This document shows, piece by piece, positions 1 through 64,000 of a DNA stretch of 64,000 nucleotides (within the stretch, counting starts at the first letter, position 1; each line of letters begins with the position of its first letter). Origin of the DNA: Planctomycetaceae bacterium (GTDB lineage Bacteria; Planctomycetota; Phycisphaerae; Sedimentisphaerales; UBA12454); the NCBI GenBank assembly GCA_021371795.1, contig JAJFVK010000005.1, positions 1 to 64,000 on the forward strand, read 5' to 3'. The notes below the pieces were generated by a model, which searched no databases, was not told the DNA's origin, and saw nothing but the letters and a program-made list of their open reading frames with translations. Made by a program: the position numbers and the translations under genes.

Positions 1-165
1 ATTTTGCAACTCCTGTAATAAAAATAATATTATATTATAGGAGCCGAAAAGTCGATTTAAATTCTTCCCTATTAGGGAAGAGACTTTAACCCTCTCTTAA
101 CTTAAGCAGCTATACTGTGCCATTTCTCCTGACGGCAAACACTTTGCTTAATTATAATTAATTAT
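1..165. other. Non-coding left edge with a small palindrome
   Basis: No convincing gene is visible. Positions 64-80 form a palindrome with 8-bp arms (CTTCCCTA / TAGGGAAG) around one base. Just before the transposase element there is a short AT-rich direct repeat (aattataatt, about 151-170). The sequence may belong to whatever gene was interrupted left of the window. Confidence 0.4.
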
Positions 166-192
166 AATTAGGGACAGCCACCTATTTTTGTG

Positions 193-220
193 TTGACAAA
201 TGTAAAAGGGTTGATATTTT
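193..220 (+). promoter_or_regulatory. Possible promoter of the transposase gene
   Basis: TTGACA at 193-198 is followed after 16 bases by TATTTT at 215-220. Transcription would begin about at the ATG, which fits the absence of a good Shine-Dalgarno sequence. The -10 box is weak. Confidence 0.3.
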
Positions 221-226
221 TATGCT

Positions 227-919
227 ATGCCGAGAATAGCAAGGATAGTTTTAGAAGGATTGCCGTATCATATTACCCAACGAGGTAATAATAAACAGGA
301 TGTATTCTTTGTCGATGACGACAAAAAAGTATATCTGGAAATTCTAAAGCAACAGGCGGAGAAATATGCCTTAACGCTGATGGGTTATTGTCTGATGACG
401 AATCATGTTCATCTGATAGCGATACCTGCAAAGGCAGAGTCTCTTGCAATGGCGGTTGGCCGAACGCATTTCATTTACACGCAATACATCAATCGTTTTC
501 ACAAACGCAGCGGCCATCTCTGGCAGAGCAGATTTTATTCCTGCGGCCTTGACGAGCATCATTTCTTTTCAGCGATGCGGTATATAGAGCATAATCCATT
601 GCGTGCCGGCATAAGCCGTAAGCCGTGGAATTATGAATGGTCGAGTGCGGCCGCGCATATTGACGCAAACAGTAAATCGGAGCTGCTGGATTTACGCAGA
701 TGGTATGAAATGATGCAAGCCGGTCAGTGGAAGCAATTGTTGATGCGGAGATTGCCGGACAAAGAAATTAAGGTGCTTCGTAGCGGTACATTGCGAGGTC
801 GGCCATTGGGCAGTGATAGTTTTATAAGTAAGCTTGAAAAGCTGGCAGGCCGCAGATTACGTCCGTTGCCGGTTGGCAGACCAAAGAAAGAAAACGATGG
901 GAATAAAAAGAAAAAATAG
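227..919 (+). CDS. REP-associated tyrosine transposase (Y1 / IS200-like)
   Basis: Single-strand DNA transposase of the HUH family. The N-terminus (PRIARIVLEGLPYHITQRGNN) is typical of the RAYT clade. The HUH metal-binding motif is NHVHLIA near residue 60, and the likely catalytic tyrosine lies in YTQYINRFH near residue 87. A conserved W-S-S-A segment follows near residue 140. Length (230 aa) is normal and there is no frameshift, so the enzyme may be active. The C-terminus is strongly basic (ends NDGNKKKK) and runs into the right inverted repeat. There is no accessory TnpB. RAYTs are thought to mobilise REP palindromes in trans rather than move as ordinary insertion sequences. Confidence 0.9.
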   Translation: MPRIARIVLEGLPYHITQRGNNKQDVFFVDDDKKVYLEILKQQAEKYALTLMGYCLMTNHVHLIAIPAKAESLAMAVGRTHFIYTQYINRFHKRSGHLWQSRFYSCGLDEHHFFSAMRYIEHNPLRAGISRKPWNYEWSSAAAHIDANSKSELLDLRRWYEMMQAGQWKQLLMRRLPDKEIKVLRSGTLRGRPLGSDSFISKLEKLAGRRLRPLPVGRPKKENDGNKKKK

Positions 920-953
920 GTGGCTGTCCCTAATTCTCCTGTAGGATGTAAAA

Positions 954-1172
954 ATGCAATGTTGGTTTGATAAATGGTTATATTTGATGGGTCATTTGGC
1001 CACATGGATACTTCGCTTGACTTTGGTCTTTGGCTTCGGAGTTGCATTCGGAGAAAAATACCCTGATTCACATATTTATCTTTATTTGGCGTTAGTCATA
1101 TTTATTTGTGCCTTTGCAGTTTTGATTGCACGATGGCGAGCAGGCAGAATCAGAAACAAAAAATCAGATTAA
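954..1172 (+). CDS. Small two-helix membrane protein, unknown
   Basis: A 72-aa reading frame with two hydrophobic segments (about residues 16-32 and 43-60) and a basic C-terminal tail, so probably an inner-membrane protein with the tail in the cytoplasm. A weak AGGATG lies 8 bases before the ATG. It starts 19 bases after the transposase inverted repeat, and its stop is followed in the same frame by an RHS-repeat remnant. It may be a genuine small gene or a leftover of the larger gene to which the RHS segment belonged. No family recognised. Confidence 0.4.
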   Translation: MQCWFDKWLYLMGHLATWILRLTLVFGFGVAFGEKYPDSHIYLYLALVIFICAFAVLIARWRAGRIRNKKSD

Positions 1173-1352
1173 ACAAGTGTTGTGGAAACTGATAATGCGG
1201 GAATTGTTCAGGCTGCTTATACTTATGGTAACGATTTAATATCGATGAATAGATCGGGTGCGAATAGTTATTACCATTATGATGGTTTAGGTACGACAAG
1301 GCAAATGACGGATTCATCAGGTACTGTCGTGAAAAGTATAAACCATAATTGA
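1173..1352 (+). pseudogene. RHS/YD-repeat protein remnant
   Basis: Reading in the frame of the preceding ORF, directly after its TAA, gives about 59 codons without a start: the peptide includes AYTYGNDLISMNR and YYHYDGLGTTRQMTDSSG and ends at TGA (1350-1352). The Y-x-Y-G-N-D-L-I and Y-H-Y-D-G-L-G-T-T-R-x-L/M-T-D motifs are hallmarks of the C-terminal end of the RHS/YD-repeat core, just before the variable toxin tip. Everything upstream of the core is missing and the frame ends soon after the motif. It is best read as the broken 3' end of an RHS toxin-type gene, consistent with the mobile-element scar around it. Confidence 0.7.
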
Positions 1353-1354
1353 CC

Positions 1355-1398
1355 AAAGTGCCATTGTTGGGTATTTACTCGACAGTGGCACTTTTTTT
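1355..1398 (+). terminator. Rho-independent terminator after the RHS remnant
   Basis: AAAGTGCCATTGT (1355-1367) pairs with ACAGTGGCACTTT (1382-1394) with one G-U pair and a loop of about 14 bases, followed by a run of T to 1398. It lies 3 bases after the stop of the RHS remnant, so it is probably the original terminator of that gene. Confidence 0.75.
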
Positions 1399-1683
1399 AT
1401 GGGGGCAAATAAAGGTGTCCGGTACAGTTTTTAATTGACTAAAATATTTCGATAAATTGATGCCTTACTAATTTTCATATTGATCGATTAGGCGCAGCGG
1501 GGCTGTTGAAAAAGTTTTCTTTTGTTCTGTTCGGCAACAATCGGCAGCATATTGTGAATGTGGAATTTAATTGTAAAGAGTTCGTCAAAAAGTTCGTCAG
1601 TGTGCAGTATATACGGAGTTGTAAGTAACTTGTATATGGAGTTGTAAACCACTTGCAAGTGAGTTTTTGACTTAAAAACAGGC
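1399..1683. other. Non-coding stretch with short direct repeats left of a tRNA fragment
   Basis: No plausible gene. Two 10-base direct repeats GGAGTTGTAA (1615-1624 and 1638-1647) and the repeated AGTTCGTCA near 1579 and 1591 lie just left of the tRNA remnant. A REP-like phrase GGTGTCCGGTAC occurs near 1411. The short repeats could be integrase arm-type sites; this is inference from their position only. Confidence 0.3.
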
Positions 1684-1719
1684 TTGCAACCTTTTGTCAA
1701 TACTGGTATTATAGACGCA

Positions 1720-1769
1720 CCAATGGACTTCGAATCCGAAGGTTACAGGTTCGAGTCCTGTCGGGTGCA
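1720..1769 (+). pseudogene. 3' half of a tRNA-Arg(TCG) gene, possible attachment-site scar
   Basis: The anticodon loop CTTCGAA (anticodon TCG, Arg, 1730-1732), variable loop, T arm (ACAGG 1745-1749, loop TTCGAGT, CCTGT 1757-1761) and 3' acceptor strand CGGGTGC (1762-1768) with discriminator A at 1769 are all present. No matching 5' acceptor strand (expected GCACCCG) and no normal D arm occur at the right distance upstream; the best candidate pairs at only 5 of 7 positions and needs a 15-base D loop. A tRNA gene cut to its 3' half is the usual product of integrase-mediated insertion at a tRNA 3' end. Confidence 0.6.
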
Positions 1770-1803
1770 TTTGTTTATCTTATGGTCGAGTGTTAGTCGG
1801 CGG

Positions 1804-2385
1804 TCAAATCGCAGCCTGTTTGAACATCTTCTCAAAAAGTTCCATACCAAAGCCCATCACATTTGTCAGACTACCGTCAATTCTTTCGATAAATTTATCT
1901 CCGCCTTCCTGAATTGCGTATGCACCGGCCTTATCCTCCCATGTCCCTGATGCTATATGCTCGGCAATCTCTTTGTCAGTCATTTTTCTCGGATATACTG
2001 TCGTAACGTCGTACTCCACAGTTTTAAAATCAGCATTTTTCTTTATCATCGCTATCGCGGTAATAATCTTGTGCGGCCGGCTGAATAATTTTCTTGTAAT
2101 CTCCTCGGCGTGCCAGGCTGACTCGGCTTTGCCGATAATTTCGCCGTTGAAATCCGCGATGGTATCGGAGCCGACGACTATTTTGTTCGGAAATCTATCC
2201 CCGACGTCCTGTGCCTTTGCCATTGCGAGTTTGCACGTGTATTCCATTGACGTCAACCCATCGGCAGAGATTTTAGACTCATCGACATTCGATACGACAA
2301 TCTCAAAATTGTATCCTGCTTTTGTGAGAAGTTCTTTTCTTCTTGGAGAAGCAGATGCGAGAATGAATTTTTCAGTCTTTAACAT
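1804..2385 (-). CDS. maf: Maf-family nucleotide pyrophosphatase
   Basis: House-cleaning nucleoside triphosphate pyrophosphatase that hydrolyses non-canonical or modified dTTP/UTP/CTP to the monophosphate and PPi in the cytoplasm; historically called septum formation inhibitor. The N-terminal signature FILASASPRRKELL (residues 7-20), the VVSNVDES segment and the GSDTIADFNGEIIGK segment (near residue 68) are all characteristic. Length 193 aa is normal. It is convergent with the tRNA fragment and has the repeat-rich stretch 2386-2594 upstream. It is not in an obvious operon. Confidence 0.93.
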   Translation of the reverse strand: MLKTEKFILASASPRRKELLTKAGYNFEIVVSNVDESKISADGLTSMEYTCKLAMAKAQDVGDRFPNKIVVGSDTIADFNGEIIGKAESAWHAEEITRKLFSRPHKIITAIAMIKKNADFKTVEYDVTTVYPRKMTDKEIAEHIASGTWEDKAGAYAIQEGGDKFIERIDGSLTNVMGFGMELFEKMFKQAAI

Positions 2386-2412
2386 TATACCAATCGTAAT
2401 AAAAAACGGTGT

Positions 2413-2475
2413 TTGTACATCGCGGTTTAGCGAAGCTGGCGTAATAATTTACAAAACCTTTAGACGCGATATTAA
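2413..2475. repeat. Degenerate third copy of the intergenic repeat
   Basis: The segment from CATCGCGG to GACGCGAT resembles the middle of the two better copies (2506-2597 and 6684-6777): a CGCGGTT-AGCGAAGC block, an AATAATTTACAA block and a GACGCG block occur in the same order and spacing but with many changes. It is probably an eroded relative placed in tandem with the 2506 copy. Confidence 0.4.
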
Positions 2476-2505
2476 TTATGCCGGGTGGCATTATACGGAT
2501 ATTTA

Positions 2506-2597
2506 AAATTATTCATGCGTTAGTCTGCGGGTAAAGCGAAGCGGGCCAATAAGTTACAAATATCACAACGCGCGAGCAATAATACCAATTGGTATTA
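2506..2597. repeat. Dispersed ~92-bp intergenic repeat, copy A
   Basis: About 92 bases that match 6684-6777 with roughly 10-15 differences and one short indel. The shared blocks are AAATTATTC, GTAAAGCGAAGCGGGC, AATAAGTT, and a 3' end AACGCGCGAGCAATAATACC running into the palindrome AATACCAATTGGTATT. The right end overlaps the stop codon of the peptidase gene that ends at 2595, so the last residues of that protein may have been supplied by the repeat. Confidence 0.75.
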
Positions 2598-3662
2598 ATA
2601 GCTTGATACGGAAATCGAATAAGTAATTTTTCCGCAGTACGCAATAAATTCCGGTTCGATTTTTTTAATATCCTCGCCGACATAAATCTTAAATAATTTT
2701 TGCGCGATGTAACTGTTCCATTGCGCAGTCAGTGCGATATTTCTGTCCGATGCGATTTGTGCTTCCGTTGGGCTGATTGGCCAGGTGCCTTTGAAAGCGC
2801 CGAGCATCATCTGATAATAATTGCCAAGCCTTTTGCCGTAATTTTCTTCACGCAAAAATCTTACGAACGCATAAGACTCTGCGTAAAATGCCATTGTCGC
2901 GGCATCAGACTGGTTATTGTGCAGAACTGTTTGGCCGGGGTTCAATGCAATCAGTGTTTGCAGTGGAATCATCTTTCCGTTCTGCATTGTGAGCTTCAGC
3001 GAACCAACACGCTGATAATTTTTGGCCGGCAGGAAAATAAATCTTCCGCCCTGCATTGTGCTGTTTTCAAAAAGCTGCGCGACGCCTTCGTCGAGCCAGC
3101 TCGGCAGGCGATATTTGAAATATTTATTGCAGAATTGATGCCAGCCTTCATGCCCGATAACGCTGAAAGTTCGCGTTCTGCCGATGTTGTATGCGACACA
3201 GGTGTCATTTAAAAAATATGCGCCTTTTTTGATTTTCTGATACATCGGCCATTGTGCGCCTGTGAAAGTTTTTGAGAACTGTTCCCATTGTTCGCGAGTG
3301 TTGAACAGATAAAGCTTCGATTTGCCGAGAACCGTAACCGGTTCGGGAATCTGTTCCTGATACTGCTGCCAGACTGCTTCTACAAACGCCGGAATCTGTT
3401 TGAGCATCAGCGGTTCAAACATTGTTGTATAGATTTCATAATGACTTGTCTCAATCACCAGACCGGAGCCGTAGGGGCTTTGCCATTCGCGAACGGATTC
3501 GACTGCAGGCAAAGGTTTGATGTACTTAATCAGACCTTCAGCGGTTGATAATTTAGCCGGAACATTTTTTTGCGGGACAGTATTGCTTTCCTGACAACCA
3601 GAAAAAGTTAAGCCACAGAGGACACAGAGGACACAGAGATTAATTTTATTTTTTATTTTCAT
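2595..3662 (-). CDS. Predicted zinc metallopeptidase lipoprotein (DUF1570-like)
   Basis: Exported lipoprotein with a gluzincin-type active site. From the ATG at 3662 the protein begins MKIKNKINLC and has a hydrophobic segment and lipobox LTFSGC. The catalytic motif HEGWH (an HExxH) sits near residue 170, followed about 20 residues later by WLDEGVAQLFE, whose acidic residue is the likely third zinc ligand. This matches the DUF1570 peptidase-like family common in planctomycetes. An in-frame TTG lies 4 codons upstream (3674); ATG is preferred. It overlaps the 3' end of the AMMECR1 gene by about 17 bases, so the two are probably co-transcribed. Substrate unknown. The signal peptide core is encoded by a 9-bp tandem repeat (separate entry). 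Confidence 0.8.
   Translation of the reverse strand: MKIKNKINLCVLCVLCGLTFSGCQESNTVPQKNVPAKLSTAEGLIKYIKPLPAVESVREWQSPYGSGLVIETSHYEIYTTMFEPLMLKQIPAFVEAVWQQYQEQIPEPVTVLGKSKLYLFNTREQWEQFSKTFTGAQWPMYQKIKKGAYFLNDTCVAYNIGRTRTFSVIGHEGWHQFCNKYFKYRLPSWLDEGVAQLFENSTMQGGRFIFLPAKNYQRVGSLKLTMQNGKMIPLQTLIALNPGQTVLHNNQSDAATMAFYAESYAFVRFLREENYGKRLGNYYQMMLGAFKGTWPISPTEAQIASDRNIALTAQWNSYIAQKLFKIYVGEDIKKIEPEFIAYCGKITYSISVSSY
3612..3638. repeat. 9-bp tandem repeat inside the signal-peptide coding region
   Basis: GACACAGAG is repeated (3621-3629, 3630-3638) after a partial unit CCACAGAG at 3613-3620. On the coding (minus) strand each unit is exactly three codons and yields Leu-Cys-Val, giving the LCVLCVLCGL run of the lipoprotein signal peptide. 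From memory, CACAGAGGACACAGAG-type strings recur as intergenic repeats in many environmental genomes. Confidence 0.8.
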
Positions 3663-4209
3663 TTTCTTCTTCAATAATTTCAGCGGTGAATAAATAGACT
3701 TCGGTTTTTTTGTCTTTCCATATGTCGTCAGGCAGGCCGGCCTTGTGCGAACAGCAATACGATAAAAATTCTTCTTTGCTCCAGCCGGTTTCAGTCGCTA
3801 CCTGCGGCAGAAAACAGCCGCTTGCGTAACCGCGACGGATATATATGCCGTCAATTCCCAACCGAAGATTCAGCGGGTTATCGGTTTTTTGAAGCGGTGA
3901 AAGAACTGAAATTTCGATATCAAGCTCGTCAACTTCTTTGGGGGTGATTGGCTCACCGAAAAATCTCGAATCCTGCGTTGATGAAGCGATTGCCATATCG
4001 TGAACTAACTCGATAAGCGGTCTGTCTGAAGTGAACTGGCCGATACAGCCGCGAAGTTCGCCTCGATTTTTCAGCGTTACAAAACATCCGCAGTGTGCAT
4101 TCAAAACGGGATCATCGGAAGATACCGCCGCAGGTTTTTTCCGTGATACAGCAGCTTTGACAGTTTCCCTTGCGACTGTCAGCAATTGTTTTTTTTGTTC
4201 TTCGTTCAT
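3646..4209 (-). CDS. amrA: AMMECR1-domain protein (AmmeMemoRadiSam system protein A)
   Basis: Cytoplasmic AMMECR1-fold protein of 187 aa. The family signature is clear: CGCFVTLKNRGELRGCIGQF (near residues 40-60), with the LRGCIG core, then DSRF, EISVLSP and GIYIRRGYASGCFLPQVATE. Members often occur with Memo and radical-SAM partners (AmrB, AmrS); those are not seen here. The biochemical role is not established. Its ATG overlaps the stop of the upstream YqaA-like gene (TAATG at 4207-4211) and its 3' end overlaps the next lipoprotein gene, so the three genes form a tight minus-strand operon. Confidence 0.88.
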   Translation of the reverse strand: MNEEQKKQLLTVARETVKAAVSRKKPAAVSSDDPVLNAHCGCFVTLKNRGELRGCIGQFTSDRPLIELVHDMAIASSTQDSRFFGEPITPKEVDELDIEISVLSPLQKTDNPLNLRLGIDGIYIRRGYASGCFLPQVATETGWSKEEFLSYCCSHKAGLPDDIWKDKKTEVYLFTAEIIEEENENKK

Positions 4210-4859
4210 TATTTGAATAATTTAATTGCGAGGAAACCGCCGACAAGAAGAATCATAAAGACCAGCGTCAGCAGGTTAAAATATTTGTCGATGAAAGGCC
4301 TGATAGCTTCGCCTTTCCAGCGGAACAGTCCTGCGACCATAAAAAATCTCGCGGCTCTGCTAATAACTGAAGCGATGATAAAGCCGGGGAAAAATATTCT
4401 CGCAACACCCGCCGAAATTGTGCAGACCTTATAAGGCAGCGGCGTGAAACCTGCGGTGAAGACAATCCAGAAATCATACTTGTCGTACAGATTTTTGAAA
4501 GTCTCGAAATTCTTCTGCGTGAAGCCGAGCGAACCGAGATTCGCAAAAACCCACTGGTCAATCACTTCCCATAATCCCATTCCAATTAGATAGCCCGCGA
4601 TTCCGCCAAGAACAGAAGCGATTGAACATATAGTTGCAAAACGTATCCATTTTTTCGGAGCGCCAAGAGCCAGCGGAGCCAGCAAAACATCCGGCGGAAC
4701 AGGAAAGAAACTCGACTCGGCAAAACTTAAGCAGAAAAGTGCAACCATACTGTGCTTTGTATGCGCGAAATGCAAAACCCAATCATACAGGCGTTTGTGA
4801 ATGTGCCAGGCGGGGACTTTTCTTGTGGGATTGTTGATTATTTCAGCGGATTCATTCAT
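4209..4859 (-). CDS. DedA/VTT-family membrane protein, YqaA-like
   Basis: Inner-membrane protein of 216 aa with four or five hydrophobic segments. The VTT/SNARE-associated signature is visible: a re-entrant loop F-P-V-P-P-D-V-L-L-A-P-L near residue 50, G-Y-L-I-G near residue 87, and a second half F-T-P-L-P-Y-K-V near residue 140. DedA relatives are linked to lipid carrier recycling and membrane homeostasis; the exact substrate here is unknown. It is first in an overlapping operon with the AMMECR1 and peptidase genes. Confidence 0.85.
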   Translation of the reverse strand: MNESAEIINNPTRKVPAWHIHKRLYDWVLHFAHTKHSMVALFCLSFAESSFFPVPPDVLLAPLALGAPKKWIRFATICSIASVLGGIAGYLIGMGLWEVIDQWVFANLGSLGFTQKNFETFKNLYDKYDFWIVFTAGFTPLPYKVCTISAGVARIFFPGFIIASVISRAARFFMVAGLFRWKGEAIRPFIDKYFNLLTLVFMILLVGGFLAIKLFK

Positions 4860-4924
4860 ACATTTAAAATTTAATATTTAAAATTCAAGATTTGAGGAAT
4901 CGCCTGCGGCGAACTAACGACAAA

Positions 4925-4997
4925 TGAGGGTGTTGGGATTCGAACCCAAGACCTACGCATTAAAAGTGCGTTGCTCTACCAGCTGAGCTACACCCTC
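4925..4997 (-). tRNA. tRNA-Lys (TTT)
   Basis: A complete cloverleaf on the minus strand: acceptor GAGGGTG pairs with CACCCTC over 7 bp, discriminator A at 4925, D arm with GCTC/GAGC, anticodon stem ACGCA/TGCGT around loop CTTTTAA (anticodon TTT), and T arm TTGGG/CCCAA with loop TTCGAAT. Length is 73 bases; CCA is not encoded. Confidence 0.97.
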
Positions 4998-5152
4998 ATG
5001 TTCGCATAAAGTCAAGCGGTTGCGTAACTTGTATCACTCATAGTCCAAACCCGACTCAAATGACACCAGATTCGCAACCGTATTCGTCTGACGAACTGAA
5101 ATAAGATGGGATAATTTACTATAAAAGCCAAAATTATGCAAGAGGAAATGTT

Positions 5153-6145
5153 TTAATCAGTTTTTGCCGTTTCAGGCTTATTTTTGGCCAAATTTCGCAG
5201 GGTCATGAGCTTTTGACGAATTTCGTCGGCCATTCTGCTGTTCGGAAAGCTCTTGATAATCTCATGGCCGGTTTGGAGCGCTTCAGCCCATTGTTTGTCG
5301 CTGACGGCCAGTGAAAAACGTACGCCAAGATTGTGCAGCTTGTTTTTGAATACTTCCGTGGCGGCTTCCTGAAGCGCAAGCGCTTCGCTGGGCGTTAAAT
5401 AAGTATCAAGGTCCTTGAGAATCACCAGACTTCTGTCGGTATCGTCTCGCTTGACCGCCTCGTCCCAGGCGGCAAGAAGCTGACGCTTACGCTGTTCTTT
5501 TTTGTCGGCCAGTTTCTGATGCAGAGCTTGCGCCTTTTCAGATTCAGGATAATTCTTTATCAGCCGTTCAATCTGTATGCTCGCCGTCGCCCACTGGAAC
5601 TGTTCGAGCAGCTTGTCGATGTAACCGATGATTTGATTGATTTTTCCCTGCTCTGTCGAGTCGCGATAATTGTCGGCGGCCATTTTTAATTCTTCAGCGA
5701 GAGCCTTGTATTCGCTTCGCTGTGCGATTGCGTCAATCATCGCATAAGTCGCCTTGTAATCCTGCTGATGAAGTTTTTCCATAACCGATGCGCGGAGATA
5801 CTGATTGTCCATATCACGGTAGGCGATTGTTTTCGCCGCTTCGCTTAATTTCACGCCCTGACTGATTTGCTCGAACATATTTCTGCTCGCGGCCAGGCCG
5901 TCGCTGATGCGATCGAGCGACTGCTGCTGATTTGTGAGAATTTCGGCGATTTGGTATAACAGCAATATAATCGCAAAAATGCCAACGCCTGCTGCGACCA
6001 TTAGGGGAACAAGATAAAGGTTTTCGGCAAGGGAAGATTCTGTTGTGCCGCTGAACATCCACAAAATAACGGTCAGGACCATCAAGGCGACAAAGATTAG
6101 ATGCCATTGCACGAGCCAAAGCGTCTTGGGCAGTTTTACTCTCAT
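5153..6145 (-). CDS. Two-helix membrane protein with long helical repeat domain, unknown
   Basis: Two hydrophobic segments lie close to the N-terminus (LIFVALMVLTVILWMF and LVPLMVAAGVGIFAIILLL), followed by about 250 hydrophilic, Ala/Leu/Glu-rich residues that look like coiled coil passing into TPR-like helical hairpins (for example FQWATASIQIERLIKNYPES and KQWAEALQTGHEIIKSFPNS, which resemble each other). The product would be a membrane-anchored scaffold. The ATG at 6145 is chosen because GGAG lies about 9 bases upstream; an ATG nine codons earlier (6172) has no ribosome-binding site. Not assigned to a family. A tRNA gene follows on the same strand. Confidence 0.7.
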   Translation of the reverse strand: MRVKLPKTLWLVQWHLIFVALMVLTVILWMFSGTTESSLAENLYLVPLMVAAGVGIFAIILLLYQIAEILTNQQQSLDRISDGLAASRNMFEQISQGVKLSEAAKTIAYRDMDNQYLRASVMEKLHQQDYKATYAMIDAIAQRSEYKALAEELKMAADNYRDSTEQGKINQIIGYIDKLLEQFQWATASIQIERLIKNYPESEKAQALHQKLADKKEQRKRQLLAAWDEAVKRDDTDRSLVILKDLDTYLTPSEALALQEAATEVFKNKLHNLGVRFSLAVSDKQWAEALQTGHEIIKSFPNSRMADEIRQKLMTLRNLAKNKPETAKTD

Positions 6146-6272
6146 AGTTTTCAACTCCGCCAAATTAGACATATATATAGTACTACAAAGTTTGTTTTAA
6201 TGCAAGCGGTTCAGGGTTCTTATAAAAGTTTTTTGCTTTTTTTCGGGAAAAGGCTTTTTTTTGGAATCCCGC

Positions 6273-6289
6273 GGGTGTAAAATACACCC
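6273..6289. promoter_or_regulatory. Perfect palindrome upstream of the small gene at 6401
   Basis: GGGTGTA - AAA - TACACCC, 7-bp arms with a 3-base centre. It is not followed by a T run on either strand, so it is unlikely to be a terminator. It lies 10 bases upstream of the sigma-54-like promoter and could be an operator or activator site. Confidence 0.45.
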
Positions 6290-6298
6290 TGACACGGA

Positions 6299-6314
6299 TG
6301 GTACATATATTGCA
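6299..6314 (+). promoter_or_regulatory. Sigma-54-type promoter candidate
   Basis: TGGTAC - ATATA - TTGCA matches the RpoN consensus TGGCAC-N5-TTGCA with one change, keeping GG and GC exactly 10 bases apart. The predicted start, about 12 bases past the GC, leaves a leader of roughly 75 bases before the ATG at 6401. No activator gene is adjacent. Confidence 0.45.
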
Positions 6315-6400
6315 CGCATATCAGACAGGGACGTAGTTTAAACGCAGGAAGCTAACAGAAGAAGTTTTCGGTTATCCGATAAAAAAAGGAGGGTATTCAA

Positions 6401-6655
6401 ATGGATATTTCTGCTTTTGAGACAAAACTGAAACACCTGCTCGATGAAGTTTCAAATCTGCCGGCAGCACGGTCAAGCAAAAACATACTGCTTTCCGTCA
6501 GGTCGCAGCCTAAAAAGGGTATTAAGACGCCCGAAACGCTGGAGGATTCGCTCGCACAGCTTCAACTGATTGTCAAATACCTGATTTTTGACGTGGAAGC
6601 GACCAGACGGGAAAATAAATACCTTCGCAAAGTCCTCGAAGGGCAGGAAGATTAG
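6401..6655 (+). CDS. Small helical protein, unknown
   Basis: An 84-aa soluble protein predicted almost entirely helical: an N-terminal amphipathic segment (FETKLKHLLDEVSNL), a basic linker (RSQPKKGIK) and a C-terminal coiled-coil stretch (LAQLQLIVKYLIFDVEATRRENKYLRKVL). A strong Shine-Dalgarno AAGGAGGG lies 8 bases before the ATG. A sigma-54-like promoter and a palindrome lie upstream, and a copy of the intergenic repeat follows the stop. No family recognised; the heptad pattern suggests it forms oligomers or binds a partner. Confidence 0.75.
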   Translation: MDISAFETKLKHLLDEVSNLPAARSSKNILLSVRSQPKKGIKTPETLEDSLAQLQLIVKYLIFDVEATRRENKYLRKVLEGQED

Positions 6656-6683
6656 CCGGCATAATCAGTTATATGGATTCTAT

Positions 6684-6777
6684 AAATTATTCGTGCGTTA
6701 CTCCGCGGTTAAAGCGAAGCGGGCTAATAAGTTGCAACCCTTATAACGCGCGAGCAATAATACCAATTGGTATTATG
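6684..6777. repeat. Dispersed ~92-bp intergenic repeat, copy B
   Basis: Second good copy of the repeat at 2506-2597, in the same orientation. It ends with the same perfect palindrome ATAATACCAATTGGTATTAT, more complete here than in copy A. It fills the gap between the small helical gene and ogt. The conserved CGCG/GCGAAGC blocks and the terminal palindrome suggest a REP/MITE-like element. Confidence 0.75.
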
Positions 6778-6838
6778 ACATTTGAGCAAAATATTGTATT
6801 TGCAATAGGGGGGAGTGTAACCATATATATATATAACT

Positions 6839-7372
6839 ATGGCAGATGACCTGAAATATACAATTTTTAAGACCAAATGGGGCTTTTTCGGGCTGCTTGC
6901 CGATGAAAAAGGGCTGCTAAAAACCTGTTTACCGATGGAAAACTCCGAGGCGGTTAAAAAGCATCTGCTGGCCGGCACATCATATCAGGCGAACAAAGTC
7001 GAAAACTTATATCACAATTTAGAAAAAGCTATAATTGATTATTATAACGGTAATTATGTGGATTTTCAGGCTTTGGAAATTACATTAAACCAGGACAAAC
7101 TCACAGATTTTTCCAAGCGGGTTTTAAAGGTTTGTCGGAAAATAAAAATCGGGGAAGTGGCAACCTATGGCCAATTAGCGACAATGGCAGGTTGTCCGGG
7201 TGCGGCAAGGGCGGTCGGCAGCGTAATGGCAAAAAATAATTGGCCTTTAATAATCGGCTGTCATAGAATCGTAAAAAGCGATGGCTCAATCGGCAATTTT
7301 AGTTTTGGCGGAAGCAAAACAAAAAACCGAATGCTCGAACATGAAAAACAAATGATGAAAGGATTAAAATGA
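6839..7372 (+). CDS. ogt: O6-alkylguanine-DNA methyltransferase
   Basis: Suicide DNA-repair enzyme that moves the alkyl group from O6-alkylguanine to its own cysteine. The C-terminal domain shows VLKVCRKIKIGEVATYGQLA (helix-turn-helix with arginine finger region), GAARAVGSVMAKN (recognition helix) and the active-site segment GCHRIV near residue 139. The usual motif is PCHR; here Gly replaces Pro before the catalytic Cys. Length 177 aa is typical for Ogt. No Ada-type regulatory domain is attached. No clear Shine-Dalgarno within 15 bases; a GGGGGGAG lies about 25 bases upstream. Its stop overlaps the ridA start (ATGA), so the two are translationally coupled. Confidence 0.92.
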   Translation: MADDLKYTIFKTKWGFFGLLADEKGLLKTCLPMENSEAVKKHLLAGTSYQANKVENLYHNLEKAIIDYYNGNYVDFQALEITLNQDKLTDFSKRVLKVCRKIKIGEVATYGQLATMAGCPGAARAVGSVMAKNNWPLIIGCHRIVKSDGSIGNFSFGGSKTKNRMLEHEKQMMKGLK

Positions 7373-7764
7373 TTCCGACAAAGAAAATAGAATCCGGCAA
7401 CGCACCGGCGGCAATCGGACCCTACTCACAGGCGATTCGAGCAGGCAACACGGTTTATATGTCCGGCCAGCTTGGCATCGACCCGAAAACCGGAAAGCTC
7501 GTCGACGGTGGAGTCGCAGAACAAACGAGGCAGGTGCTGGAAAATATCAAGGCCGTTCTGTTCGCGGCGGAGTTGAACCTCACAAGCGTTGTAAAGGCTG
7601 AAGTCTATCTAACAGATATGAGCGATTTCGCAAAGATGAATGAAATCTACAGTACATATTTTACGCAGCCGTATCCGGCTCGTGTATGCGTTGTGGTCAA
7701 ACAATTACCGAAAGATGGACAAGTAGAAATTTCCGTTGTTGCAGTCAAAGAGTCTAATTTATAA
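7369..7764 (+). CDS. ridA: RidA family reactive enamine/imine deaminase
   Basis: Hydrolyses reactive 2-aminoacrylate-type enamines released by PLP enzymes, in the cytoplasm, as a homotrimer. At 131 aa it is full length. Signatures: GPYSQAIRAGNTVYMSGQLG near residues 17-36, the conserved Arg in YPARVCVVVKQLPKD (near residue 103, binds the carboxylate) and the terminal VEISVVAV. It overlaps ogt by four bases, giving a repair/detoxification pair. Confidence 0.95.
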   Translation: MIPTKKIESGNAPAAIGPYSQAIRAGNTVYMSGQLGIDPKTGKLVDGGVAEQTRQVLENIKAVLFAAELNLTSVVKAEVYLTDMSDFAKMNEIYSTYFTQPYPARVCVVVKQLPKDGQVEISVVAVKESNL

Positions 7765-7779
7765 AAGTTTTGGAACAGT

Positions 7780-8049
7780 ATGAGCATCTTTGAAATAATA
7801 ATGTTGTTGTGTTTTGCGGCGGGTTGGCCGTTTTCAATTTATAAATCTTATACATCGTGCGTCAACGGCGGAAAAAGTCTGCCGTTTCTCGTTATCGTTT
7901 TCGTCGGTTATATCGCTGGCATAATGCACAAGGTACTCTACAATTTCGACGGCGTTATATACCTCTACATCCTAAACGGCGCAATGGTAATGATAGACAT
8001 TATGCTTTATTGGCGAAACTGGGCGGCGGCAAAGGTTAATTGCAATTAG
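7780..8049 (+). CDS. Small three-helix membrane protein, PQ-loop-like
   Basis: An 89-aa protein with three hydrophobic helices (about residues 4-20, 32-50, 58-76). The pattern G-W-P-F-S-I-Y-K-S-Y followed by a GKS turn and GYIAGI resembles a half-transporter of the PQ-loop/SemiSWEET type, which dimerises to form a channel; the match is loose. It follows ridA by 15 bases and probably shares its transcript. Its last 14 bases overlap the 3' end of the convergent dockerin protein gene. Confidence 0.65.
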   Translation: MSIFEIIMLLCFAAGWPFSIYKSYTSCVNGGKSLPFLVIVFVGYIAGIMHKVLYNFDGVIYLYILNGAMVMIDIMLYWRNWAAAKVNCN

Positions 8050-9715
8050 GCGAAAGATTGCACGTCAGCCATTCTTCAGCGAACACCGCAAAGTCAATCA
8101 TATTTACTTTGCAATCCTTATTAAAATCGGCACGCGGAAACTTCGGACAGGAAAGCTCTGTACTGTAATGCGTTAAAATAACGGAATTGATAGAATTGTT
8201 ATCGTAAAATATATCGAAGCTGCCGTCTTTAAAAACATATTTTGAAACCGCGTTACTAAATGTGCCTGTTACATGTTGAGCGGCAATAATGTAAAATACA
8301 TCATAATAATTCGGCACATAACCATCAACGAGTTCAACATCGAGAATGCCATCAAGCGAAACCTGGCCGTAAGCGGGATGAGTAACTCGCAGATGAGAAT
8401 ACTGGCTAACCGGTTCGATACCGCCAATAGCAATTTTTAAAGTTGCCATCGCATCCTGTGAATAATTGTATTCAAGCTCCAATACCTTGTTGGTTCCATT
8501 ATCTAACGGCTCAACAACGCCGCCATTGTTTTCAACGTGCGCCCAAATCACACCATTACCCTTGAGCGTTCCGCCCTGAAGGATAATTGAATTTGCAACT
8601 CCTTCATTGTATTCGGCTTCAATTACGCCTGCGTCCATTGCGATAGTTCCATTCGGCCAGACTTTAACGTATTGGCCTTGCAGCCACGTCGGTGTAAAAT
8701 TAACGCCGGTTGAATCTTCAGGGTTATCATCGATAATATTTATTTGTCCGGTTCCGCCGGCTTTTTCGAGAGTGCCGCCTACAGCGACAGAGTTAGCGCA
8801 ATCGACCCATGAGCCTTCGTGAATGTCGAGTAATCCTGTGCTTCCTGTATTTTCAGCGATGGTCATCGTGCCATAATTTAAAATTTTTGAGCTGTACACG
8901 CTAATTTCAGCTTTGCCGCTTTGTCCGAGGCTAAAATTTTCCCATGAGTTTCGCACTTGTAATTCAGTTTGATGACTTTGGCCGGTGATATTTATTTCTG
9001 CTGAAGAATTCGGATATAACGCCATAGTGAGTTTTCCGATTTCCATAAATCCGCCGTTGGTGATATTGACCGTGGTGCCTCCTGAAACGGACATATCAAA
9101 TTGGCCGTCAACATACCAATACGAGTTAATGCCGTTGACGTCGATTTGCACATTGCTTTCAGAACCAAATGCGCTCAAGCCGTGGCCGTGATAGAATTTG
9201 GCGTTGTCTAAAATGGCGAGGTTTGCGTCGCCGTCTTCACCGAGCCAAATGCCGTGCCAGTTCTCGTCATACATTGTTGTCCAAGAAACGTTTGTGCCGG
9301 ATAGAGTAAGGCTTCCTGCAGAATCGGAGTATTGTCCGATGGAAACTTCTCTGCTGTAAACATTACCATTATTTATGGTTAGACCTGCCCGGTCATATTG
9401 ACCGATGTTTACGGAACGGTCGTATTCAGATAAATAATCCAGCGAATAATTGTATCCGCCTAAATCCATTGTAACGTTGGAGCCATCGACATACAGAGCA
9501 TCATTGGAAAAATAATTGTCGAATGTAACGGTGTAAGCTGCGGGCAGAGTGAAGCGTACAATGTCGCCGCCGTCAAGACCGGGAACACCCTGCGGAGTCC
9601 AGTTGTTGGCATCTCCGAATGTTCCGCCGGCAGAATTATTCCAAGTGTAATCTTCAGCGAAGACAAAACAGTTTGAAGCTAACAATACAAGAATTGCTAT
9701 GATTCTTCTTTTCAT
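8036..9715 (-). CDS. Exported repeat protein with C-terminal dockerin-like domain
   Basis: A 559-aa secreted protein. It has a Sec signal peptide (cleavage after VFA, residue 20) and then long beta-rich Asn/Gly-rich sequence with recurring strands such as LTINNGNVYSREVSIGQY and SLTLSGTNV. This resembles the autotransporter-adhesin or beta-helix repeats of planctomycete surface proteins (the TWNNSAGGTFGDANNW start is typical). The C-terminus carries one EF-hand-like dockerin repeat (ADFNKDCKVNMIDFAVFAEEWL). A perfect AGGAGG precedes the ATG. Function is probably adhesion or cell-surface binding. The 3' end overlaps the convergent gene by 14 bases. Confidence 0.8.
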   Translation of the reverse strand: MKRRIIAILVLLASNCFVFAEDYTWNNSAGGTFGDANNWTPQGVPGLDGGDIVRFTLPAAYTVTFDNYFSNDALYVDGSNVTMDLGGYNYSLDYLSEYDRSVNIGQYDRAGLTINNGNVYSREVSIGQYSDSAGSLTLSGTNVSWTTMYDENWHGIWLGEDGDANLAILDNAKFYHGHGLSAFGSESNVQIDVNGINSYWYVDGQFDMSVSGGTTVNITNGGFMEIGKLTMALYPNSSAEINITGQSHQTELQVRNSWENFSLGQSGKAEISVYSSKILNYGTMTIAENTGSTGLLDIHEGSWVDCANSVAVGGTLEKAGGTGQINIIDDNPEDSTGVNFTPTWLQGQYVKVWPNGTIAMDAGVIEAEYNEGVANSIILQGGTLKGNGVIWAHVENNGGVVEPLDNGTNKVLELEYNYSQDAMATLKIAIGGIEPVSQYSHLRVTHPAYGQVSLDGILDVELVDGYVPNYYDVFYIIAAQHVTGTFSNAVSKYVFKDGSFDIFYDNNSINSVILTHYSTELSCPKFPRADFNKDCKVNMIDFAVFAEEWLTCNLSPNCN

Positions 9716-9839
9716 CTTAAACCTCCTTAAAAATCCCCTTAATACCGATTATATAATCAGACTATATAGCCGAATTATATACCACGATTTTTCAAAAAAT
9801 CAATTAGTATTAAATGATGATATAAATGCGTCTAAAGTC

Positions 9840-10478
9840 TTATTCCTGCATAGTTTTGATAAAGCTGTCGGCCTCGGCGATGGATTTTTCCATCTCGGCA
9901 ATCAATTTTGCAATGTCCGTTTCCATTGTTGTAACTTCTGTTTGCAGCGAAGCGATTGCCTGTGCATTTAAGTTATGCTTCAAATATAAAACCTGGTCGC
10001 GAAACGCGGAAAGTACCGGCTCGATTTTACTCTCCGCTTTTTTCATCGCTGTAATCAACTGATTATATTTCTGCTGGGTCTGCTGGAGTTTTTTTTTGCT
10101 GTCGGCTTTCAGGTCGGCGTTTGTGTACTGGTCAAGCTCTTTTGTCCATTCAGCGAACAAATCTTTGGCGACATCCTCAACAGCGGCGATGCGTTTTGTT
10201 ACAGCGGCGGCCTTTTCTTCGCTGTCTGCAAGCTCGTCTTTGAGTGTATCGTATTTTTCCTGCAATTCAGTTGAAGGAACGTTTACAACGCTTTTGAATT
10301 TGTCCAGCGCTGATGCGAATTGTTCTTTGGTTTGCTGCTGTGCGTCGCGAGCCTCTTCAACACGGTCAACGAGAATGTCCCGTTTCTGCTTGCCGAATTT
10401 TTCCATTGTGCCGTAATATAGACTGTTACAGCCTGATACAAACAGTAACGCAATTGAAATCAGCAATACCTTTTTCAT
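9840..10478 (-). CDS. DUF2959-family lipoprotein
   Basis: A 212-aa lipoprotein (lipobox FVSGC near residue 17) followed by a coiled-coil body of the DUF2959 type, recognised by the N-terminal string YYGTMEKFGKQKRDILVDRV. The rest is rich in Lys/Glu heptads and predicted helical, so a periplasmic coiled-coil protein. Function in the family is not established. AAGGAA precedes the ATG by about 8 bases. It lies between ackA and the dockerin protein on the same strand, with gaps of 60 and 124 bases. Confidence 0.82.
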   Translation of the reverse strand: MKKVLLISIALLFVSGCNSLYYGTMEKFGKQKRDILVDRVEEARDAQQQTKEQFASALDKFKSVVNVPSTELQEKYDTLKDELADSEEKAAAVTKRIAAVEDVAKDLFAEWTKELDQYTNADLKADSKKKLQQTQQKYNQLITAMKKAESKIEPVLSAFRDQVLYLKHNLNAQAIASLQTEVTTMETDIAKLIAEMEKSIAEADSFIKTMQE

Positions 10479-10538
10479 TTTTCCGTTCCTTCGAAATATT
10501 GTTTTTATTACCCCTCCCTCACGGTCAGGGCTCTGATT

Positions 10539-11729
10539 TTATTTTGTCAAACTAAAAGTATCCTGCGCGATTGCGAGTTCTTCATTTGTCGGAATTACAA
10601 AAACTTTCACTTTTGAATTTGCAGAACTGATTGTGCGTTCGTTGCGATTTTTCGCAGTATTTGCGGCAGAATCTATTTCAACGCCAATTTGCTCAAGTTC
10701 GCCGCAGGATTTTGCTCTAACATCCGGCGAGTTTTCGCCGATGCCGCCGGTGAAAACAATCGCGTCAAGTCTGCCAACTACTGCTGTGTATGTGCCGATA
10801 TATTTTTTTATCCTGTAGCAGAAAATATCGAAAGCAAGCTGTGCGCGTTTGTTGCCTTTTTCGGCCTGTTCGCGGAGATTTCGCATATCATTCGAAACGC
10901 CGGAGATGCCGAGCAATCCGCTTTTCTTGTTGCACATCGTATTCAAATCGTCAACGCTGTAACCTTTGTCGGACAGATAGAAAAGAATCGCAGGGTCGAA
11001 ATCGCCTGTGCGAGTTCCCATAACCAGACCTTCCAGCGGCGTAAGTCCCATCGATGTGTCGATGCTTTTGCCGTTCTTTACCGCGGCCATCGAGCAACCG
11101 TTGCCAAGGTGGCAGGTAATGATATTGATATCGTTAATATCTTTGCCGAGCATAACGGCGGCGCGTTGAGTGATATATTTATGGCTTGTGCCATGGAAGC
11201 CGTATTTTCTGACGCGGAATTTTTCGTAAATTTCGTAAGGCAGCGCGTAAATAAATGCCGTCTGCGGAAGTGTTGTATGAAACGCAGTGTCGAAGCAGGA
11301 GACCTGCGGAACGTTCGGCAGGGCAATTTGAGCGGCCTTGATGCCAGTCAAATTCGGCGGATTGTGCAGAGGAGCAAGGTCTGCGAATCTTTCAATCGAG
11401 TCAATCACGTGTTCGTTGATAACGCACGAAGCGGTAAACTCTTCGCCGCCGTGGACAACGCGATGACCGACGGCGTTAATTTCAGAAATATCTTTCATAA
11501 CGCCAGTTTCCGGCGCAACGAGAGTTTTGAGAATAAGTTTCATACCCTCTGAATGGTCGGCGGCTTTTGTGTCGATTTTGTGCTCTTTTGAGTCGGTGGT
11601 GTGGGTTAATTTTGATGTTTCTTCGCCAATTTTTTCCAAAAGGCCTTTCGCAACTACTTTCTCGGCAGGCATTTCGAACAATTGATACTTAATCGAACTG
11701 CTGCCGGCGTTAATAACTAAAATCTTCAC
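10539..11729 (-). CDS. ackA: Acetate kinase
   Basis: Interconverts acetyl phosphate + ADP and acetate + ATP, the last step of fermentative acetate formation. At 396 aa it is full length. N-terminal signature MKILVINAGSSSIKYQLF, conserved CFDTAFHTTLP near residue 145, FHGTSHKY near residue 179 and the nucleotide site VFTGGIGENS near residue 325 are all intact. The usual partner pta is not in the window. It fits an anaerobic fermentative lifestyle. Confidence 0.97.
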   Translation of the reverse strand: MKILVINAGSSSIKYQLFEMPAEKVVAKGLLEKIGEETSKLTHTTDSKEHKIDTKAADHSEGMKLILKTLVAPETGVMKDISEINAVGHRVVHGGEEFTASCVINEHVIDSIERFADLAPLHNPPNLTGIKAAQIALPNVPQVSCFDTAFHTTLPQTAFIYALPYEIYEKFRVRKYGFHGTSHKYITQRAAVMLGKDINDINIITCHLGNGCSMAAVKNGKSIDTSMGLTPLEGLVMGTRTGDFDPAILFYLSDKGYSVDDLNTMCNKKSGLLGISGVSNDMRNLREQAEKGNKRAQLAFDIFCYRIKKYIGTYTAVVGRLDAIVFTGGIGENSPDVRAKSCGELEQIGVEIDSAANTAKNRNERTISSANSKVKVFVIPTNEELAIAQDTFSLTK

Positions 11730-11846
11730 TTTTAATAGTCCTTAATATTTAAATATAATTAAACCATAACTTTATAGTCATAACGCCTTTAAGTCAATTA
11801 TCAATTTTCACTTGTAACAAAATGGATTGGCATATAGATTGGTGTC

Positions 11847-12893
11847 ATGAATCGAGCGATTTACAGAATTATCGATGCGAATTACAACCGTGCACGCGAA
11901 GGGCTGCGCGTTGCGGAGGAATTCTGCCGGTTTGCGCTCGATAATCAGCAGCTTTCATCACGCTGCAAGGAAATCCGACATAAATTAAGTGCCTCAATCT
12001 CGAAAATTGATGCACAAAGACTTATTTCGTCTCGTGATACGGAAAATGACGTCGGCTGCGATGTAAAAATCGCCGAGCCGATGAAACGCCAAAGCCTTGA
12101 AGATTGTGTAACGGCCGGCCTTGCCAGAACTGTCGAGGCGATAAGGGCAATCACGGAATCTGTCGCTATAATTGACAGTAAACTGGCACAGGAATTTGAA
12201 AAAATTCGTTACGAATGTTACACAATCGAAAAAGACATCTCTCTTTTCGGATTCCCGGCCGTAAAATTCAAAAATACAAGACTCTATTGTATTATTACTA
12301 TGCAGGCAGGTATTGATGTATTAAAAATCGCAAAACAATGTGCGGCGGGCGGTGCGGATTGTTTGCAGTTAAGAGCGAAAGATATATCTGATTGCGAACT
12401 TTTGCCGCTTGCACGTGAATTTGTTAAAATCGGTAAAGACAATAATGTTGTCAGCATTATTAACGATAGGGCAGATATAGCAATCGCCGCGGATGCTGAC
12501 GGTGTGCATCTTGGTCAAAATGATTTGCCGACCAATGAGATACGTAAATTGCAGTTAAAGCCGTTGATTATTGGCGTAAGTACTCATTCAATGAGCGAAC
12601 TTGCCTCCGCTGTCGAACAACGGCCGCATTATGTCGGCGTTGGTTCTGTTTTTACAACGAATACTAAACAACAAGTTGAAATTTGCGGGTTAGATTATGT
12701 GAAGCAGGCGACAGATTTTCTAAAAACCAAATCAATCGAAGCTGTCGCAATCGGCGGAATCACTCTGGAAAATGTTGATAAAGTTATACAGGCAGGAGCA
12801 AAACGAATCGCAGTTTCATCGTGCGTTTGTCTGGCGGAAAATCCTGCAAATATTTGCAAAAAATTCAAAGAAAAGCTTGACAGAAATATTTGA
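11847..12893 (+). CDS. thiE: ThiD2-ThiE fusion, thiamine-phosphate synthase
   Basis: Bifunctional thiamine biosynthesis protein of 348 aa. Residues 1-125 form the ThiD2 domain (N-terminus YRIIDANYNRAREGLRVAEEF), proposed to act as an alternative hydroxymethylpyrimidine phosphate kinase. Residues about 145-348 are ThiE: QLRAKD (diphosphate end of HMP-PP), INDRADIA near residue 205, DGVHLGQNDLP, GVSTHS, the GVGSVF turn and AIGGIT near residue 307. ThiE joins HMP-PP and the thiazole phosphate to thiamine phosphate. No TPP riboswitch is visible in the 117 bases upstream. Confidence 0.92.
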   Translation: MNRAIYRIIDANYNRAREGLRVAEEFCRFALDNQQLSSRCKEIRHKLSASISKIDAQRLISSRDTENDVGCDVKIAEPMKRQSLEDCVTAGLARTVEAIRAITESVAIIDSKLAQEFEKIRYECYTIEKDISLFGFPAVKFKNTRLYCIITMQAGIDVLKIAKQCAAGGADCLQLRAKDISDCELLPLAREFVKIGKDNNVVSIINDRADIAIAADADGVHLGQNDLPTNEIRKLQLKPLIIGVSTHSMSELASAVEQRPHYVGVGSVFTTNTKQQVEICGLDYVKQATDFLKTKSIEAVAIGGITLENVDKVIQAGAKRIAVSSCVCLAENPANICKKFKEKLDRNI

Positions 12894-13382
12894 TATTTTT
12901 CTAAAAATGGAGGTCCGAATATAAGTTCTTGATTTTTAATAAGCTATAATCGTTTTTAAAATTGTGAGTTATCCACTTGAACCAGTAAATCCCGAAAAAA
13001 TATTTTTTGGCATAAGATTTGAATAGGAACGATAAGATAGATAATATAGTGTTGCAGGTGTTTTATTGAATCCACAAAAACTCTGGTTTTAAGTCCTTTA
13101 CAATGAGAGAGTTGCATGTGTTAGATGTTTGGCGTTTGTCTGGCAAAAATGTAATTTTAATATATATAATTCAACACCGGTAATTACCCTGATTAACCAA
13201 TGCGTTTATTTTAACATTTACAATACGTTATCAACAACTTATCCACAAGGAAAAATACAAAATTAGTGGCAATCGCGGCTGCAAGAACAGCAGGATTGTG
13301 TCAAAAAAGCATTGTAAATCGTATAGCTGTCGGAGACGATTTTACTATCATATAATATGTTATTGTTAGTAAAGGAATCGAT
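12894..13382. other. AT-rich non-coding region with DnaA-box-like sites, candidate replication origin
   Basis: 489 bases with no gene. It contains one perfect DnaA box TTATCCACA (13239-13247), one-mismatch boxes TTATCAACA (13228-13236) and TTATCCACT (12969-12977), all in the same orientation, and an AT-rich stretch near 13153-13175 (ttttaatatatataattcaa). Two boxes lie 11 bases apart. Origins away from dnaA are known in planctomycetes. No dnaA, dnaN or gyrB is nearby, so this may simply be a DnaA-regulated promoter. Confidence 0.35.
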
Positions 13383-15833
13383 ATGCAGGAAACTGGTAAA
13401 AAACGATTAAGTCAAGCATTGCTGAAAAAGAATGGATTTGTCATTGTGGCCGAACTTGTCGGCGGGCCGAACTTCAATTACGCTCCAATCGAGAATTTCC
13501 TCACAGCATTCAAAAGCAGCGGCGGCAAAGATATTCCGCAGGGATTCAACTTTGTCGGTATTACCAGTCCGCAGAGTCCCGGCGGTGTCGCCAATATCGA
13601 ACCCGCTGATGTACATCGTTATCTCGAGAGCAAAAATCTGCTCGGCGAACTTGATTTCATTCCGCATATCAGCAGCAAAGATTCCAACGCTGACGCCATC
13701 ACAAGTCTGCTTGCCGCTCACAAGGCGGCTGGCGTCGAAAGCGTGCTTGCGCTCACAGGCGATAAACCCGTCAGCTCACGCGGTGTATTCGAACTTGAAT
13801 CGACGAGTATGCTTGCGAAAATCACACGCATAAATAATGAAGCGTATTTATCGGCGAAAGTGGAAAGTCTTGCCGCGACGAAGCAATTTTTCGCCGGTGC
13901 GGCTGTATCGCCTTTCAAATATACCGAAGCGTCCCAAATGCAGCAGTATTTCAAGATGGAGAAAAAAGTCGCCTGCGGAGCGAAATTTCTGATTACGCAG
14001 GTCGGCTGGGACTGGAAAAAGTCTGTCGAACTTGTGCGCTATCTGAAAGAGAACAATATAGATGTGCCGGTGCTCGGCAATGTTTATCTGTTGAGCACAA
14101 TTACGCCCGCACCGCGGCTTATGCACGATATAAAACTGCCGGGCTGCTTTGTCAGCGATGAACTGCTGGCGAAAGTTTATTCTGAATCCGTCGATGAACA
14201 TATCGAACGCGCCGCCCAGCAGATTGCGATGTATAAGGCAATCGGCGCAGCCGGTGTTGACCTCGGCGGTGTGCACGATTATGAAATGTTCATAAAGATT
14301 CTTAAACGTGCAGCCGAGATAGGCGGTAACTGGGAACAATTTAAGACAAATCTCTGCTGGCCGCCGATAAAAGCTTTTTATCTCTACGACGAAACGGGCA
14401 ACAGGGCTGCATTGTCGGAGTATCCGAAAACATTCGGCCATCGTTTCTTCGATTTTATGCATTGGGCGATACTCGACCCGAAACATAAAGGTTTTCACGT
14501 ATTTAAAAAGATAATGAAATTTTTCGGAGCCGACAAAGGCAAAGGGTTTGTATATAAGAGCTTCTTTATGGTTGAAAAGCCGATGAAGTACTGTCTGTTC
14601 GACTGCGAAGAGTGCGGCGATTGTTATCTGCCGGAGAATTTCGGGCTTTGCACAATCGGTTGTTGTGAAAAAGGTATGGACAACGCACCCTGCGGCGATT
14701 CGACTGTCGAAGGCAAATGCGGAAATAATCTTGAACGTATTTGTATTGGCGATAGAATCTACAAAGCGGCAGGCGCGGAAAAGGGCGGCTATGAAAAATT
14801 AAGAAAGACCATTAACAGGCCGAGAATCCCCGCTCTTGAACATTCCGCGTCGATACCGAACTATCTTTTTGGCAGGGACCATACAATGAAAAACGCGATT
14901 ATAAACATCGGCGAATCAGTTCACGCTTCGATTCCGAAAACAGGGCAGATAATGAAGCAGCTTCTGGCTCTTGGCGATGACTGTTTCAGCAAACCAAGTC
15001 CTGAATTTGAATATGTTAAGGCGTTGATTGAATCGCAGACTGCCGATGGTGCGGATTACATCGCGGTCAATATCGACCAGTTCGGCGAAACAGACCCAAC
15101 TCTTGCGGTTAAGCTGATGAAGGAATATGTCAAACTCGTTCGCAAATTCGGCAGAGGCGTGCCGGTTTGCGTTGACAGCAGCGATGACGATGTTCTTATC
15201 GCAGGCCTGAAAGAATGGTACGATACGGATGAAAAAGTTCTGCCTCCGCTGATTAACTCAATAAAGATTTATACGATTGATAATATGATGCCGCCGAAAA
15301 AGCATTTCGATTACAAGTTCATCGGCCTGCTCATCAGCGAAGCAAAAGCGACAACAGATAATGTTGACGATTTGTTTAATCTGGCTAAAACAATTTACGA
15401 TGCTGCGATGAAGCACGGCTTCAAGGCGGACGAAATATTTTTCGATTCGACGGTGTTCCCGCTGGCAATCGATATGCCGATGCAGCCGGGCGTGCCGGGT
15501 TATACTTACAGAACTTTCAACACAATTAAGAAAATCAAAACTGACCCGCAGTTGAAGAATTGTCATTTCTCGCTGGGGGTAACAAATAGCGTTCGCGATT
15601 TACCCGCCAGAAAAATCGGCGTAACCCGCGCGTATGTCGAAGTCGCGATGCGTTATGGCCTTGACGCCGGTATCGTCAATGCTTCGCACCATCTTGGGAA
15701 TGTTCCGGCGGACCCGGATTTGGTTAAACTTGTCGAGGCTTACGCAGACCTTGACGGCTCGAGCGAAAAACTTAATACCGCGATGATGCTGATGGGTGAG
15801 TTCTGTCAGAAAAACAGAAAACCAACGGCGTAG
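13383..15833 (+). CDS. MetF-type reductase / zinc domain / pterin-dependent methyltransferase fusion
   Basis: An 816-aa protein that joins three C1-pathway modules. Residues 1-310: MetF-like methylenetetrahydrofolate reductase barrel (VAELVGGPNFNYAPIE, SVLALTGDKP, GAKFLITQVGWD). Residues about 390-470: Cys-rich module with CEECGDCYLPEN, CTIGCCEK and PCGDSTVEGKCG, like the MTHFR C-terminal zinc/MetV-type domain. Residues about 500-816: DHPS/pterin-binding methyltransferase barrel (INIGESVHASIP, ADGADYIAVNIDQFGE, VCVDSSDDDVL, SLGVTNSVRDLP), like AcsE/MtrH or the MetH folate domain. The product could reduce methylene-THF and pass the methyl group to a corrinoid protein. It stands alone, with no corrinoid protein or CODH gene in view. 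Confidence 0.82.
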   Translation: MQETGKKRLSQALLKKNGFVIVAELVGGPNFNYAPIENFLTAFKSSGGKDIPQGFNFVGITSPQSPGGVANIEPADVHRYLESKNLLGELDFIPHISSKDSNADAITSLLAAHKAAGVESVLALTGDKPVSSRGVFELESTSMLAKITRINNEAYLSAKVESLAATKQFFAGAAVSPFKYTEASQMQQYFKMEKKVACGAKFLITQVGWDWKKSVELVRYLKENNIDVPVLGNVYLLSTITPAPRLMHDIKLPGCFVSDELLAKVYSESVDEHIERAAQQIAMYKAIGAAGVDLGGVHDYEMFIKILKRAAEIGGNWEQFKTNLCWPPIKAFYLYDETGNRAALSEYPKTFGHRFFDFMHWAILDPKHKGFHVFKKIMKFFGADKGKGFVYKSFFMVEKPMKYCLFDCEECGDCYLPENFGLCTIGCCEKGMDNAPCGDSTVEGKCGNNLERICIGDRIYKAAGAEKGGYEKLRKTINRPRIPALEHSASIPNYLFGRDHTMKNAIINIGESVHASIPKTGQIMKQLLALGDDCFSKPSPEFEYVKALIESQTADGADYIAVNIDQFGETDPTLAVKLMKEYVKLVRKFGRGVPVCVDSSDDDVLIAGLKEWYDTDEKVLPPLINSIKIYTIDNMMPPKKHFDYKFIGLLISEAKATTDNVDDLFNLAKTIYDAAMKHGFKADEIFFDSTVFPLAIDMPMQPGVPGYTYRTFNTIKKIKTDPQLKNCHFSLGVTNSVRDLPARKIGVTRAYVEVAMRYGLDAGIVNASHHLGNVPADPDLVKLVEAYADLDGSSEKLNTAMMLMGEFCQKNRKPTA

Positions 15834-15882
15834 CAGAAAGATAAGTCTTTGTTTTGTAGGTATTTGAAATTGTTCTTGCAAA

Positions 15883-15900
15883 TTAGAAATTGATTTCTAA
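15883..15900. promoter_or_regulatory. 18-base palindrome at the ribosome-binding position of the next gene
   Basis: TTAGAAAT - TG - ATTTCTAA, 8-bp perfect arms, ending 9 bases before the ATG at 15910. It occupies the place where a Shine-Dalgarno sequence would be; none is visible. It may be an operator, or an RNA hairpin that exposes the start codon. Confidence 0.4.
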
Positions 15901-15909
15901 AATGCAAAA

Positions 15910-17334
15910 ATGATTACTGAAAAATATAAAAAAGCATTAGACGTATTAACTAAACATAATCAACAGCATCTGTTAAAGTTCTGGAACGAACTCGACGATG
16001 GCGGCAAAGAAAAATTGCTTAGCCAGATTGAACAGATAGATTTTGAATCGCTCGATTCGAAAATAGATGAGTATGTAAAGAATTCTGCGCCGACAAAACT
16101 GCCGGCGAAAATCGAACCCGCTCCGGTTTATACCGCCCAACCCAAAACGCCCGCGGAAAAAGAAAAATTTGCCAAAGCGAAGAAACTTGGCGCCGAACTT
16201 ATGTCAAAAGGCAAAGTCGCCGCGTTCGTTGTCGCCGGTGGGCAGGGTACACGACTTGGCTTTGACGGCCCCAAAGGCGATTTCAGAGTCAGCCCGATTA
16301 AAAATAAATCATTATTCCAGATTTTTGCAGAATCGATAAAAGCAGCAGGGAAAAAATATAATTTTTTGCCGAAGTGGTACATAATGACAAGCCCGCTCAA
16401 TCACGAGCCGACACGAAAAATTTTCAAAGATAACAATTTCTTCGGCCTTGGCGAACAGGGCGTTTACTTTTTCCAGCAGGGTACTGAAGTAAATTATTCT
16501 ATGGACGGCCAAATTCTGCTTGCTGACAAAGGCGTTATCGCAGAATCTCCAGACGGTCACGGCGGCAGCTTAAAAGCGATTTATAAAAGCAGAGCCGCTG
16601 CCGATATGAAAAAGAACGGCATTGAATACATCAGCTATTTCCAGGTTGATAACCCGCTGATAAATATTTTTGACCCGCTGTTCGTCGGTTTGCACGCGAT
16701 GGACGAGGCGGAAATGTCATCAAAATATCTGACTAAATGCGGGCCGCTCGAAAAGGTCGGCAATTTCTGTCTTGCTGATGGTAAAGTAACTGTAATCGAA
16801 TATAGCGATTTGCCGGACGAGCTTGCGTATAAGAAAAATCCTGATGGTTCGCTTGTTTTCTCACTTGGCAGTATCGCGATTCATATTATCAGCCGAACAT
16901 TTATCGAAAGGCTTAACGCGAAAGGTTTCGCATTGCCTTATCACAGGGCAGTGAAAAAGATTCCTTATATTGATGTTCAAACCGGCAAAAAAGTTGAGCC
17001 GGCCAAACCAAACGGCATAAAACTTGAAACGTTCGTTTTCGATGCTCTTCCGCTTGCCCAAGAGTCTATCATTCTTGAAACAATCCGCAGCGAAGAATTT
17101 GCTCCGGTGAAAAATGCCGAGGGTGCCGATAGTCCCGCTGTTACAAAACAGATGATAACCGAACGCGGCGCGAAATGGCTCGAAGCCGCCGGCGTGAAGA
17201 TTCCGAAAAAAGCGGATGGCTCAATAGATTGCGTTATCGAGCTTGCGTCGTCTTATGCGTTAAACGCAGAGGATGTTGTCGCGAAGAAACAAAATTTGAA
17301 GATTACCGCAGGGCAAAACTTGTATTTGGATTAA
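15910..17334 (+). CDS. UDP-sugar pyrophosphorylase (UAP/UGP2-type nucleotidyltransferase)
   Basis: A 474-aa cytoplasmic nucleotidyltransferase of the eukaryote-like UDPGP family. The nucleotide-binding signature VVAGGQGTRLGFDGPKG is near residues 107-123, followed by KSLFQIFAE, MTSPLNHEPT, FFQQGTEVN and the PDGHGGSLKAI segment. Uridyl transfer from UTP to a hexose 1-phosphate (GlcNAc-1-P or Glc-1-P) gives the UDP-sugar for envelope polymers. Motif content is closer to UDP-GlcNAc pyrophosphorylase (UAP1) than to bacterial GalU. Substrate not certain. It follows the C1 fusion gene by 76 bases. Confidence 0.88.
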   Translation: MITEKYKKALDVLTKHNQQHLLKFWNELDDGGKEKLLSQIEQIDFESLDSKIDEYVKNSAPTKLPAKIEPAPVYTAQPKTPAEKEKFAKAKKLGAELMSKGKVAAFVVAGGQGTRLGFDGPKGDFRVSPIKNKSLFQIFAESIKAAGKKYNFLPKWYIMTSPLNHEPTRKIFKDNNFFGLGEQGVYFFQQGTEVNYSMDGQILLADKGVIAESPDGHGGSLKAIYKSRAAADMKKNGIEYISYFQVDNPLINIFDPLFVGLHAMDEAEMSSKYLTKCGPLEKVGNFCLADGKVTVIEYSDLPDELAYKKNPDGSLVFSLGSIAIHIISRTFIERLNAKGFALPYHRAVKKIPYIDVQTGKKVEPAKPNGIKLETFVFDALPLAQESIILETIRSEEFAPVKNAEGADSPAVTKQMITERGAKWLEAAGVKIPKKADGSIDCVIELASSYALNAEDVVAKKQNLKITAGQNLYLD

Positions 17335-17360
17335 TTACTGATAATAATATTTTTGTATTG

Positions 17361-17840
17361 TCAGAAGTCTTTTTTTTGTAAATGTTGTAGCATCCACTGA
17401 ACTTCGTCTTTTTTCTGCTGCTCGGCGAGAAGTTTTTCGAAATATTTCTTTTCGTACCATTTAACTTTGCCGTTGTACCAGAGAACAATATAGCCTGATT
17501 TTACGAATCCGCCGTAAATCTTTTCAGAATACGCGAGTATTGTGCTGTTGGGATCAGAACCGTATTCTATCCACATCGCTCTGTATTGAAGCGGACCGAC
17601 TCTGACAAGTCCAGCTCTATCGATAAAATCATCTACATATATTTGATTGGGCAGGGAGCCATATTTCTGGCGGTATGAGAATATTTCCTTGCTTAGCACA
17701 TTCATCGCTCGTATGGATTCAGCGCGATTTATACTGTTTTTGATGTTCGCAAAACCCACAATCATAACTATCGTGAAAAACGAAACGGTTATGATGTTGG
17801 CGACGAGTTTTTTCTGTTGAGTGTTCACGAAGACATACAA
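17361..17840 (-). CDS. Single-pass membrane protein, pseudopilin-like, unknown
   Basis: A 159-aa protein with one N-terminal hydrophobic helix (ANIITVSFFTIVMIVGFAN) and a soluble C-terminal domain with aromatic residues (YRQKYGSLPN, GGFVKSGYIVLWYNGKVKWYEKK). The shape resembles a type II pseudopilin, but the GFTLxE cleavage motif is missing. The first in-frame start is a TTG at 17840; a GTG lies four codons later (17828); neither has a clear ribosome-binding site. It is 13 bases downstream of the RNase HI-PurN gene and is likely in the same transcript. Confidence 0.6.
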   Translation of the reverse strand: MYVFVNTQQKKLVANIITVSFFTIVMIVGFANIKNSINRAESIRAMNVLSKEIFSYRQKYGSLPNQIYVDDFIDRAGLVRVGPLQYRAMWIEYGSDPNSTILAYSEKIYGGFVKSGYIVLWYNGKVKWYEKKYFEKLLAEQQKKDEVQWMLQHLQKKDF

Positions 17841-17853
17841 TAAAGCAAAATAG

Positions 17854-18915
17854 CTATTTTGTCAATACTCTGTTGCCGGCGACGAACAGTCTGCCTGTTG
17901 CGAAAAGTTGCACAGCTTCGGGATAAGCGATGCATTCCTGTTCAAAAACCCTGGCCGCCAAAGTGTCTGGTGTGTCGTCATCTTTTACAGGGCAGGTTCG
18001 CTGGACAATAATCGGGCCTTTGTCGTATTCGTTTGTGCAGAAATGTACCGTACAGCCGCTGACTTTGCAGCCGGCGATGATTACCGCTTCGTGTACGTGA
18101 TGCCCCCACATGCCCTGTCCGCCAAACGCGGGCAAAAGTGCAGGGTGAATATTCATAACCATATTTTCGAGTTCCGGCGGAATCTTCCACAGGCACAGCC
18201 AGCCGGCCTGTATAACAAGATTGACCTTTGCTTCGATTAGAACTTTTCCGATTTGTTTGCTGAATCCGTCGATGTCGGGATAATCTTTTTTGCGGATGAT
18301 TTCCAGCGGCAGCCCGGCTTTTTTTGCCTTTTCAACGCCGACGGTGTCCGATCGGGACGATATTACCGCTGCGATTTCAGCGTTTAACTGCCTTTGCTTT
18401 ATCAGTTCGTTAAAATTGATCAGCGTTCTTCCGCTTCCGCTTATCAGTATACCGAGTCGAAGATGTTTCGATGTTGTATCTATTTGTGTTTTTGATTTTT
18501 CTTCGTAATCTTTTTTGTTGTCGAGAGCTTTGTTGACAAGTTTGTCGGCATGTGTGTTTTTTTCTCTGCGGACGTGATTAATCTGCCAGCTTTTGAATTT
18601 TGTCAGCCAATCGAAACATTCCGTGTACAATTCCCGCAGTCCCTCGTTTTTGACTTTATATTCGCCGTTGATTTGTTTGACCATCAGTTCGCTGTCGCTG
18701 AAAACTTTTACGGCTTTAGCGCCGAGCGAAAATGCCTCTTCGAGTCCGTTCAGCAGGCCGGTATATTCAGCGATATTATTAGTTGCGTGTGAAATGAACA
18801 TTGCTTTTGCGCAGAGCTGATGATGGTTTTCGTCGAATAAAACGAACGCACCGGCTGCAGGGCCGGGATTGCCTCTGCTTCCGCCGTCGGTAAAGATGGT
18901 TACGGTATCAACCAA
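17854..18915 (-). CDS. RNase HI - GAR transformylase (PurN) fusion
   Basis: A 353-aa protein with two complete enzyme domains. Residues 1-135: RNase HI of the short type, with catalytic residues visible as FTDGGSRGNPGPAA (Asp near 9), NNIAEYTGLL (Glu near 50), VFSDSELMVKQ (Asp near 74) and THADKLVN (Asp near 125). Residues about 150-353: phosphoribosylglycinamide formyltransferase, with ILISGSGRTLINF, MNIHPALLPAFGGQGMWGHHVHEA (catalytic His) and CTNEYDKGPIIVQ (catalytic Asp). PurN moves a formyl group from 10-formyl-THF to GAR in purine synthesis. No stop, frameshift or internal start separates the halves; the linker is Lys/Glu-rich. The upstream zinc-ribbon gene ends 4 bases before the ATG. 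Confidence 0.9.
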   Translation of the reverse strand: MVDTVTIFTDGGSRGNPGPAAGAFVLFDENHHQLCAKAMFISHATNNIAEYTGLLNGLEEAFSLGAKAVKVFSDSELMVKQINGEYKVKNEGLRELYTECFDWLTKFKSWQINHVRREKNTHADKLVNKALDNKKDYEEKSKTQIDTTSKHLRLGILISGSGRTLINFNELIKQRQLNAEIAAVISSRSDTVGVEKAKKAGLPLEIIRKKDYPDIDGFSKQIGKVLIEAKVNLVIQAGWLCLWKIPPELENMVMNIHPALLPAFGGQGMWGHHVHEAVIIAGCKVSGCTVHFCTNEYDKGPIIVQRTCPVKDDDTPDTLAARVFEQECIAYPEAVQLFATGRLFVAGNRVLTK

Positions 18916-18919
18916 ACCC

Positions 18920-19654
18920 TTAGTTCTCCGTCTCCTTGAGGAACAAAATACGCGTGCAGTTCGGGCAGCGAAGGATTTCGTCTTTGCTCATCAGGGTATT
19001 AGCGGTTTCGGTCGTAAGGTTCATAAAGCATCCGCCGCAGGTATAAACGCCGCTTCTGTGATCCTGAATTTCGACTTCTGCGATCGCTTCGCCGTCATAA
19101 GTTTCCGCGACTCTTTTGAAAGTCTCGAGCGCTTCGGCGGGTACATCTTTTGCCGCCTGCTGCCATTGCTGTTCGATTTGGACGATTTCCGCTTCGAATT
19201 TTTTCGCTTGTTCTTCGGTTTGTTTGCGGATTTCTGCCAGTTCGTTCTTGGCGACTTCGATTTGCTGTTTGATGACTTCGCATTGCGTCTGGTCGGCATC
19301 GATATTTTTCATCAGTTCCAAAGTCTGGCTTTCGACTTTACTGCTGTCGGCTTTTGTAGTGTTGAGTTCTGTCAGAATTGCCGCGTATTCCTTGTTGCTT
19401 TTCGCGATGTTCAGCGCTGCGCGGTATTTGGCGAGGGTTTCATCGACACTCTTGAGCTCGAGTTCCATACGGTCGGCCTGGATTTTTGTAAGCTGTATCT
19501 CGTCCAGCTTAGAAGCCAGGTTGTTTTGCAATGTACGGAGTTGATTTTCCTTTAAGATGACGTTACGACGGCTTCTGTTAAGCTTGGCCTTGGCGGCTCT
19601 TAAACTATTTTCTACACTTTGAAGTTTTACCAGAGCATTGAGCACTGTTCCCAT
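18920..19654 (-). CDS. CT398-like coiled-coil zinc-ribbon protein
   Basis: A 244-aa soluble protein. Residues 1-175 form a long coiled coil and the C-terminus is a four-cysteine zinc ribbon (CGGCFMNLT, then CPNCTRILF). This is the C4-type zinc-ribbon / CT398 family, found in most planctomycetes and chlamydiae; a role in secretion or transcription has been suggested but is not established. It is the first gene of an operon with the RNase HI-PurN fusion (4-base gap). Confidence 0.85.
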   Translation of the reverse strand: MGTVLNALVKLQSVENSLRAAKAKLNRSRRNVILKENQLRTLQNNLASKLDEIQLTKIQADRMELELKSVDETLAKYRAALNIAKSNKEYAAILTELNTTKADSSKVESQTLELMKNIDADQTQCEVIKQQIEVAKNELAEIRKQTEEQAKKFEAEIVQIEQQWQQAAKDVPAEALETFKRVAETYDGEAIAEVEIQDHRSGVYTCGGCFMNLTTETANTLMSKDEILRCPNCTRILFLKETEN

Positions 19655-19799
19655 GAACGCTCCTTATTCTATGCAATTGTCACAGAAAAGTTAAATAATT
19701 ATGAACCCGACATTATCAACTTCTGCGGATAATATTCAACAAAAAATTTTGTTTTTTTCCCGCAATTACTCCAATATACTAATAATTTTAAGATTTGAA

Positions 19800-21011
19800 A
19801 TGGAACTGATGAACTTTAAAGCTGAACTTGTTGCGCCTGCGGGCACTTTGGAAAAACTCATCTGGGCGGCCAAATATGGCGCTGATGCGGTCTATTTTGG
19901 CACTGAATTCGGCTCTTTGCGGGCTTACGCGGGCAATTTTTCGCTCGATGATGCCCAAAAAGGTATCGATTTCTTGCATAAAAACGGCAAAAGAGCGTTA
20001 ATTACCCTAAACATTTACCCTTTTAGCGATGAATATGAAAAGTTGATAAAAATAGCCGGAAAAGTGAGCGAAATGAAGGCCGATGGATTAATTGTTGCAG
20101 ATATTGGTCTTGTTTTTGAACTAAAAAAGGCAGGAATCAAAACGCCAATCCATATTAGTACACAGGCCAACACCGTCAGCAGTCAGAGCGTTCTGGCGTA
20201 TCATCAATTAGGAGCGGCAAGAGTAAATTTAGCGAGAGAGTTGTCTTTTGAGCAGATAAAAAAAATTCGTGAAGATACCCGCTCAAGCGGTATGCAGCTT
20301 GAGGTTTTCGTTCACGGCGCGGTCTGTTTTTCATACTCCGGCCGATGCGCAATCAGCGATTATCTTACCGGCCGAAAAGCCAACCACGGCGAATGTACGC
20401 ATCCATGCAGATGGGGATATTCTCTTGTTGAAGAATCAAGACCCGGCCAATACATTCCAGTATTTGAAGACCAAAGGGGGCAATACCTTTTTAACAACAA
20501 AGACCTTGCGCTGTTCGAATATGCCGATAAACTCAAAGATATTGGTGTGGATGCTTTCAAAATTGAAGGCAGAATGAAATCGGTTCATTACATCGCGTCG
20601 GTAGTTTCGCTTTACAGGCAGTTGATTGATGGCAAAAAAATAAGCACAGAAGAATGCTTTAAATTATTGAGCAGGGTGAAAAATCGTGGTTACAGCGAAG
20701 GTTTTATGAAAGGCTCAATCACGCCGGACGATTACAGCAATGAGAAAAGCCAATCACGTTCTGAAGCTGTATTTGTCGGCGATATCGTCGATGAGGAAAC
20801 TCAAACCGGCTGCATCTGCCACGCGAGAAACAAAATGTTCGCAGGCGAAAAATTGGAGGTAATAACTCCTGCCGGCGAAATTTTTGAAATAACATTGCCG
20901 AATCCATTAAAAACAGTTAATGGCGAACAATTAGAGTTTGTGAATAATCCGCAAAAGATGGTGCTGGAGCAAAAATTGCCGGCTTATTCGATATTAAGGA
21001 GAATTGTTTAA
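19800..21011 (+). CDS. trhP: U32-family peptidase-like protein, probable tRNA uridine hydroxylase TrhP
   Basis: Closely resembles E. coli YegQ/TrhP, which with an iron-sulfur centre and prephenate makes 5-hydroxyuridine at tRNA position 34. Signatures: ELVAPAGTLEKLIWAAKYGADAVYFG, PIHISTQANTVS, VNLARELSFEQI, the U32 motif EVFVHGAVCFSYSGRC, NHGECTHPCRWGY (Cys ligands) and DAFKIEGRMKS. From this start the protein is 403 aa. The ATG at 19800 (or 19809) is preferred because family homology begins there; a longer frame back to 19701 adds 33 residues unlike any U32 protein. The C-terminal partner domain is short, as in TrhP rather than RlhA. Confidence 0.85.
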   Translation: MELMNFKAELVAPAGTLEKLIWAAKYGADAVYFGTEFGSLRAYAGNFSLDDAQKGIDFLHKNGKRALITLNIYPFSDEYEKLIKIAGKVSEMKADGLIVADIGLVFELKKAGIKTPIHISTQANTVSSQSVLAYHQLGAARVNLARELSFEQIKKIREDTRSSGMQLEVFVHGAVCFSYSGRCAISDYLTGRKANHGECTHPCRWGYSLVEESRPGQYIPVFEDQRGQYLFNNKDLALFEYADKLKDIGVDAFKIEGRMKSVHYIASVVSLYRQLIDGKKISTEECFKLLSRVKNRGYSEGFMKGSITPDDYSNEKSQSRSEAVFVGDIVDEETQTGCICHARNKMFAGEKLEVITPAGEIFEITLPNPLKTVNGEQLEFVNNPQKMVLEQKLPAYSILRRIV

Positions 21012-21033
21012 ATATTTACAACAGGAGATATTT

Positions 21034-21795
21034 GTGGAGCTGAAAAGAATTAACGAGGTATCGCCGAGGCATCCGTATGTTGTTTTTAGAAATTCTGTTC
21101 TGCATAGTTTGATTCCGTTCTTTTGCATTTTAGTGCCATTAGGCTTTTTGTGTTATTATTTGGTTAAGCAAAAAGATTTCCCAGGCTGGCTTGATGGGGG
21201 ATTACAAGGCTTGGCGTCAGCCGTTGCGTTTTTGAGTATTAGACCTGTCATAAAATCTTTTTCACCGTCCAACTGGTTAATGCAGACGGAGTTTCAGCAT
21301 GTTTATATTAAAATCCGTTCATACTTAAACACAAAAGTTTCGCCCGACGAAAAACTTGTAATAGAATTAAAAGATAGTGAACTAAAATGGGTGCGCAGAA
21401 CTCAAATTAAATTGGCATCGATGAACCTTAAACAAAAAACAGTTTCGAGACTGACATATCTTGACATCTGCCTCAAGCAGCCTGTTTCGCAGGAAATAAA
21501 AACTGCTCTGGAACTCGAAAAAAAGTTTACGCCTAAAAAGGATTCCTCGAAGTATGATTACTATCCTGTGATATTAATAGAACCTGATATATTGCGAGTT
21601 AAATTTTCAGGTGTTTCGCCTTCAGTTAATAAAGCCATAAAAATTCTGAACGAAATGGGAGCGATTGTTCATCCTAAAAATAAAGAGGAAATCGATACGA
21701 CTGTAAAGCTTACCAAAGATGAAGAAAATGAGGCAAAGGACACCGGCAAGGGTAAGAGTATCATTGAGCGGAAATCCCCGCAAAATACCGATTGA
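21034..21795 (+). CDS. Membrane protein with cytoplasmic domain, unknown
   Basis: A 253-aa protein with two hydrophobic helices near the N-terminus (FRNSVLHSLIPFFCILVPLGFLCYYL is one long region, then GLQGLASAVAFLSI) and a hydrophilic, lysine-rich C-terminal domain (mixed alpha/beta, acidic-basic tail). The GTG at 21034 is chosen: AGGAG lies 7 bases upstream. A TTG ten codons earlier overlaps the trhP end and has no ribosome-binding site. It probably shares the trhP transcript and ends before a terminator at 21820. No family recognised. Confidence 0.65.
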   Translation: MELKRINEVSPRHPYVVFRNSVLHSLIPFFCILVPLGFLCYYLVKQKDFPGWLDGGLQGLASAVAFLSIRPVIKSFSPSNWLMQTEFQHVYIKIRSYLNTKVSPDEKLVIELKDSELKWVRRTQIKLASMNLKQKTVSRLTYLDICLKQPVSQEIKTALELEKKFTPKKDSSKYDYYPVILIEPDILRVKFSGVSPSVNKAIKILNEMGAIVHPKNKEEIDTTVKLTKDEENEAKDTGKGKSIIERKSPQNTD

Positions 21796-21819
21796 TATTT
21801 CATACGAATTGGCGGAAAA

Positions 21820-21851
21820 GCCGGTTTTTTGACCTAAAAACCGCTCTTTTT
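21820..21851 (+). terminator. Rho-independent terminator
   Basis: CGGTTTTT (21822-21829) pairs with AAAAACCG (21836-21843) around a 6-base loop, followed by CTCTTTTT. It lies 25 bases after the stop at 21795. Confidence 0.7.
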
Positions 21852-21879
21852 ACTAATTTCACGTTTTTTAAAATATTCC

Positions 21880-21908
21880 TTGACAAATTAGACTCTATGC
21901 CATAGAGT
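21880..21908 (+). promoter_or_regulatory. Promoter overlapped by an operator-like palindrome
   Basis: TTGACA (21880-21885) and TAGAGT (21903-21908) are spaced by 17 bases. The palindrome ACTCTATG-C-CATAGAGT (21892-21908) covers the spacer and the whole -10 box, so a bound protein would block RNA polymerase. The operon downstream encodes its own winged-helix protein (22521-22820), the obvious candidate repressor (inference). Confidence 0.7.
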
Positions 21909-21937
21909 ACTCTGTATTAATAATGAAAGGATAAAAG

Positions 21938-22519
21938 ATGGACGAGTTAATTAATGAAAATCCTGTCGAATCGCTGGCTGCGATTCAAAATACAATCACC
22001 AGAACGCGTAAAGCAGTTTCCGGCACTTACGGCAGTCCGCTAATGATGTTGTGGGGTGGGCTTTTGGCAATTGCTTATGCTGCCTCGTATTTTTACTTGA
22101 GATACGCTCACATAATATTCTGGACAATGGCTGCGGTTGGCGGAGTTGGAAGTTACTTTCTTTGGTTTTGGCTTTTGCGGAAAATGCCATTTAAAGAACC
22201 GGCCGAAGAAAAAATGAATTGGCGTGTTGGCGCAATGTGGTGGCTGTTGTTTTTATATGTTTCGATTTGGCTAAGTCTGCTTGCTCCATTTAATGGTATG
22301 CAGATGAATGCTTTTATTGTAACGGCGACGATGTTCGCTTACATAATGATGGGGCTGTGGTTTAAAGAAATGTACCTGATTTGGACGGGATTGTTTGTTA
22401 CCGCGATGACGCTGATAGGTTTTTTCTTTCTTCCGCATTTTTACTGTCTTTGGATGGCGTTTATGGCAGGCGGCGTAATTTTTATCATAGGTTTATATAC
22501 TAAATTACGGTGGAAATAA
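21938..22519 (+). CDS. Polytopic membrane protein, unknown
   Basis: A 193-aa inner-membrane protein with five or six helices rich in Trp and Phe (for example GSPLMMLWGGLLAIAYAASY and LIGFFFLPHFYCLWMAFMAG). The N-terminal 35 residues are polar. AAAGGATAAAAG precedes the ATG. It is the first gene of a three-gene operon with a winged-helix regulator (2-base gap) and an exported GyrI-like protein. Membrane protein/winged-helix pairs of this type often act as sensor-repressor modules; no direct evidence here. Confidence 0.75.
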   Translation: MDELINENPVESLAAIQNTITRTRKAVSGTYGSPLMMLWGGLLAIAYAASYFYLRYAHIIFWTMAAVGGVGSYFLWFWLLRKMPFKEPAEEKMNWRVGAMWWLLFLYVSIWLSLLAPFNGMQMNAFIVTATMFAYIMMGLWFKEMYLIWTGLFVTAMTLIGFFFLPHFYCLWMAFMAGGVIFIIGLYTKLRWK

Positions 22520-22520
22520 A

Positions 22521-22820
22521 ATGGCTGAACTGAATAACATAATTCATCAGCCTGTGCGTTTGCGGATAATGGCTGCCCTTTGCGCACTCGAGCGGGGCGG
22601 ACAAATGGATTTTGTTTATCTCAAGAAAATGCTGAACCTTACCGATGGTAATCTCGGTGCGCATTTGACAAAACTTGAAGATGTCGGTTTTATCGCGATT
22701 GAAAAAACTTTCGTTGCCCGCAAGCCTCGCACTTTTGTTTGCGTTACCGGAAAAGGTCACGATGCTTTTAATGAACATATAAATGCCTTAAAACAAATTA
22801 TTGAAGACGATAAAACTTAA
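22521..22820 (+). CDS. Winged-helix transcriptional regulator
   Basis: A 99-aa one-domain DNA-binding protein. The sequence HQPVRLRIMAALCAL, then FVYLKKMLNLTDGNLGAHLTKLEDVGFIAIEK (HTH and recognition helix) and a wing RKPRTFVCVTGKG matches the HTH_27/ArsR-MarR-like family that usually represses its own operon. It starts 2 bases after the membrane protein gene. The palindrome over the operon promoter (21892-21908) is a plausible target. No effector domain is present. Confidence 0.88.
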   Translation: MAELNNIIHQPVRLRIMAALCALERGGQMDFVYLKKMLNLTDGNLGAHLTKLEDVGFIAIEKTFVARKPRTFVCVTGKGHDAFNEHINALKQIIEDDKT

Positions 22821-22834
22821 ATGAAAGGAAATTT

Positions 22835-23410
22835 ATGAAAAAACATTTTTGGATGTTGGCGTGTGTTGTGATTGTTTTAAATTCAATTGCCGTTGCTGCG
22901 CAGGAGCCAAATAATTTTTCTATTTCATTCGGCAAACTTGAATCGCAGACAGTTCTTTACACTGTTTACCGCGGCCCCTATGAAAAAGTCGGTCAGGCAA
23001 TTGGTGAACTTTACGCGATTGCCGGAAAGAACAGAATATCTCCACAGGGCAATTTGCGGTTTGTTTATTTGAATAATCCGCATCTTTTCTCTTTAAATTC
23101 GCAGCACTGCCTTGTTGAAATTCAAATCCCTGTCTCGCAGGACTCTCTTAAAATGGCCGGTACGCTCGGCACAATGACAGATATTAAAACTTTAATCGCA
23201 ATGGATACTGTAGTTATAAAGAAACCTGCCGGCTGCAAAGATTATGGTTCTGTTTATGCCTATCTTTTTGCGTGGATTGCCCAAAATGGTTACAGGCCGA
23301 TAGATAATGCGTTTGAAGTTTTCGAATCGGGCGGCCAAAATCAAAGTTGTGAAAATATTGCACAGTCAGATATAGTTGTTCCTGTTACAAAAGTTTCTGG
23401 CGCAAAATAA
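22835..23410 (+). CDS. Exported GyrI-like small-molecule-binding protein
   Basis: A 191-aa protein with a Sec signal peptide (cleavage near VAAQ, residue 23) followed by a GyrI/AraC effector-binding-like fold: YTVYRGPYEKVGQAIGELYAIAGKN, then GNLRFVYLNNP and CLVEIQIPV. GyrI-like domains bind small hydrophobic ligands, and exported versions are unusual but known. AGGAAAT lies 7 bases upstream of the ATG. It closes the operon and is followed by a terminator. Confidence 0.75.
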   Translation: MKKHFWMLACVVIVLNSIAVAAQEPNNFSISFGKLESQTVLYTVYRGPYEKVGQAIGELYAIAGKNRISPQGNLRFVYLNNPHLFSLNSQHCLVEIQIPVSQDSLKMAGTLGTMTDIKTLIAMDTVVIKKPAGCKDYGSVYAYLFAWIAQNGYRPIDNAFEVFESGGQNQSCENIAQSDIVVPVTKVSGAK

Positions 23411-23415
23411 AAAAA

Positions 23416-23456
23416 GCAGCTAACTGATAAGTAGTTTACAGTTAGCGGCATTTTTT
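23416..23456 (+). terminator. Rho-independent terminator
   Basis: GCTAACTG (23419-23426) pairs with CAGTTAGC (23439-23446) around a 12-base loop; TTTTTT follows at 23451. It lies 9 bases past the stop of the GyrI-like gene. A run of A on the left side means it may also serve the convergent histidine kinase gene. Confidence 0.75.
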
Positions 23457-23498
23457 GCAGTTGAAACTGCCATTTTGGCAAATTCCGGATTTTTGAAA

Positions 23499-26375
23499 TC
23501 ATGATACCGCTGCGCAAGATAACACTTTTGCCGCCTGCACAGTGAACCAGAACGTTGAGCCTTTGCCTGCCTGCGATTCGATGCCGAGTTGGCCGTTATG
23601 GCGTTGCACGATTCTTTTGCAGACCGCAAGCCCAATGCCTGTGCCTTCATACTCCTTATTTGTATGCAGACGTTTGAACATTGAGAATATTGAATTGTGA
23701 TATTCCGGAGCGATTCCGATACCGTTGTCGGTGATCTCCACGCGTATCATATCGTTAGCCGCCGGTTTGGTTGTGATAGTAATTTCAGGCACATTGCCTT
23801 TCTTCTGGTATTTGATGCCGTTGGCGATAAGATTTTGCAGTAATTGACGCATTTGCAGCATATCGGCGCAAACTGTCGGCAGCGGCTGTGGTATGTTTAT
23901 TGTTGTATGTGTTTCTTCAATAAGCATTCCCAGTTCGTATAGTTTGAGTCCTTCGATAATTTCGTCAAGCTGGATATCTTCAAACTCGTGTCCTTTTGTG
24001 CTGACGCGCGAATAGCTCAACAGTCCGTCAATCATTGTGCTCATACGTTTTGCGGCATCTACTACAAAGGTAAGATTTTCATTTTCTTCCGGTTCTATTT
24101 TATGTTTAATTGTTTTTTCGAGCATTGAACCGAAAGACATTATTTTTCTCAACGGTTCTCGCAAATCGTGAGATGCGATATAAGCGAAGTGCTTCATTTC
24201 CTCGTTTGCCGCTTCGAGGTTCCTGTTGAGTTCATTCATTTTTTCTTCGGCTTCTTTGCGTTCCGTTATATCGACGAAAGACTCCAGCAGAACTTCCTGA
24301 TTCTCGAATATGATTGGAGTTACGCTTTTAAGAACTGGTATTGTCTTTCCACCTTTGGTCTTTATAACTCTTTCAGACATATCAATATTCTGATGCAGGT
24401 CGATTACCGGACAGTTACCTTCAAGAGACGGGCAGATAAATCTGTGGCATCTTTTTCCGAGCAGTTCTGAATGATGCGAACAGCCGGTCATTTCAGCCGC
24501 TTTATTGTTTACAAGCCGGATAGCTTTATTTTTATCGATTATTACTATGCCGAACGGCATTAAATCTATGATTTTTCGCAGAGTCTCACGGGACCGTCTA
24601 AGTTCTTCGTCGATTTTATTGCGTTCTGTGATATCTTCCACAACGCCGAAGATGGATTTGATTTTCCCATCCTGGCCGAACTCTGCCTGTGCGTTTAATG
24701 ATGTTGTGATTGGCGTGCCGTCTTTCTTTTTCAGGGCAAGCTCATAATGTTTAACAAATCCGAATTCTTTTAATTTTTGGATGTAGTTATATCTGTCTAT
24801 TGAATTTCTGTAAAAATCCAGAACAGAGTGTTGTTTGAATTCTTCGACGCTATCGCAGCCGAACAGTCTTGCCATCGCAATATTCGCGTCTGTGAAGCAT
24901 CGGCCGTTTTCGATTGTATTGTTGAAAATGCCGACATTCAGATTTTCGACCAGCGTTTTGTATTTTGCTTCGCTTTTTTCCAGCGATTCAACAGCGTTTA
25001 GTCTTTTGGTCGCCGCAGATACCAGCAGATGCAGTACTATGACCGCTGACATAATAAGGAGGCTTAACATTCCTATTGTTGTAATAACCGACAGCCTGAT
25101 TAAGGCGTAACTTCTCTGCCATTTTTTTGCGTCGGTGTCGATGCCAAGCAGTGCGATTACTTTTCCGCTTCTGTCGCGAATTGCCGCCGTACCTGAAATC
25201 CATTTACCCCATTTGTCTGTGATTGGTCCTTCGACAATAGGGAGGCCGTCAGAAAAACATTTTACAAGTCCATCGGATGCTTCTTCAAATATATCTCCCG
25301 GCAGGGATATGTCCGGTGAACTTTCTGGTTCTGAATCTGCTATGAAAAAAACTTTACCATCCCGCATACCAAGCAGGTAGATGAATCGGCAATTTTCCTT
25401 ATAACCGTCGAGGTTCAGATTTCTGCGCAAATTCATCAGTTGTTTTTTAACTTGTTTATAATTTTCATTTGAAATGTTGGTCTCTGTGCCTGTCAGTGAA
25501 ATTATTTGTGAAGTATTGAATGTGGTTGAAGATACTATCGCAAGGTGCAGAAAATTATGTTTTCTCGACCGGTCGAAGTTGTTGCTCGTATAATTTGTAA
25601 GTGCCCATCCGCTTATTACGATGGTTAGAATGAGGCAGATTGGCAGATACAATAGGGTCATTTTTATGCCGAGGCGGAAATTTTTGCCGTAGTCGAACAC
25701 TTCATAAACAAAAATTGACAGTATGATTGCCAAAAGCGCGCCGATTACGGCACAGACCGCCTCAAGCGGGATGTGTGAAAAATTTGAAAATAACTGATAG
25801 TTCAGCATTGATGAAGGCAGAAATGGTGTTCGCGGTACGCCCAGAGCGAAAATGAAAGCGCCGAGGATAAAAAATCCGGAAAAGATAAGATAATATGGTC
25901 TTTGTTGTTTTTCGTATTTGTATGCGATTGCGAATACTGCTGCGGTTGCCAATGCTCCTGTTATTCCGAGTGAGTAATTTGCGGCTGTTTGAAAACCTGC
26001 CGAACCGCCGAAGAATGCTCCTGTGCAAAGAATAGTGCCGGGAATAAGATATATCCATCTGCCCGGCGTTTTTATGTTGTATCGGCCAAGTCCGGTTCTG
26101 CCGAATTCAAAGAGAAATGTCAGGGCTATTGACAGCCCCGTTGCTCTGAATAAAAAAAGAAGGAACGGATTGTCGGATATTGTTGCCGCCAGATTAGCCC
26201 ACTGAACCATACTAATAACCAAAGAGAACAAACCGAGCCATATCAGCGGCAGTTTTGATTTGGCCTGAAAGTGTGCGTAAAAAAGGATAATAGACTGTGC
26301 CAGAAAGGCCAGGCCGTAGAAGAAGTAAATATAATCAAGTTGTTCAGTAAAAAAACTTTCCATGTATATATCCAT
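23499..26375 (-). CDS. Sensor histidine kinase 1: 7TM-like sensor, extracellular Cache-like domain, two PAS
   Basis: A 958-aa membrane kinase. Residues 1-240 contain about seven hydrophobic helices (7TM/MASE-like). A further TM near 245 begins a periplasmic domain (to about 430) ending in a TM near 440. Two PAS domains follow: KYKTLVENLNVGIFN and LRKIIDLMPFGIVIIDKNKAI, the second with the Cys-containing CHRFICPSLEGNCPVIDL loop. HisKA has the phospho-acceptor in IASHDLREPLRKIM and HATPase_c has NLIANGIKYQ, DNGIGIAPEY and GTGIGLAV. The C-terminus ends near the ATPase domain, with no receiver domain, so the partner regulator lies elsewhere. A gap of 105 bases separates it from the next kinase. 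Confidence 0.88.
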   Translation of the reverse strand: MDIYMESFFTEQLDYIYFFYGLAFLAQSIILFYAHFQAKSKLPLIWLGLFSLVISMVQWANLAATISDNPFLLFLFRATGLSIALTFLFEFGRTGLGRYNIKTPGRWIYLIPGTILCTGAFFGGSAGFQTAANYSLGITGALATAAVFAIAYKYEKQQRPYYLIFSGFFILGAFIFALGVPRTPFLPSSMLNYQLFSNFSHIPLEAVCAVIGALLAIILSIFVYEVFDYGKNFRLGIKMTLLYLPICLILTIVISGWALTNYTSNNFDRSRKHNFLHLAIVSSTTFNTSQIISLTGTETNISNENYKQVKKQLMNLRRNLNLDGYKENCRFIYLLGMRDGKVFFIADSEPESSPDISLPGDIFEEASDGLVKCFSDGLPIVEGPITDKWGKWISGTAAIRDRSGKVIALLGIDTDAKKWQRSYALIRLSVITTIGMLSLLIMSAVIVLHLLVSAATKRLNAVESLEKSEAKYKTLVENLNVGIFNNTIENGRCFTDANIAMARLFGCDSVEEFKQHSVLDFYRNSIDRYNYIQKLKEFGFVKHYELALKKKDGTPITTSLNAQAEFGQDGKIKSIFGVVEDITERNKIDEELRRSRETLRKIIDLMPFGIVIIDKNKAIRLVNNKAAEMTGCSHHSELLGKRCHRFICPSLEGNCPVIDLHQNIDMSERVIKTKGGKTIPVLKSVTPIIFENQEVLLESFVDITERKEAEEKMNELNRNLEAANEEMKHFAYIASHDLREPLRKIMSFGSMLEKTIKHKIEPEENENLTFVVDAAKRMSTMIDGLLSYSRVSTKGHEFEDIQLDEIIEGLKLYELGMLIEETHTTINIPQPLPTVCADMLQMRQLLQNLIANGIKYQKKGNVPEITITTKPAANDMIRVEITDNGIGIAPEYHNSIFSMFKRLHTNKEYEGTGIGLAVCKRIVQRHNGQLGIESQAGKGSTFWFTVQAAKVLSCAAVS

Positions 26376-26480
26376 AGTTAATAGTTTACATATAAATATA
26401 GTATATACGTTTATCGGGTAAAATTAACCGATGCTTAAGTAAGGGAAAGCCTGTATTTAGGCAATTTTTTAAAATTTACA

Positions 26481-28595
26481 TCAGATATTATCGGCCTTGC
26501 CTGCGGTGTGTTCACTCGCGACGGAAGTTACTGCCGATGGCACAGTAAACCAGAAAGTTGAACCAATTCCGGGGATGGATTCGACGCCGATTTTACCGCA
26601 GAAGCGTTCGACTATTTTTTTGCAGATAGTAAGACCTATTCCGGTGCCTTCATAGTCTTTGGGCGTGTGCAGTTTCTTGAACATTGTGAATATCGATTGA
26701 AGATATTCTGGTTTTATACCTATGCCGTTATCTGTTATTTCGATTCTTACCATACCGTTGGCGGCTGGTTTGCTTGTTATGAAGACTTGAGGCACCGCGT
26801 CGGGCTTGTGAAATTTTAATCCGTTGGCGAGCAGGTTTTGCATAAGCTGACGTATCTGTGTGACATCAACATGAATGTGCGGCAGAGGGTTCGGCACGCA
26901 AATAACCGCCTGCATTTCTTCTATCATTACTGACAGTTCAAATTCCCGAAGCTGGCTGACGATTTCATTAAGGTCGATGTCCTGCGGCAGATGTGCTTTT
27001 GTACTCACTTTGGAATAGGCCAGCAGACCTTCAATCATTTTATTCATACGGTGAGCGCCTTCGATCATAAAGCCAAGATTTTCAGTGTCTTCTTCCAAAA
27101 GTTTGTTTTTCAGACTTTTTTGCAGCATACCACCGAACGCTGTAATTTTTCGCAATGGTTCGCGAAGGTCGTGCGATGCGACATATACAAAATTTCGAAG
27201 TTCCTGATTGGCCTCTTCAAGATTATAATTCAAGCGTTTCATTTCGGCTTCGGCTTTTTTGTGTTTCGATATATCTCTTACAATGGTCTGAATATAATTC
27301 TGGCTTCCCATTGTAAACGTATTTAAGCTGACTTCCGCGTCGAAGGTTGATTTGTCATATCGCCAGTGCAGCCATTCGAATCGTTGCGGCTGACCCGCTA
27401 TCGCGGCCTTTATATATTCGAGTGCCTTTTCAGTTGAATCTCTGCCGTCCGGCTGTCTTGGCGGTGAGAATATGTAAGGCTGGCTGTTTAAAATCTGTTC
27501 TCGTGTGCAGCCGAAGAGTTCGAGCGTTTTTTCATTACAGTCAATGTATTTATCTTTTTGCATCAGCAGTATAGAATCGTTAGCGGTGTCGAAAATCATT
27601 TTGTATTTTTGCTCGTTTTCGTTCAGAATATCACGCTGCTGGAAAAATTTACTTATCAGGCCGGCGACATCTCCAAATTCTGATTTTTCTTCCTGCAATT
27701 TTTTGATAAACGCAGTGTCGTCTTTGGCCAGCGTTTCGGAAATCAGTTTTAACGGGCGGTTAATCCATTTGACTATTACATACAAAATAATTGCCAGCAA
27801 TGTTGACGCGAAGCCAAGGAATAAATACATATCCTGTGTAAATGCCTTGTTTATAGCCTTTAACTGTGTAAATTCTGACCAGGCTTTCACAATTGCCAGA
27901 GGTTTTTTGTCCCAGCCGCAAAAAGTATGAGTGAAAAATATTTTACCTTCCTGAAAGTTGCTTTCGTCTTCCAGCAATTTTTCATCGTAAGGATAAATAT
28001 AGATATTTAACGATGTCATCTTAGCTATGTTTGTTATGTATGACGTGTCCCACAATTTACCCGCGAAGAAGTAACCGCGTGGCGTTGTCTGTCGGGCAGG
28101 GTCGCTGCCGGGGTATATTTTCGCCCCGTTTATTTCCATAAATCCTTTGGATGTTTTTATAAAGAAGTGGCATACCACCTTCCCGTCCAGCAGAAGGTCA
28201 AACGTCTCTGCGGGTATAGGAAATTCCGGAATGAAGCCTTTCTCTTCTGTGCCCGTCGAAAAAACAGGTGTTTTGTCTTTGTTAAAAATCCATACGCCAT
28301 TATAGTTATTAGCCGTCAAAACAATTTGTTCAACGCTCGATTTAAACCAGTCAGTATCTTTGTTTTCAACTGCCTTTACCATTTCATCCCAGTATGTGCT
28401 TTCGATGGCGTAGGTTTCCAGTTTCTTGTTTACCATTTCGACAATTTGTGCAAAGTTCGCGATAGTTGTTTGTTTTCTTTCGTTGAAAATCGTACACATT
28501 CTTTTTACTTCCAGATATCTCTGAAGTAAAACGACTGAAGTGAAAACAATCATTACTGTCAGAACCACGGCGATTAGTTTTCGTCCGATTTTCAT
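26481..28595 (-). CDS. Sensor histidine kinase 2: CHASE4-like sensor, PAS
   Basis: A 704-aa membrane kinase. TM1 (KLIAVVLTVMIVFTSVVLL) and TM2 (YLFLGFASTLLAIILYVIV, near 280) enclose a CHASE4-like periplasmic domain with ESTYWDEMVKAVENKDTDWF. A PAS domain (KYKMIFDTANDSILLMQKDKYI) precedes HisKA (VASHDLREPLRKI) and HATPase_c (NLLANGLKFH, DNGIGIKPEY, GTGIGLTICKK). The ATG at 28595 is supported by a 4-base ATGA overlap with the stop of the upstream kinase gene; a longer frame to 28736 would lie wholly inside that gene. No receiver domain. Confidence 0.9.
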   Translation of the reverse strand: MKIGRKLIAVVLTVMIVFTSVVLLQRYLEVKRMCTIFNERKQTTIANFAQIVEMVNKKLETYAIESTYWDEMVKAVENKDTDWFKSSVEQIVLTANNYNGVWIFNKDKTPVFSTGTEEKGFIPEFPIPAETFDLLLDGKVVCHFFIKTSKGFMEINGAKIYPGSDPARQTTPRGYFFAGKLWDTSYITNIAKMTSLNIYIYPYDEKLLEDESNFQEGKIFFTHTFCGWDKKPLAIVKAWSEFTQLKAINKAFTQDMYLFLGFASTLLAIILYVIVKWINRPLKLISETLAKDDTAFIKKLQEEKSEFGDVAGLISKFFQQRDILNENEQKYKMIFDTANDSILLMQKDKYIDCNEKTLELFGCTREQILNSQPYIFSPPRQPDGRDSTEKALEYIKAAIAGQPQRFEWLHWRYDKSTFDAEVSLNTFTMGSQNYIQTIVRDISKHKKAEAEMKRLNYNLEEANQELRNFVYVASHDLREPLRKITAFGGMLQKSLKNKLLEEDTENLGFMIEGAHRMNKMIEGLLAYSKVSTKAHLPQDIDLNEIVSQLREFELSVMIEEMQAVICVPNPLPHIHVDVTQIRQLMQNLLANGLKFHKPDAVPQVFITSKPAANGMVRIEITDNGIGIKPEYLQSIFTMFKKLHTPKDYEGTGIGLTICKKIVERFCGKIGVESIPGIGSTFWFTVPSAVTSVASEHTAGKADNI

Positions 28596-31500
28596 AGTTT
28601 TTCCGTCGTTTGTATGTTTTGATTTATAGTTGCTGTCGAATTTGCCGCCGGCAGTGTGAACCAGAATATTGAGCCTTTGCCCGGCTGCGATTCGACTCCG
28701 ATTTTGCCTCCGTGCCGTTCCACTATCTTCTTGCATACAGAAAGACCAATACCAGTACCTTCATATTCGCTTTTTGTATGTAAACGCTTGAACATTACGA
28801 ATATAGAACCTATATACTCAGCCTTAATACCTATTCCGTTATCTGTTACTTCTACCCTTACCATACCATCGGCTGCCGGTTTGCTGGTTAGGGTAATATA
28901 AGGGGTACTGCCTTTGGATTGATACTTTATACCGTTGGCGATAAGATTTTGTATAAGTTGGCATATTTGAACGGGGTCAACTTCAACCGACGGCAGCGGC
29001 TGCGGTATATCTAAAACAACATGTTTTTCTTCCAGAACAACTGAAAGTTCGAACTGCTGAAGCTGTTTTACTATTTCATTCAGGTCAACGGTTTGAGTGG
29101 GCTGAGTCTGTGAACTTACCCTCGAATAAATAAGCAATCCTTCAATCATTTTGTTCATTCGCGTGGCGCCGTCCACCATATATAGCAAATTTTCAGTATC
29201 GTCATCGGTGAGTTTTCCCGCAAGAGACTTTTGCAGCATCCCTCCAAAAGCAACGATTTTTCTCAAAGGTTCACGCAAATCGTGCGAGGCGATATAAACA
29301 AAATTCTTCAGTTCCTGGTTGGTTTCGCTAAGTTTATCTACGGTCTGTATCAATTGTTCGCCGGTCTGCTCCAACTCGGCTTTCGACTGTCGTATTGCCT
29401 CATCGGCAACCGATTGCTGAACGACAAAAGCTGCGGCATTACTAAGTCCATCTAATATTGCGTCTTCGGCAGGAAGGATAGTGTGTTTGGCAAACAGCGC
29501 TAAAACTCCTAATGTTTCTCCGCCGGGAACTTTTAGCTGGTATCCGGCAAACGACTTAAGTCCCAATTCGCGTGCCCATTGGTTGTTATGAACTCGCGGG
29601 TCGTTCTGCACGTCGTTTGTAAGAAATTTGTGTTCTTCGCCCGATGCGACAAGCCCGATTTTATAACAGCCGAACGGAACGCGGCGGTGAACTTTGCCGT
29701 CTATATGCGTGTATCGGCCGGAACTGGCCAGCAAATGCAGACATTTATCTCGATAGCGGCAGACATGCGTCCCTTCGTTTGCTTCGCCATGGACACAGTC
29801 CTGACACTTATCTCCGGGACGTATCAGCCAGATTCGACAGAAATCGGCATCGAAAATTTTTACAATGCTGTCTGTTATAGTTTTGAGCTTATCATCAAGC
29901 AATACCTGCGCAAGAAGCGACTGCTGGAGAATGTTGATACCCTGCTGCCATTGCAGCATTTTCTTCATTTCATCTTCCATTCGTTTGCGGGCGGTGATGT
30001 CACAGATGATACCATTTATCGCTTGAGGATTACCATTATTATCACATAGCAACTTGCCTCGAGCAGAGATATGATGAATACTGCCGTCTGGCCAAACAAC
30101 GCGGTATTCAGGCTCGTAGAGAGTGTTCAGTTCAATTGTTTGTTTCAAAGCCGCTTTGATTTTTTCGCGGTCTTCGGGATGAACCGTAGCAAAGAACTCC
30201 TCTGCTGCCCCGCCAAATATCGCTGGATTGATCCCCAGAAGAGAACATGCCTGATTGTCAAAGCTGCGTTTGTTTTCTACGATATTATATTGCCACATCC
30301 CCATTTGGGATGACTGCAGCGATAATTCTAGTTTTGTTTTGATTAAGCTTATCTCTTCTTCCGCCCGTTTGCGTTCTGTGATGTCGCGAACAACCGTATG
30401 AACAACTATTTTGCCGTCCAATTCCATTGCATTAATCAGCACATCGGCGATAAATTCTTTGCCGGTATCGGCTCGTTTGTGCACCCACTCGAAACGGTTA
30501 GTGCCCTTTTCCATTGCTATGGCAATCTGCTTGTTGGCCAGTGTCAGGGAATCTTCGCCACAAGGTTGCTTAGGTGGTGACAAATCAGCCGGATGTTTCG
30601 AGCAGAACTCCTTCATGTCAGCACAGCCGTAAATCTCCAGGGTCGCCTTGTTACAATCAAAAAATTTCCCATCAGCCATCATCATCACCGCATCGCTGGT
30701 TGTATCGTAGAGCGTGTGGAACTTTGTTTCCGAGCGGCGCAGCGCCTCTTCGGCCTTTTTGCTTTCGGTTATATCCCGAAATATACCCTGCAGTATTTTT
30801 TTGTCTCCAATCTGAAGCAGGTTTGCTTTTATGGCGACATTTTTTATTACTCCACTTTTGGTGATAACCTTAGTTTCCAGAACTTGTCCGATCTTATCAC
30901 GTAAATGTTGTTCAAAGGTATTATCTGAATCGTCCCTGATTTTCGAGGAAGGATGCAGAATTTGCTGGTCCTGGCCAACAAGTTCTGATTTTTCTCTGCC
31001 CACCAGTTTTGCTGCGGCATTATTACAGTCAATTAATATGCCTGTCTCGGCATCAGCCAGAAAAATAGCATCCAACGCTTCTTCAAACTGAAGTCTGTAT
31101 TTTTCCTCGCTTTGTCCAAGAGCTTCTTCTGCATTTTTACGCTCTGCAATCTCACTGTTCAGATTCTCGATGGAAGTTGTTCTTTGCTGTAAATCAGTTG
31201 TCATTTTGTTGAAAGCTGCCGCAAGCCGTCCCAATTCATCGCCGGATTTACAAGGAATTTTATATGTTATATTTCCCTGTCCGATTTTCTCAGTAGCCTT
31301 CGATATTTTTATCACAGGCTGCAACACATATCGCCATATAAGAATAACCATAGTTAAATAAATTGCAGCACTGAACAGTATCGCCGTATAGATAAATCTT
31401 TTACGAAATTCAGGAAGCAGCTTAAACATCTCATCTTTTGGCAACATTATACCATAATACCAGTTAAGAAAATCCAGTTTTCTGGCCAAAAAATAATTCG

Positions 31501-32464
31501 TGTGACCATCTGCTTTCAGGCAGATTAATTTTGTTTGTCCCTGCGACGTACTTTGTTGTAATGCTACCGATACTGCCTCGGCAGTTTTTTTGTCTGTAAT
31601 ATCACAGTGAAGCAGAGTGTTCATTTTCGTTTGTGAAAAAAGTTTATCCATATAACATGGATGGACAATTATATTTTTATTGGAATCGAATATAAAACTG
31701 TATCCGGTATCAAAGTGTTTTTTGCTGACTACATCTGCGTATAAATTATCTAAAATCATATCGTGACCTATAATGCCCAGAAATTCATCTTTGAGATATA
31801 CCGGGGTTATAAGGCTGGTCATCCAGTGTTTCCAGATTGAATCATAATAAACCTGTGTCCAGCGAGATTGTCTTTCTGGGTTGTGTTGGGGATCGCCTAT
31901 ATAATAAAATTCATCCTTTCGGAAATCATGATTCGGCTCAATTTCAAGAGACCAGTTTTTTTCATAAATGCGAATCAATTGCTGTTTGGTAATCAAATAC
32001 ATATTGAATACCGTACCCTTGACACCTTTGGCATAATCATCAAAACAGCCTTCGGTGGCGATAATTATTTTTTCTATCTCATTATCCAAAGGCGTAAGAT
32101 TCGAGAGGAATATAGCGGATATGTCATTATTATCGAACGCTTTCAAATTGGTTCGCAAGGCACCATTTATATACTGGTATCGTTTATCGAAGTTATTCAG
32201 GTCATTCTCTGTCGGCTCATAGGTCAGTTTTTTTTCGATGAATTCGGCCGATTTTTTACCTATTAGTTTCCTTGTCGCCATATAGTTGTTTATCTGTTGA
32301 GTTTCTTCAGCAGCTATTTCCTGCACATAACTTTCAGCATTTCTAATGACCTGATGCTCAAAAATCCGTTGTATTACAAGTCCAATAAGCAGGAATAATG
32401 GAATTGATACTATCGTCAGATCAATTATAATTTTCTGGGTCAGATTAAGGTTTATTTTTTTCAT
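28592..32464 (-). CDS. Sensor histidine kinase 3: dCache, HAMP, three PAS, GAF
   Basis: A 1290-aa membrane kinase. TM1 (IIIDLTIVSIPLFLLIGLVI) and TM2 (FIYTAILFSAAIYLTMVILI, near residue 370) flank a double-Cache periplasmic sensor. HAMP follows (PVIKISKATEKIGQGNITYKI), then PAS (EKYRLQFEEALDAIF), PAS (KFHTLYDTTSDAVMM) and a PAS_3 domain (QSSQMGMWQYNIVENK). The GAF domain carries a Cys-rich insert, CQDCVHGEANEGTHVC followed by CLHLLASSG and VPFGCYKIG. HisKA (IASHDLREPLRKI) and HATPase_c (NLIANGIKYQ, DNGIGIKAEY, GTGIGLSVCKK) end the protein. The ATG at 32464 starts MKKINLNL; an earlier ATG at 32497 is possible. First gene of the kinase tandem. Confidence 0.88.
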   Translation of the reverse strand: MKKINLNLTQKIIIDLTIVSIPLFLLIGLVIQRIFEHQVIRNAESYVQEIAAEETQQINNYMATRKLIGKKSAEFIEKKLTYEPTENDLNNFDKRYQYINGALRTNLKAFDNNDISAIFLSNLTPLDNEIEKIIIATEGCFDDYAKGVKGTVFNMYLITKQQLIRIYEKNWSLEIEPNHDFRKDEFYYIGDPQHNPERQSRWTQVYYDSIWKHWMTSLITPVYLKDEFLGIIGHDMILDNLYADVVSKKHFDTGYSFIFDSNKNIIVHPCYMDKLFSQTKMNTLLHCDITDKKTAEAVSVALQQSTSQGQTKLICLKADGHTNYFLARKLDFLNWYYGIMLPKDEMFKLLPEFRKRFIYTAILFSAAIYLTMVILIWRYVLQPVIKISKATEKIGQGNITYKIPCKSGDELGRLAAAFNKMTTDLQQRTTSIENLNSEIAERKNAEEALGQSEEKYRLQFEEALDAIFLADAETGILIDCNNAAAKLVGREKSELVGQDQQILHPSSKIRDDSDNTFEQHLRDKIGQVLETKVITKSGVIKNVAIKANLLQIGDKKILQGIFRDITESKKAEEALRRSETKFHTLYDTTSDAVMMMADGKFFDCNKATLEIYGCADMKEFCSKHPADLSPPKQPCGEDSLTLANKQIAIAMEKGTNRFEWVHKRADTGKEFIADVLINAMELDGKIVVHTVVRDITERKRAEEEISLIKTKLELSLQSSQMGMWQYNIVENKRSFDNQACSLLGINPAIFGGAAEEFFATVHPEDREKIKAALKQTIELNTLYEPEYRVVWPDGSIHHISARGKLLCDNNGNPQAINGIICDITARKRMEDEMKKMLQWQQGINILQQSLLAQVLLDDKLKTITDSIVKIFDADFCRIWLIRPGDKCQDCVHGEANEGTHVCRYRDKCLHLLASSGRYTHIDGKVHRRVPFGCYKIGLVASGEEHKFLTNDVQNDPRVHNNQWARELGLKSFAGYQLKVPGGETLGVLALFAKHTILPAEDAILDGLSNAAAFVVQQSVADEAIRQSKAELEQTGEQLIQTVDKLSETNQELKNFVYIASHDLREPLRKIVAFGGMLQKSLAGKLTDDDTENLLYMVDGATRMNKMIEGLLIYSRVSSQTQPTQTVDLNEIVKQLQQFELSVVLEEKHVVLDIPQPLPSVEVDPVQICQLIQNLIANGIKYQSKGSTPYITLTSKPAADGMVRVEVTDNGIGIKAEYIGSIFVMFKRLHTKSEYEGTGIGLSVCKKIVERHGGKIGVESQPGKGSIFWFTLPAANSTATINQNIQTTEKL

Positions 32465-32681
32465 AGCTTTTACAACTTCACCATAGAATAACATCACTTA
32501 GGTTATCGACTTGTGCTTTGAAGGTGTTAATAATGAATTCTTATTGGCGTTTTGTTGTATAATAACAAGGGTTTGGATTGGTTATAAAATAGTTATCGGT
32601 CTTAAATAAATTCTTGCAAGAGGGGGGATGTTGGTCTAAAATCCAGAAAAATTAGTGGAATACACAATAAAGGGATTTAAA

Positions 32682-33410
32682 ATGGAAATAATACCAGCAA
32701 TCGACATTCTTGGCGGTAAATGCGTTAGACTCGTTCAGGGCGAATATAACAGATATATTAACTACGAGGACGACCCCACAAAAAAAGCCGTTGAGTTTAA
32801 AAACGCCGGTGCTGAATGGCTTCATATTATAGATTTAGATGGCGCAAAAGTCGGCAGATGTGTAAATATTGACGCCATACGCGACATAGCCGCAAATATG
32901 AAAGATTTAAAAATTCAGGTTGGCGGCGGTATTCGTGAAAGACAAAGCGTTATTGATTTGCTCGAAATGGGCATAACACGTGTAATCCTCGGCACAAAAG
33001 CGGTTCACGATTTTGACTGGTTTAGTACGGTGGTCAATGAGCATCCCGGCAAAATCGTTTTGAGTCTTGACGCTCGCGGCACAAAAATCGCGACTGACGG
33101 CTGGAAGACGGATACTTCGTATGAGCTTATTGATATTGCACAAAAGGCTGCTTTGCTGCCGCTTGATGCCATAATTTTCACGGACATTAATAAGGATGGG
33201 ATGTTGTCCGGCCCGAATATTGAGAGAACGAAACATCTGGCAGAGACGATAAAGCTGCCGATTATTGCCGCCGGCGGCATTACGACGATTGAAGATATTC
33301 AAAAACTTGCGGAAACAAAAGTTATCGCAGCCGCGATTGTCGGCAGGGCGCTTTACGAGAACACAATCGACCTGCCACAGGCCATTGAGTTGTGTAAAAA
33401 ACTTAATTGA
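32682..33410 (+). CDS. hisA: HisA, ProFAR isomerase
   Basis: 1-(5-phosphoribosyl)-5-[(5-phosphoribosylamino)methylideneamino]imidazole-4-carboxamide isomerase, the fourth step of histidine synthesis. A TIM barrel with two phosphate motifs: IPAIDILGGKCVRLVQGEY at the N-terminus (catalytic Asp), QVGGGIR (half-barrel 1) and AAGGITT with GRALYE (half-barrel 2); FTDINKDGMLSGPN carries the second catalytic Asp. The ATG at 32682 follows AAAGGGA and gives 242 aa. A longer frame to 32655 adds nine unlikely residues. It stands alone, outside any his operon in this window. Confidence 0.95.
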   Translation: MEIIPAIDILGGKCVRLVQGEYNRYINYEDDPTKKAVEFKNAGAEWLHIIDLDGAKVGRCVNIDAIRDIAANMKDLKIQVGGGIRERQSVIDLLEMGITRVILGTKAVHDFDWFSTVVNEHPGKIVLSLDARGTKIATDGWKTDTSYELIDIAQKAALLPLDAIIFTDINKDGMLSGPNIERTKHLAETIKLPIIAAGGITTIEDIQKLAETKVIAAAIVGRALYENTIDLPQAIELCKKLN

Positions 33411-34015
33411 CCTTTATATAAAAAATGACTCCTGGCACCGTTTATTGTTGTGAATTGTGGACACGTTTTTCAGCTCAAAAAACGCTATCAAAATGCTCAA
33501 AAAGCATCAAAAACTGTAAAAAACACCTCAAAAGTGCTTCAAAGTATTAACTTTTCAATCAAAAACCTCAATTTTTCAGTTCATTTACCCCCGAAAACGA
33601 CACTTTTCGACATTTTTTGACACTAAAACGTAACTAAATCGCACTGAATTCAAGTAAAATCATTTGGAATGGTAGTAAAATCGTTTGAAATCGTCAGAAA
33701 AATTAAGGATGTTTAAACTCGTATTTAGTGAAGCGTATTTCGTATCTCGTGAACTAACAGACGCACAGCCGTCCTCTGCGAGGATTGAAATGCGTCTCTA
33801 CCACCAATTTATGTGGGGTATTATATCATATTTTTATCTTTTTTTCAAGGAAAAAGATAAAAATAGAAAGTCGAAAATTGAGAGGTGAAAGTAGAATCGC
33901 CCATTCGGCTTCGCTCTGGGCAGGCTCTGCGGCGAAGAATTTTTATGGAGTTGAATTGTTGAGAAATGGTGATAAAATCAGTTTTTTAATTCTTTCAAGT
34001 GAGGAATAATTTTAA
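33411..34015. other. Non-coding low-complexity region before the restriction gene
   Basis: 605 bases without a credible gene. At 33421-33445 there is a REP-like phrase (GACTCCTGGCACCG). From about 33470 to 33580 TCAAAA recurs many times at short, irregular spacing. GTAAAATC recurs at about 33653 and 33672. A nested hairpin with a CRISPR-repeat-like core lies at 33759-33797. The stretch appears to be the left edge of an imported island. Confidence 0.45.
33759..33797. repeat. Solitary CRISPR-repeat-like nested hairpin
   Basis: The core GTCCTCTGCGAGGATTGAAAT has the hairpin TCCTC-TGC-GAGGA and the GATTGAAAT ending typical of type I and III CRISPR repeats. It is enclosed by a second inverted pair, AGACGCA (33759-33765) and TGCGTCT (33791-33797). 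There is no second copy in the window and no cas gene, so this is not an array; it may be a degenerate leftover or an unrelated structured site. Confidence 0.35.
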
Positions 34016-37000
34016 ATGGCAAAAACTTCAGAGACAGGACAAATAAATATTAAACAAGCTCTTAACAAGGCTTTTAGAAAATTAAGACCAACCAGAGCAG
34101 AAATTGATACGCTAAAATCCAATCTCACAAAGCTTCTTAACGGAGTAACTCCAAAAGAATCAGAAGAATATCACAAGAACCTACTTAAAGATTTCCTGAA
34201 AGATACAGCTTTTTCAAATTGTTCTATCAACACAAAAGAAAGAATTGATCTTGTCATACATAACGGCAAAGAACCAACGTCAGATGTCGGAATTATCATA
34301 GAGGTAAAAGCTCCCAGCAATAAAAATGAAATGCCAACAACAGATAATCTCAATGCAAAAGCCACACAGGAGTTGTTGTTTTATTTTTTAAGGGAACGAA
34401 TTACACATAAAAATCACGACATCAAACATCTCATCATTACCAACCTGTATGAATGGTTTATATTCGATGCAAAAAAAATTGACAAATTAGCAGACGATAC
34501 GAAGCTTAAAAAACACTTTAAGGATTTTGATGAAGGCCGCTTGACTTTTGTTAAAACGGAATCGTTCTACAAGGAAATTATCAGCCCTGTATTAAAAGAA
34601 ATGAATGGCAAAATCGAATTTGTTGCATTTGATATTCGAGAGTACAAAAAACATATTAAAGAGCAAACAGAAAGCGGAGATAAAAAATTAATCGAACTCC
34701 AAAAGATTTTATCATCAACACATTTACTCACAGAACGATTTATAAATGACAGCAATACTCTAAATGAGAAATTTTATAGTGAACTGCTGCATATAATCGG
34801 TCTGGAGGAATATCCGGAAGGCGGCAAAAAATTAATTAAACGACAATCAGAAAGAAATCGCGATGAAGACTCACTCATCGAAGCAGCTATTACGCAAATT
34901 TCTTCTTTAGATAAACTTACACAAATTAAAAATCCCGAACAGTATGGGAAAAATACAGAAGACAGGCTTTTTAACATAGCTTTAGAACTTGCAATTACAT
35001 GGATAAACCGAATACTATTCCTGAAACTGTTGGAATCGCAAATTGTCAGCTATCATCAAAATAACAAAGAGTATCTTTTTCTTAATAAAGAAAAAGTAAA
35101 AGGTTATGATGATTTGAATGATTTGTTTTTTCAGGTGTTAGCTGTTGAAGTTAAAAACAGGCGAAAAGTAATTCACGAGAAATTCCCGAAAGTACCATAT
35201 TTGAACAGTTCGCTGTTTGAGCCAACAGAGTTAGAACTTCAGACAGTTGTAATCAGCAATCTTCCGGATAATACAAATATTACTTTGTATAAAAAATCCG
35301 TTGTAAACGGCGGCGTCCAAAAACTTACAACTCTGGAGTACCTTTTTAAGTTTTTAGACGCATACGATTTTTCATCCGAAGGACGGGAAGAGGTAGTAGA
35401 GGAAAATAAGGCTCTTATTACCGCTTCTGTACTGGGTTTGATATTCGAAAAAATAAACGGTTACAAGGACGGTTCGTTTTTTACGCCGGGCTTTATCACA
35501 ATGTATATGTGCAGGGAAGTGATACGCAGAGCTGTTGTGCAGAAATTTAAGGAACAGACCGATTTTAAGAGCGATGAGTTTGGCGATTTAATAAATTATA
35601 CAAGTCGTGCCTATAAGCAAACGGACATCGACAAATATAATGGGATTATCAATTCGTTGAAAATTTGCGACCCTGCGGTCGGCAGCGGGCATTTTCTTGT
35701 TTCTGCTCTTAATGAGATTATCGCAGTGAAATCAGATTTAGGAATCCTTTGCGACAAAAATGGCAAACCAATTCGGGATTATCTGGTTGACGTTGAAAAC
35801 GATGAATTGTTAATACTTGATCGTCATAATGAATTTTTCAAATATGACCCTGAAAACAGGGAAACTCAAACGATTCAGAAAACTCTTTTTCAGGAAAAAC
35901 AGACTATCATTGAAAATTGCCTTTTTGGTGTAGATATCAATCCTAATTCAGTGAAAATCTGCCGGCTGCGTTTATGGATTGAGCTATTGAAAAACGCATA
36001 TTATAAAGAGGACGGTGAACTTGAAACTCTTCCCAATATTGACATAAATATCAAATGCGGAAACTCTTTAGTAAGTTTTCTGCCAATCAATAGTGATATA
36101 AGAACAATTTTTGACGGGGATGTAAATTTACAACGGTATAAAGACAGCGTGGTACTTTATAAACATGCGGAAGATAAAAGCACAAGAGATAAAATGCGGG
36201 CGTTTATCAACAATACTAAAGAGAAATTTCGTGCACGCGCCCTTTATGCAAGCGCTAACACGAAAATGCTTAAAAAATTAGAAAAAGAATATAGCATATT
36301 AGTCGCTCCTCAATTTTTCAGTGAAACGGAAGATGAAAAAAAAGAAAAGGCCAAGAAGCTGGCTTTAAAAAAAGTACAGATTGACAAGTTAAAGGGGGAA
36401 ATAGAAAAAAACATAATCGAAAAAGAAAATGAAAACGCTTTAGAATGGAGATATGAATTTCCCGAACTTTTAGACGAAAAGACCTCAAATTTTACAGGTT
36501 TTGATATTATCATAGGAAATCCGCCATACATAAAGGAAAATGATGACAAGACTATTTTTGACGGACTAAGAGATTTAGAAGTTTATAAGGGCAAAATGGA
36601 TATTTGGTATTTGTTCTGCGGACTTGGTCTGGACTTGCTAAAAGATAATGCCTATATTTGTTTCATAGCAACAAACAATTGGACTACCAACTATGGCGCT
36701 AAAAAATTAAGAAATAAAATTGTTCGAGACAGCAAAATTATACAGTTAATAGATTTTAACGATTTTATGGTATTTGACGAGGCTTCCATTCAGACGATGA
36801 TATTGCTGCTTAAAAAAGATAAAACCGCAGACAAGTACAATTTTGATTATAGAAAAATCATTGAAACAAGCGATAACTTTAAACCAACGGATATTTTAAA
36901 CAAAAACAAAAATAATCCAAATATTATGTTAGTCTCGCCATTGTTCAATCGGGATGACATGATAGAACAAACTTTTACTTTTTCTGAAAAGAAAGATGAC

Positions 37001-37837
37001 AACATATTAAAAAAAATAAAAGCCAATTCCAATTATATATTAAGCAAAAAAGAACTCATAAATGGGATACATTCGCATCATGATAAAGTAACCAAAAAAA
37101 TGCTGAATAATTTAGGCAAAGGTACTAAAATTGGACAGGGAATCTTTGCACTAAAAATTGAAGAGTTAAAATCTTTAGGACTTATAAAAAAAGAACAAGA
37201 AGATTTGATTCGCCCTTACTATACCAGCAAACAACTGCATAAGTATTGGGCGAATCGAGAAAACGAGGAATGGATAATATATACCACTTCAGAGTTCAAA
37301 AATATTAAGAACATAAAGCCTTATCCCAACATACAGAACCATTTAGACAAATTTATGAGTGTGATAACTTCTGACAATAAACCTTATGGTCTGCATCGCG
37401 CAAGGGATGAAGAGTTTTTCAATGGTGAAAAAATAATAGCCGTGCGAAAAAGCCCCCATGAACCCGTTTTTACTTATACGGATTTTCCCTGTTATGTATC
37501 GGCAGCATTTTATTCTATTAAAACAGATAAAGTGAACATGAAATATTTAACAGCACTATTGAATAGCAAATTGATAAAATTCTGGTTAGACCATAAAGGC
37601 AAGAAACAAGGAAATAATTTCCAGGTGGATGCTGAACCATTGACCCAGATACCTTTAATGAAAATTTCAGGAAACGAACAGGAGCCGTTTATAGCATTGG
37701 TAGATGAGATATTGGCGATGAAAAATAAAGACCCTAAAGCGAATACGAGTGGGCTTGAGAAGCAAATTGATGAGATGGTCTATAAATTGTACGGCTTGAC
37801 GGACGACGAGATAAAAATAGTTAAAAGTGAAAAGTAA
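34016..37837 (+). CDS. Type IIG restriction-modification enzyme (Eco57I-like)
   Basis: A single 1273-aa protein that cuts and methylates. Residues 60-110: PD-(D/E)xK nuclease, with RIDLVIHNG followed by IIIEVKAP (ExK). Central adenine-N6 methyltransferase: motif I DPAVGSGHFLVSA near residue 555, FGVDINPNSVKICRLRLWIELL near 645 and motif IV IIGNPPYIKEN near 835. The C-terminal third (about 950-1250) is the target-recognition region, with LHRARDEEFFNGEKIIAVRKSP and YLTALLNSKLIKFWLDHKGKKQG as in the Eco57I/TaqI specificity domains. Codon use is markedly AT-rich (many AAA, ATA, TTA) compared with neighbours, which suggests horizontal acquisition. GAGG lies about 10 bases before the ATG. Confidence 0.9.
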   Translation: MAKTSETGQINIKQALNKAFRKLRPTRAEIDTLKSNLTKLLNGVTPKESEEYHKNLLKDFLKDTAFSNCSINTKERIDLVIHNGKEPTSDVGIIIEVKAPSNKNEMPTTDNLNAKATQELLFYFLRERITHKNHDIKHLIITNLYEWFIFDAKKIDKLADDTKLKKHFKDFDEGRLTFVKTESFYKEIISPVLKEMNGKIEFVAFDIREYKKHIKEQTESGDKKLIELQKILSSTHLLTERFINDSNTLNEKFYSELLHIIGLEEYPEGGKKLIKRQSERNRDEDSLIEAAITQISSLDKLTQIKNPEQYGKNTEDRLFNIALELAITWINRILFLKLLESQIVSYHQNNKEYLFLNKEKVKGYDDLNDLFFQVLAVEVKNRRKVIHEKFPKVPYLNSSLFEPTELELQTVVISNLPDNTNITLYKKSVVNGGVQKLTTLEYLFKFLDAYDFSSEGREEVVEENKALITASVLGLIFEKINGYKDGSFFTPGFITMYMCREVIRRAVVQKFKEQTDFKSDEFGDLINYTSRAYKQTDIDKYNGIINSLKICDPAVGSGHFLVSALNEIIAVKSDLGILCDKNGKPIRDYLVDVENDELLILDRHNEFFKYDPENRETQTIQKTLFQEKQTIIENCLFGVDINPNSVKICRLRLWIELLKNAYYKEDGELETLPNIDINIKCGNSLVSFLPINSDIRTIFDGDVNLQRYKDSVVLYKHAEDKSTRDKMRAFINNTKEKFRARALYASANTKMLKKLEKEYSILVAPQFFSETEDEKKEKAKKLALKKVQIDKLKGEIEKNIIEKENENALEWRYEFPELLDEKTSNFTGFDIIIGNPPYIKENDDKTIFDGLRDLEVYKGKMDIWYLFCGLGLDLLKDNAYICFIATNNWTTNYGAKKLRNKIVRDSKIIQLIDFNDFMVFDEASIQTMILLLKKDKTADKYNFDYRKIIETSDNFKPTDILNKNKNNPNIMLVSPLFNRDDMIEQTFTFSEKKDDNILKKIKANSNYILSKKELINGIHSHHDKVTKKMLNNLGKGTKIGQGIFALKIEELKSLGLIKKEQEDLIRPYYTSKQLHKYWANRENEEWIIYTTSEFKNIKNIKPYPNIQNHLDKFMSVITSDNKPYGLHRARDEEFFNGEKIIAVRKSPHEPVFTYTDFPCYVSAAFYSIKTDKVNMKYLTALLNSKLIKFWLDHKGKKQGNNFQVDAEPLTQIPLMKISGNEQEPFIALVDEILAMKNKDPKANTSGLEKQIDEMVYKLYGLTDDEIKIVKSEK

Positions 37838-37850
37838 TATGCCCTGTTTC

Positions 37851-37900
37851 AGTGCATATTTACAAAATATGCACTAAAAAACGAAAATTTAGTGCATATA
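37851..37900 (+). promoter_or_regulatory. Three-segment switchable hairpin upstream of the HsdS remnant
   Basis: AGTGCATATTT (37851-37861) pairs perfectly with AAATATGCACT (37865-37875) over 11 bp. The same middle segment can instead pair through GCACTAAA (37871-37878) with TTTAGTGC (37888-37895). A third copy, AGTGCATAT (37891-37899), follows. The arrangement allows two mutually exclusive stems, as in attenuators, or three binding sites for one regulator. It ends five bases before the remnant ATG. Confidence 0.55.
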
Positions 37901-37904
37901 GATT

Positions 37905-38015
37905 ATGAAAGCGTTCCGGGCGTCAGGTCTGGACTGGATAAAAAACGCCCCTAACGATTGGGCAAAAGAACGAATTTCAGATCCCCACCTTCGTGAGGAC
38001 AAGTTTGAGATTTAA
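37905..38015 (+). pseudogene. Remnant of the HsdS N-terminus (type I restriction specificity subunit)
   Basis: A 36-codon frame beginning MKAFRASGLDWIKNAPNDWA and ending ERISDPHLREDKFEI*. The pattern S-G-x-x-W-I-x-x-x-P-x-D/E-W-x followed by basic residues is the standard opening of HsdS proteins. Nothing resembling the rest of HsdS, HsdM or HsdR follows. It therefore looks like a truncated leftover of a type I system, or a short peptide translated behind the switchable hairpin. Confidence 0.55.
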
Positions 38016-38073
38016 AATTTGAGAAACCATGACGAATACCAATCGCTGACAACTACTATTAACCCGGCGCTAA

Positions 38074-38145
38074 CCCCGCTTCGCTTGGGGATCTGCCCTC
38101 TCTGATTTTTGCTTTCGATGTGCAAAAATCCTAAGGATTCGAGGG
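38074..38145 (+). ncRNA. Two further hairpins of a possible structured RNA
   Basis: A small hairpin CCCC (38074-38077) / GGGG (38087-38090) is followed by CCCTC (38096-38100) / GAGGG (38141-38145), which encloses the perfect 9-bp stem GATTTTTGC (38104-38112) / GCAAAAATC (38122-38130). A minus-strand frame covers the region but has no family resemblance. Could be part of one RNA with the junction at 38176-38285, or of a dispersed repeat. Confidence 0.35.
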
Positions 38146-38175
38146 TTTCCACTTCGTTCCAACGCTTCACTCCGA

Positions 38176-38285
38176 GGACAGGTAGGACGGTTTGGACGAG
38201 ACGAACCCTGCCATAGTCCCGCAAGGGGATTGTAATGATGGCAGGGCTAATGCGAAAAGGCCTCTAAAAAACCTTTGACCTGTCC
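38176..38285 (+). ncRNA. Candidate three-way-junction structured RNA
   Basis: An outer 8-bp stem GGACAGGT (38176-38183) / ACCTGTCC (38278-38285) encloses two hairpins. The first has the 9-bp stem CCCTGCCAT (38206-38214) / ATGGCAGGG (38238-38246) and, inside it, UCCC-GCAA-GGGG capped by a GNRA tetraloop (38217-38228). The second is AAAGG (38256-38260) / CCTTT (38272-38276). The tetraloop and a U-G pair are favourable only on the plus strand, so an RNA read toward guaB is implied. It does not match riboswitch or housekeeping RNA consensuses known to me. It lies 200 bases upstream of guaB. Confidence 0.45.
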
Positions 38286-38319
38286 GCCTAAAGTCATTAT
38301 ATTAACAGACTTAAAGCTA

Positions 38320-39955
<1,636 letters not shown>

Positions 39956-40033
39956 AAAAGTCCCGCGAAGCGGTTCAAAAAATATTAGGTAAAATTAGTG
40001 TATATTCGTGTTAATTCGTGGTTCTAATTATCT

Positions 40034-41578
40034 ATGTCAAATGAAACTATAGTTATAATTGACTTCGGCAGCCAATATGGTCAGCTCATTGCACGTCGAG
40101 TTCGCGAACATAATGTATATTCTGTAATCAAACAGCCGTCTGTAAAAATTGACGAGCTTAAGAAAATCGAGAACCTTAAAGGCATAATTCTCTCTGGCGG
40201 CCCGGCAAGTGTTTATGCACCGAATGCGCCAACAACCGACGCGAAAATTTTCGAGCTTGGCGTCCCGATTTTAGGGATATGTTATGGAATGCAGTGGGGC
40301 TGTAAAACCCTCGGCTCGAAAATTCACAAAGCCGACCGCAGAGAATACGGCAGGGCACAAATCGCTATAACAGACAATAATGATTTGTTCTCCGGCATAA
40401 GCGAAAGCACTACTGTTTGGATGAGTCACGGCGACCAGGCTGAAAGTTTGAGCGGGGATTTTGAAATACTTGCGAAAACAAATACCTGTCCGTATGCCGC
40501 GGTAAGGAACAAAGGCAAAAAGTTCTACGGCCTGCAGTTCCATCCCGAAGTAAGCCACACGCCGCAGGGCAATACGATAATGAAAAACTTCCTCTACGGA
40601 GTTTGCAAATGCACCGGCGATTGGCAGATGAAGGATTTCACCGAGCAGATGGTTGAGAAAATTCGTCAGCAGGCCAAAACCGGCACAGTAATCTGCGGCC
40701 TTTCCGGCGGCGTTGATTCTGCTGTTACCGCTGCGATTGTTCACAAGGCAATCGGCGACAGGCTCAAATGTATATTTGTGGATAATGGTCTGCTTCGCAA
40801 AAACGAACGTCAGCAGGTTGAAGATACTTTTAAAAATCATTTTCATATCGATTTGCACGTCGTTGACTGGAGCAAACAATTTCTTACAAAACTCAAAGGC
40901 GTAACAGACCCGCAGAAAAAACGCATAATCATCGGCCACGAATTTATTGAGGCGTTCAAATCGGAAGCGAACAAAATTTCTGATGCGAAATTTCTCGCAC
41001 AGGGCACGCTCTATCCCGACGTGATTGAATCAGGAAGCAAGGATGGCAATCTTGCCGCGAATATAAAATTGCACCATAACGTCGGCGGCCTGCCGAAAGA
41101 GCTTGGCTTTGAATTGGTCGAGCCGCTGCGTGATTTGTTCAAGGATGAAGTCAGACTTGTCGGTGAATATTTGGGATTGCCGGAACATATCGTTTGGCGG
41201 CATCCGTTCCCCGGCCCCGGCCTTGCCGTGAGAATTATCGGCGAAATCACAGAAGACAGACTTCGTGTTCTGCGTGACGCCGATGAGATTTTGATTGACG
41301 AAATCAAAGCCGCGGATTTATATAGAAAGGTTTCACAGACTCTTGCCGTTCTGGTTCCTGTTGCAACTGTTGGCGTTATGGGCGATGAGCGGAGTTACGA
41401 TAATGTTATTGCTATTCGTTCGGTCGATACAACAGACTTTATGACCGCTGATTTTTCGAGAATACCATATGATGTACTCGGCCTTATTTCGAGCAGAATT
41501 ATAAATGAAGTGCGAGGTATAAACCGTGTCGTGTATGACATAAGTTCTAAACCTCCGGCCACAATTGAATGGGAATAA
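40034..41578 (+). CDS. guaA: GMP synthase (glutamine-hydrolysing)
   Basis: Converts XMP to GMP with glutamine and ATP. The N-terminal class I glutamine amidotransferase has [24 protein letters not shown] (catalytic Cys near residue 82) and [11 protein letters not shown] (His, Glu). The ATP pyrophosphatase domain has [12 protein letters not shown] near residue 225, and the C-terminal dimerisation domain ends [13 protein letters not shown]. At 514 aa the length is typical. It is in an operon with guaB. Confidence 0.97.
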
Positions 41579-41582
41579 AAAA

Positions 41583-42392
41583 ATGGATTTCAAATGCAGA
41601 ATTTCAGCTTTTGGATTTTTGTTTTTAATTTGTGTTTTTGCTTTACCTGTCTTTTCGATTGACGTCAACGACGTCAACAAAACGCCTCTTGCCACCGGCC
41701 TTATCAAGCAGGATGCCAAGGCGTATGTCGGCGTTTGTTGGGACGATGCGAAGAAAACTTTCCTTGATAAAAATAATCTTATGCTGTTGCTCCTTGCCGG
41801 CGGCGGAAGTATCGCGTTTCGTGAAACGGGAATAGACGACCGCGCCGCAGACCATTTTGAAGAAAACGGCAGGATGTCCAAAACTTTGGATAATTTTACG
41901 GACATTGCCGGCAGTCCGGGTACTCACTTTGCCGCGACGGGTATATGGTATTTGATGGCGGCTAATAAAAAGGATGATGTGAATCTCCAGCGAAGCTGGA
42001 TAATGCTGCGTGCATTAAGTGTTACCGGTGCAACGACTCTTGCGCTCAAGGCCTCGGTTCGCGACCACACTCCAAACGACAAATCGTGGGCATGGCCCAG
42101 CGGCCACACGTCAAGTTCGTTTACGGTAGCTGCGGTGTTGGATGAGTTTTACGGCCCTAAAATCGGTATTCCCGCGTATATGGGCGCTGGCTTTGTCGGT
42201 TACAGAATGATGGAATCCGGCGACCACTGGGCAAGCGATGTTTTATTCGGTGGTGTTTTGGGGTATGTTGTTGGGCACGCCGTTGCAGGCAAGAACAAGG
42301 AATTGGCGATTGGCGATTTTAAAATCCAGCCGATGACTACACACCTTCACGATAGTCCCGTAGCCGGTGTTGCTTTTGAAAAACGCTTTTAG
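41583..42392 (+). CDS. PAP2-family phosphatase
   Basis: A 269-aa protein with a Sec signal or N-terminal anchor (FGFLFLICVFALPVFS). The three acid-phosphatase motifs are visible: KASVRDHTPND (K-x6-RP-like), WPSGHTSSSF (PSGH, near residue 185) and MMESGDHWASDVLFGG (SR-x5-H-x3-D-like, with SGDHWxSD). It probably acts on phospholipid or polyprenyl diphosphate in the periplasm or outer membrane. The ATG at 41583 follows the guaA stop by 4 bases; an in-frame ATG at 41565 overlaps guaA. Likely cotranscribed with guaBA. Confidence 0.85.
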   Translation: MDFKCRISAFGFLFLICVFALPVFSIDVNDVNKTPLATGLIKQDAKAYVGVCWDDAKKTFLDKNNLMLLLLAGGGSIAFRETGIDDRAADHFEENGRMSKTLDNFTDIAGSPGTHFAATGIWYLMAANKKDDVNLQRSWIMLRALSVTGATTLALKASVRDHTPNDKSWAWPSGHTSSSFTVAAVLDEFYGPKIGIPAYMGAGFVGYRMMESGDHWASDVLFGGVLGYVVGHAVAGKNKELAIGDFKIQPMTTHLHDSPVAGVAFEKRF

Positions 42393-42440
42393 TTGTTTGT
42401 TTAGCCGTCTCCGACACGGAGACGAAGCAATCTCTGTTGT

Positions 42441-43076
42441 TTATTTCAAACTTGACGTCCAGAGGTTGGCAAGAACCACACCTATTTGCATTGCGACTTT
42501 TACAGCAAACGGCCGGTTGGTCTTTTTTGTCATCTTTTTATTTTGTGTTTTGTCTTTTGGATTTTTTGAAACATACACAAACGCCGGCGGCAAATTGAAC
42601 GGCACGAATTTTATTTCAACATCATGAAAATATTTTTTCAGTTTTGGTTTCAGAAAAGGTGTATACTGAAACTGAACATATTTTTTCGCTCTGCCTGATA
42701 TCGCGATGATTTTATCTCTTTGTGTTTTGTCAAAAATTCCCAGCGGCAGACTCGACAGTACGCAATCGTAATTTTCCATAGTTCTGCTGTAATTCCGCAC
42801 ATCATCATTGACGATTTGCAGTCTGTGGTCGTTTATTTTTTTTAAATCTTCGCAGAATTTCGGATTGATTTCAAGACAGGTCAGCTTGCCATGTTTTGGA
42901 AGCTGCCGCAGTATTTCTTTAGTCACAGACCCTGTCCCCGGCCCGAATTCGACAACGTTGGTAGCGCTGCCGATTTGTTCTGCCATTGTGCGTGCCAGAA
43001 AGCCCGAGCTTTCAGCAACTGCCCCTACCTGTTTAGGGTGTTTTATAAACTCTTTTACAAATTTTATAAATCTCAT
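42441..43076 (-). CDS. PmtA-like phospholipid N-methyltransferase / rRNA-dimethylase-like
   Basis: A 211-aa SAM-dependent methyltransferase. The N-terminus FIKFVKEFIKHPKQVGAVAESSGFLARTMA is typical of bacterial PmtA-like enzymes, and the SAM site is VVEFGPGTGSVTKEIL (residues 41-56) with LTCLEINPKF. The catalytic region has LSSLPLGIFD in place of NPPY. The family methylates phosphatidylethanolamine. The C-terminus (about residue 170 on, KTQNKKMTKKTNRP) is basic and may bind membrane. Faces away from the glycosyltransferase gene. Confidence 0.78.
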   Translation of the reverse strand: MRFIKFVKEFIKHPKQVGAVAESSGFLARTMAEQIGSATNVVEFGPGTGSVTKEILRQLPKHGKLTCLEINPKFCEDLKKINDHRLQIVNDDVRNYSRTMENYDCVLSSLPLGIFDKTQRDKIIAISGRAKKYVQFQYTPFLKPKLKKYFHDVEIKFVPFNLPPAFVYVSKNPKDKTQNKKMTKKTNRPFAVKVAMQIGVVLANLWTSSLK

Positions 43077-43294
43077 ATTCTTAGCTGATAGTAAAAATCT
43101 CTATTGTTCTGTTATATTTTATCAAAACAATTTCATTTTGCACGGTCTATTTAGGCTTTCTCGACAATACTAATACGTCCTAAAATAACGCCTGTTGCAA
43201 CATTAAAAAGAGTTATTTGTGGAAATATTAAGTAAATACAGGCCTTTTAATGTTTTAATCTTTCTATATATCGGACTTTCTTTCCGGATTTATT

Positions 43295-43324
43295 TTGACT
43301 CGATTGGGCTGGCTTTGATATAAT
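43295..43324 (+). promoter_or_regulatory. Promoter of the glycosyltransferase gene
   Basis: TTGACT (43295-43300) and TATAAT (43319-43324) are separated by 18 bases. The leader to the ATG at 43437 would be about 105 bases. Confidence 0.65.
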
Positions 43325-43372
43325 GAACTCTTTGTTATACTTTATAAGTAAGAGTATACATTTCCTTTTGCA

Positions 43373-43421
43373 AACCGTTAGCCCTAACGGTTCATCACGG
43401 CAGGGATGTTAAACCAAGCCG
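43373..43421 (+). promoter_or_regulatory. Structured leader of the glycosyltransferase gene
   Basis: A perfect 8-bp hairpin, AACCGTTA - GCCC - TAACGGTT (43373-43392), is followed by CGGC (43398-43401) / GCCG (43418-43421) with loop segment AGGGATGTTAAACCAA. It lies between the promoter and the start codon. It is loosely reminiscent of a GEMM riboswitch (GCAAACC then a hairpin) but lacks the GEMM conserved core, so no class is assigned. Confidence 0.4.
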
Positions 43422-43436
43422 AGAAAGAATTTCATT

Positions 43437-44912
43437 ATGTTTAACTTTGGGAAAAGATTGTATAGTTACATTACAGCTCCATCTTCTGCTGCGGTATATT
43501 CCCCGCGTTTTGGCGGCGCGTATGCGGACTATCGAATGCCTTTGTCAGTTGATTCAGGCTCGAAGTTTTGTATTCTGCTGATTGTTGCCGCGATTGTTTA
43601 CAGCGGCATACTCACTATGGAGGAATTCAAATCTTTTGTCGATGATATGCGAAACACACATTCAGGCGCGATGTATCTGAATGCGATACGAATGTTGATG
43701 TACGTCAGCGTTTCTGTTTTTATCTGGCGTTTGGTTCTTGTACTTCGTTACAGACCCGCTCCGACACTTAGCGATGCCAAGCTGCCGAAAATTACGGTAA
43801 TTGTTCCGGCGTACAATGAAGGCAAATGTGTTTTAAAAACTCTCCGCAGCGTTTTGAAAAGCGATTATCCAGCCGACAAGATGCAGATTATTGCGGTTAA
43901 CGACGGCAGCAAAGACGACACGCTCCAGTGGATGCAGATAGCTGTCGATACGTCGGACGGCAGAATTGAACTGATAAATTTCCCGCAGAACCGCGGCAAG
44001 CGCCACGCTATTTATGAAGGCGTTCGCGCAGGCAAGGGTTCGGTTATTATAACAATCGACAGCGATTCGATTATTGAGCATCAGACTCTTCGTCGTCTGG
44101 TCAGTCCGTTTGCCGACCCGCAGGTTGGCGCGGTTGCCGGCAATGTCCGCGTTTTAAACCGCAGAGACGGCATTATTCCGAAAATGCTCGAAGTTTCATT
44201 TGCGTACAGTTTTGATTTCATCCGCGCAAGCCAGAGTATGGTAAATTCTGTTTTCTGTACGCCCGGCGCTTTGAGCGCATATCGCAAGAAGGCGATTATA
44301 AAAGATTTGAACACCTGGCGTGATCAGACATTCTTAGGCAAACCAGCGACGATTGGCGAAGACCGCGCGATTACCAACTTGGTGTTGAAGAATGGTTACG
44401 ATGTAAGATACCAGTCCAATTCGATGGTTTACACGATTGCTCCGACAGATTACAAGCAGCTATGCAAAATGTTCCTTCGCTGGGCTCGCAGTAATGTTCG
44501 TGAAACTTTTGTTATGGGTGAATTTATTTTCAAAAAGTTCCGCAAAGGTTCGCGTTATGGTGCAATCATTAATTTTATAATGTCAATACTGGTTATGATA
44601 ATTCCGCAGGCGATTATCGGCGCTGTTATGTGTGCGATGTTTATGAACCCGCAGATTTACATTTCGCAGGTCGCGCTGGGCACGGTTTTAGCTTCGACGG
44701 TTCCGGTTATTTTCTATTCGATTCGCCACAGAAATTCAGATGCCCTTTGGGCGTATGCTTACGGTCTGTTTTGGCTCGTCGCGTTATGGTGGATTACGCC
44801 GTGGTCGATAATTACGATGGGCAACGGCAAATGGCTTACAAGAGAACTGCCGCAAACTCGTCAGGACATTATCACAAGAATTTCAATTTTCCTCGGCCTA
44901 AAAGCCGCTTAA
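43437..44912 (+). CDS. Processive family 2 glycosyltransferase, NodC/HasA-like
   Basis: A 491-aa membrane enzyme that polymerises a polysaccharide from UDP-sugars. A membrane helix pair lies at the N-terminus (FCILLIVAAIVYSGILTM and LMYVSVSVFIWRLVLVL). The GT2 domain has TVIVPAYNEGKCVLKTL, VNDGSKDDT, ITIDSDSIIE (DxD), CTPGALSAYRK, IGEDRAIT and FLRWARSN (the Q/RxxRW-like motif). Three or four C-terminal helices may form the channel. Hyaluronan, chitin-oligosaccharide and beta-glucan synthases look like this; the product is not predictable. No partner genes are adjacent. A terminator follows. Confidence 0.88.
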   Translation: MFNFGKRLYSYITAPSSAAVYSPRFGGAYADYRMPLSVDSGSKFCILLIVAAIVYSGILTMEEFKSFVDDMRNTHSGAMYLNAIRMLMYVSVSVFIWRLVLVLRYRPAPTLSDAKLPKITVIVPAYNEGKCVLKTLRSVLKSDYPADKMQIIAVNDGSKDDTLQWMQIAVDTSDGRIELINFPQNRGKRHAIYEGVRAGKGSVIITIDSDSIIEHQTLRRLVSPFADPQVGAVAGNVRVLNRRDGIIPKMLEVSFAYSFDFIRASQSMVNSVFCTPGALSAYRKKAIIKDLNTWRDQTFLGKPATIGEDRAITNLVLKNGYDVRYQSNSMVYTIAPTDYKQLCKMFLRWARSNVRETFVMGEFIFKKFRKGSRYGAIINFIMSILVMIIPQAIIGAVMCAMFMNPQIYISQVALGTVLASTVPVIFYSIRHRNSDALWAYAYGLFWLVALWWITPWSIITMGNGKWLTRELPQTRQDIITRISIFLGLKAA

Positions 44913-44916
44913 AAAT

Positions 44917-44943
44917 GTCATCCTCGCGAATGCGGGGATCCAA
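44917..44943. repeat. REP-like dispersed hairpin
   Basis: A small palindrome in the pattern GTCATCCTCGCGAATGCGGG, with CCTCGC/GCGGGG arms around GAAT. It is a form of the widespread GTCATTCCCGCGAA-GCGGGAATCC intergenic element known from many bacteria (from memory). Confidence 0.5.
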
Positions 44944-44953
44944 TTTGTTATTT

Positions 44954-44983
44954 AAACCCCGTCTTTAAGGCGGGGTTTTTTAT
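44954..44983. terminator. Terminator between the glycosyltransferase and the GH5 gene
   Basis: AAACCCCG (44954-44961) pairs with CGGGGTTT (44971-44978), followed by TTT. It lies between two convergent genes and ends beside the GH5 stop codon, so it may serve the glycosyltransferase transcript and, less well, the other. Confidence 0.75.
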
Positions 44984-46800
44984 TTAATATTGTCGAACGC
45001 AGCTTTTGCTAATTGTGAATTATCATGGCTCAAACAGAATATTCCCACATAAACAGTTTGCCCAAGTTGCGGCAATTCAACAGTCATAAATTTTTCCCAC
45101 GGTTCATTGCCTTTGCAGTGATAGGACTCTATGACATTTCCTTTGCGCACGAGTTTTAAGTTGATGCCCGGAAAATCATGTCCCAGATGGCCGTGTGTTT
45201 TGACATATTCGCCTTTGTTGAATCTGCTGATAAATTCCAGCTCGCCGGCAGGCCTTGCCGCGAGCAATGAGAAGACAGAATCGTCAGTTAAGTCGTCGCG
45301 AATCATAATGCCGGCCTTTGCGAACATGTGCGTGAATGTAAGTTCGTCAATAGTCGCGGAAAATTCGCAATCGCCAGTCATTTTTTTGTACACGAATCGA
45401 CATTGGTCGTTGGCCAGATAAATATCCGCTCCGCAGCCGTAGAGGTCGATTTTTTTATCTGAATAAACTTTCTGTCCGCCTGCGATTGAAGTTTTAATAT
45501 CGATTGCGTCCCAGCCGATGAGTTTATCAGCAAATGACGCCGATGTGATTGGTTTTGCAGGCGGAGGCGGGTCTGCCAAAGGCGGCAGGGGTTCTTTTTG
45601 CGTGAGATATTTTTCTAAATCCTCATAGTAGGCATAATCAGAAGAGAAAAATTCAAAATATTTTTCGATTTCGTTTATGTCTGCCGTTCTGAAGTCTATC
45701 CATGGCTGCGGTAGTTTATTTGTTACCATTTCCCAATAGCCTCTGCGTTTTTCGTCGGGAACTGTGATTATTTTATATGCCCACATCGTCGCGGCCCAGT
45801 TGTATTGTGCGTATGTGTCATAATGCCTGCGCATCATTTCCGCTCCGCCCGCTCCGGTGTAAACAACATTAAACTCGCCCATAAAAAACGGAACATTCAA
45901 ATCTTTTGCTTCATTGTTTATTTCCGCAAGAGATGATTTTAGAAATCTCGTCTGATTGTCGCGTGTCGGCGGTCCGCCGTCAAATATTCCCGGATACCGA
46001 TGCAGCGAATACGCGACATTTTCCCAGCCGTGTTCCCGCGGACTTCCGAGCTCTTTTAAGGATTCGTGTCCCTGTATGAAAATTATATGTTCGCTGTCAA
46101 TGCTTCGTATCGCTTTGTAAATCGCTTCGAACGCCTCGATTTGTTTCTGCATCGGCGCTCCCCATGGTTCGTTCAGCAAATCGTAGCCCGCAACGCAGCC
46201 GCGATTTTTATATCTTTGCGCAATCTGTTGCCAAAGCCAACAGGTTCTTTTTAAATAATTTGGGTCAGACCAGAATTTGTTATAATTATCTCTGCCGCAG
46301 TGTCCCATATTGCTTTGACATCCTGCCGCTCCGTGCAGACAGAGTATTGTATAAATTCCATGCTTTTGTGCTGAGTCGATGGCGTAATCGAGCCATTTGA
46401 ACGCGTCGGTTTTTAGCTGCATTGGATTATTATCGTCTTCCAGGAGCTGATAATAAAACGGCAGTCGAGCGCAATTCATATTGAAAGACTTGATTGTTTC
46501 GAAATCACGAGTGTTAATCCAGTTCGCTCTGAACAAATCCATCAGGCGATTTTTCTCCTGTTCGCCGAATCGCTGCTGCAAGGTCAGCTCGAACATATAC
46601 TGGTCGTGAATTTTATCGTCGTAGAGGTGCATCATCCACGTTTCCATCATCAGCCAGTTGCCAAGATTTGTGCCTTTGAGAATTACGGTGTTATTGCCGT
46701 CGGTGATTGATGTGCCCTTTGCTTTGAGAGCGGGCAGACCTGCGAATGATAACGAAGCAAAAAATAGTACGATAGTTATGTACTTGATTTTACTTTTCAT
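44980..46800 (-). CDS. Exported GH5-family glycoside hydrolase (beta-glucanase-like)
   Basis: A 606-aa secreted enzyme with a Sec signal (cleavage near FAG, residue 20). The GH5 TIM barrel has KGTNLGNWLMMETWM near residues 43-57, NCARLPFYYQL, the acid/base motif YDLLNEPWG (Glu near 212) and the nucleophile FMGEFNVVY (Glu near 310). The GTNLGNW start resembles exo-beta-1,3-glucanases. A C-terminal domain of about 190 residues follows a Pro-rich linker (PLPPLADPPPPAKP), resembling a beta-sandwich ligand-binding domain. It starts 17 bases after the GH30 gene, so the two form an operon under the operator at 48263. Confidence 0.87.
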   Translation of the reverse strand: MKSKIKYITIVLFFASLSFAGLPALKAKGTSITDGNNTVILKGTNLGNWLMMETWMMHLYDDKIHDQYMFELTLQQRFGEQEKNRLMDLFRANWINTRDFETIKSFNMNCARLPFYYQLLEDDNNPMQLKTDAFKWLDYAIDSAQKHGIYTILCLHGAAGCQSNMGHCGRDNYNKFWSDPNYLKRTCWLWQQIAQRYKNRGCVAGYDLLNEPWGAPMQKQIEAFEAIYKAIRSIDSEHIIFIQGHESLKELGSPREHGWENVAYSLHRYPGIFDGGPPTRDNQTRFLKSSLAEINNEAKDLNVPFFMGEFNVVYTGAGGAEMMRRHYDTYAQYNWAATMWAYKIITVPDEKRRGYWEMVTNKLPQPWIDFRTADINEIEKYFEFFSSDYAYYEDLEKYLTQKEPLPPLADPPPPAKPITSASFADKLIGWDAIDIKTSIAGGQKVYSDKKIDLYGCGADIYLANDQCRFVYKKMTGDCEFSATIDELTFTHMFAKAGIMIRDDLTDDSVFSLLAARPAGELEFISRFNKGEYVKTHGHLGHDFPGINLKLVRKGNVIESYHCKGNEPWEKFMTVELPQLGQTVYVGIFCLSHDNSQLAKAAFDNIK

Positions 46801-46817
46801 TGTTCCTCCTGATTTTG

Positions 46818-48209
46818 CTATTGATTAATCAAAAGCGTTTGAATTGAATGTGGCGGACTGACCAATTTTGCGGACAGATTTTTAATTTTCAGACAGAAAT
46901 CTATTTTTCCTTCCGACCTGTTCATAACTACTGCCGCGATAATTCCGTTTTGATTTTGAATGGCCGTCGCTTCGAGTTTGCCGCTCTTTGTATCGCATTG
47001 AATCCTCACAGCGCCCGGCCGAATAAATTTGCTGAAATGGCCGAGATAGTAATACGAACTGTTAAAGCGTATTTGGTTTGTGGTTTTGTCGGCGATAACA
47101 GGCGCATCGCATAAATTGTTTGCATGGTTAGGCCCACCCGTTTCGTCGAGCACCATATTCCAGTCGACCCAGCCGACAGACCAGTTATTTAAATCGCCGA
47201 TAATAGAATGGCCGTAAACTTCTCCGCTTTTCCATTCGCCGGGCTTGATGCCGCCTTCACGGCAGCCTTCGGTAGCAAGAAGATGCTTGTCCGGAAAGAA
47301 CTGATGTACTTTCGCCAGATTTTCAAAAAATGTGCCCGCGTACCAGTGAAATCCGACGCCCCAAACGAATTTAGCCGCCTGCGGGTCGGACAGAATTGTC
47401 GAAATCCTGTCAACGAGTATATCCTTATTATGATCCCAGACGATAATCTTAATATGCGGCAATCCCTGCTCTGTGAGCGCAGGCCCAAGATAAAATTTCA
47501 GAAAATCTCGTTCTTCGCTGTTGGAATACAAACACGAATCCCATCGCTGATGCGCATCCGGCTCGTTCTGTACTGTTACCGCCCAGATTGGAATTCCCGC
47601 TTCCATATATGCTTTGATATATCTCGCGAAGTACAGTGCCCATGCGTTTCTGCATTCCGGTTTGAGTTTTCCGCCGTCGTTCATTTTTCCGTTTGTCTTC
47701 ATCCACGCAGGCGGACTCCACGGCGAGGCGAATAATTTGAAACCGTTTTTGGAAACCTGCATCGCGCCTTTTATGAATGGTATCAATAGTTTTTTGTCGT
47801 GCTCGATACTGAAATTCTCAAGCTGATAATCGTCAGGCGTGTCGTCGAAAGAATAATTGCCGAGGCTGAAATCGCAGCTGTTGATATGTGTTCTGCAAAG
47901 ACTGTAACCGATTCCTTCCTTGTCGTCGAAGTAGGCTTTGATAACTTTTTCCCGCAGTTCGCAATTTATTTGCGAAAGCGCATAAGCGCCCGCTTCAGTA
48001 AATGCGCCGCCGAAACCTTCGATTAATTGAAATGTTTTTGAGGTATTAAGTTCGATGCAATCGGCAGCCGATTCGCCGATATTTTTTTCGGTTAGCTGTG
48101 CTGTGCCGTTGTCCGACAAAAGACATTCCGAGTTTTTGGCGGTAAGGATTATTTTTATGAAATTTTGCCCTATATTATTCATCCGGTTTTCTTTTTTGGT
48201 TATTATCAA
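46818..48209 (-). CDS. Cytoplasmic GH30-family glycoside hydrolase
   Basis: A 463-aa GH30 enzyme without signal peptide. Signatures: QLIEGFGGAFTEAGAYAL, FASPWSPPAWMKTNG near residue 170, the acid/base region VTVQNEPDAHQRW (Glu near 220) and the nucleophile LLATEGCREGG (Glu near 315). A beta-sandwich side domain ends the protein. GH30 covers beta-glucosylceramidase, beta-1,6-glucanase, xylanase and fucosidase activities; the sequence is closest to the glucosylceramidase/beta-1,6-glucanase type. Start: TTG at 48209 follows GAGG by about 8 bases; an ATG at 48182 has a weaker site. It has the LacI operator and a TTGACT/TATAAT promoter upstream. Confidence 0.88.
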   Translation of the reverse strand: MIITKKENRMNNIGQNFIKIILTAKNSECLLSDNGTAQLTEKNIGESAADCIELNTSKTFQLIEGFGGAFTEAGAYALSQINCELREKVIKAYFDDKEGIGYSLCRTHINSCDFSLGNYSFDDTPDDYQLENFSIEHDKKLLIPFIKGAMQVSKNGFKLFASPWSPPAWMKTNGKMNDGGKLKPECRNAWALYFARYIKAYMEAGIPIWAVTVQNEPDAHQRWDSCLYSNSEERDFLKFYLGPALTEQGLPHIKIIVWDHNKDILVDRISTILSDPQAAKFVWGVGFHWYAGTFFENLAKVHQFFPDKHLLATEGCREGGIKPGEWKSGEVYGHSIIGDLNNWSVGWVDWNMVLDETGGPNHANNLCDAPVIADKTTNQIRFNSSYYYLGHFSKFIRPGAVRIQCDTKSGKLEATAIQNQNGIIAAVVMNRSEGKIDFCLKIKNLSAKLVSPPHSIQTLLINQ

Positions 48210-48249
48210 CGCAATTACCTCAATAAACCATCATTTTATTATTTTTGTG

Positions 48250-48301
48250 TTGCTTTATTAAAAACCGGTTGCTATTATAGAATAATGCGTTTTACAGTCA
48301 A
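48250..48301. promoter_or_regulatory. Divergent promoters sharing one LacI-type operator
   Basis: Operator AACCGGTTGCT is at 48263-48273. Minus-strand promoter: TTGACT (48296-48301), 16-base spacer, TATAAT (48274-48279), so the operator covers the start site of the GH30-GH5 operon. Plus-strand promoter: TTGCTT (48250-48255), 17-base spacer, TATTAT (48273-48278), with the operator in its spacer, facing the exported GH30 gene at 48346. A single bound repressor would shut both directions. Confidence 0.7.
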
Positions 48302-48345
48302 GTAAAAATTGACTTTGCCGGCGGTTTTTTGTAAGATAAAGGTAT

Positions 48346-50469
48346 ATGAAGCGATTTACAGAAAATTGGGGGAAATTTTTGAAGCCATTCCAACCTTATA
48401 TAATGGTATCTGTCTTACTCAATTTTTATTTTATAGATGCTTCGTATGCCAATCTGTTATTGAACTCCGGTTTTGAACAGGGCACTAACAGTCCGTGGAA
48501 TGAGCAGACGCTGCCGACTTACTGGTATAAAACTACGAATGGCGGATGGTCAGCGTGGAAGAACACCGCCGCGAGTGTCGGCGCAACCGGAAACAATTTC
48601 GTCAATACCGGTGCCTGGTATTCCGGCGAATATGTTCGCTGGTACCAGAATGTCAATATAAGTACCGGCAGTTTTTACACATTGAGTGTCGATGCCAGAA
48701 CAGAAGACTGGGGCACTTCGGATTGTAAACCAAACGGTGCATTGCTTATTCAATGGAAAAATTCATCAGGTACCCAAATCGGCAGTATTCAAAGACTTGA
48801 ACTTTTCAACGGCACAATAAATACATCGTGGTCACGTTACAGTTTTACCGCTCAATCGCCCGCCGGTGCCGTTACCGCCGCGTTTATGCTCGAAGGCTCT
48901 TCGTGCGGAACGATTATGTATGACCAGGCCGCCGTTGCGCAGGATTGCGATTTCGATAATAACTGTTGGGTCAATATGTGTGATTTTAATACATTCGCGA
49001 AAAAATGGGAAACAACAGATAGTAATGTTGATTTGACCGGCGATAATTTTGTCAGCGTTGAGGATTTGAAAATATTCGCCGATGAATGGCTTAATTTTTA
49101 TGAACCTGCCGATGAGGGGCTGACGCTGACAATAACCGATTCGACAACATATCAGCAAATCGACGGTTTTGGAGCGTCGCTTACGGATTCATCTGCGTAT
49201 TTGCTTTATTATTCTCTCACAGCGCAGAAGCGTGCGGAAGTTCTGACGGATTTATTTGATTCCAATACAGGTATCGGGTTGAGTTATCTGCGTCAGCCGA
49301 TGGGAACATCTGATTTTCGCAGACGCGCGGATTATACTTATGATGAGATTCCCGCGTCAGCGTCGAGCGATTACAATCTTCAGCAGTTCTCAATCGCCGC
49401 CGACACGACTTATATAACTCCTGTTCTGCTCGAAGTGTTGGCGATAAATCCAGACATCAAGGTTATGGGCAGTCCATGGAGTCCGCCCAGATGGATGAAG
49501 ACGAGCAATTCGCTTATCGGCGGTTCGCTGACCGATAGCGACGATGTTTACAATACATACGCGAATTATTTCGTGAAATATGTCCAGGCGTACGCAAATC
49601 TCGGCATCGATATTTACGCGGTTACTCTGCAAAATGAACCGTTATATGAACCGGGCGATTATCCCGGAATGTCTATGAGTGCTGCCGAGCAGATAAGGCT
49701 TATTAAATTAGTCGGCCCGAAGTTTGCCGCCGCCGGGATAACAACGAAAATTTTCTGCTACGACCACAACTGGGACAACACCACTTATCCGCTTGCGGTA
49801 TTGGCGGATTCTACTGCAAGAAGCTATCTCGCCGGCACAGCGTTCCACGGTTACAGCGGAGATGTTACGGCGCAAAGCACAGTACATTACGTTTACACCG
49901 GCAAGGATATTTACTATACCGAATGGTCGGACGGCGAATGGAACGATAGTGGTTTTGCCGATAGTCTGATTAATAATTCCGAAACAATTGTCAATGTTCT
50001 GCGCAACTGGTCGAAAACTTTTATAAAATGGAATCTTGCGCTCGACCAGAATAACGGCCCGAAAATCTCCGGCGGCTGCGATACCTGTTACGGCGTTGTT
50101 ACTGTGAATACATCGACCGGCGAAGTTATGCCGCGTCCGCAGTATTATAGTCTCGGACAGGTAAGCAAATTTGTTCGGCCCGGCGCGTACAGAATATCTT
50201 CAACTGCTTCGGTTGGTTCAGGAATTAAAAATGTTGCGTTCACTAATCCCGATGGCACGCGAGTATGTATGGCGGTCAATACGGACACATCGGCGCACAA
50301 TTTGAAAATTGTCTGGAACGGCCAATATTTAATTTACACGCTGCCCGCCAAATCTGTTGCGACATTTATTTGGCCGAATCAGTCAAACGCATCTGTTCAG
50401 GTATGGATGACCACAGGCGACGAAACAAAACTTCTCGCAGAACAAACGCCGGTTCAATTCCACAATTAA
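48346..50469 (+). CDS. Exported GH30 hydrolase with N-terminal binding module and dockerin
   Basis: A 707-aa secreted protein. N-terminal signal about residues 1-36. Residues 37-195: Trp-rich beta-sandwich module (LLLNSGFEQG, GGWSAWKN, NTGAWYSGEYV, MYDQAAV), likely carbohydrate binding. Residues 200-255: dockerin-like EF-hand repeats (DFDNNCWVNMCDFNTFAKKW, DLTGDNFVSVEDLKIFADEWL). Residues 265-707: GH30 catalytic domain (QIDGFGASLTDSSAYLL, MGSPWSPPRWMKTSN, VTLQNEPLYEPGDYPG, IYYTEWSDGEW) with the terminal beta-sandwich. It is unusual that the dockerin sits between the binding module and the enzyme. Convergent with the permease gene, 6 bases from its stop. Confidence 0.88.
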   Translation: MKRFTENWGKFLKPFQPYIMVSVLLNFYFIDASYANLLLNSGFEQGTNSPWNEQTLPTYWYKTTNGGWSAWKNTAASVGATGNNFVNTGAWYSGEYVRWYQNVNISTGSFYTLSVDARTEDWGTSDCKPNGALLIQWKNSSGTQIGSIQRLELFNGTINTSWSRYSFTAQSPAGAVTAAFMLEGSSCGTIMYDQAAVAQDCDFDNNCWVNMCDFNTFAKKWETTDSNVDLTGDNFVSVEDLKIFADEWLNFYEPADEGLTLTITDSTTYQQIDGFGASLTDSSAYLLYYSLTAQKRAEVLTDLFDSNTGIGLSYLRQPMGTSDFRRRADYTYDEIPASASSDYNLQQFSIAADTTYITPVLLEVLAINPDIKVMGSPWSPPRWMKTSNSLIGGSLTDSDDVYNTYANYFVKYVQAYANLGIDIYAVTLQNEPLYEPGDYPGMSMSAAEQIRLIKLVGPKFAAAGITTKIFCYDHNWDNTTYPLAVLADSTARSYLAGTAFHGYSGDVTAQSTVHYVYTGKDIYYTEWSDGEWNDSGFADSLINNSETIVNVLRNWSKTFIKWNLALDQNNGPKISGGCDTCYGVVTVNTSTGEVMPRPQYYSLGQVSKFVRPGAYRISSTASVGSGIKNVAFTNPDGTRVCMAVNTDTSAHNLKIVWNGQYLIYTLPAKSVATFIWPNQSNASVQVWMTTGDETKLLAEQTPVQFHN

Positions 50470-50475
50470 CGCTGT

Positions 50476-51342
50476 TTATCCTTTTAAGCCTGTAAGTGAA
50501 ATGCCCTCGATGAACGCTTTTTGCGCGAAGAAATAAATAATGATTATCGGCAGCACAATCAGACTTGACGCCGCCATAAGATAATTCCAGTATGTCCCGC
50601 CGTGCTGACTCTGGAAAAATTGCAGCCCCAGTGCAAGTGTATATGTATCTTCACGAGTCAAATAAACCAGCGGCCCAAGAAAATCATTCCACGATGCGAT
50701 AAACTGAAACAGCGCGACTACCAGCAGGATAGGTTTTGACAAAGGCAAAATTACGCGAATTAAAATTCCAAGCTCGCTGCATCCGTCGATTTTCGCGGCC
50801 TCGGTTAATTCAGTCGGAATTGTGCGGAAAAATTGTCTCATCAGAAAGATGTTAAATGCCGCTGCGCCGAACGATGGAATCCACAATGGTTTCAAACTTC
50901 CAATCCAGCCGAGCTTGCCGAATACCACAAACAGCGGCGCCATTATAACCGGAAACGGAATCATCATTGTCGCCAGCACGCAGTAAAACAGCACATCTCT
51001 GCCTTTCCACTGAATCCTCGCGAATCCGTAAGCCACCAGCGTTGACGAAACGAGAGTGCCGATAACAGTAAGAACGCAGACAATCAGAGTGTTTTTCGCG
51101 TATTTCCAAAACGGAATCGCTGTTGTCGCCTCTTTGTAATTGCTCCACATAAATTTGGAAGGCATGATTGTCGGCGGAATTTTTGTTGTCTCCGCCAGCG
51201 GCTTGAGCGCAGTCGAAAGCATCCAGACAAGCGGGAACATAAACGCTATTGCGCCGATTATCAATATCGTATGTGTCGATATCGAAGAAACAATTTTTTG
51301 TTTCTTGTGTGATACAGGTTTTATGGAATTATTTTTCAGCAT
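50476..51342 (-). CDS. ABC sugar transporter permease, MalG type
   Basis: A 288-aa permease with six helices. The N-terminus is cytoplasmic (HKKQKIVSSISTH), TM1 IGAIAFMFPLVWMLS. The coupling EAA loop is EAAKIDGCSELGILIRVILPLSKP near residue 200, which contacts the ATPase. The C-terminus FFAQKAFIEGISLTGLKG is standard for CUT1 inner-membrane proteins. It overlaps the MalF-type gene by 14 bases. The partner ATPase is not encoded here and may be a shared MsmX/MsmK-like protein. Confidence 0.92.
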   Translation of the reverse strand: MLKNNSIKPVSHKKQKIVSSISTHTILIIGAIAFMFPLVWMLSTALKPLAETTKIPPTIMPSKFMWSNYKEATTAIPFWKYAKNTLIVCVLTVIGTLVSSTLVAYGFARIQWKGRDVLFYCVLATMMIPFPVIMAPLFVVFGKLGWIGSLKPLWIPSFGAAAFNIFLMRQFFRTIPTELTEAAKIDGCSELGILIRVILPLSKPILLVVALFQFIASWNDFLGPLVYLTREDTYTLALGLQFFQSQHGGTYWNYLMAASSLIVLPIIIIYFFAQKAFIEGISLTGLKG

Positions 51343-52207
51343 AGTAAACTTTGCTCGCCGTCATTTTGGTTACGATAAAGGTAACTGCCAGAATTATTAT
51401 AAACAGTAGAACCGCCATTGCGCCGGCGTATCCCATTTTCAAAAAACTGAACGCGTTGTCAAACAGATACATTGTGTAATAATAGGTGCTTCGTGCCGGC
51501 CCGCCCGATGTCATAATATAGGGCACAGCGAAAACCTGCAAACAGCCGATGATGCCGAGGATAAGATTGAAATAAATCACCGGCGAAATCATTGGCAGCG
51601 TTATATGTCGAACTTTTGAAAACCATCCCGCTCCGTCAATCTCCGCCGCTTCGTAAAGACTTCTCGGCACATCCTGCAGTGCAGCGAGATAAATAACGAT
51701 TGAACCGCCCACGCCCCATATTCCCGTAAGTACTATCGAAGGCGTTGCCCACATTGTCGAGCCGAGCCAGTTAGGCCCCGGAATACCGAATAGACCGAGG
51801 AAATAATTTAGAATACCGTTTTCGCCGTTGAACATCCATTTCCATAGTATCGCCAGCGCAACCATCGGTACCAGTGATGGCAGAAAATAAATTGTTCTGA
51901 AAATGCCGCGTCCCAAAATTTTCTGATTCAGAAGTATCGCGAAAAACAGCGAAACAATCATCGACAGCGGAATCGCCATAATAGTATAGAGGCCTGTGCT
52001 GACGATTGATTTTAGAAACACTTCGTCGTGGAAAAGATTGCTGTAATTTTTCAGCCCGACAAAAATCGGCGGGTTCAGCACATCATACTGACAGAAGCTG
52101 TAGTAGATGCTCTTGTATATTGGATAAATCTGGAAAACAGAAAATCCGACTATCCACGGCGAGATAAAAAGCAGTCCCTTGAGCAGGTTTTCAGTATTTT
52201 TCTTCAA
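51329..52207 (-). CDS. ABC sugar transporter permease, MalF type
   Basis: A 292-aa permease with six helices; TM1 GLLFISPWIVGFSVFQIYPI, and the EAA loop EAAEIDGAGWFSKVRHITLPMISP near residue 190. It is 6 bases downstream of the lipoprotein gene and overlaps the second permease gene by 14 bases, so all three are co-translated. No ATPase gene follows. Confidence 0.92.
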   Translation of the reverse strand: MKKNTENLLKGLLFISPWIVGFSVFQIYPIYKSIYYSFCQYDVLNPPIFVGLKNYSNLFHDEVFLKSIVSTGLYTIMAIPLSMIVSLFFAILLNQKILGRGIFRTIYFLPSLVPMVALAILWKWMFNGENGILNYFLGLFGIPGPNWLGSTMWATPSIVLTGIWGVGGSIVIYLAALQDVPRSLYEAAEIDGAGWFSKVRHITLPMISPVIYFNLILGIIGCLQVFAVPYIMTSGGPARSTYYYTMYLFDNAFSFLKMGYAGAMAVLLFIIILAVTFIVTKMTASKVYYAEK

Positions 52208-52213
52208 AGTTAA

Positions 52214-53512
52214 TTACCTGGTTTTATTTAATTTATTTTTCATATCAAGATATTCTTGCCATTTGACTTCGACTCTTTTCTGCACATCATCAAGCGCCTG
52301 CTGCGGCGTTTTTTTACCGAGCCAGACAGACTGAAACGCGTTGTCGATTTCGTGCGCGTATTCCTGCCAAATCGGAATCCTCGGCGTCGCATAAGCGTTG
52401 GGCGACTGGCTTAATCTTACAAATAATTTTATGTTTTTATTTGGATGATTGGAATAATCCATTTCGTTTGCGATTTTTAACGGAACAAATTTATTTTGCT
52501 TAAAGGCCAGATACTGAAGATTTTCAGGTTTCTGCATAAACGCAATAAATTTCGCGGCTTCTTTTTTATGTTTGGCGCCTCTTGGGATTACCAGAACATT
52601 GCATTCAGCCAGCGTAACATCTTTGAGTCTTCCGCCTGCCGATGGAAATGCTTCGGCCGTCCAGTTCAATCCCGGCGACATCTGGTCTATGAATTTGCTC
52701 ATCCAAGGCCCCTGCAGAACCATCGCGAGCTTGCCCGTCATAAATCGGTCGTCCGACCACGAGAACGCTCCGAATCCGCTCGTGAAATTTTGCAGCGCTC
52801 TTGCTCCATAAGTTTGCGCATAAGATTGAATCCACTTGAACGCTTCGACATTTTCCGGACGATTGGCGGTTATATTTTTGCCGTCATACCAGTCGCCGCC
52901 GAACCACCACACCCACGCGAAATTCCACCAGCCCGGCTGCGTCGGCACAAAACCGAGCGATTCGAAATTGTTACCATTTTTAATTGTCAGTTTCGTTGCG
53001 TACTCGTCTAATTGTTCCAGCGTTTGAGGCACGTCCTCGAAGCCGGCATTTTTCAACAGGTCAGCATTCGTATGCAGAGCAAGTGTTGTTGCTGCGATTG
53101 GCAGACCGTACAATTTGTTTTCATAACTGCACAGTTTCCAGTAGATGTCGATGTAATCCTGCTGACTTGCGCCGATTTCCGGCAGAAGCTCATCGATGAC
53201 TTCGATTGCGTTTTTATCTCCGAGTTTGGGAATCGCCGAATCCTGAAGATTTGCCAAATCAGGCGGGTCGTTGCCTGCGATGGCGATCAGCAGTTTGCGT
53301 TCCAGTTCGCTGACGCTAAGCAGATTGACAAAAATTTCATCCTGTGAATTATTGAATTTATCGACCAGATGTTTAGCCGCTTGCAGTTCCTGGCCGCTCC
53401 ACATCTCCCAATAATCAACGACAACTCTGCCTTTGTGTTCGGCGGGTGTTTTGGAGCAACCGCCAAAGGCTGCAATCGAGACTATAATAAGGATAGTAAG
53501 CAAATGTTGCAT
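52214..53512 (-). CDS. Extracellular solute-binding lipoprotein (CUT1 family)
   Basis: A 432-aa sugar-binding lipoprotein, first gene of the importer operon. Signal MQHLLTILIIVSIAAFGG with the lipobox FGGC. Family features: VVVDYWEMWSGQE, LVDKFNNSQDEIFVNLL, YDLPI-type pocket sequences and the late GARALQNF/AMVLQGPWM motif near residue 270. The ATG at 53512 has AAGG upstream; a frame to 53572 adds 20 residues that lie inside the promoter/operator region and are unlikely. The operator CAACCGGTTG lies 62 bases upstream. Confidence 0.9.
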   Translation of the reverse strand: MQHLLTILIIVSIAAFGGCSKTPAEHKGRVVVDYWEMWSGQELQAAKHLVDKFNNSQDEIFVNLLSVSELERKLLIAIAGNDPPDLANLQDSAIPKLGDKNAIEVIDELLPEIGASQQDYIDIYWKLCSYENKLYGLPIAATTLALHTNADLLKNAGFEDVPQTLEQLDEYATKLTIKNGNNFESLGFVPTQPGWWNFAWVWWFGGDWYDGKNITANRPENVEAFKWIQSYAQTYGARALQNFTSGFGAFSWSDDRFMTGKLAMVLQGPWMSKFIDQMSPGLNWTAEAFPSAGGRLKDVTLAECNVLVIPRGAKHKKEAAKFIAFMQKPENLQYLAFKQNKFVPLKIANEMDYSNHPNKNIKLFVRLSQSPNAYATPRIPIWQEYAHEIDNAFQSVWLGKKTPQQALDDVQKRVEVKWQEYLDMKNKLNKTR

Positions 53513-53573
53513 TAAATGCCTTAAAACATTCAATTTTACGCCAAAATTCGCGTTTTTTACAAATATATCCAAA

Positions 53574-53615
53574 CAACCGGTTGCTAAAGTTAAATCAAGC
53601 TGTTGTATGTGTCAA
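53574..53615 (-). promoter_or_regulatory. Promoter and LacI-type operator of the ABC importer operon
   Basis: On the minus strand TTGACA (53610-53615) is followed after 17 bases by TAACTT (53587-53592), a weak -10. The palindrome CAACCGGTTG (53574-53583) sits right at the expected start site. The site extends to GCAACCGGTTGT. It matches the operators at 48263 and 53828. Confidence 0.65.
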
Positions 53616-53789
53616 GTTTTATATTAATTTCGTCCTGAAAACCAAAAAAAATTATAGGTCTAAGATTAATGGTTCTCATGGAATAATGCAAATTAAAAAT
53701 GTAACTATTTTTAAAATAACGAGTTATAGAAGTAAATATAAAAGCCTTTTATGTTTGTAATTAATCGCTTAATTTTTTGTTAAAAAGTC

Positions 53790-53837
53790 TTGACTAAATT
53801 TGGGTAGAAAGGTAATATATATTTTAGCAACCGGTTG
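53790..53837 (+). promoter_or_regulatory. Promoter and LacI-type operator of the PEP-CTERM operon
   Basis: TTGACT (53790-53795), 17-base spacer, TAATAT (53813-53818), then the operator GCAACCGGTTG (53827-53837) at positions about +3 to +12. Same architecture as the other two sites. The leader to the ATG at 53943 is about 115 bases. Confidence 0.7.
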
Positions 53838-53942
53838 TTTGTGCTTGAATGCGGCATTAGAAAATGTTAAAGCCTTTTTGCGGAACGCCAAAAGGCTTGT
53901 GAAGGTTAAATAATTAATTGGATAATTGGAGGAAGTGAAAAA

Positions 53943-54530
53943 ATGAAAAAGAGAATTATAGTAATGTTGCTTGCTGTGTGTTCGATGGTTGGTTTGGCGA
54001 ATGCAAATCTGCTCACCAATGGAAACTTCAACTCCCCAGATTCCGATGCTGCTCCGGCTGACTGGAGTATTTGGACTTGGGGCGGCGGTTGGGCAAATCA
54101 TCAGAATGATTCCTCAAGTTATGACGGCACATGGTATATGGCTGTCGGCGGTTCAAGCAATGCCGGTGCAGGACTTTATCAGGTTGTCAAGGGTACTGCC
54201 GGCGTTGAATACACGCTGACGGTTGACAGTGGCGCACAGGCTTGGTGGAAACCTTATGGCGAAATGAAAATGTTTTTCCTTGATGCTTCATCTGCCGAAA
54301 TATCAAGTGTGATTGCCGTTACTGCCGACCCAGCAGGATACGATGTTCTTGTGCCCTGGCACAATGTTACACTTTCAGCAGTTGCTCCTGTTGGCACAGT
54401 GTCTGTAAAAGTCGAATTTGCTAATGCAAACGGACAGGGTACTGTCTGGTTTGACAACGCCGTTTTGATTCCGGAACCAATTTCGATGGTTCTTCTTGCT
54501 CTTGGCGGTTTACTGCTCCGTAAAAAATAG
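53943..54530 (+). CDS. PEP-CTERM surface protein with a carbohydrate-binding-like module
   Basis: A 195-aa exported protein. Sec signal cleaved near LANA (residue 21). The body is a Trp-rich beta-sandwich (LLTNGNFNSPDSDAAPADW, GGGWANHQND, TVWFDNAVLI) related to the N-terminal modules of the proteins at 48346 and 55532. It ends PEPISMVLLALGGLLLRKK, a PEP-CTERM sorting tail (PEP motif, helix, basic end) that an exosortase removes. No exosortase gene is in the window. Strong AGGAAG about 6 bases upstream. First gene of a LacI-controlled operon. Confidence 0.88.
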   Translation: MKKRIIVMLLAVCSMVGLANANLLTNGNFNSPDSDAAPADWSIWTWGGGWANHQNDSSSYDGTWYMAVGGSSNAGAGLYQVVKGTAGVEYTLTVDSGAQAWWKPYGEMKMFFLDASSAEISSVIAVTADPAGYDVLVPWHNVTLSAVAPVGTVSVKVEFANANGQGTVWFDNAVLIPEPISMVLLALGGLLLRKK

Positions 54531-54545
54531 AACTTTATAGTGTAT

Positions 54546-54592
54546 GCTCTGCCGCTGTGAACAGCCGGCGGCAGGGCGTAAAATAATTTTTC
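54546..54592 (+). terminator. Hairpin between the PEP-CTERM and prepilin genes, possible attenuator
   Basis: GCTCTGCCGC (54546-54555) pairs with GCGGCAGGGC (54568-54577) over 10 bp with one G-U pair. An AT-rich tail (ataattttt) follows but is not a clean T run. It may terminate part of the transcript or stabilise the upstream message. Confidence 0.5.
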
Positions 54593-54612
54593 TTTTAACA
54601 TTAAGGTTTCTT

Positions 54613-55464
54613 ATGTTGAAAAAGAAGGCATTCAGTTCGGCGTTTACACTCGTTGAGCTTTTGGTGGTTATTTCAATCATCGCTCTATTGCTTGCGGTTC
54701 TTATGCCCGCTCTGAACAAAGCCAGAGAGCAGGGTAGGCGGGTCGTTTGTCTCAATCATATCAAATCATTACTGCTTTCAGTGGATGTTTATGCCGGCTC
54801 GAATAATGGCTGGTACGTTCCGCTTGTCAGCACCGCAGCCGCAAAAGGGCCTGCCTCGCTGGATCAGATTAATCCGTACATCTGGCTGACGAATCTTGCA
54901 TTCAGGAAAATCACCGGCGTAAAAGATTCTGAAACAATGAATATGAATTATAACGTTGCTATTGAATTACCCGATAAATTTTATTGTCCCAGCGACGAAA
55001 TGGCCAAACTGCATAAGAAATCTGATAAAAATGTATTGGTAAGTTACGGCTACAATGCCGAGGACTGGTGGGGCTTGAACGCGACTCCCGCGAATTCTTT
55101 TCCGACTTCGATTCCTAAAGGCACAACGTATGGCCATAAGCAATCGCAAATTAAAAGCGCATCGAATAAACTGATGTTTGCCGATTCGGTTGACTGGTGG
55201 ATAATATGGATGGGGGCGAATTATAAAACCGCTTGGGACAAACTCGGCCAGCAGCAGCGAGAGGCTTACGCGACTACCAACTACAATGGTCTCGGAAATG
55301 TGAGCGTTGTCGGCCCTGTGCTTTTCAGACATAGTGAAGGTTCACCTATTGGTTTTTATGATGGCCATTGCAATTATATGAAGAAGGATAAGGTGTTCAT
55401 AAACACCAATCCAACACAGCCTATGCGTTATTGGAAAGATGCGACCGGAATGTGGTCTAATTAG
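54613..55464 (+). CDS. Type II prepilin-like exported protein
   Basis: A 283-aa protein with a prepilin leader: MLKKKAFSSA then FTLVELLVVISIIALLLAVLMP, with Glu at position 5 of the mature form. The hydrophobic helix is followed by a large globular domain (HIKSLLLSVDVYAGSNNGWYVPL, GYNAEDWWGLN, GFYDGHCNYM), as in the many planctomycete H-x9-DG type prepilin-like proteins. They do not form ordinary pili as far as known. The ATG at 54613 is used because the leader fits; the frame is open to 54544. It follows the hairpin at 54546. Likely same operon as its neighbours. Confidence 0.88.
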   Translation: MLKKKAFSSAFTLVELLVVISIIALLLAVLMPALNKAREQGRRVVCLNHIKSLLLSVDVYAGSNNGWYVPLVSTAAAKGPASLDQINPYIWLTNLAFRKITGVKDSETMNMNYNVAIELPDKFYCPSDEMAKLHKKSDKNVLVSYGYNAEDWWGLNATPANSFPTSIPKGTTYGHKQSQIKSASNKLMFADSVDWWIIWMGANYKTAWDKLGQQQREAYATTNYNGLGNVSVVGPVLFRHSEGSPIGFYDGHCNYMKKDKVFINTNPTQPMRYWKDATGMWSN

Positions 55465-55531
55465 AATTCATTCTTGAACATAAACTAATCAGGTGTCTAA
55501 CATATAAATTTTCAAATAAGGAGGGTGTCTT

Positions 55532-57484
55532 ATGAAAAAAATATTGTTATCTGTATTTATTGCTGTAATTGGTCTTTGTGCTTTGCCGGCCAAATCTGAA
55601 TTGCTCGTCAATCCCGGTTTTGAACTTGGTGCGCCTGAGACTGGTGCTTGGCAGGAAGGCTGGATGCCGTCGAACTGGTTCAAGTGGGGCGTTGGCGGCT
55701 GGGCAAGCTGGAAGAGTGCTTCAAGAGAATCAATTGCGTATACACCTCACACCGGCGACAAATTTTACGCCGTCGGAGCTTGGACTTCTGGCGAATATCA
55801 AAATGTTGGCCAGATTGTACGAGTGAATCCGGATGAGGTGTTTGTATTTAGTACTTGGGCGATGACCGAAAACTGGGGTACGCCGACAGGATATTTTCTC
55901 ATAAAATGGTTTGATTCTGCGGATGATCAGGTTGGAAGTGATGAGTTTGGGACATTGATAAGCGGAAGTCAGGTTGCGACATGGACGCAGTACACTTATA
56001 CGACTACAGCCGCGCCGGCAGGTGCAATGTGGGGTACTTTTCAAATTGAGGGCGACGCGCAGGGAACAATTCTGGCCGATGACGTATCAGTAAAACTGCG
56101 TTATGCAGCCAATGACCCGGTGCCTGATATTAACGCATCTGTTCCGCCGGCGACCGCACAACTGCAATGGACAAGACCTGCTCCGCGTTCATCCGGAACA
56201 GTTACCGTTGACGTATGGTTTGGAACAAGCATCGCGGCGATGACGAAAGTCGTCAGCAATCAGGCCGTGAATTCGTGGACGATTTCACCGGCGTTATCAA
56301 CATTATCGGCATCGACATTTTATTGGCGTGTCGATTGCATTGATGAAAGCATTACAACTACCGGCCGTCAGTGGCAGTTCTTTACAAACACCGCTCCGGT
56401 TGTTGACGCAGGAACAAAACAGAATATCTGGCTCGAATCAGGCTCGGCAACAGCTTCTATGGCTGCCGTCGTAACAGATGACGGCCTGCCGAATCCGCCT
56501 GCCACGGTAACTTATCTCTGGACAGTCAACAGCGGCCCGGCCTCGGTTACGTTTACTCCAAACGCGACAACATTAAATCCAACGGCGACATTTACAACTG
56601 CCGGAGATTATGTTTTGAAACTAACCGCAAGCGATTCAGTTGTTAGCAATGAAGATACTGTGAAAGTCAGAGTATTCGCCGCAGGCCAAACAGGCTTGAT
56701 AGCGCATTATATGTTAAATGAAACTTCCGGCTCAACAGCAACCGATAGTATTGGCGGCCACAATGGTACGCTTGTTAATTCTCCAACATGGCTGCCCACA
56801 GGCGGAAAAGTCGGCGGTGCTCTGCAGTTGACCAGCAGTTTAGCTCAAGATGTTAATTGTGGTGGAGCAGTCGAAGACCACAACTCTCCATCATGGGCGG
56901 ATTTAAGAGACGAGATTACAGTTTCGGCGTGGATTAAATTACCGACAGCAGGTTGGCCGGGCGGTAATACTCCGTGGACTGCCATTGTTACAAAGGGCGA
57001 TTCATCTTGGCGATTGACGCGCAACGATAACTCGAACACAGTTTATTTCTATTGCAATGGCCTGCAGGATTACGGCCGTGAAGTGATTGGTGTTACAGAT
57101 GTCGCGGACAATCAGTGGCACTTTATCGCCGGTACTTACGATGGTGCAAGAATCGCTCTGTACGTTGATGGACTGCTGCAAAATTCTTATGCGTCTTCGG
57201 GACAGATAGCCTTTAATAATGCTGATGTTTACATCGGCAACAACGCCGAGGGTACCGACAACAGGTTTTTCTCCGGCGTTATCGATCAGGTTAGAATACA
57301 CAACATTGGTTTGCCGCAGGATAAAATTATCGAGCAGTATGTTGCTGATGGCGGAACGACGATTTGTGCCGAGTACCTCACGGGCGATTTGAATAACGAT
57401 TGTTATATCGATTTTGAAGATTTCGCAATGATCGCGGAAAATTGGCTCAAATGTACTGACATTACCAATGGTCGATGCGAATAG
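55532..57484 (+). CDS. Exported LamG/dockerin protein with N-terminal binding module
   Basis: A 650-aa secreted protein. Signal peptide cleaved near PAKS (residue 22). Residues 24-195: beta-sandwich module shared with the GH30 protein (LLVNPGFELG, GVGGWASWKSA, AVGAWTSGEYQN, ILADDVSVKL). Residues about 200-290: fibronectin III-like. Residues about 290-385: PKD-like (VVDAGTKQNIWLESG, YLWTVNSGP, AGDYVLKLTASD). Residues 388-600: LamG (GLIAHYMLNETSG, VGGALQLTSS, VSAWIKLP, FIAGTYDG, DQVRIHN). C-terminus: dockerin-like repeat (GDLNNDCYIDFEDFAMIAENWL). No catalytic motif, so a binding/scaffold protein. GGAGGGTG precedes the ATG. A terminator follows at 57524. Confidence 0.87.
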   Translation: MKKILLSVFIAVIGLCALPAKSELLVNPGFELGAPETGAWQEGWMPSNWFKWGVGGWASWKSASRESIAYTPHTGDKFYAVGAWTSGEYQNVGQIVRVNPDEVFVFSTWAMTENWGTPTGYFLIKWFDSADDQVGSDEFGTLISGSQVATWTQYTYTTTAAPAGAMWGTFQIEGDAQGTILADDVSVKLRYAANDPVPDINASVPPATAQLQWTRPAPRSSGTVTVDVWFGTSIAAMTKVVSNQAVNSWTISPALSTLSASTFYWRVDCIDESITTTGRQWQFFTNTAPVVDAGTKQNIWLESGSATASMAAVVTDDGLPNPPATVTYLWTVNSGPASVTFTPNATTLNPTATFTTAGDYVLKLTASDSVVSNEDTVKVRVFAAGQTGLIAHYMLNETSGSTATDSIGGHNGTLVNSPTWLPTGGKVGGALQLTSSLAQDVNCGGAVEDHNSPSWADLRDEITVSAWIKLPTAGWPGGNTPWTAIVTKGDSSWRLTRNDNSNTVYFYCNGLQDYGREVIGVTDVADNQWHFIAGTYDGARIALYVDGLLQNSYASSGQIAFNNADVYIGNNAEGTDNRFFSGVIDQVRIHNIGLPQDKIIEQYVADGGTTICAEYLTGDLNNDCYIDFEDFAMIAENWLKCTDITNGRCE

Positions 57485-57523
57485 ATTGAAGATAGTTATG
57501 GTTTGAAAGAATAAGTTATATCG

Positions 57524-57559
57524 TCAGGAGCGTCTTTAAACCGGCGCTCCTGATTTTTT
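57524..57559 (+). terminator. Rho-independent terminator
   Basis: TCAGGAGCG (57524-57532) pairs perfectly with CGCTCCTGA (57545-57553), followed by TTTTTT. It ends the PEP-CTERM operon and separates it from the lacI-type gene. Confidence 0.9.
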
Positions 57560-57626
57560 ACAAGAATGGCTGAATGAAAAAATATGTTGAGATTCTGACT
57601 TGTTTGCATTATTCTGGAGCGGTTTT

Positions 57627-58715
57627 ATGGTTGTAATAAAATCGGAATCTCGAACTATGGGCCGTAAAAAGGTTAATTTACTTGATGTTGCCAGAGTTGC
57701 CGGAACGAGCAAATCTACTGTCAGCAGGGTATTGAATAACAAGCTTGGCAACGGGTTTACTGTAACGGACAGTGTCCGTCAGCGTATTCTTGATGTTTCA
57801 AAGCAGTTGGGCTATCGTCCGAGCCTCATCGCGCAAAGTTTGTCCAATCAGCAGCGAATAATGATTCACATCCTCGGCGGCAGTCACGGTCTTCACGACT
57901 TGGGCGACATTTACCAGACCGCGGTAAATGAAATAGTATCGATAATGAATGAAAAGCTGGAGGACGGCTCTGTTACAGTTGATATGTCCTCGTACCGTGC
58001 GAACAAAAGCGAGCTTCCGCCATGGCACCTTAACGCTGCGGTAATTCTCGCCCGATGCAATTCGGCGACTATTGAAGAACTTGAAGAATCCGGCATTCCT
58101 TATCTTGTCATAAACGGTCCTGCCGGCAAGAACGGTTCGACGGTTGTGCCTGACGACGTCAACGGTATGCGGCTGGCCGTCAAGCACTTTGTCAATCTCG
58201 GCCATAAGCGCATCGCGTACGCCGGCCCCCAGATAGCTTTCCTTAGAGGCCACAGCAGTGTGTACGACAGACACAGTACATATTTAGCGGAGATGGAAAA
58301 ATATAATCTGTCCGCGATGGCAGGCCACGATAAGATATTTTCGACTGTAAAAACATACGACAATCTTTACAAATCAGCCGTTCAGTACATTCAGGCCACG
58401 GTCATTCAAAACAAGGCGACAGCCGTTATAGTTTACGGCCACATGGAAGCGATGTATCTGATTCAGGCAGCTCAAAGTCTTGGCGTTTCTGTCCCGCAGC
58501 AGTTGAGTATTATTTGTTTTTGCGACCAGCACGCGGCGAACATTATGAGTCCGAATATGACGTTTATAGATTTGATGTCGAAGGAAATGGGCATTGCCGC
58601 TGCCGAATTGCTGCTGAAGTATTTGAACAATCCTGAAAAGGCGAAACCTGAAGTGGTTAAAGTGCCGGAGCAGTTGATTGTAAGAGCCACAACTTCCGTC
58701 GCCCCAAAAGAATAA
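57627..58715 (+). CDS. LacI-family transcriptional regulator 1
   Basis: A 362-aa regulator. HTH: VNLLDVARVAGTSKSTVSRVLNN followed by RQRILDVSKQLGYRPS (hinge). The periplasmic-binding-like effector domain has VPDDVNGMRLAVKHFVNLGHKRIAYAGP and PEKAKPEVVKVPEQLIVRAT. The ATG at 57627 has GGAG 7 bases upstream; a shorter start at 57657 lacks a good site. It follows a terminator, so it has its own promoter. It is the best candidate for binding CAACCGGTTG at 48263, 53574 and 53828, a typical LacI-type palindrome with central CG. The effector would be an oligosaccharide breakdown product. Confidence 0.92.
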   Translation: MVVIKSESRTMGRKKVNLLDVARVAGTSKSTVSRVLNNKLGNGFTVTDSVRQRILDVSKQLGYRPSLIAQSLSNQQRIMIHILGGSHGLHDLGDIYQTAVNEIVSIMNEKLEDGSVTVDMSSYRANKSELPPWHLNAAVILARCNSATIEELEESGIPYLVINGPAGKNGSTVVPDDVNGMRLAVKHFVNLGHKRIAYAGPQIAFLRGHSSVYDRHSTYLAEMEKYNLSAMAGHDKIFSTVKTYDNLYKSAVQYIQATVIQNKATAVIVYGHMEAMYLIQAAQSLGVSVPQQLSIICFCDQHAANIMSPNMTFIDLMSKEMGIAAAELLLKYLNNPEKAKPEVVKVPEQLIVRATTSVAPKE

Positions 58716-58823
58716 GCACACTTTGTTATTTCGGACACTCCTGTAAATTGCGGCATTATAACTTCTCGCCAAGTGTCCGTCATCCGTTCAGCACATAAAA
58801 ACACTCTTTTTGCCGTATAATTA

Positions 58824-58855
58824 ATGCACAAAGCTGTGTGCATGGCTTTTTTTTT
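58824..58855 (+). terminator. Rho-independent terminator
   Basis: ATGCACA (58824-58830) pairs with TGTGCAT (58837-58843) around a 6-base loop, followed after GGC by nine T. It ends the first lacI-type gene. A weaker inverted pair, GGACACT/AGTGTCC, lies at 58733-58785. Confidence 0.8.
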
Positions 58856-58948
58856 GTTTAAACGTAGCCGTTTTGTGCAATATTCTTGTAAAATTTATCT
58901 TAAAAACGTATGATAATCATGTATTGATTTAAAACATGTGGATGCAAA

Positions 58949-59992
58949 ATGATTAATAATATGCCAATAACGCTCAAGGAGATTGCTTTCAGAGCAGGAG
59001 TGGACATTTCAGTTGTGTCGAGAATTTTGAACGACAAGGCAGACCAGTACCGAATTAGCAAAATCTGTCAGGAGAAAGTAAAAAAAGTTGCGATGGATTT
59101 AGGATATATCCCCAACGCTTACGCCGTCGGTATCAAAACCGGTGAATTTCACTGCGTCGCGCTGCTCCAAAGCGGAATGACAGGCAAAAGCTTCCTGCCC
59201 GAAAAATTAGTCAACGAAATACACCGCAATCTCGAAAAAGAAGATAAACACTTATTACTCGCCAACATTCCCGAAAACAGCGGTCAGGATATTCCGCGAA
59301 TTTTCCGCTCACTTATGGCTGACGGCCTGATTGTAAATTTTTATGGGGATTTGCCGCCGCAAATCAGAAAAGCAATCGCAAAAACTTCTATGCCGACCGT
59401 CTGGATGAATTACAGAATGCAGTACAATTCTGTTTATCCCGACAGCTTCACCGCGGCCAAAAAAGCCACCGAGTATTTAATCAAGCTCGGCCATAAACGC
59501 ATCGCATACTGCAATGTCTATTTCAAAGATTTGCGCAAAGACGCCCATTACAGCGTTTCCGAACGCCGGCAGGGTTATACTGAAGCGATGAAAAACGCCT
59601 CGCTGCCACTGATGGATGTTACGCCGGACTATCCGGTCGATGATTCTATGGATAAGCAGGTCGAATTGTTCCGTTCCCTTTTGAAACGTAAAGACAGACC
59701 AACAGCAATTCTTTTGTACTGGTCGTTTTCAATACCGGCCGTTCAGAAGGCCGCGTACACTTTAAATTTGCACATTCCAAATGATTTGTCGGTAGTTACA
59801 TTCGCGTGCGAATCGCATCAGCGAATTGGCTTGACGGCAACAGCAATGCTCGAGCCGGAAACGGATATGGCTCAACAGGCAGTTGCTATGTTAGCGCAGA
59901 AAATGCAGACCCGCGACGCAAACACACCGTCGGTGAAGTTGGATTATTATTTCCTCGATATGGGCACCTGTTCAAAAGCACCGGAAATGTAA
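58949..59992 (+). CDS. LacI-family transcriptional regulator 2
   Basis: A 347-aa regulator. HTH ITLKEIAFRAGVDISVVSRILND and hinge EKVKKVAMDLGYIPNAYAVGIKTG. The effector domain has RIFRSLMADGLIV, ATEYLIKLGHKRIAYCNV and DLSVVTFACESHQRIGLTATAM. The hinge lacks a run of Ala-Arg-x-Leu typical of PurR/LacI. The recognition helix (ISVVSR) differs from that of regulator 1 (SKSTVSR), so it probably reads another operator. A second in-frame ATG at 58961 is possible. It is monocistronic. Confidence 0.9.
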   Translation: MINNMPITLKEIAFRAGVDISVVSRILNDKADQYRISKICQEKVKKVAMDLGYIPNAYAVGIKTGEFHCVALLQSGMTGKSFLPEKLVNEIHRNLEKEDKHLLLANIPENSGQDIPRIFRSLMADGLIVNFYGDLPPQIRKAIAKTSMPTVWMNYRMQYNSVYPDSFTAAKKATEYLIKLGHKRIAYCNVYFKDLRKDAHYSVSERRQGYTEAMKNASLPLMDVTPDYPVDDSMDKQVELFRSLLKRKDRPTAILLYWSFSIPAVQKAAYTLNLHIPNDLSVVTFACESHQRIGLTATAMLEPETDMAQQAVAMLAQKMQTRDANTPSVKLDYYFLDMGTCSKAPEM

Positions 59993-60024
59993 GGGAATCA
60001 AATATTATTATTGGTCAGTTTGTG

Positions 60025-60327
60025 TTATTTGAATTGCCCAACTTTTATATCACCACTTGGCATATGTGCAATCAATTCGAGTTGTCCGCCGAGTGCTTTT
60101 ATCAGTCTCTGCAATGTGCTTATCTGCATATCATCCTGTGATTCTAATTTAGACAAGCTCGGCTGTTTCATACCAAGTTTATGAGCGATATCTTGTTGAG
60201 TAAAACCGGCTTTCCTGCGTATTTCAGTTAAAAGCATTTCGGCCATCAGTTCTTTAGCCTTTGCTTTTGCCCTTTTAATCCTTGTAGGCTTCATCTTTTT
60301 TAAAAGTGTTTCAAATTTATGTGCCAT
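60025..60327 (-). CDS. XRE-type helix-turn-helix regulator, HigA-like antitoxin
   Basis: A 100-aa protein. A basic N-terminal region (KKMKPTRIKRAKAKAKEL) precedes an HTH: LTEIRRKAGFTQQDIAHKLGMKQPSLSKLE, and a C-terminal SDQ-like segment (MQISTLQRLIKALGGQLEL). Such proteins are usually the antitoxin of HigBA/RelBE-type pairs, but no toxin gene is found on either side. It may regulate the Gabija genes upstream or be an orphan. It has a near-consensus promoter (60418-60445) and a palindrome in its leader (60351-60365). Confidence 0.82.
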   Translation of the reverse strand: MAHKFETLLKKMKPTRIKRAKAKAKELMAEMLLTEIRRKAGFTQQDIAHKLGMKQPSLSKLESQDDMQISTLQRLIKALGGQLELIAHMPSGDIKVGQFK

Positions 60328-60350
60328 TATATCAAACCTTCTTTCTTAAG

Positions 60351-60365
60351 TCTCAAATTTTGAGA
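60351..60365 (-). promoter_or_regulatory. Operator-like palindrome in the leader of the XRE gene
   Basis: TCTCAAA - T - TTTGAGA, 7-bp arms. It lies between the promoter and the ATG of the XRE regulator, where an autoregulator would bind. Confidence 0.6.
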
Positions 60366-60417
60366 TAATTGAAAGTTGGACGTTCGATGTTGAATGTTGG
60401 AAGTTCAATAATTTCTG

Positions 60418-60445
60418 ATTATAGCCTATAATATATATTTGTCAA
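60418..60445 (-). promoter_or_regulatory. Near-consensus promoter of the XRE gene
   Basis: On the minus strand TTGACA (60440-60445) and TATAAT (60418-60423) are separated by 16 bases. Both boxes match the vegetative consensus exactly. The leader to the ATG at 60327 is about 85 bases. Confidence 0.85.
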
Positions 60446-60609
60446 GAGCTATATTCCGGTTCACTAAAATTTTAAGGCAATCTCGTTTCAAGTTTCAAAT
60501 CTGAGCTTTCAAATCCGTATGCCTATCCCGCACCTTGTTTTTATTAAATTTTTTTAGGTGCGGTGGTCGAATTTCAAATTCCTTTCACTTGCCATGAAAG
60601 GGCGTAATA

Positions 60610-62112
60610 TTAGCTTTTCGTTACACCAAGCCTTGTCAACTCGCTATCAATCTTTTTATCAATATTCTTAAGACATGCAATGCATAACATCGTTTTCGCT
60701 CGACTAAAAGCAACATACCCTAATCGGCACATATCCGTTTTTTCCGAGTATCTCGTTTCCTTCTCGGTTATTAACCATCTTGTCAATTGTCCTTTGTCTT
60801 CTGCGACGACTAAAACGGCATCTGCCTCAAGCCCCTTAGCCTTATGTATGGATGAATGCATATGATATTCACTAATATTATCATCCACGAACTCTTTGCC
60901 ATTTAGTTTTCGTAATTTGTCTTCAACATTATTGATTGAGTATTCTTTATTAGCTTCTAATTCAAGGTTATTTTCAATAAAAGTACAAATATCTTCCGCT
61001 GTTTTAATCTTACCTTTCCTAATAGCAATCACCAATAGTAACCCTTTTTTTCGTAGTGCTATTCGATCAAGCTTATATTTTTCACAGATTTGTTTGCTAT
61101 TTTTGCCAACTATGGCTGAAATAATTTTAATTGCTTCATCTATTAGTCCTAGCCCCTTCGTTGCATCATTCGATACTGGTATTAATTCCCATTTTTCTGC
61201 CACATCTTCAAACGTCTTGTTCACATAGCTAAGATAAAATTTCTCTACAGGTTTGCCATTTTTCTTTAAAATACTGGTTATGCTGCGATATGATTTAATA
61301 ATACTATCCAAATCAGTTTCAGGTATGAAATATACCCCGCCACATACATCACTTCCGCGTTCCGATCTTTGATCGACATCGCAATGAAACTGTTTTATAA
61401 ACCTAACAATTTCATCGCATGACCGGTGATTTTTAGTATTTGTTTCAACTTTTGCAATTTTCTTAAACTTGTTGATTGCGATATTCTCATAACTCTTTAT
61501 TGTATCTGTGAACCTGAAAATGTACTGTTCAGGATCTCCGACGGCATATATAACCGTTTTATCTTCTTTACTAATATATTCAATAATCTTAGACTGAGAG
61601 CTATTCGCATCCTGAAATTCATCAATAAACAGATACTGCAAACGATTGCATACTACAGTTCTTACGAGTTCATTTTCTTCAAGTATTTTTCCGCTCATAG
61701 TGAGAATCTGTTCATAACCATATCGCCCGTTTTCCAAGTTCCTTTTCTTCCGCAAGTTAATTGCTATTTTCCAACTACCAGCGTCCATTTCCTTAGGTTT
61801 GGTCCCATAGTCAATATCCATAAAGACTAGTTCTTTGGGCAACATCCCTGCAAGATGCCCAAAAGGTTTGAAAATGAATCGATAACAAAAACTATGGTTA
61901 GTACCAATAAACACATTCGGTGGAATGCATATCCTCTTTGCAAGCCTCTCTTTAATATTAGATGTTGCTGCGTTTGTATACGTTATTGCAGCAAGGATAC
62001 GATGAGGTTGCAAATGTGGTATCGCATCCATTATTCGATCAACCATATCATACGTCTTACCAGCCCCAGGCCCTGCAATTACCAGAACAGGTTTATTTTT
62101 AGTCTTTCCCAT
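60610..62112 (-). CDS. gajB: Gabija protein GajB, UvrD-like helicase
   Basis: A 500-aa superfamily 1 helicase, the second Gabija component. Motif I VIAGPGAGKTYDM (residues 11-23), motif II FIDEFQDAN near residue 163, VGDPEQYIFRF near 195, and the late SSIHKAKGLEADAVLVV and YVAFSRAKTML motifs; all Walker and SF1 residues are intact. Length fits known GajB (about 490 aa). In known systems GajB works with GajA to cut phage DNA when nucleotides fall. Its ATG overlaps the gajA stop by 14 bases (62099-62112), so the two are translationally coupled. Confidence 0.88.
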   Translation of the reverse strand: MGKTKNKPVLVIAGPGAGKTYDMVDRIMDAIPHLQPHRILAAITYTNAATSNIKERLAKRICIPPNVFIGTNHSFCYRFIFKPFGHLAGMLPKELVFMDIDYGTKPKEMDAGSWKIAINLRKKRNLENGRYGYEQILTMSGKILEENELVRTVVCNRLQYLFIDEFQDANSSQSKIIEYISKEDKTVIYAVGDPEQYIFRFTDTIKSYENIAINKFKKIAKVETNTKNHRSCDEIVRFIKQFHCDVDQRSERGSDVCGGVYFIPETDLDSIIKSYRSITSILKKNGKPVEKFYLSYVNKTFEDVAEKWELIPVSNDATKGLGLIDEAIKIISAIVGKNSKQICEKYKLDRIALRKKGLLLVIAIRKGKIKTAEDICTFIENNLELEANKEYSINNVEDKLRKLNGKEFVDDNISEYHMHSSIHKAKGLEADAVLVVAEDKGQLTRWLITEKETRYSEKTDMCRLGYVAFSRAKTMLCIACLKNIDKKIDSELTRLGVTKS

Positions 62113-63946
62113 TCTTGTCCATTAAAAAAGTAAACCCGTCTGTAATATACTTAGGAATTGTAAGTTTATCTTCTTTTTCAAGCCTCCTTTTTAAGTTCAA
62201 TGCGAATTCAGATTTATAATCTTCTATCTCACCGAAGAAATCCTCAACATCAATTTCCTTATCTTTGCACTTTTCCTCAAAGGTCACTCCATTTTTCGGT
62301 TTTGTATCCTTCAATGCCCGAAGCAATGTTTTTTTTCCTTCCCCATTTTTATTCGCCTCAATCAAATCTTTTTCAAAAGTACTCGTATTAGAAACTTCGA
62401 CTTTAATTAGTATTTTATCTTCGAAATTACTTTTCAAATCTGCAGCTCTATTCTCGACTTTTTTCTTTCCCTCATCACTATCTGTAAGTACTAAGCACTT
62501 GATAAAATATCCATTTTTTATTATTTTTAGAAAATGACAGAAAGCTACCCCTTGTACGTTAATAACTTCGTATCCACCTTGTTCCAAAGTTTTTTGGGAA
62601 TGCACCTTAAAAAATACCGGTAGAAGAATTTTTTCACTGATACCCTCCACAAGGATGACCCTTCGTGCGAAAAACAGCCTCGATTGTGTAGCATCGATAA
62701 ACTTGCTCAAATATCGAATACTTTTTTTATCCTCCTTTACGTCAAGCCCCTCCAGCACATAATGTCCTCTTATTCTTCCGTCAATTCTATCGTTATAAAG
62801 AATAACTGTGTTTTTTAGACATAATTTTGCGGCGATATGTGTTGAGTGCGATGTGAGCAGTAATTGCATACAACCCGAATCTTTCTTTTGAATGCTCCCA
62901 ATATTTTCCGCCAAGTGATCCTGCAATTGTGGATGCAAATGTGCCTCTGGCTCTTCAATCCCAATACAGCGAAAGTATGGTTCACTTCCTTGTTTATCTC
63001 TGTTTGAAAGATGCGAAAGAATTAGCGCAATATATAAAAGATTATTTCGTCCAAGACCGTTGCGTGAAACATCGATTGGATTTGCTCCATAAATTAAACT
63101 TATCTTTTTTAGAATTTCGCTTGTTTCTGGTGAGGAGAATTGAAAATCAATACTGTTGCCATTGCCATCGGCATCAAGAGATACTTGGGAAAGTAATGTT
63201 CCAATACGTGTTTTAATATCTTTAAGGGTCGCATTTTCTTTGACAATACCACTTAAAGTGTTTAATCCCTCTTTGATATTTTCGTATCCTGCATTCTCGC
63301 CTTGTGCAAGTACTCGATACAACAAACGTGCCCCACCACCGGCAACTAATTCTTGTTCAGCATTCCGCAAAGCATCCAGATATTCAATCTTCAACATTCG
63401 AAGCAAATATTGCTGGCATTCATTGGTACTGTCATTGCCTCCAAATATTGAATATCTATATTCCTCTATTGGAAAATCGATCTTTAAATAATCGTTTTTG
63501 TTTTCTCCTAATTTCTCTCTTTGTTTTTCAATCCAAACGACTTTATCGAACGAGTCTTTTGGTGCGAAAAAATATGTTATCTTGGCCTTTTCTAACTCAT
63601 GATCTATAAACCAATCTGCTACTATGGCTTTTTGATCATCATCCATCTTACTCAAAGTTATATCAATCCTTACTTCGGGAAATACAATACTTTCTAATGT
63701 TATAGCTCTATTGGCAACTTCTTTCTTAAAAACCATGACGGAAGAATAATTAATATCATCTATTTCAAGCATTCTTTGCCTGAATACCGAGAGGTCTTGA
63801 CTAAGAATCAAGCCAATTGCTTTTAGCAAGTTACTTTTGCCAATATTGTTTTCACCCAAAATCAATGTGAAAGGCTTCAACTTCATCACAAAGGCAGGGG
63901 TACCGAAATTACGAAAGTTTTTTATTGAGATTTCTTTGATATACAC
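62099..63946 (-). CDS. gajA: Gabija protein GajA, OLD-family ATPase-TOPRIM nuclease
   Basis: A 615-aa anti-phage endonuclease. The N-terminal ABC-type ATPase has ISIKNFRNFGTPA, Walker A LGENNIGKSNLLKAI (near residue 31), SRNGLGRNNLLYIALIL (signature region) and Walker B GIEEPEAHLHPQLQDH near 345. The C-terminal TOPRIM domain has ARRVILVEGISEKILLPVFF (catalytic Glu near 435) and LVLTDSDEGKKK (DxD near 487). Length is close to known GajA (about 580). It starts at GTG 63946 with AAAGGA 8 bases before it. Promoter not resolved; it would lie in the last 50 bases of the window or beyond it. Confidence 0.88.
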   Translation of the reverse strand: MYIKEISIKNFRNFGTPAFVMKLKPFTLILGENNIGKSNLLKAIGLILSQDLSVFRQRMLEIDDINYSSVMVFKKEVANRAITLESIVFPEVRIDITLSKMDDDQKAIVADWFIDHELEKAKITYFFAPKDSFDKVVWIEKQREKLGENKNDYLKIDFPIEEYRYSIFGGNDSTNECQQYLLRMLKIEYLDALRNAEQELVAGGGARLLYRVLAQGENAGYENIKEGLNTLSGIVKENATLKDIKTRIGTLLSQVSLDADGNGNSIDFQFSSPETSEILKKISLIYGANPIDVSRNGLGRNNLLYIALILSHLSNRDKQGSEPYFRCIGIEEPEAHLHPQLQDHLAENIGSIQKKDSGCMQLLLTSHSTHIAAKLCLKNTVILYNDRIDGRIRGHYVLEGLDVKEDKKSIRYLSKFIDATQSRLFFARRVILVEGISEKILLPVFFKVHSQKTLEQGGYEVINVQGVAFCHFLKIIKNGYFIKCLVLTDSDEGKKKVENRAADLKSNFEDKILIKVEVSNTSTFEKDLIEANKNGEGKKTLLRALKDTKPKNGVTFEEKCKDKEIDVEDFFGEIEDYKSEFALNLKRRLEKEDKLTIPKYITDGFTFLMDKNGKD

Positions 63947-64000
63947 GAAATTTGTCCTTTAAATCAGATGTTTGATTTTCCTATCCCTCGAATATTATTC

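Follow-up and report, generated by a model that had tools for sequence, protein, structure and literature searches.

RNase HI fused to metabolic enzymes

In mycobacteria, an RNase HI is joined at its C-terminal end to CobC (Rv2228c/MSMEG_4305). The two domains of this protein act independently, and removal of CobC hardly affects growth and does not raise hybrid levels; the linker is highly variable, and fixation of the fusion was ascribed to drift by the authors of that work (PMC7466739). Besides this protein, M. smegmatis carries another RNase HI, and losing both RNases HI is lethal (PMC4429107). Other RNases HI close to the one described below are LC11-RNase H1 (3u3g/4h8k) and archaeal RNase HI (4e19, 2ehg), which, with 3hst, are the nearest solved RNases HI in both sequence and fold, although neither is fused to a metabolic enzyme.

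Here we describe a protein in which an RNase HI is followed by PurN (GAR formyltransferase), encoded in a Planctomycetaceae bacterium within a 64,000-nucleotide stretch of DNA, which we call the window. Like RNase HI-CobC, this protein has the same small N-terminal RNase HI type (43% identity to 3hst), a C-terminal metabolic enzyme behind a variable linker, purifying selection on both halves, and a distribution confined to one lineage (PMC7466739). It differs in its C-terminal partner, which is PurN rather than the CobC phosphatase, and in the phylum in which it occurs, and the window genome lacks the second RNase HI that M. smegmatis possesses (PMC4429107). The original prediction held that RNase HI and PurN activities have no known link; this stands for the pair itself but overlooked that a parallel fusion of RNase HI to a metabolic enzyme had already been described. 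No report of an RNase HI-PurN fusion was found in the open-access literature searched, and this domain fusion is apparently undescribed.

Two complete enzymes in a single reading frame

The fused gene and its immediate neighbors are arranged as follows.

17361..17840, minus strand: 159-amino-acid (aa) protein, family unassigned; next gene downstream of the fusion
17854..18915, minus strand: fused RNase HI-PurN gene, 353 aa; probable TTG start, stop at 17856-17854
17866..18465, minus strand: PurN (GAR formyltransferase) domain, residues ~151 to 350; catalytic N255, H257, and D298
18466..18510, minus strand: linker, residues ~136 to 150; highest column entropy, variable length, pLDDT of 66 for residues 141 to 150
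18511..18906, minus strand: RNase HI domain (RVT_3/RNase_H), residues ~4 to 135; catalytic D10, E50, D74, and D124
18920..19654, minus strand: cdsZ-like gene (CT398-like coiled coil plus C4 zinc ribbon), immediately upstream of the fusion

The frame is open throughout, without an internal stop, and the TTG at 18915 is probably its start codon, lying a few bases past the cdsZ stop and directly preceded by Shine-Dalgarno-like GGAG and AAGGG motifs. Pfam and NCBIfam matches and the catalytic residues of both domains bear out the original prediction of an uninterrupted frame with two complete enzymes. When loci were retrieved using the protein or its domains as queries, one frame matched both domains in 112/112, far above chance; some of these loci are one genome seen through two collections.

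The N-terminal half exceeded the cutoffs of Pfam RVT_3 (89.7 bits, residues 9 to 130) and RNase_H (41.4 bits). The four acidic positions anticipated from the window alone proved to be D10, E50, D74, and D124, the RNase HI catalytic D-E-D-D, and are unchanged in 81/81 fused sequences from independent assemblies. In Foldseek and profile searches this half matched 4e19, 3hst, and 3u3g, with LC11-RNase H1 and the RNase H domain of Rv2228c among its closest solved structures. It appears to be an ordinary RNase HI of small size, the type linked to cdsZ, with predicted activity on RNA-DNA hybrids.

The C-terminal half likewise appears to be an ordinary PurN, with predicted activity in GAR formylation. 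It matched Pfam Formyl_trans_N (121.1 bits, residues 153 to 335), and the whole domain scored above the equivalog cutoff of NCBIfam TIGR00639 (157.5 versus 150.1 bits); its catalytic N-H-D (N255, H257, and D298) is also invariant in the 81 fused sequences, and its nearest structures in the same searches are the GAR transformylases 3auf and 2ywr. In contrast to the PurN of other Planctomycetota sampled, which stands alone, this one lies behind an RNase H domain. Two other assignments were rejected. Identity as PurU (formyltetrahydrofolate deformylase) fails on score (73.4 bits versus a cutoff of 285.95) and on the N terminus, which is RNase H. Membership in NF005567 (bifunctional RNase H/acid phosphatase), the NCBIfam entry for mycobacterial RNase HI-CobC, fails because the RNase H part alone matches (134.3 bits over residues 5 to 145, cutoff of 326 bits), the C terminus being PurN and not a CobC-like phosphatase.

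A search for separate purN and rnhA genes, suggested at the outset, recovered neither a second PurN nor a second RNase HI in the window genome, which is 98% complete. PurT gave no match over the cutoff, PurH was found, and a second Formyl_trans_N match, on contig C10, is taken to be a putative methionyl-tRNA formyltransferase (Fmt). Since the genome lacks another RNase HI, another PurN, and PurT, both activities appear to come from the fused protein alone. Nor did a canonical RNase HII turn up in this genome, whose sole RNase HII match, a divergent protein of 329 aa (G000:C25, L004:688-1677, minus strand), fits Pfam RNase_HII best at the first motif only (42.2 bits, profile positions 1 to 28). 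Because M. smegmatis dies without both of its RNases HI (PMC4429107), the single RNase HI here may, by analogy, matter to the cell.

Selection on both halves and a loose linker

Purifying selection acts on both halves: dN/dS for the nearest pairs is ~0.10 to 0.17 in the RNase H half and ~0.05 to 0.09 in the PurN half and rises to 0.35 to 1.1 in the linker, the fastest-evolving part, these values being rough because dS exceeds 1 (saturated) and the linker has just 10 to 13 codons. Across the 81 fused sequences, column entropy reaches 2.91 bits at residues 141 to 150, compared with 0.2 to 1 near the active sites, and the distance from the last RNase H catalytic aspartate to the PurN start motif varies from 30 to 75 residues. 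An AlphaFold2 model of the fused protein has a mean pLDDT of 88 and a pTM of 0.60 and is weak in the linker, as would be expected of two firm domains lacking a fixed arrangement. Among the matches listed by Foldseek and profile searches, no solved chain matched both halves.

Distribution of the fusion

A match spanning the junction was found in 47 of 64 same-order genomes, with the window genome counted in. By family, the fusion occurs in 12 genomes of f1, in the only genome each of f2 and f5, in 2/5 genomes of f3, and in all genomes of f6 (14/14) and f7 (17/17), and it was found in none of the 13 genomes of f4. Two of the 47 (G007 and G012) have only partial matches, which nevertheless cross the junction. 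A third of the 47 (G052) joins the halves through a longer linker in a single 413-aa frame. One other same-order genome (G008) had no match. In a separate scan of named genomes, 80/80 kept loci were uninterrupted fusions; their records are titled as Planctomycetota, in several cases as Sedimentisphaerales or Anaerohalosphaeraceae, and we infer that the order carrying the fusion is Sedimentisphaerales. One fusion-bearing record (L090, CAMDDF010000117.1) is titled Candidatus Kuenenia stuttgartiensis, probably wrongly.

Outside the order, the best listed matches in the class sample (248 genomes) and the phylum sample (294 genomes) were to PurN only; a similar fusion there would be expected to top these match lists. 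Independent fusions were also sought among 20 class and phylum loci with unusually long PurN frames, and a profile search found an RNase H domain in none of them.

Gene neighborhood and origin

Wherever enough upstream DNA was available (77 of the 80 loci), a same-strand cdsZ lies upstream of the fusion, its end at most 120 bases from the start of the fused frame in 73 loci and at most 260 bases in the remaining 4. On the downstream side, 75 loci extend far enough to be compared, and in 45 of them a homologue of the 159-aa protein comes after the fusion. Relatives in f4, f16, and f18 have cdsZ followed by an RNase HI without PurN, which makes the cdsZ-rnhA pair look older than the fusion.

Other genes in the window include an 816-aa protein near purN (13383-15833) with MTHFR-like, DUF5981, and pterin-binding methyltransferase domains, a one-carbon (folate) enzyme. 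Homologues of it occur in only 7 related loci, so its linkage to purN is not conserved. The window also encodes a ThiD2 fused to thiamine monophosphate synthase (TMP-TENI) in a single 348-aa frame (11847-12893) and a 1,273-aa Eco57I-type restriction-modification protein (34016-37837) with DUF7149, DUF7814, and a TaqI-like specificity domain.

In three single-contig f3 genomes (G014, G019, and G023), a stand-alone purN directly follows and overlaps cdsZ, RVT_3 is absent, and a classical RNase HI (~150 bits) is encoded elsewhere. The halves are separable, because these relatives have no RNase H half between cdsZ and purN and have the classical enzyme at another site. That another RNase HI is encoded where this half is missing lends indirect support to its predicted cleavage of RNA in hybrids. 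Two other f3 genomes (G027 and G031) keep the fusion. Among the 59 genomes searched, 42 were fused, and only 3 of these (G042, G053, and G056) have a second RNase HI. The pattern, drawn from one or two events, is consistent with the RNase H half having been lost in genomes where its role passed to another RNase HI.

In 11 f4 genomes (L115:6085-6912, L117:4763-5572, and L144 to L152), the same RNase HI type, located behind cdsZ in the loci read (L115 and L117), carries a C-terminal domain of ~120 aa, and purN is a separate gene, unlike in the fusion. A Pfam search of this extension gave no match, and comparing its profile with solved structures showed it to be a divergent cupin (3rns, E value of 2.7e-9). 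A cdsZ-linked RNase HI in an f18 genome (G069, L132:1369-2232) has yet another C-terminal extension, of ~114 aa, unlike the f4 cupin.

In the RNase H tree, a single branch separates the fused sequences from the rest. The PurN tree has low resolution and places stand-alone f3 and f4 PurN among the fused sequences with weak support. A clade of fused sequences alone was rejected (p-AU = 0.034), whereas groupings of fused plus f3 (p-AU = 0.12) and of fused plus f3 and f4 (p-AU = 0.32) were not; these results fit one fusion followed by one or more losses, f4 either never having had the fusion or having lost it.

Independent or coupled domains

We consider it probable, at roughly 80%, that the fused protein is bifunctional yet modular, consisting of two autonomous enzymes that were fused early in Sedimentisphaerales by way of their operon position. 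The order of events would be that purN came to sit directly behind the cdsZ-rnhA pair and that the stop codon between rnhA and purN was then lost early in the order, after which both enzymes would be made 1:1 from one message. The RNase HI half would cleave the RNA strand of RNA-DNA hybrids, and the PurN half would serve purine synthesis by moving a formyl group from 10-formyltetrahydrofolate to GAR. Judging from mycobacterial RNase HI-CobC, the two enzymes would work independently, joined by a loose linker, the fusion having been fixed in one lineage through operon position. The suggestion of a chance fusion kept in one lineage comes close to this reading, with the lineage being most of one order.

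With most of the genomes being metagenome assembled, two separate genes could in principle have been joined by chimeric assembly or by a stop codon that was missed. We regard this as hardly conceivable, because the same junction recurs in dozens of independent assemblies; a missed stop would have to recur in every one of them, including single-contig genomes such as G033, and purifying selection acts in one frame on both sides of the junction. The presence of the fusion in 47 of 64 same-order genomes and in 80/80 named loci likewise disposes of the possibility, raised with the original prediction, that it appears only in this contig, and its contention that no frameshift is involved is upheld. 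The fusion is genuine and conserved. It is also quite improbable that the fusion is mostly nominal, with PurN freed by an internal start or by proteolysis in the linker. The linker is loose and fast evolving, a likely protease target, and 31/81 sequences have a methionine between residues 128 and 158, but a start codon with a Shine-Dalgarno-like 4-mer occurs in this region in just 6/81 loci, the linker of the window protein has no methionine, and no alternative start is conserved among the 81 loci.

A different reading is that the joined state was itself selected for, with the PurN half regulating or positioning the RNase H half, or the reverse, so that nucleotide supply is linked to R-loop or primer removal; the PurN half might sense purine or folate status and tune hybrid removal, or might place RNase H near nucleotide demand. 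That the halves have stayed joined through most of the order could mean that the joining itself is useful, and both halves retain intact catalytic residues in a genome that has no other copy of either enzyme. Nevertheless, we think such coupling, which the original prediction had offered as one possible meaning, unlikely. The linker is unconserved in sequence and length, and the AlphaFold2 model gives no confident placement of the domains relative to each other. Three relatives have PurN without the RNase H half at this position, and elsewhere this type of RNase H is attached to unrelated partners (cupin in f4 and CobC in Actinomycetales).

Implications

The RNase HI-PurN protein adds to RNase HI-CobC a second instance of an unrelated metabolic enzyme attached to the C terminus of an RNase HI, and the cupin, which occurs in a neighboring family, is a third partner. 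Since PurN, CobC, and cupin partners all exist, the C-terminal end of this small RNase HI seems to tolerate added domains. Relatives that differ naturally in having or lacking the RNase H half offer a ready comparison for testing whether the fusion has any function. If coupling were shown, the fusion would be a new site of control linking the supply of purines to genome maintenance. Annotation pipelines may name the fused protein by one half only, and an organism that carries it can then seem to be without RNase HI or without PurN.
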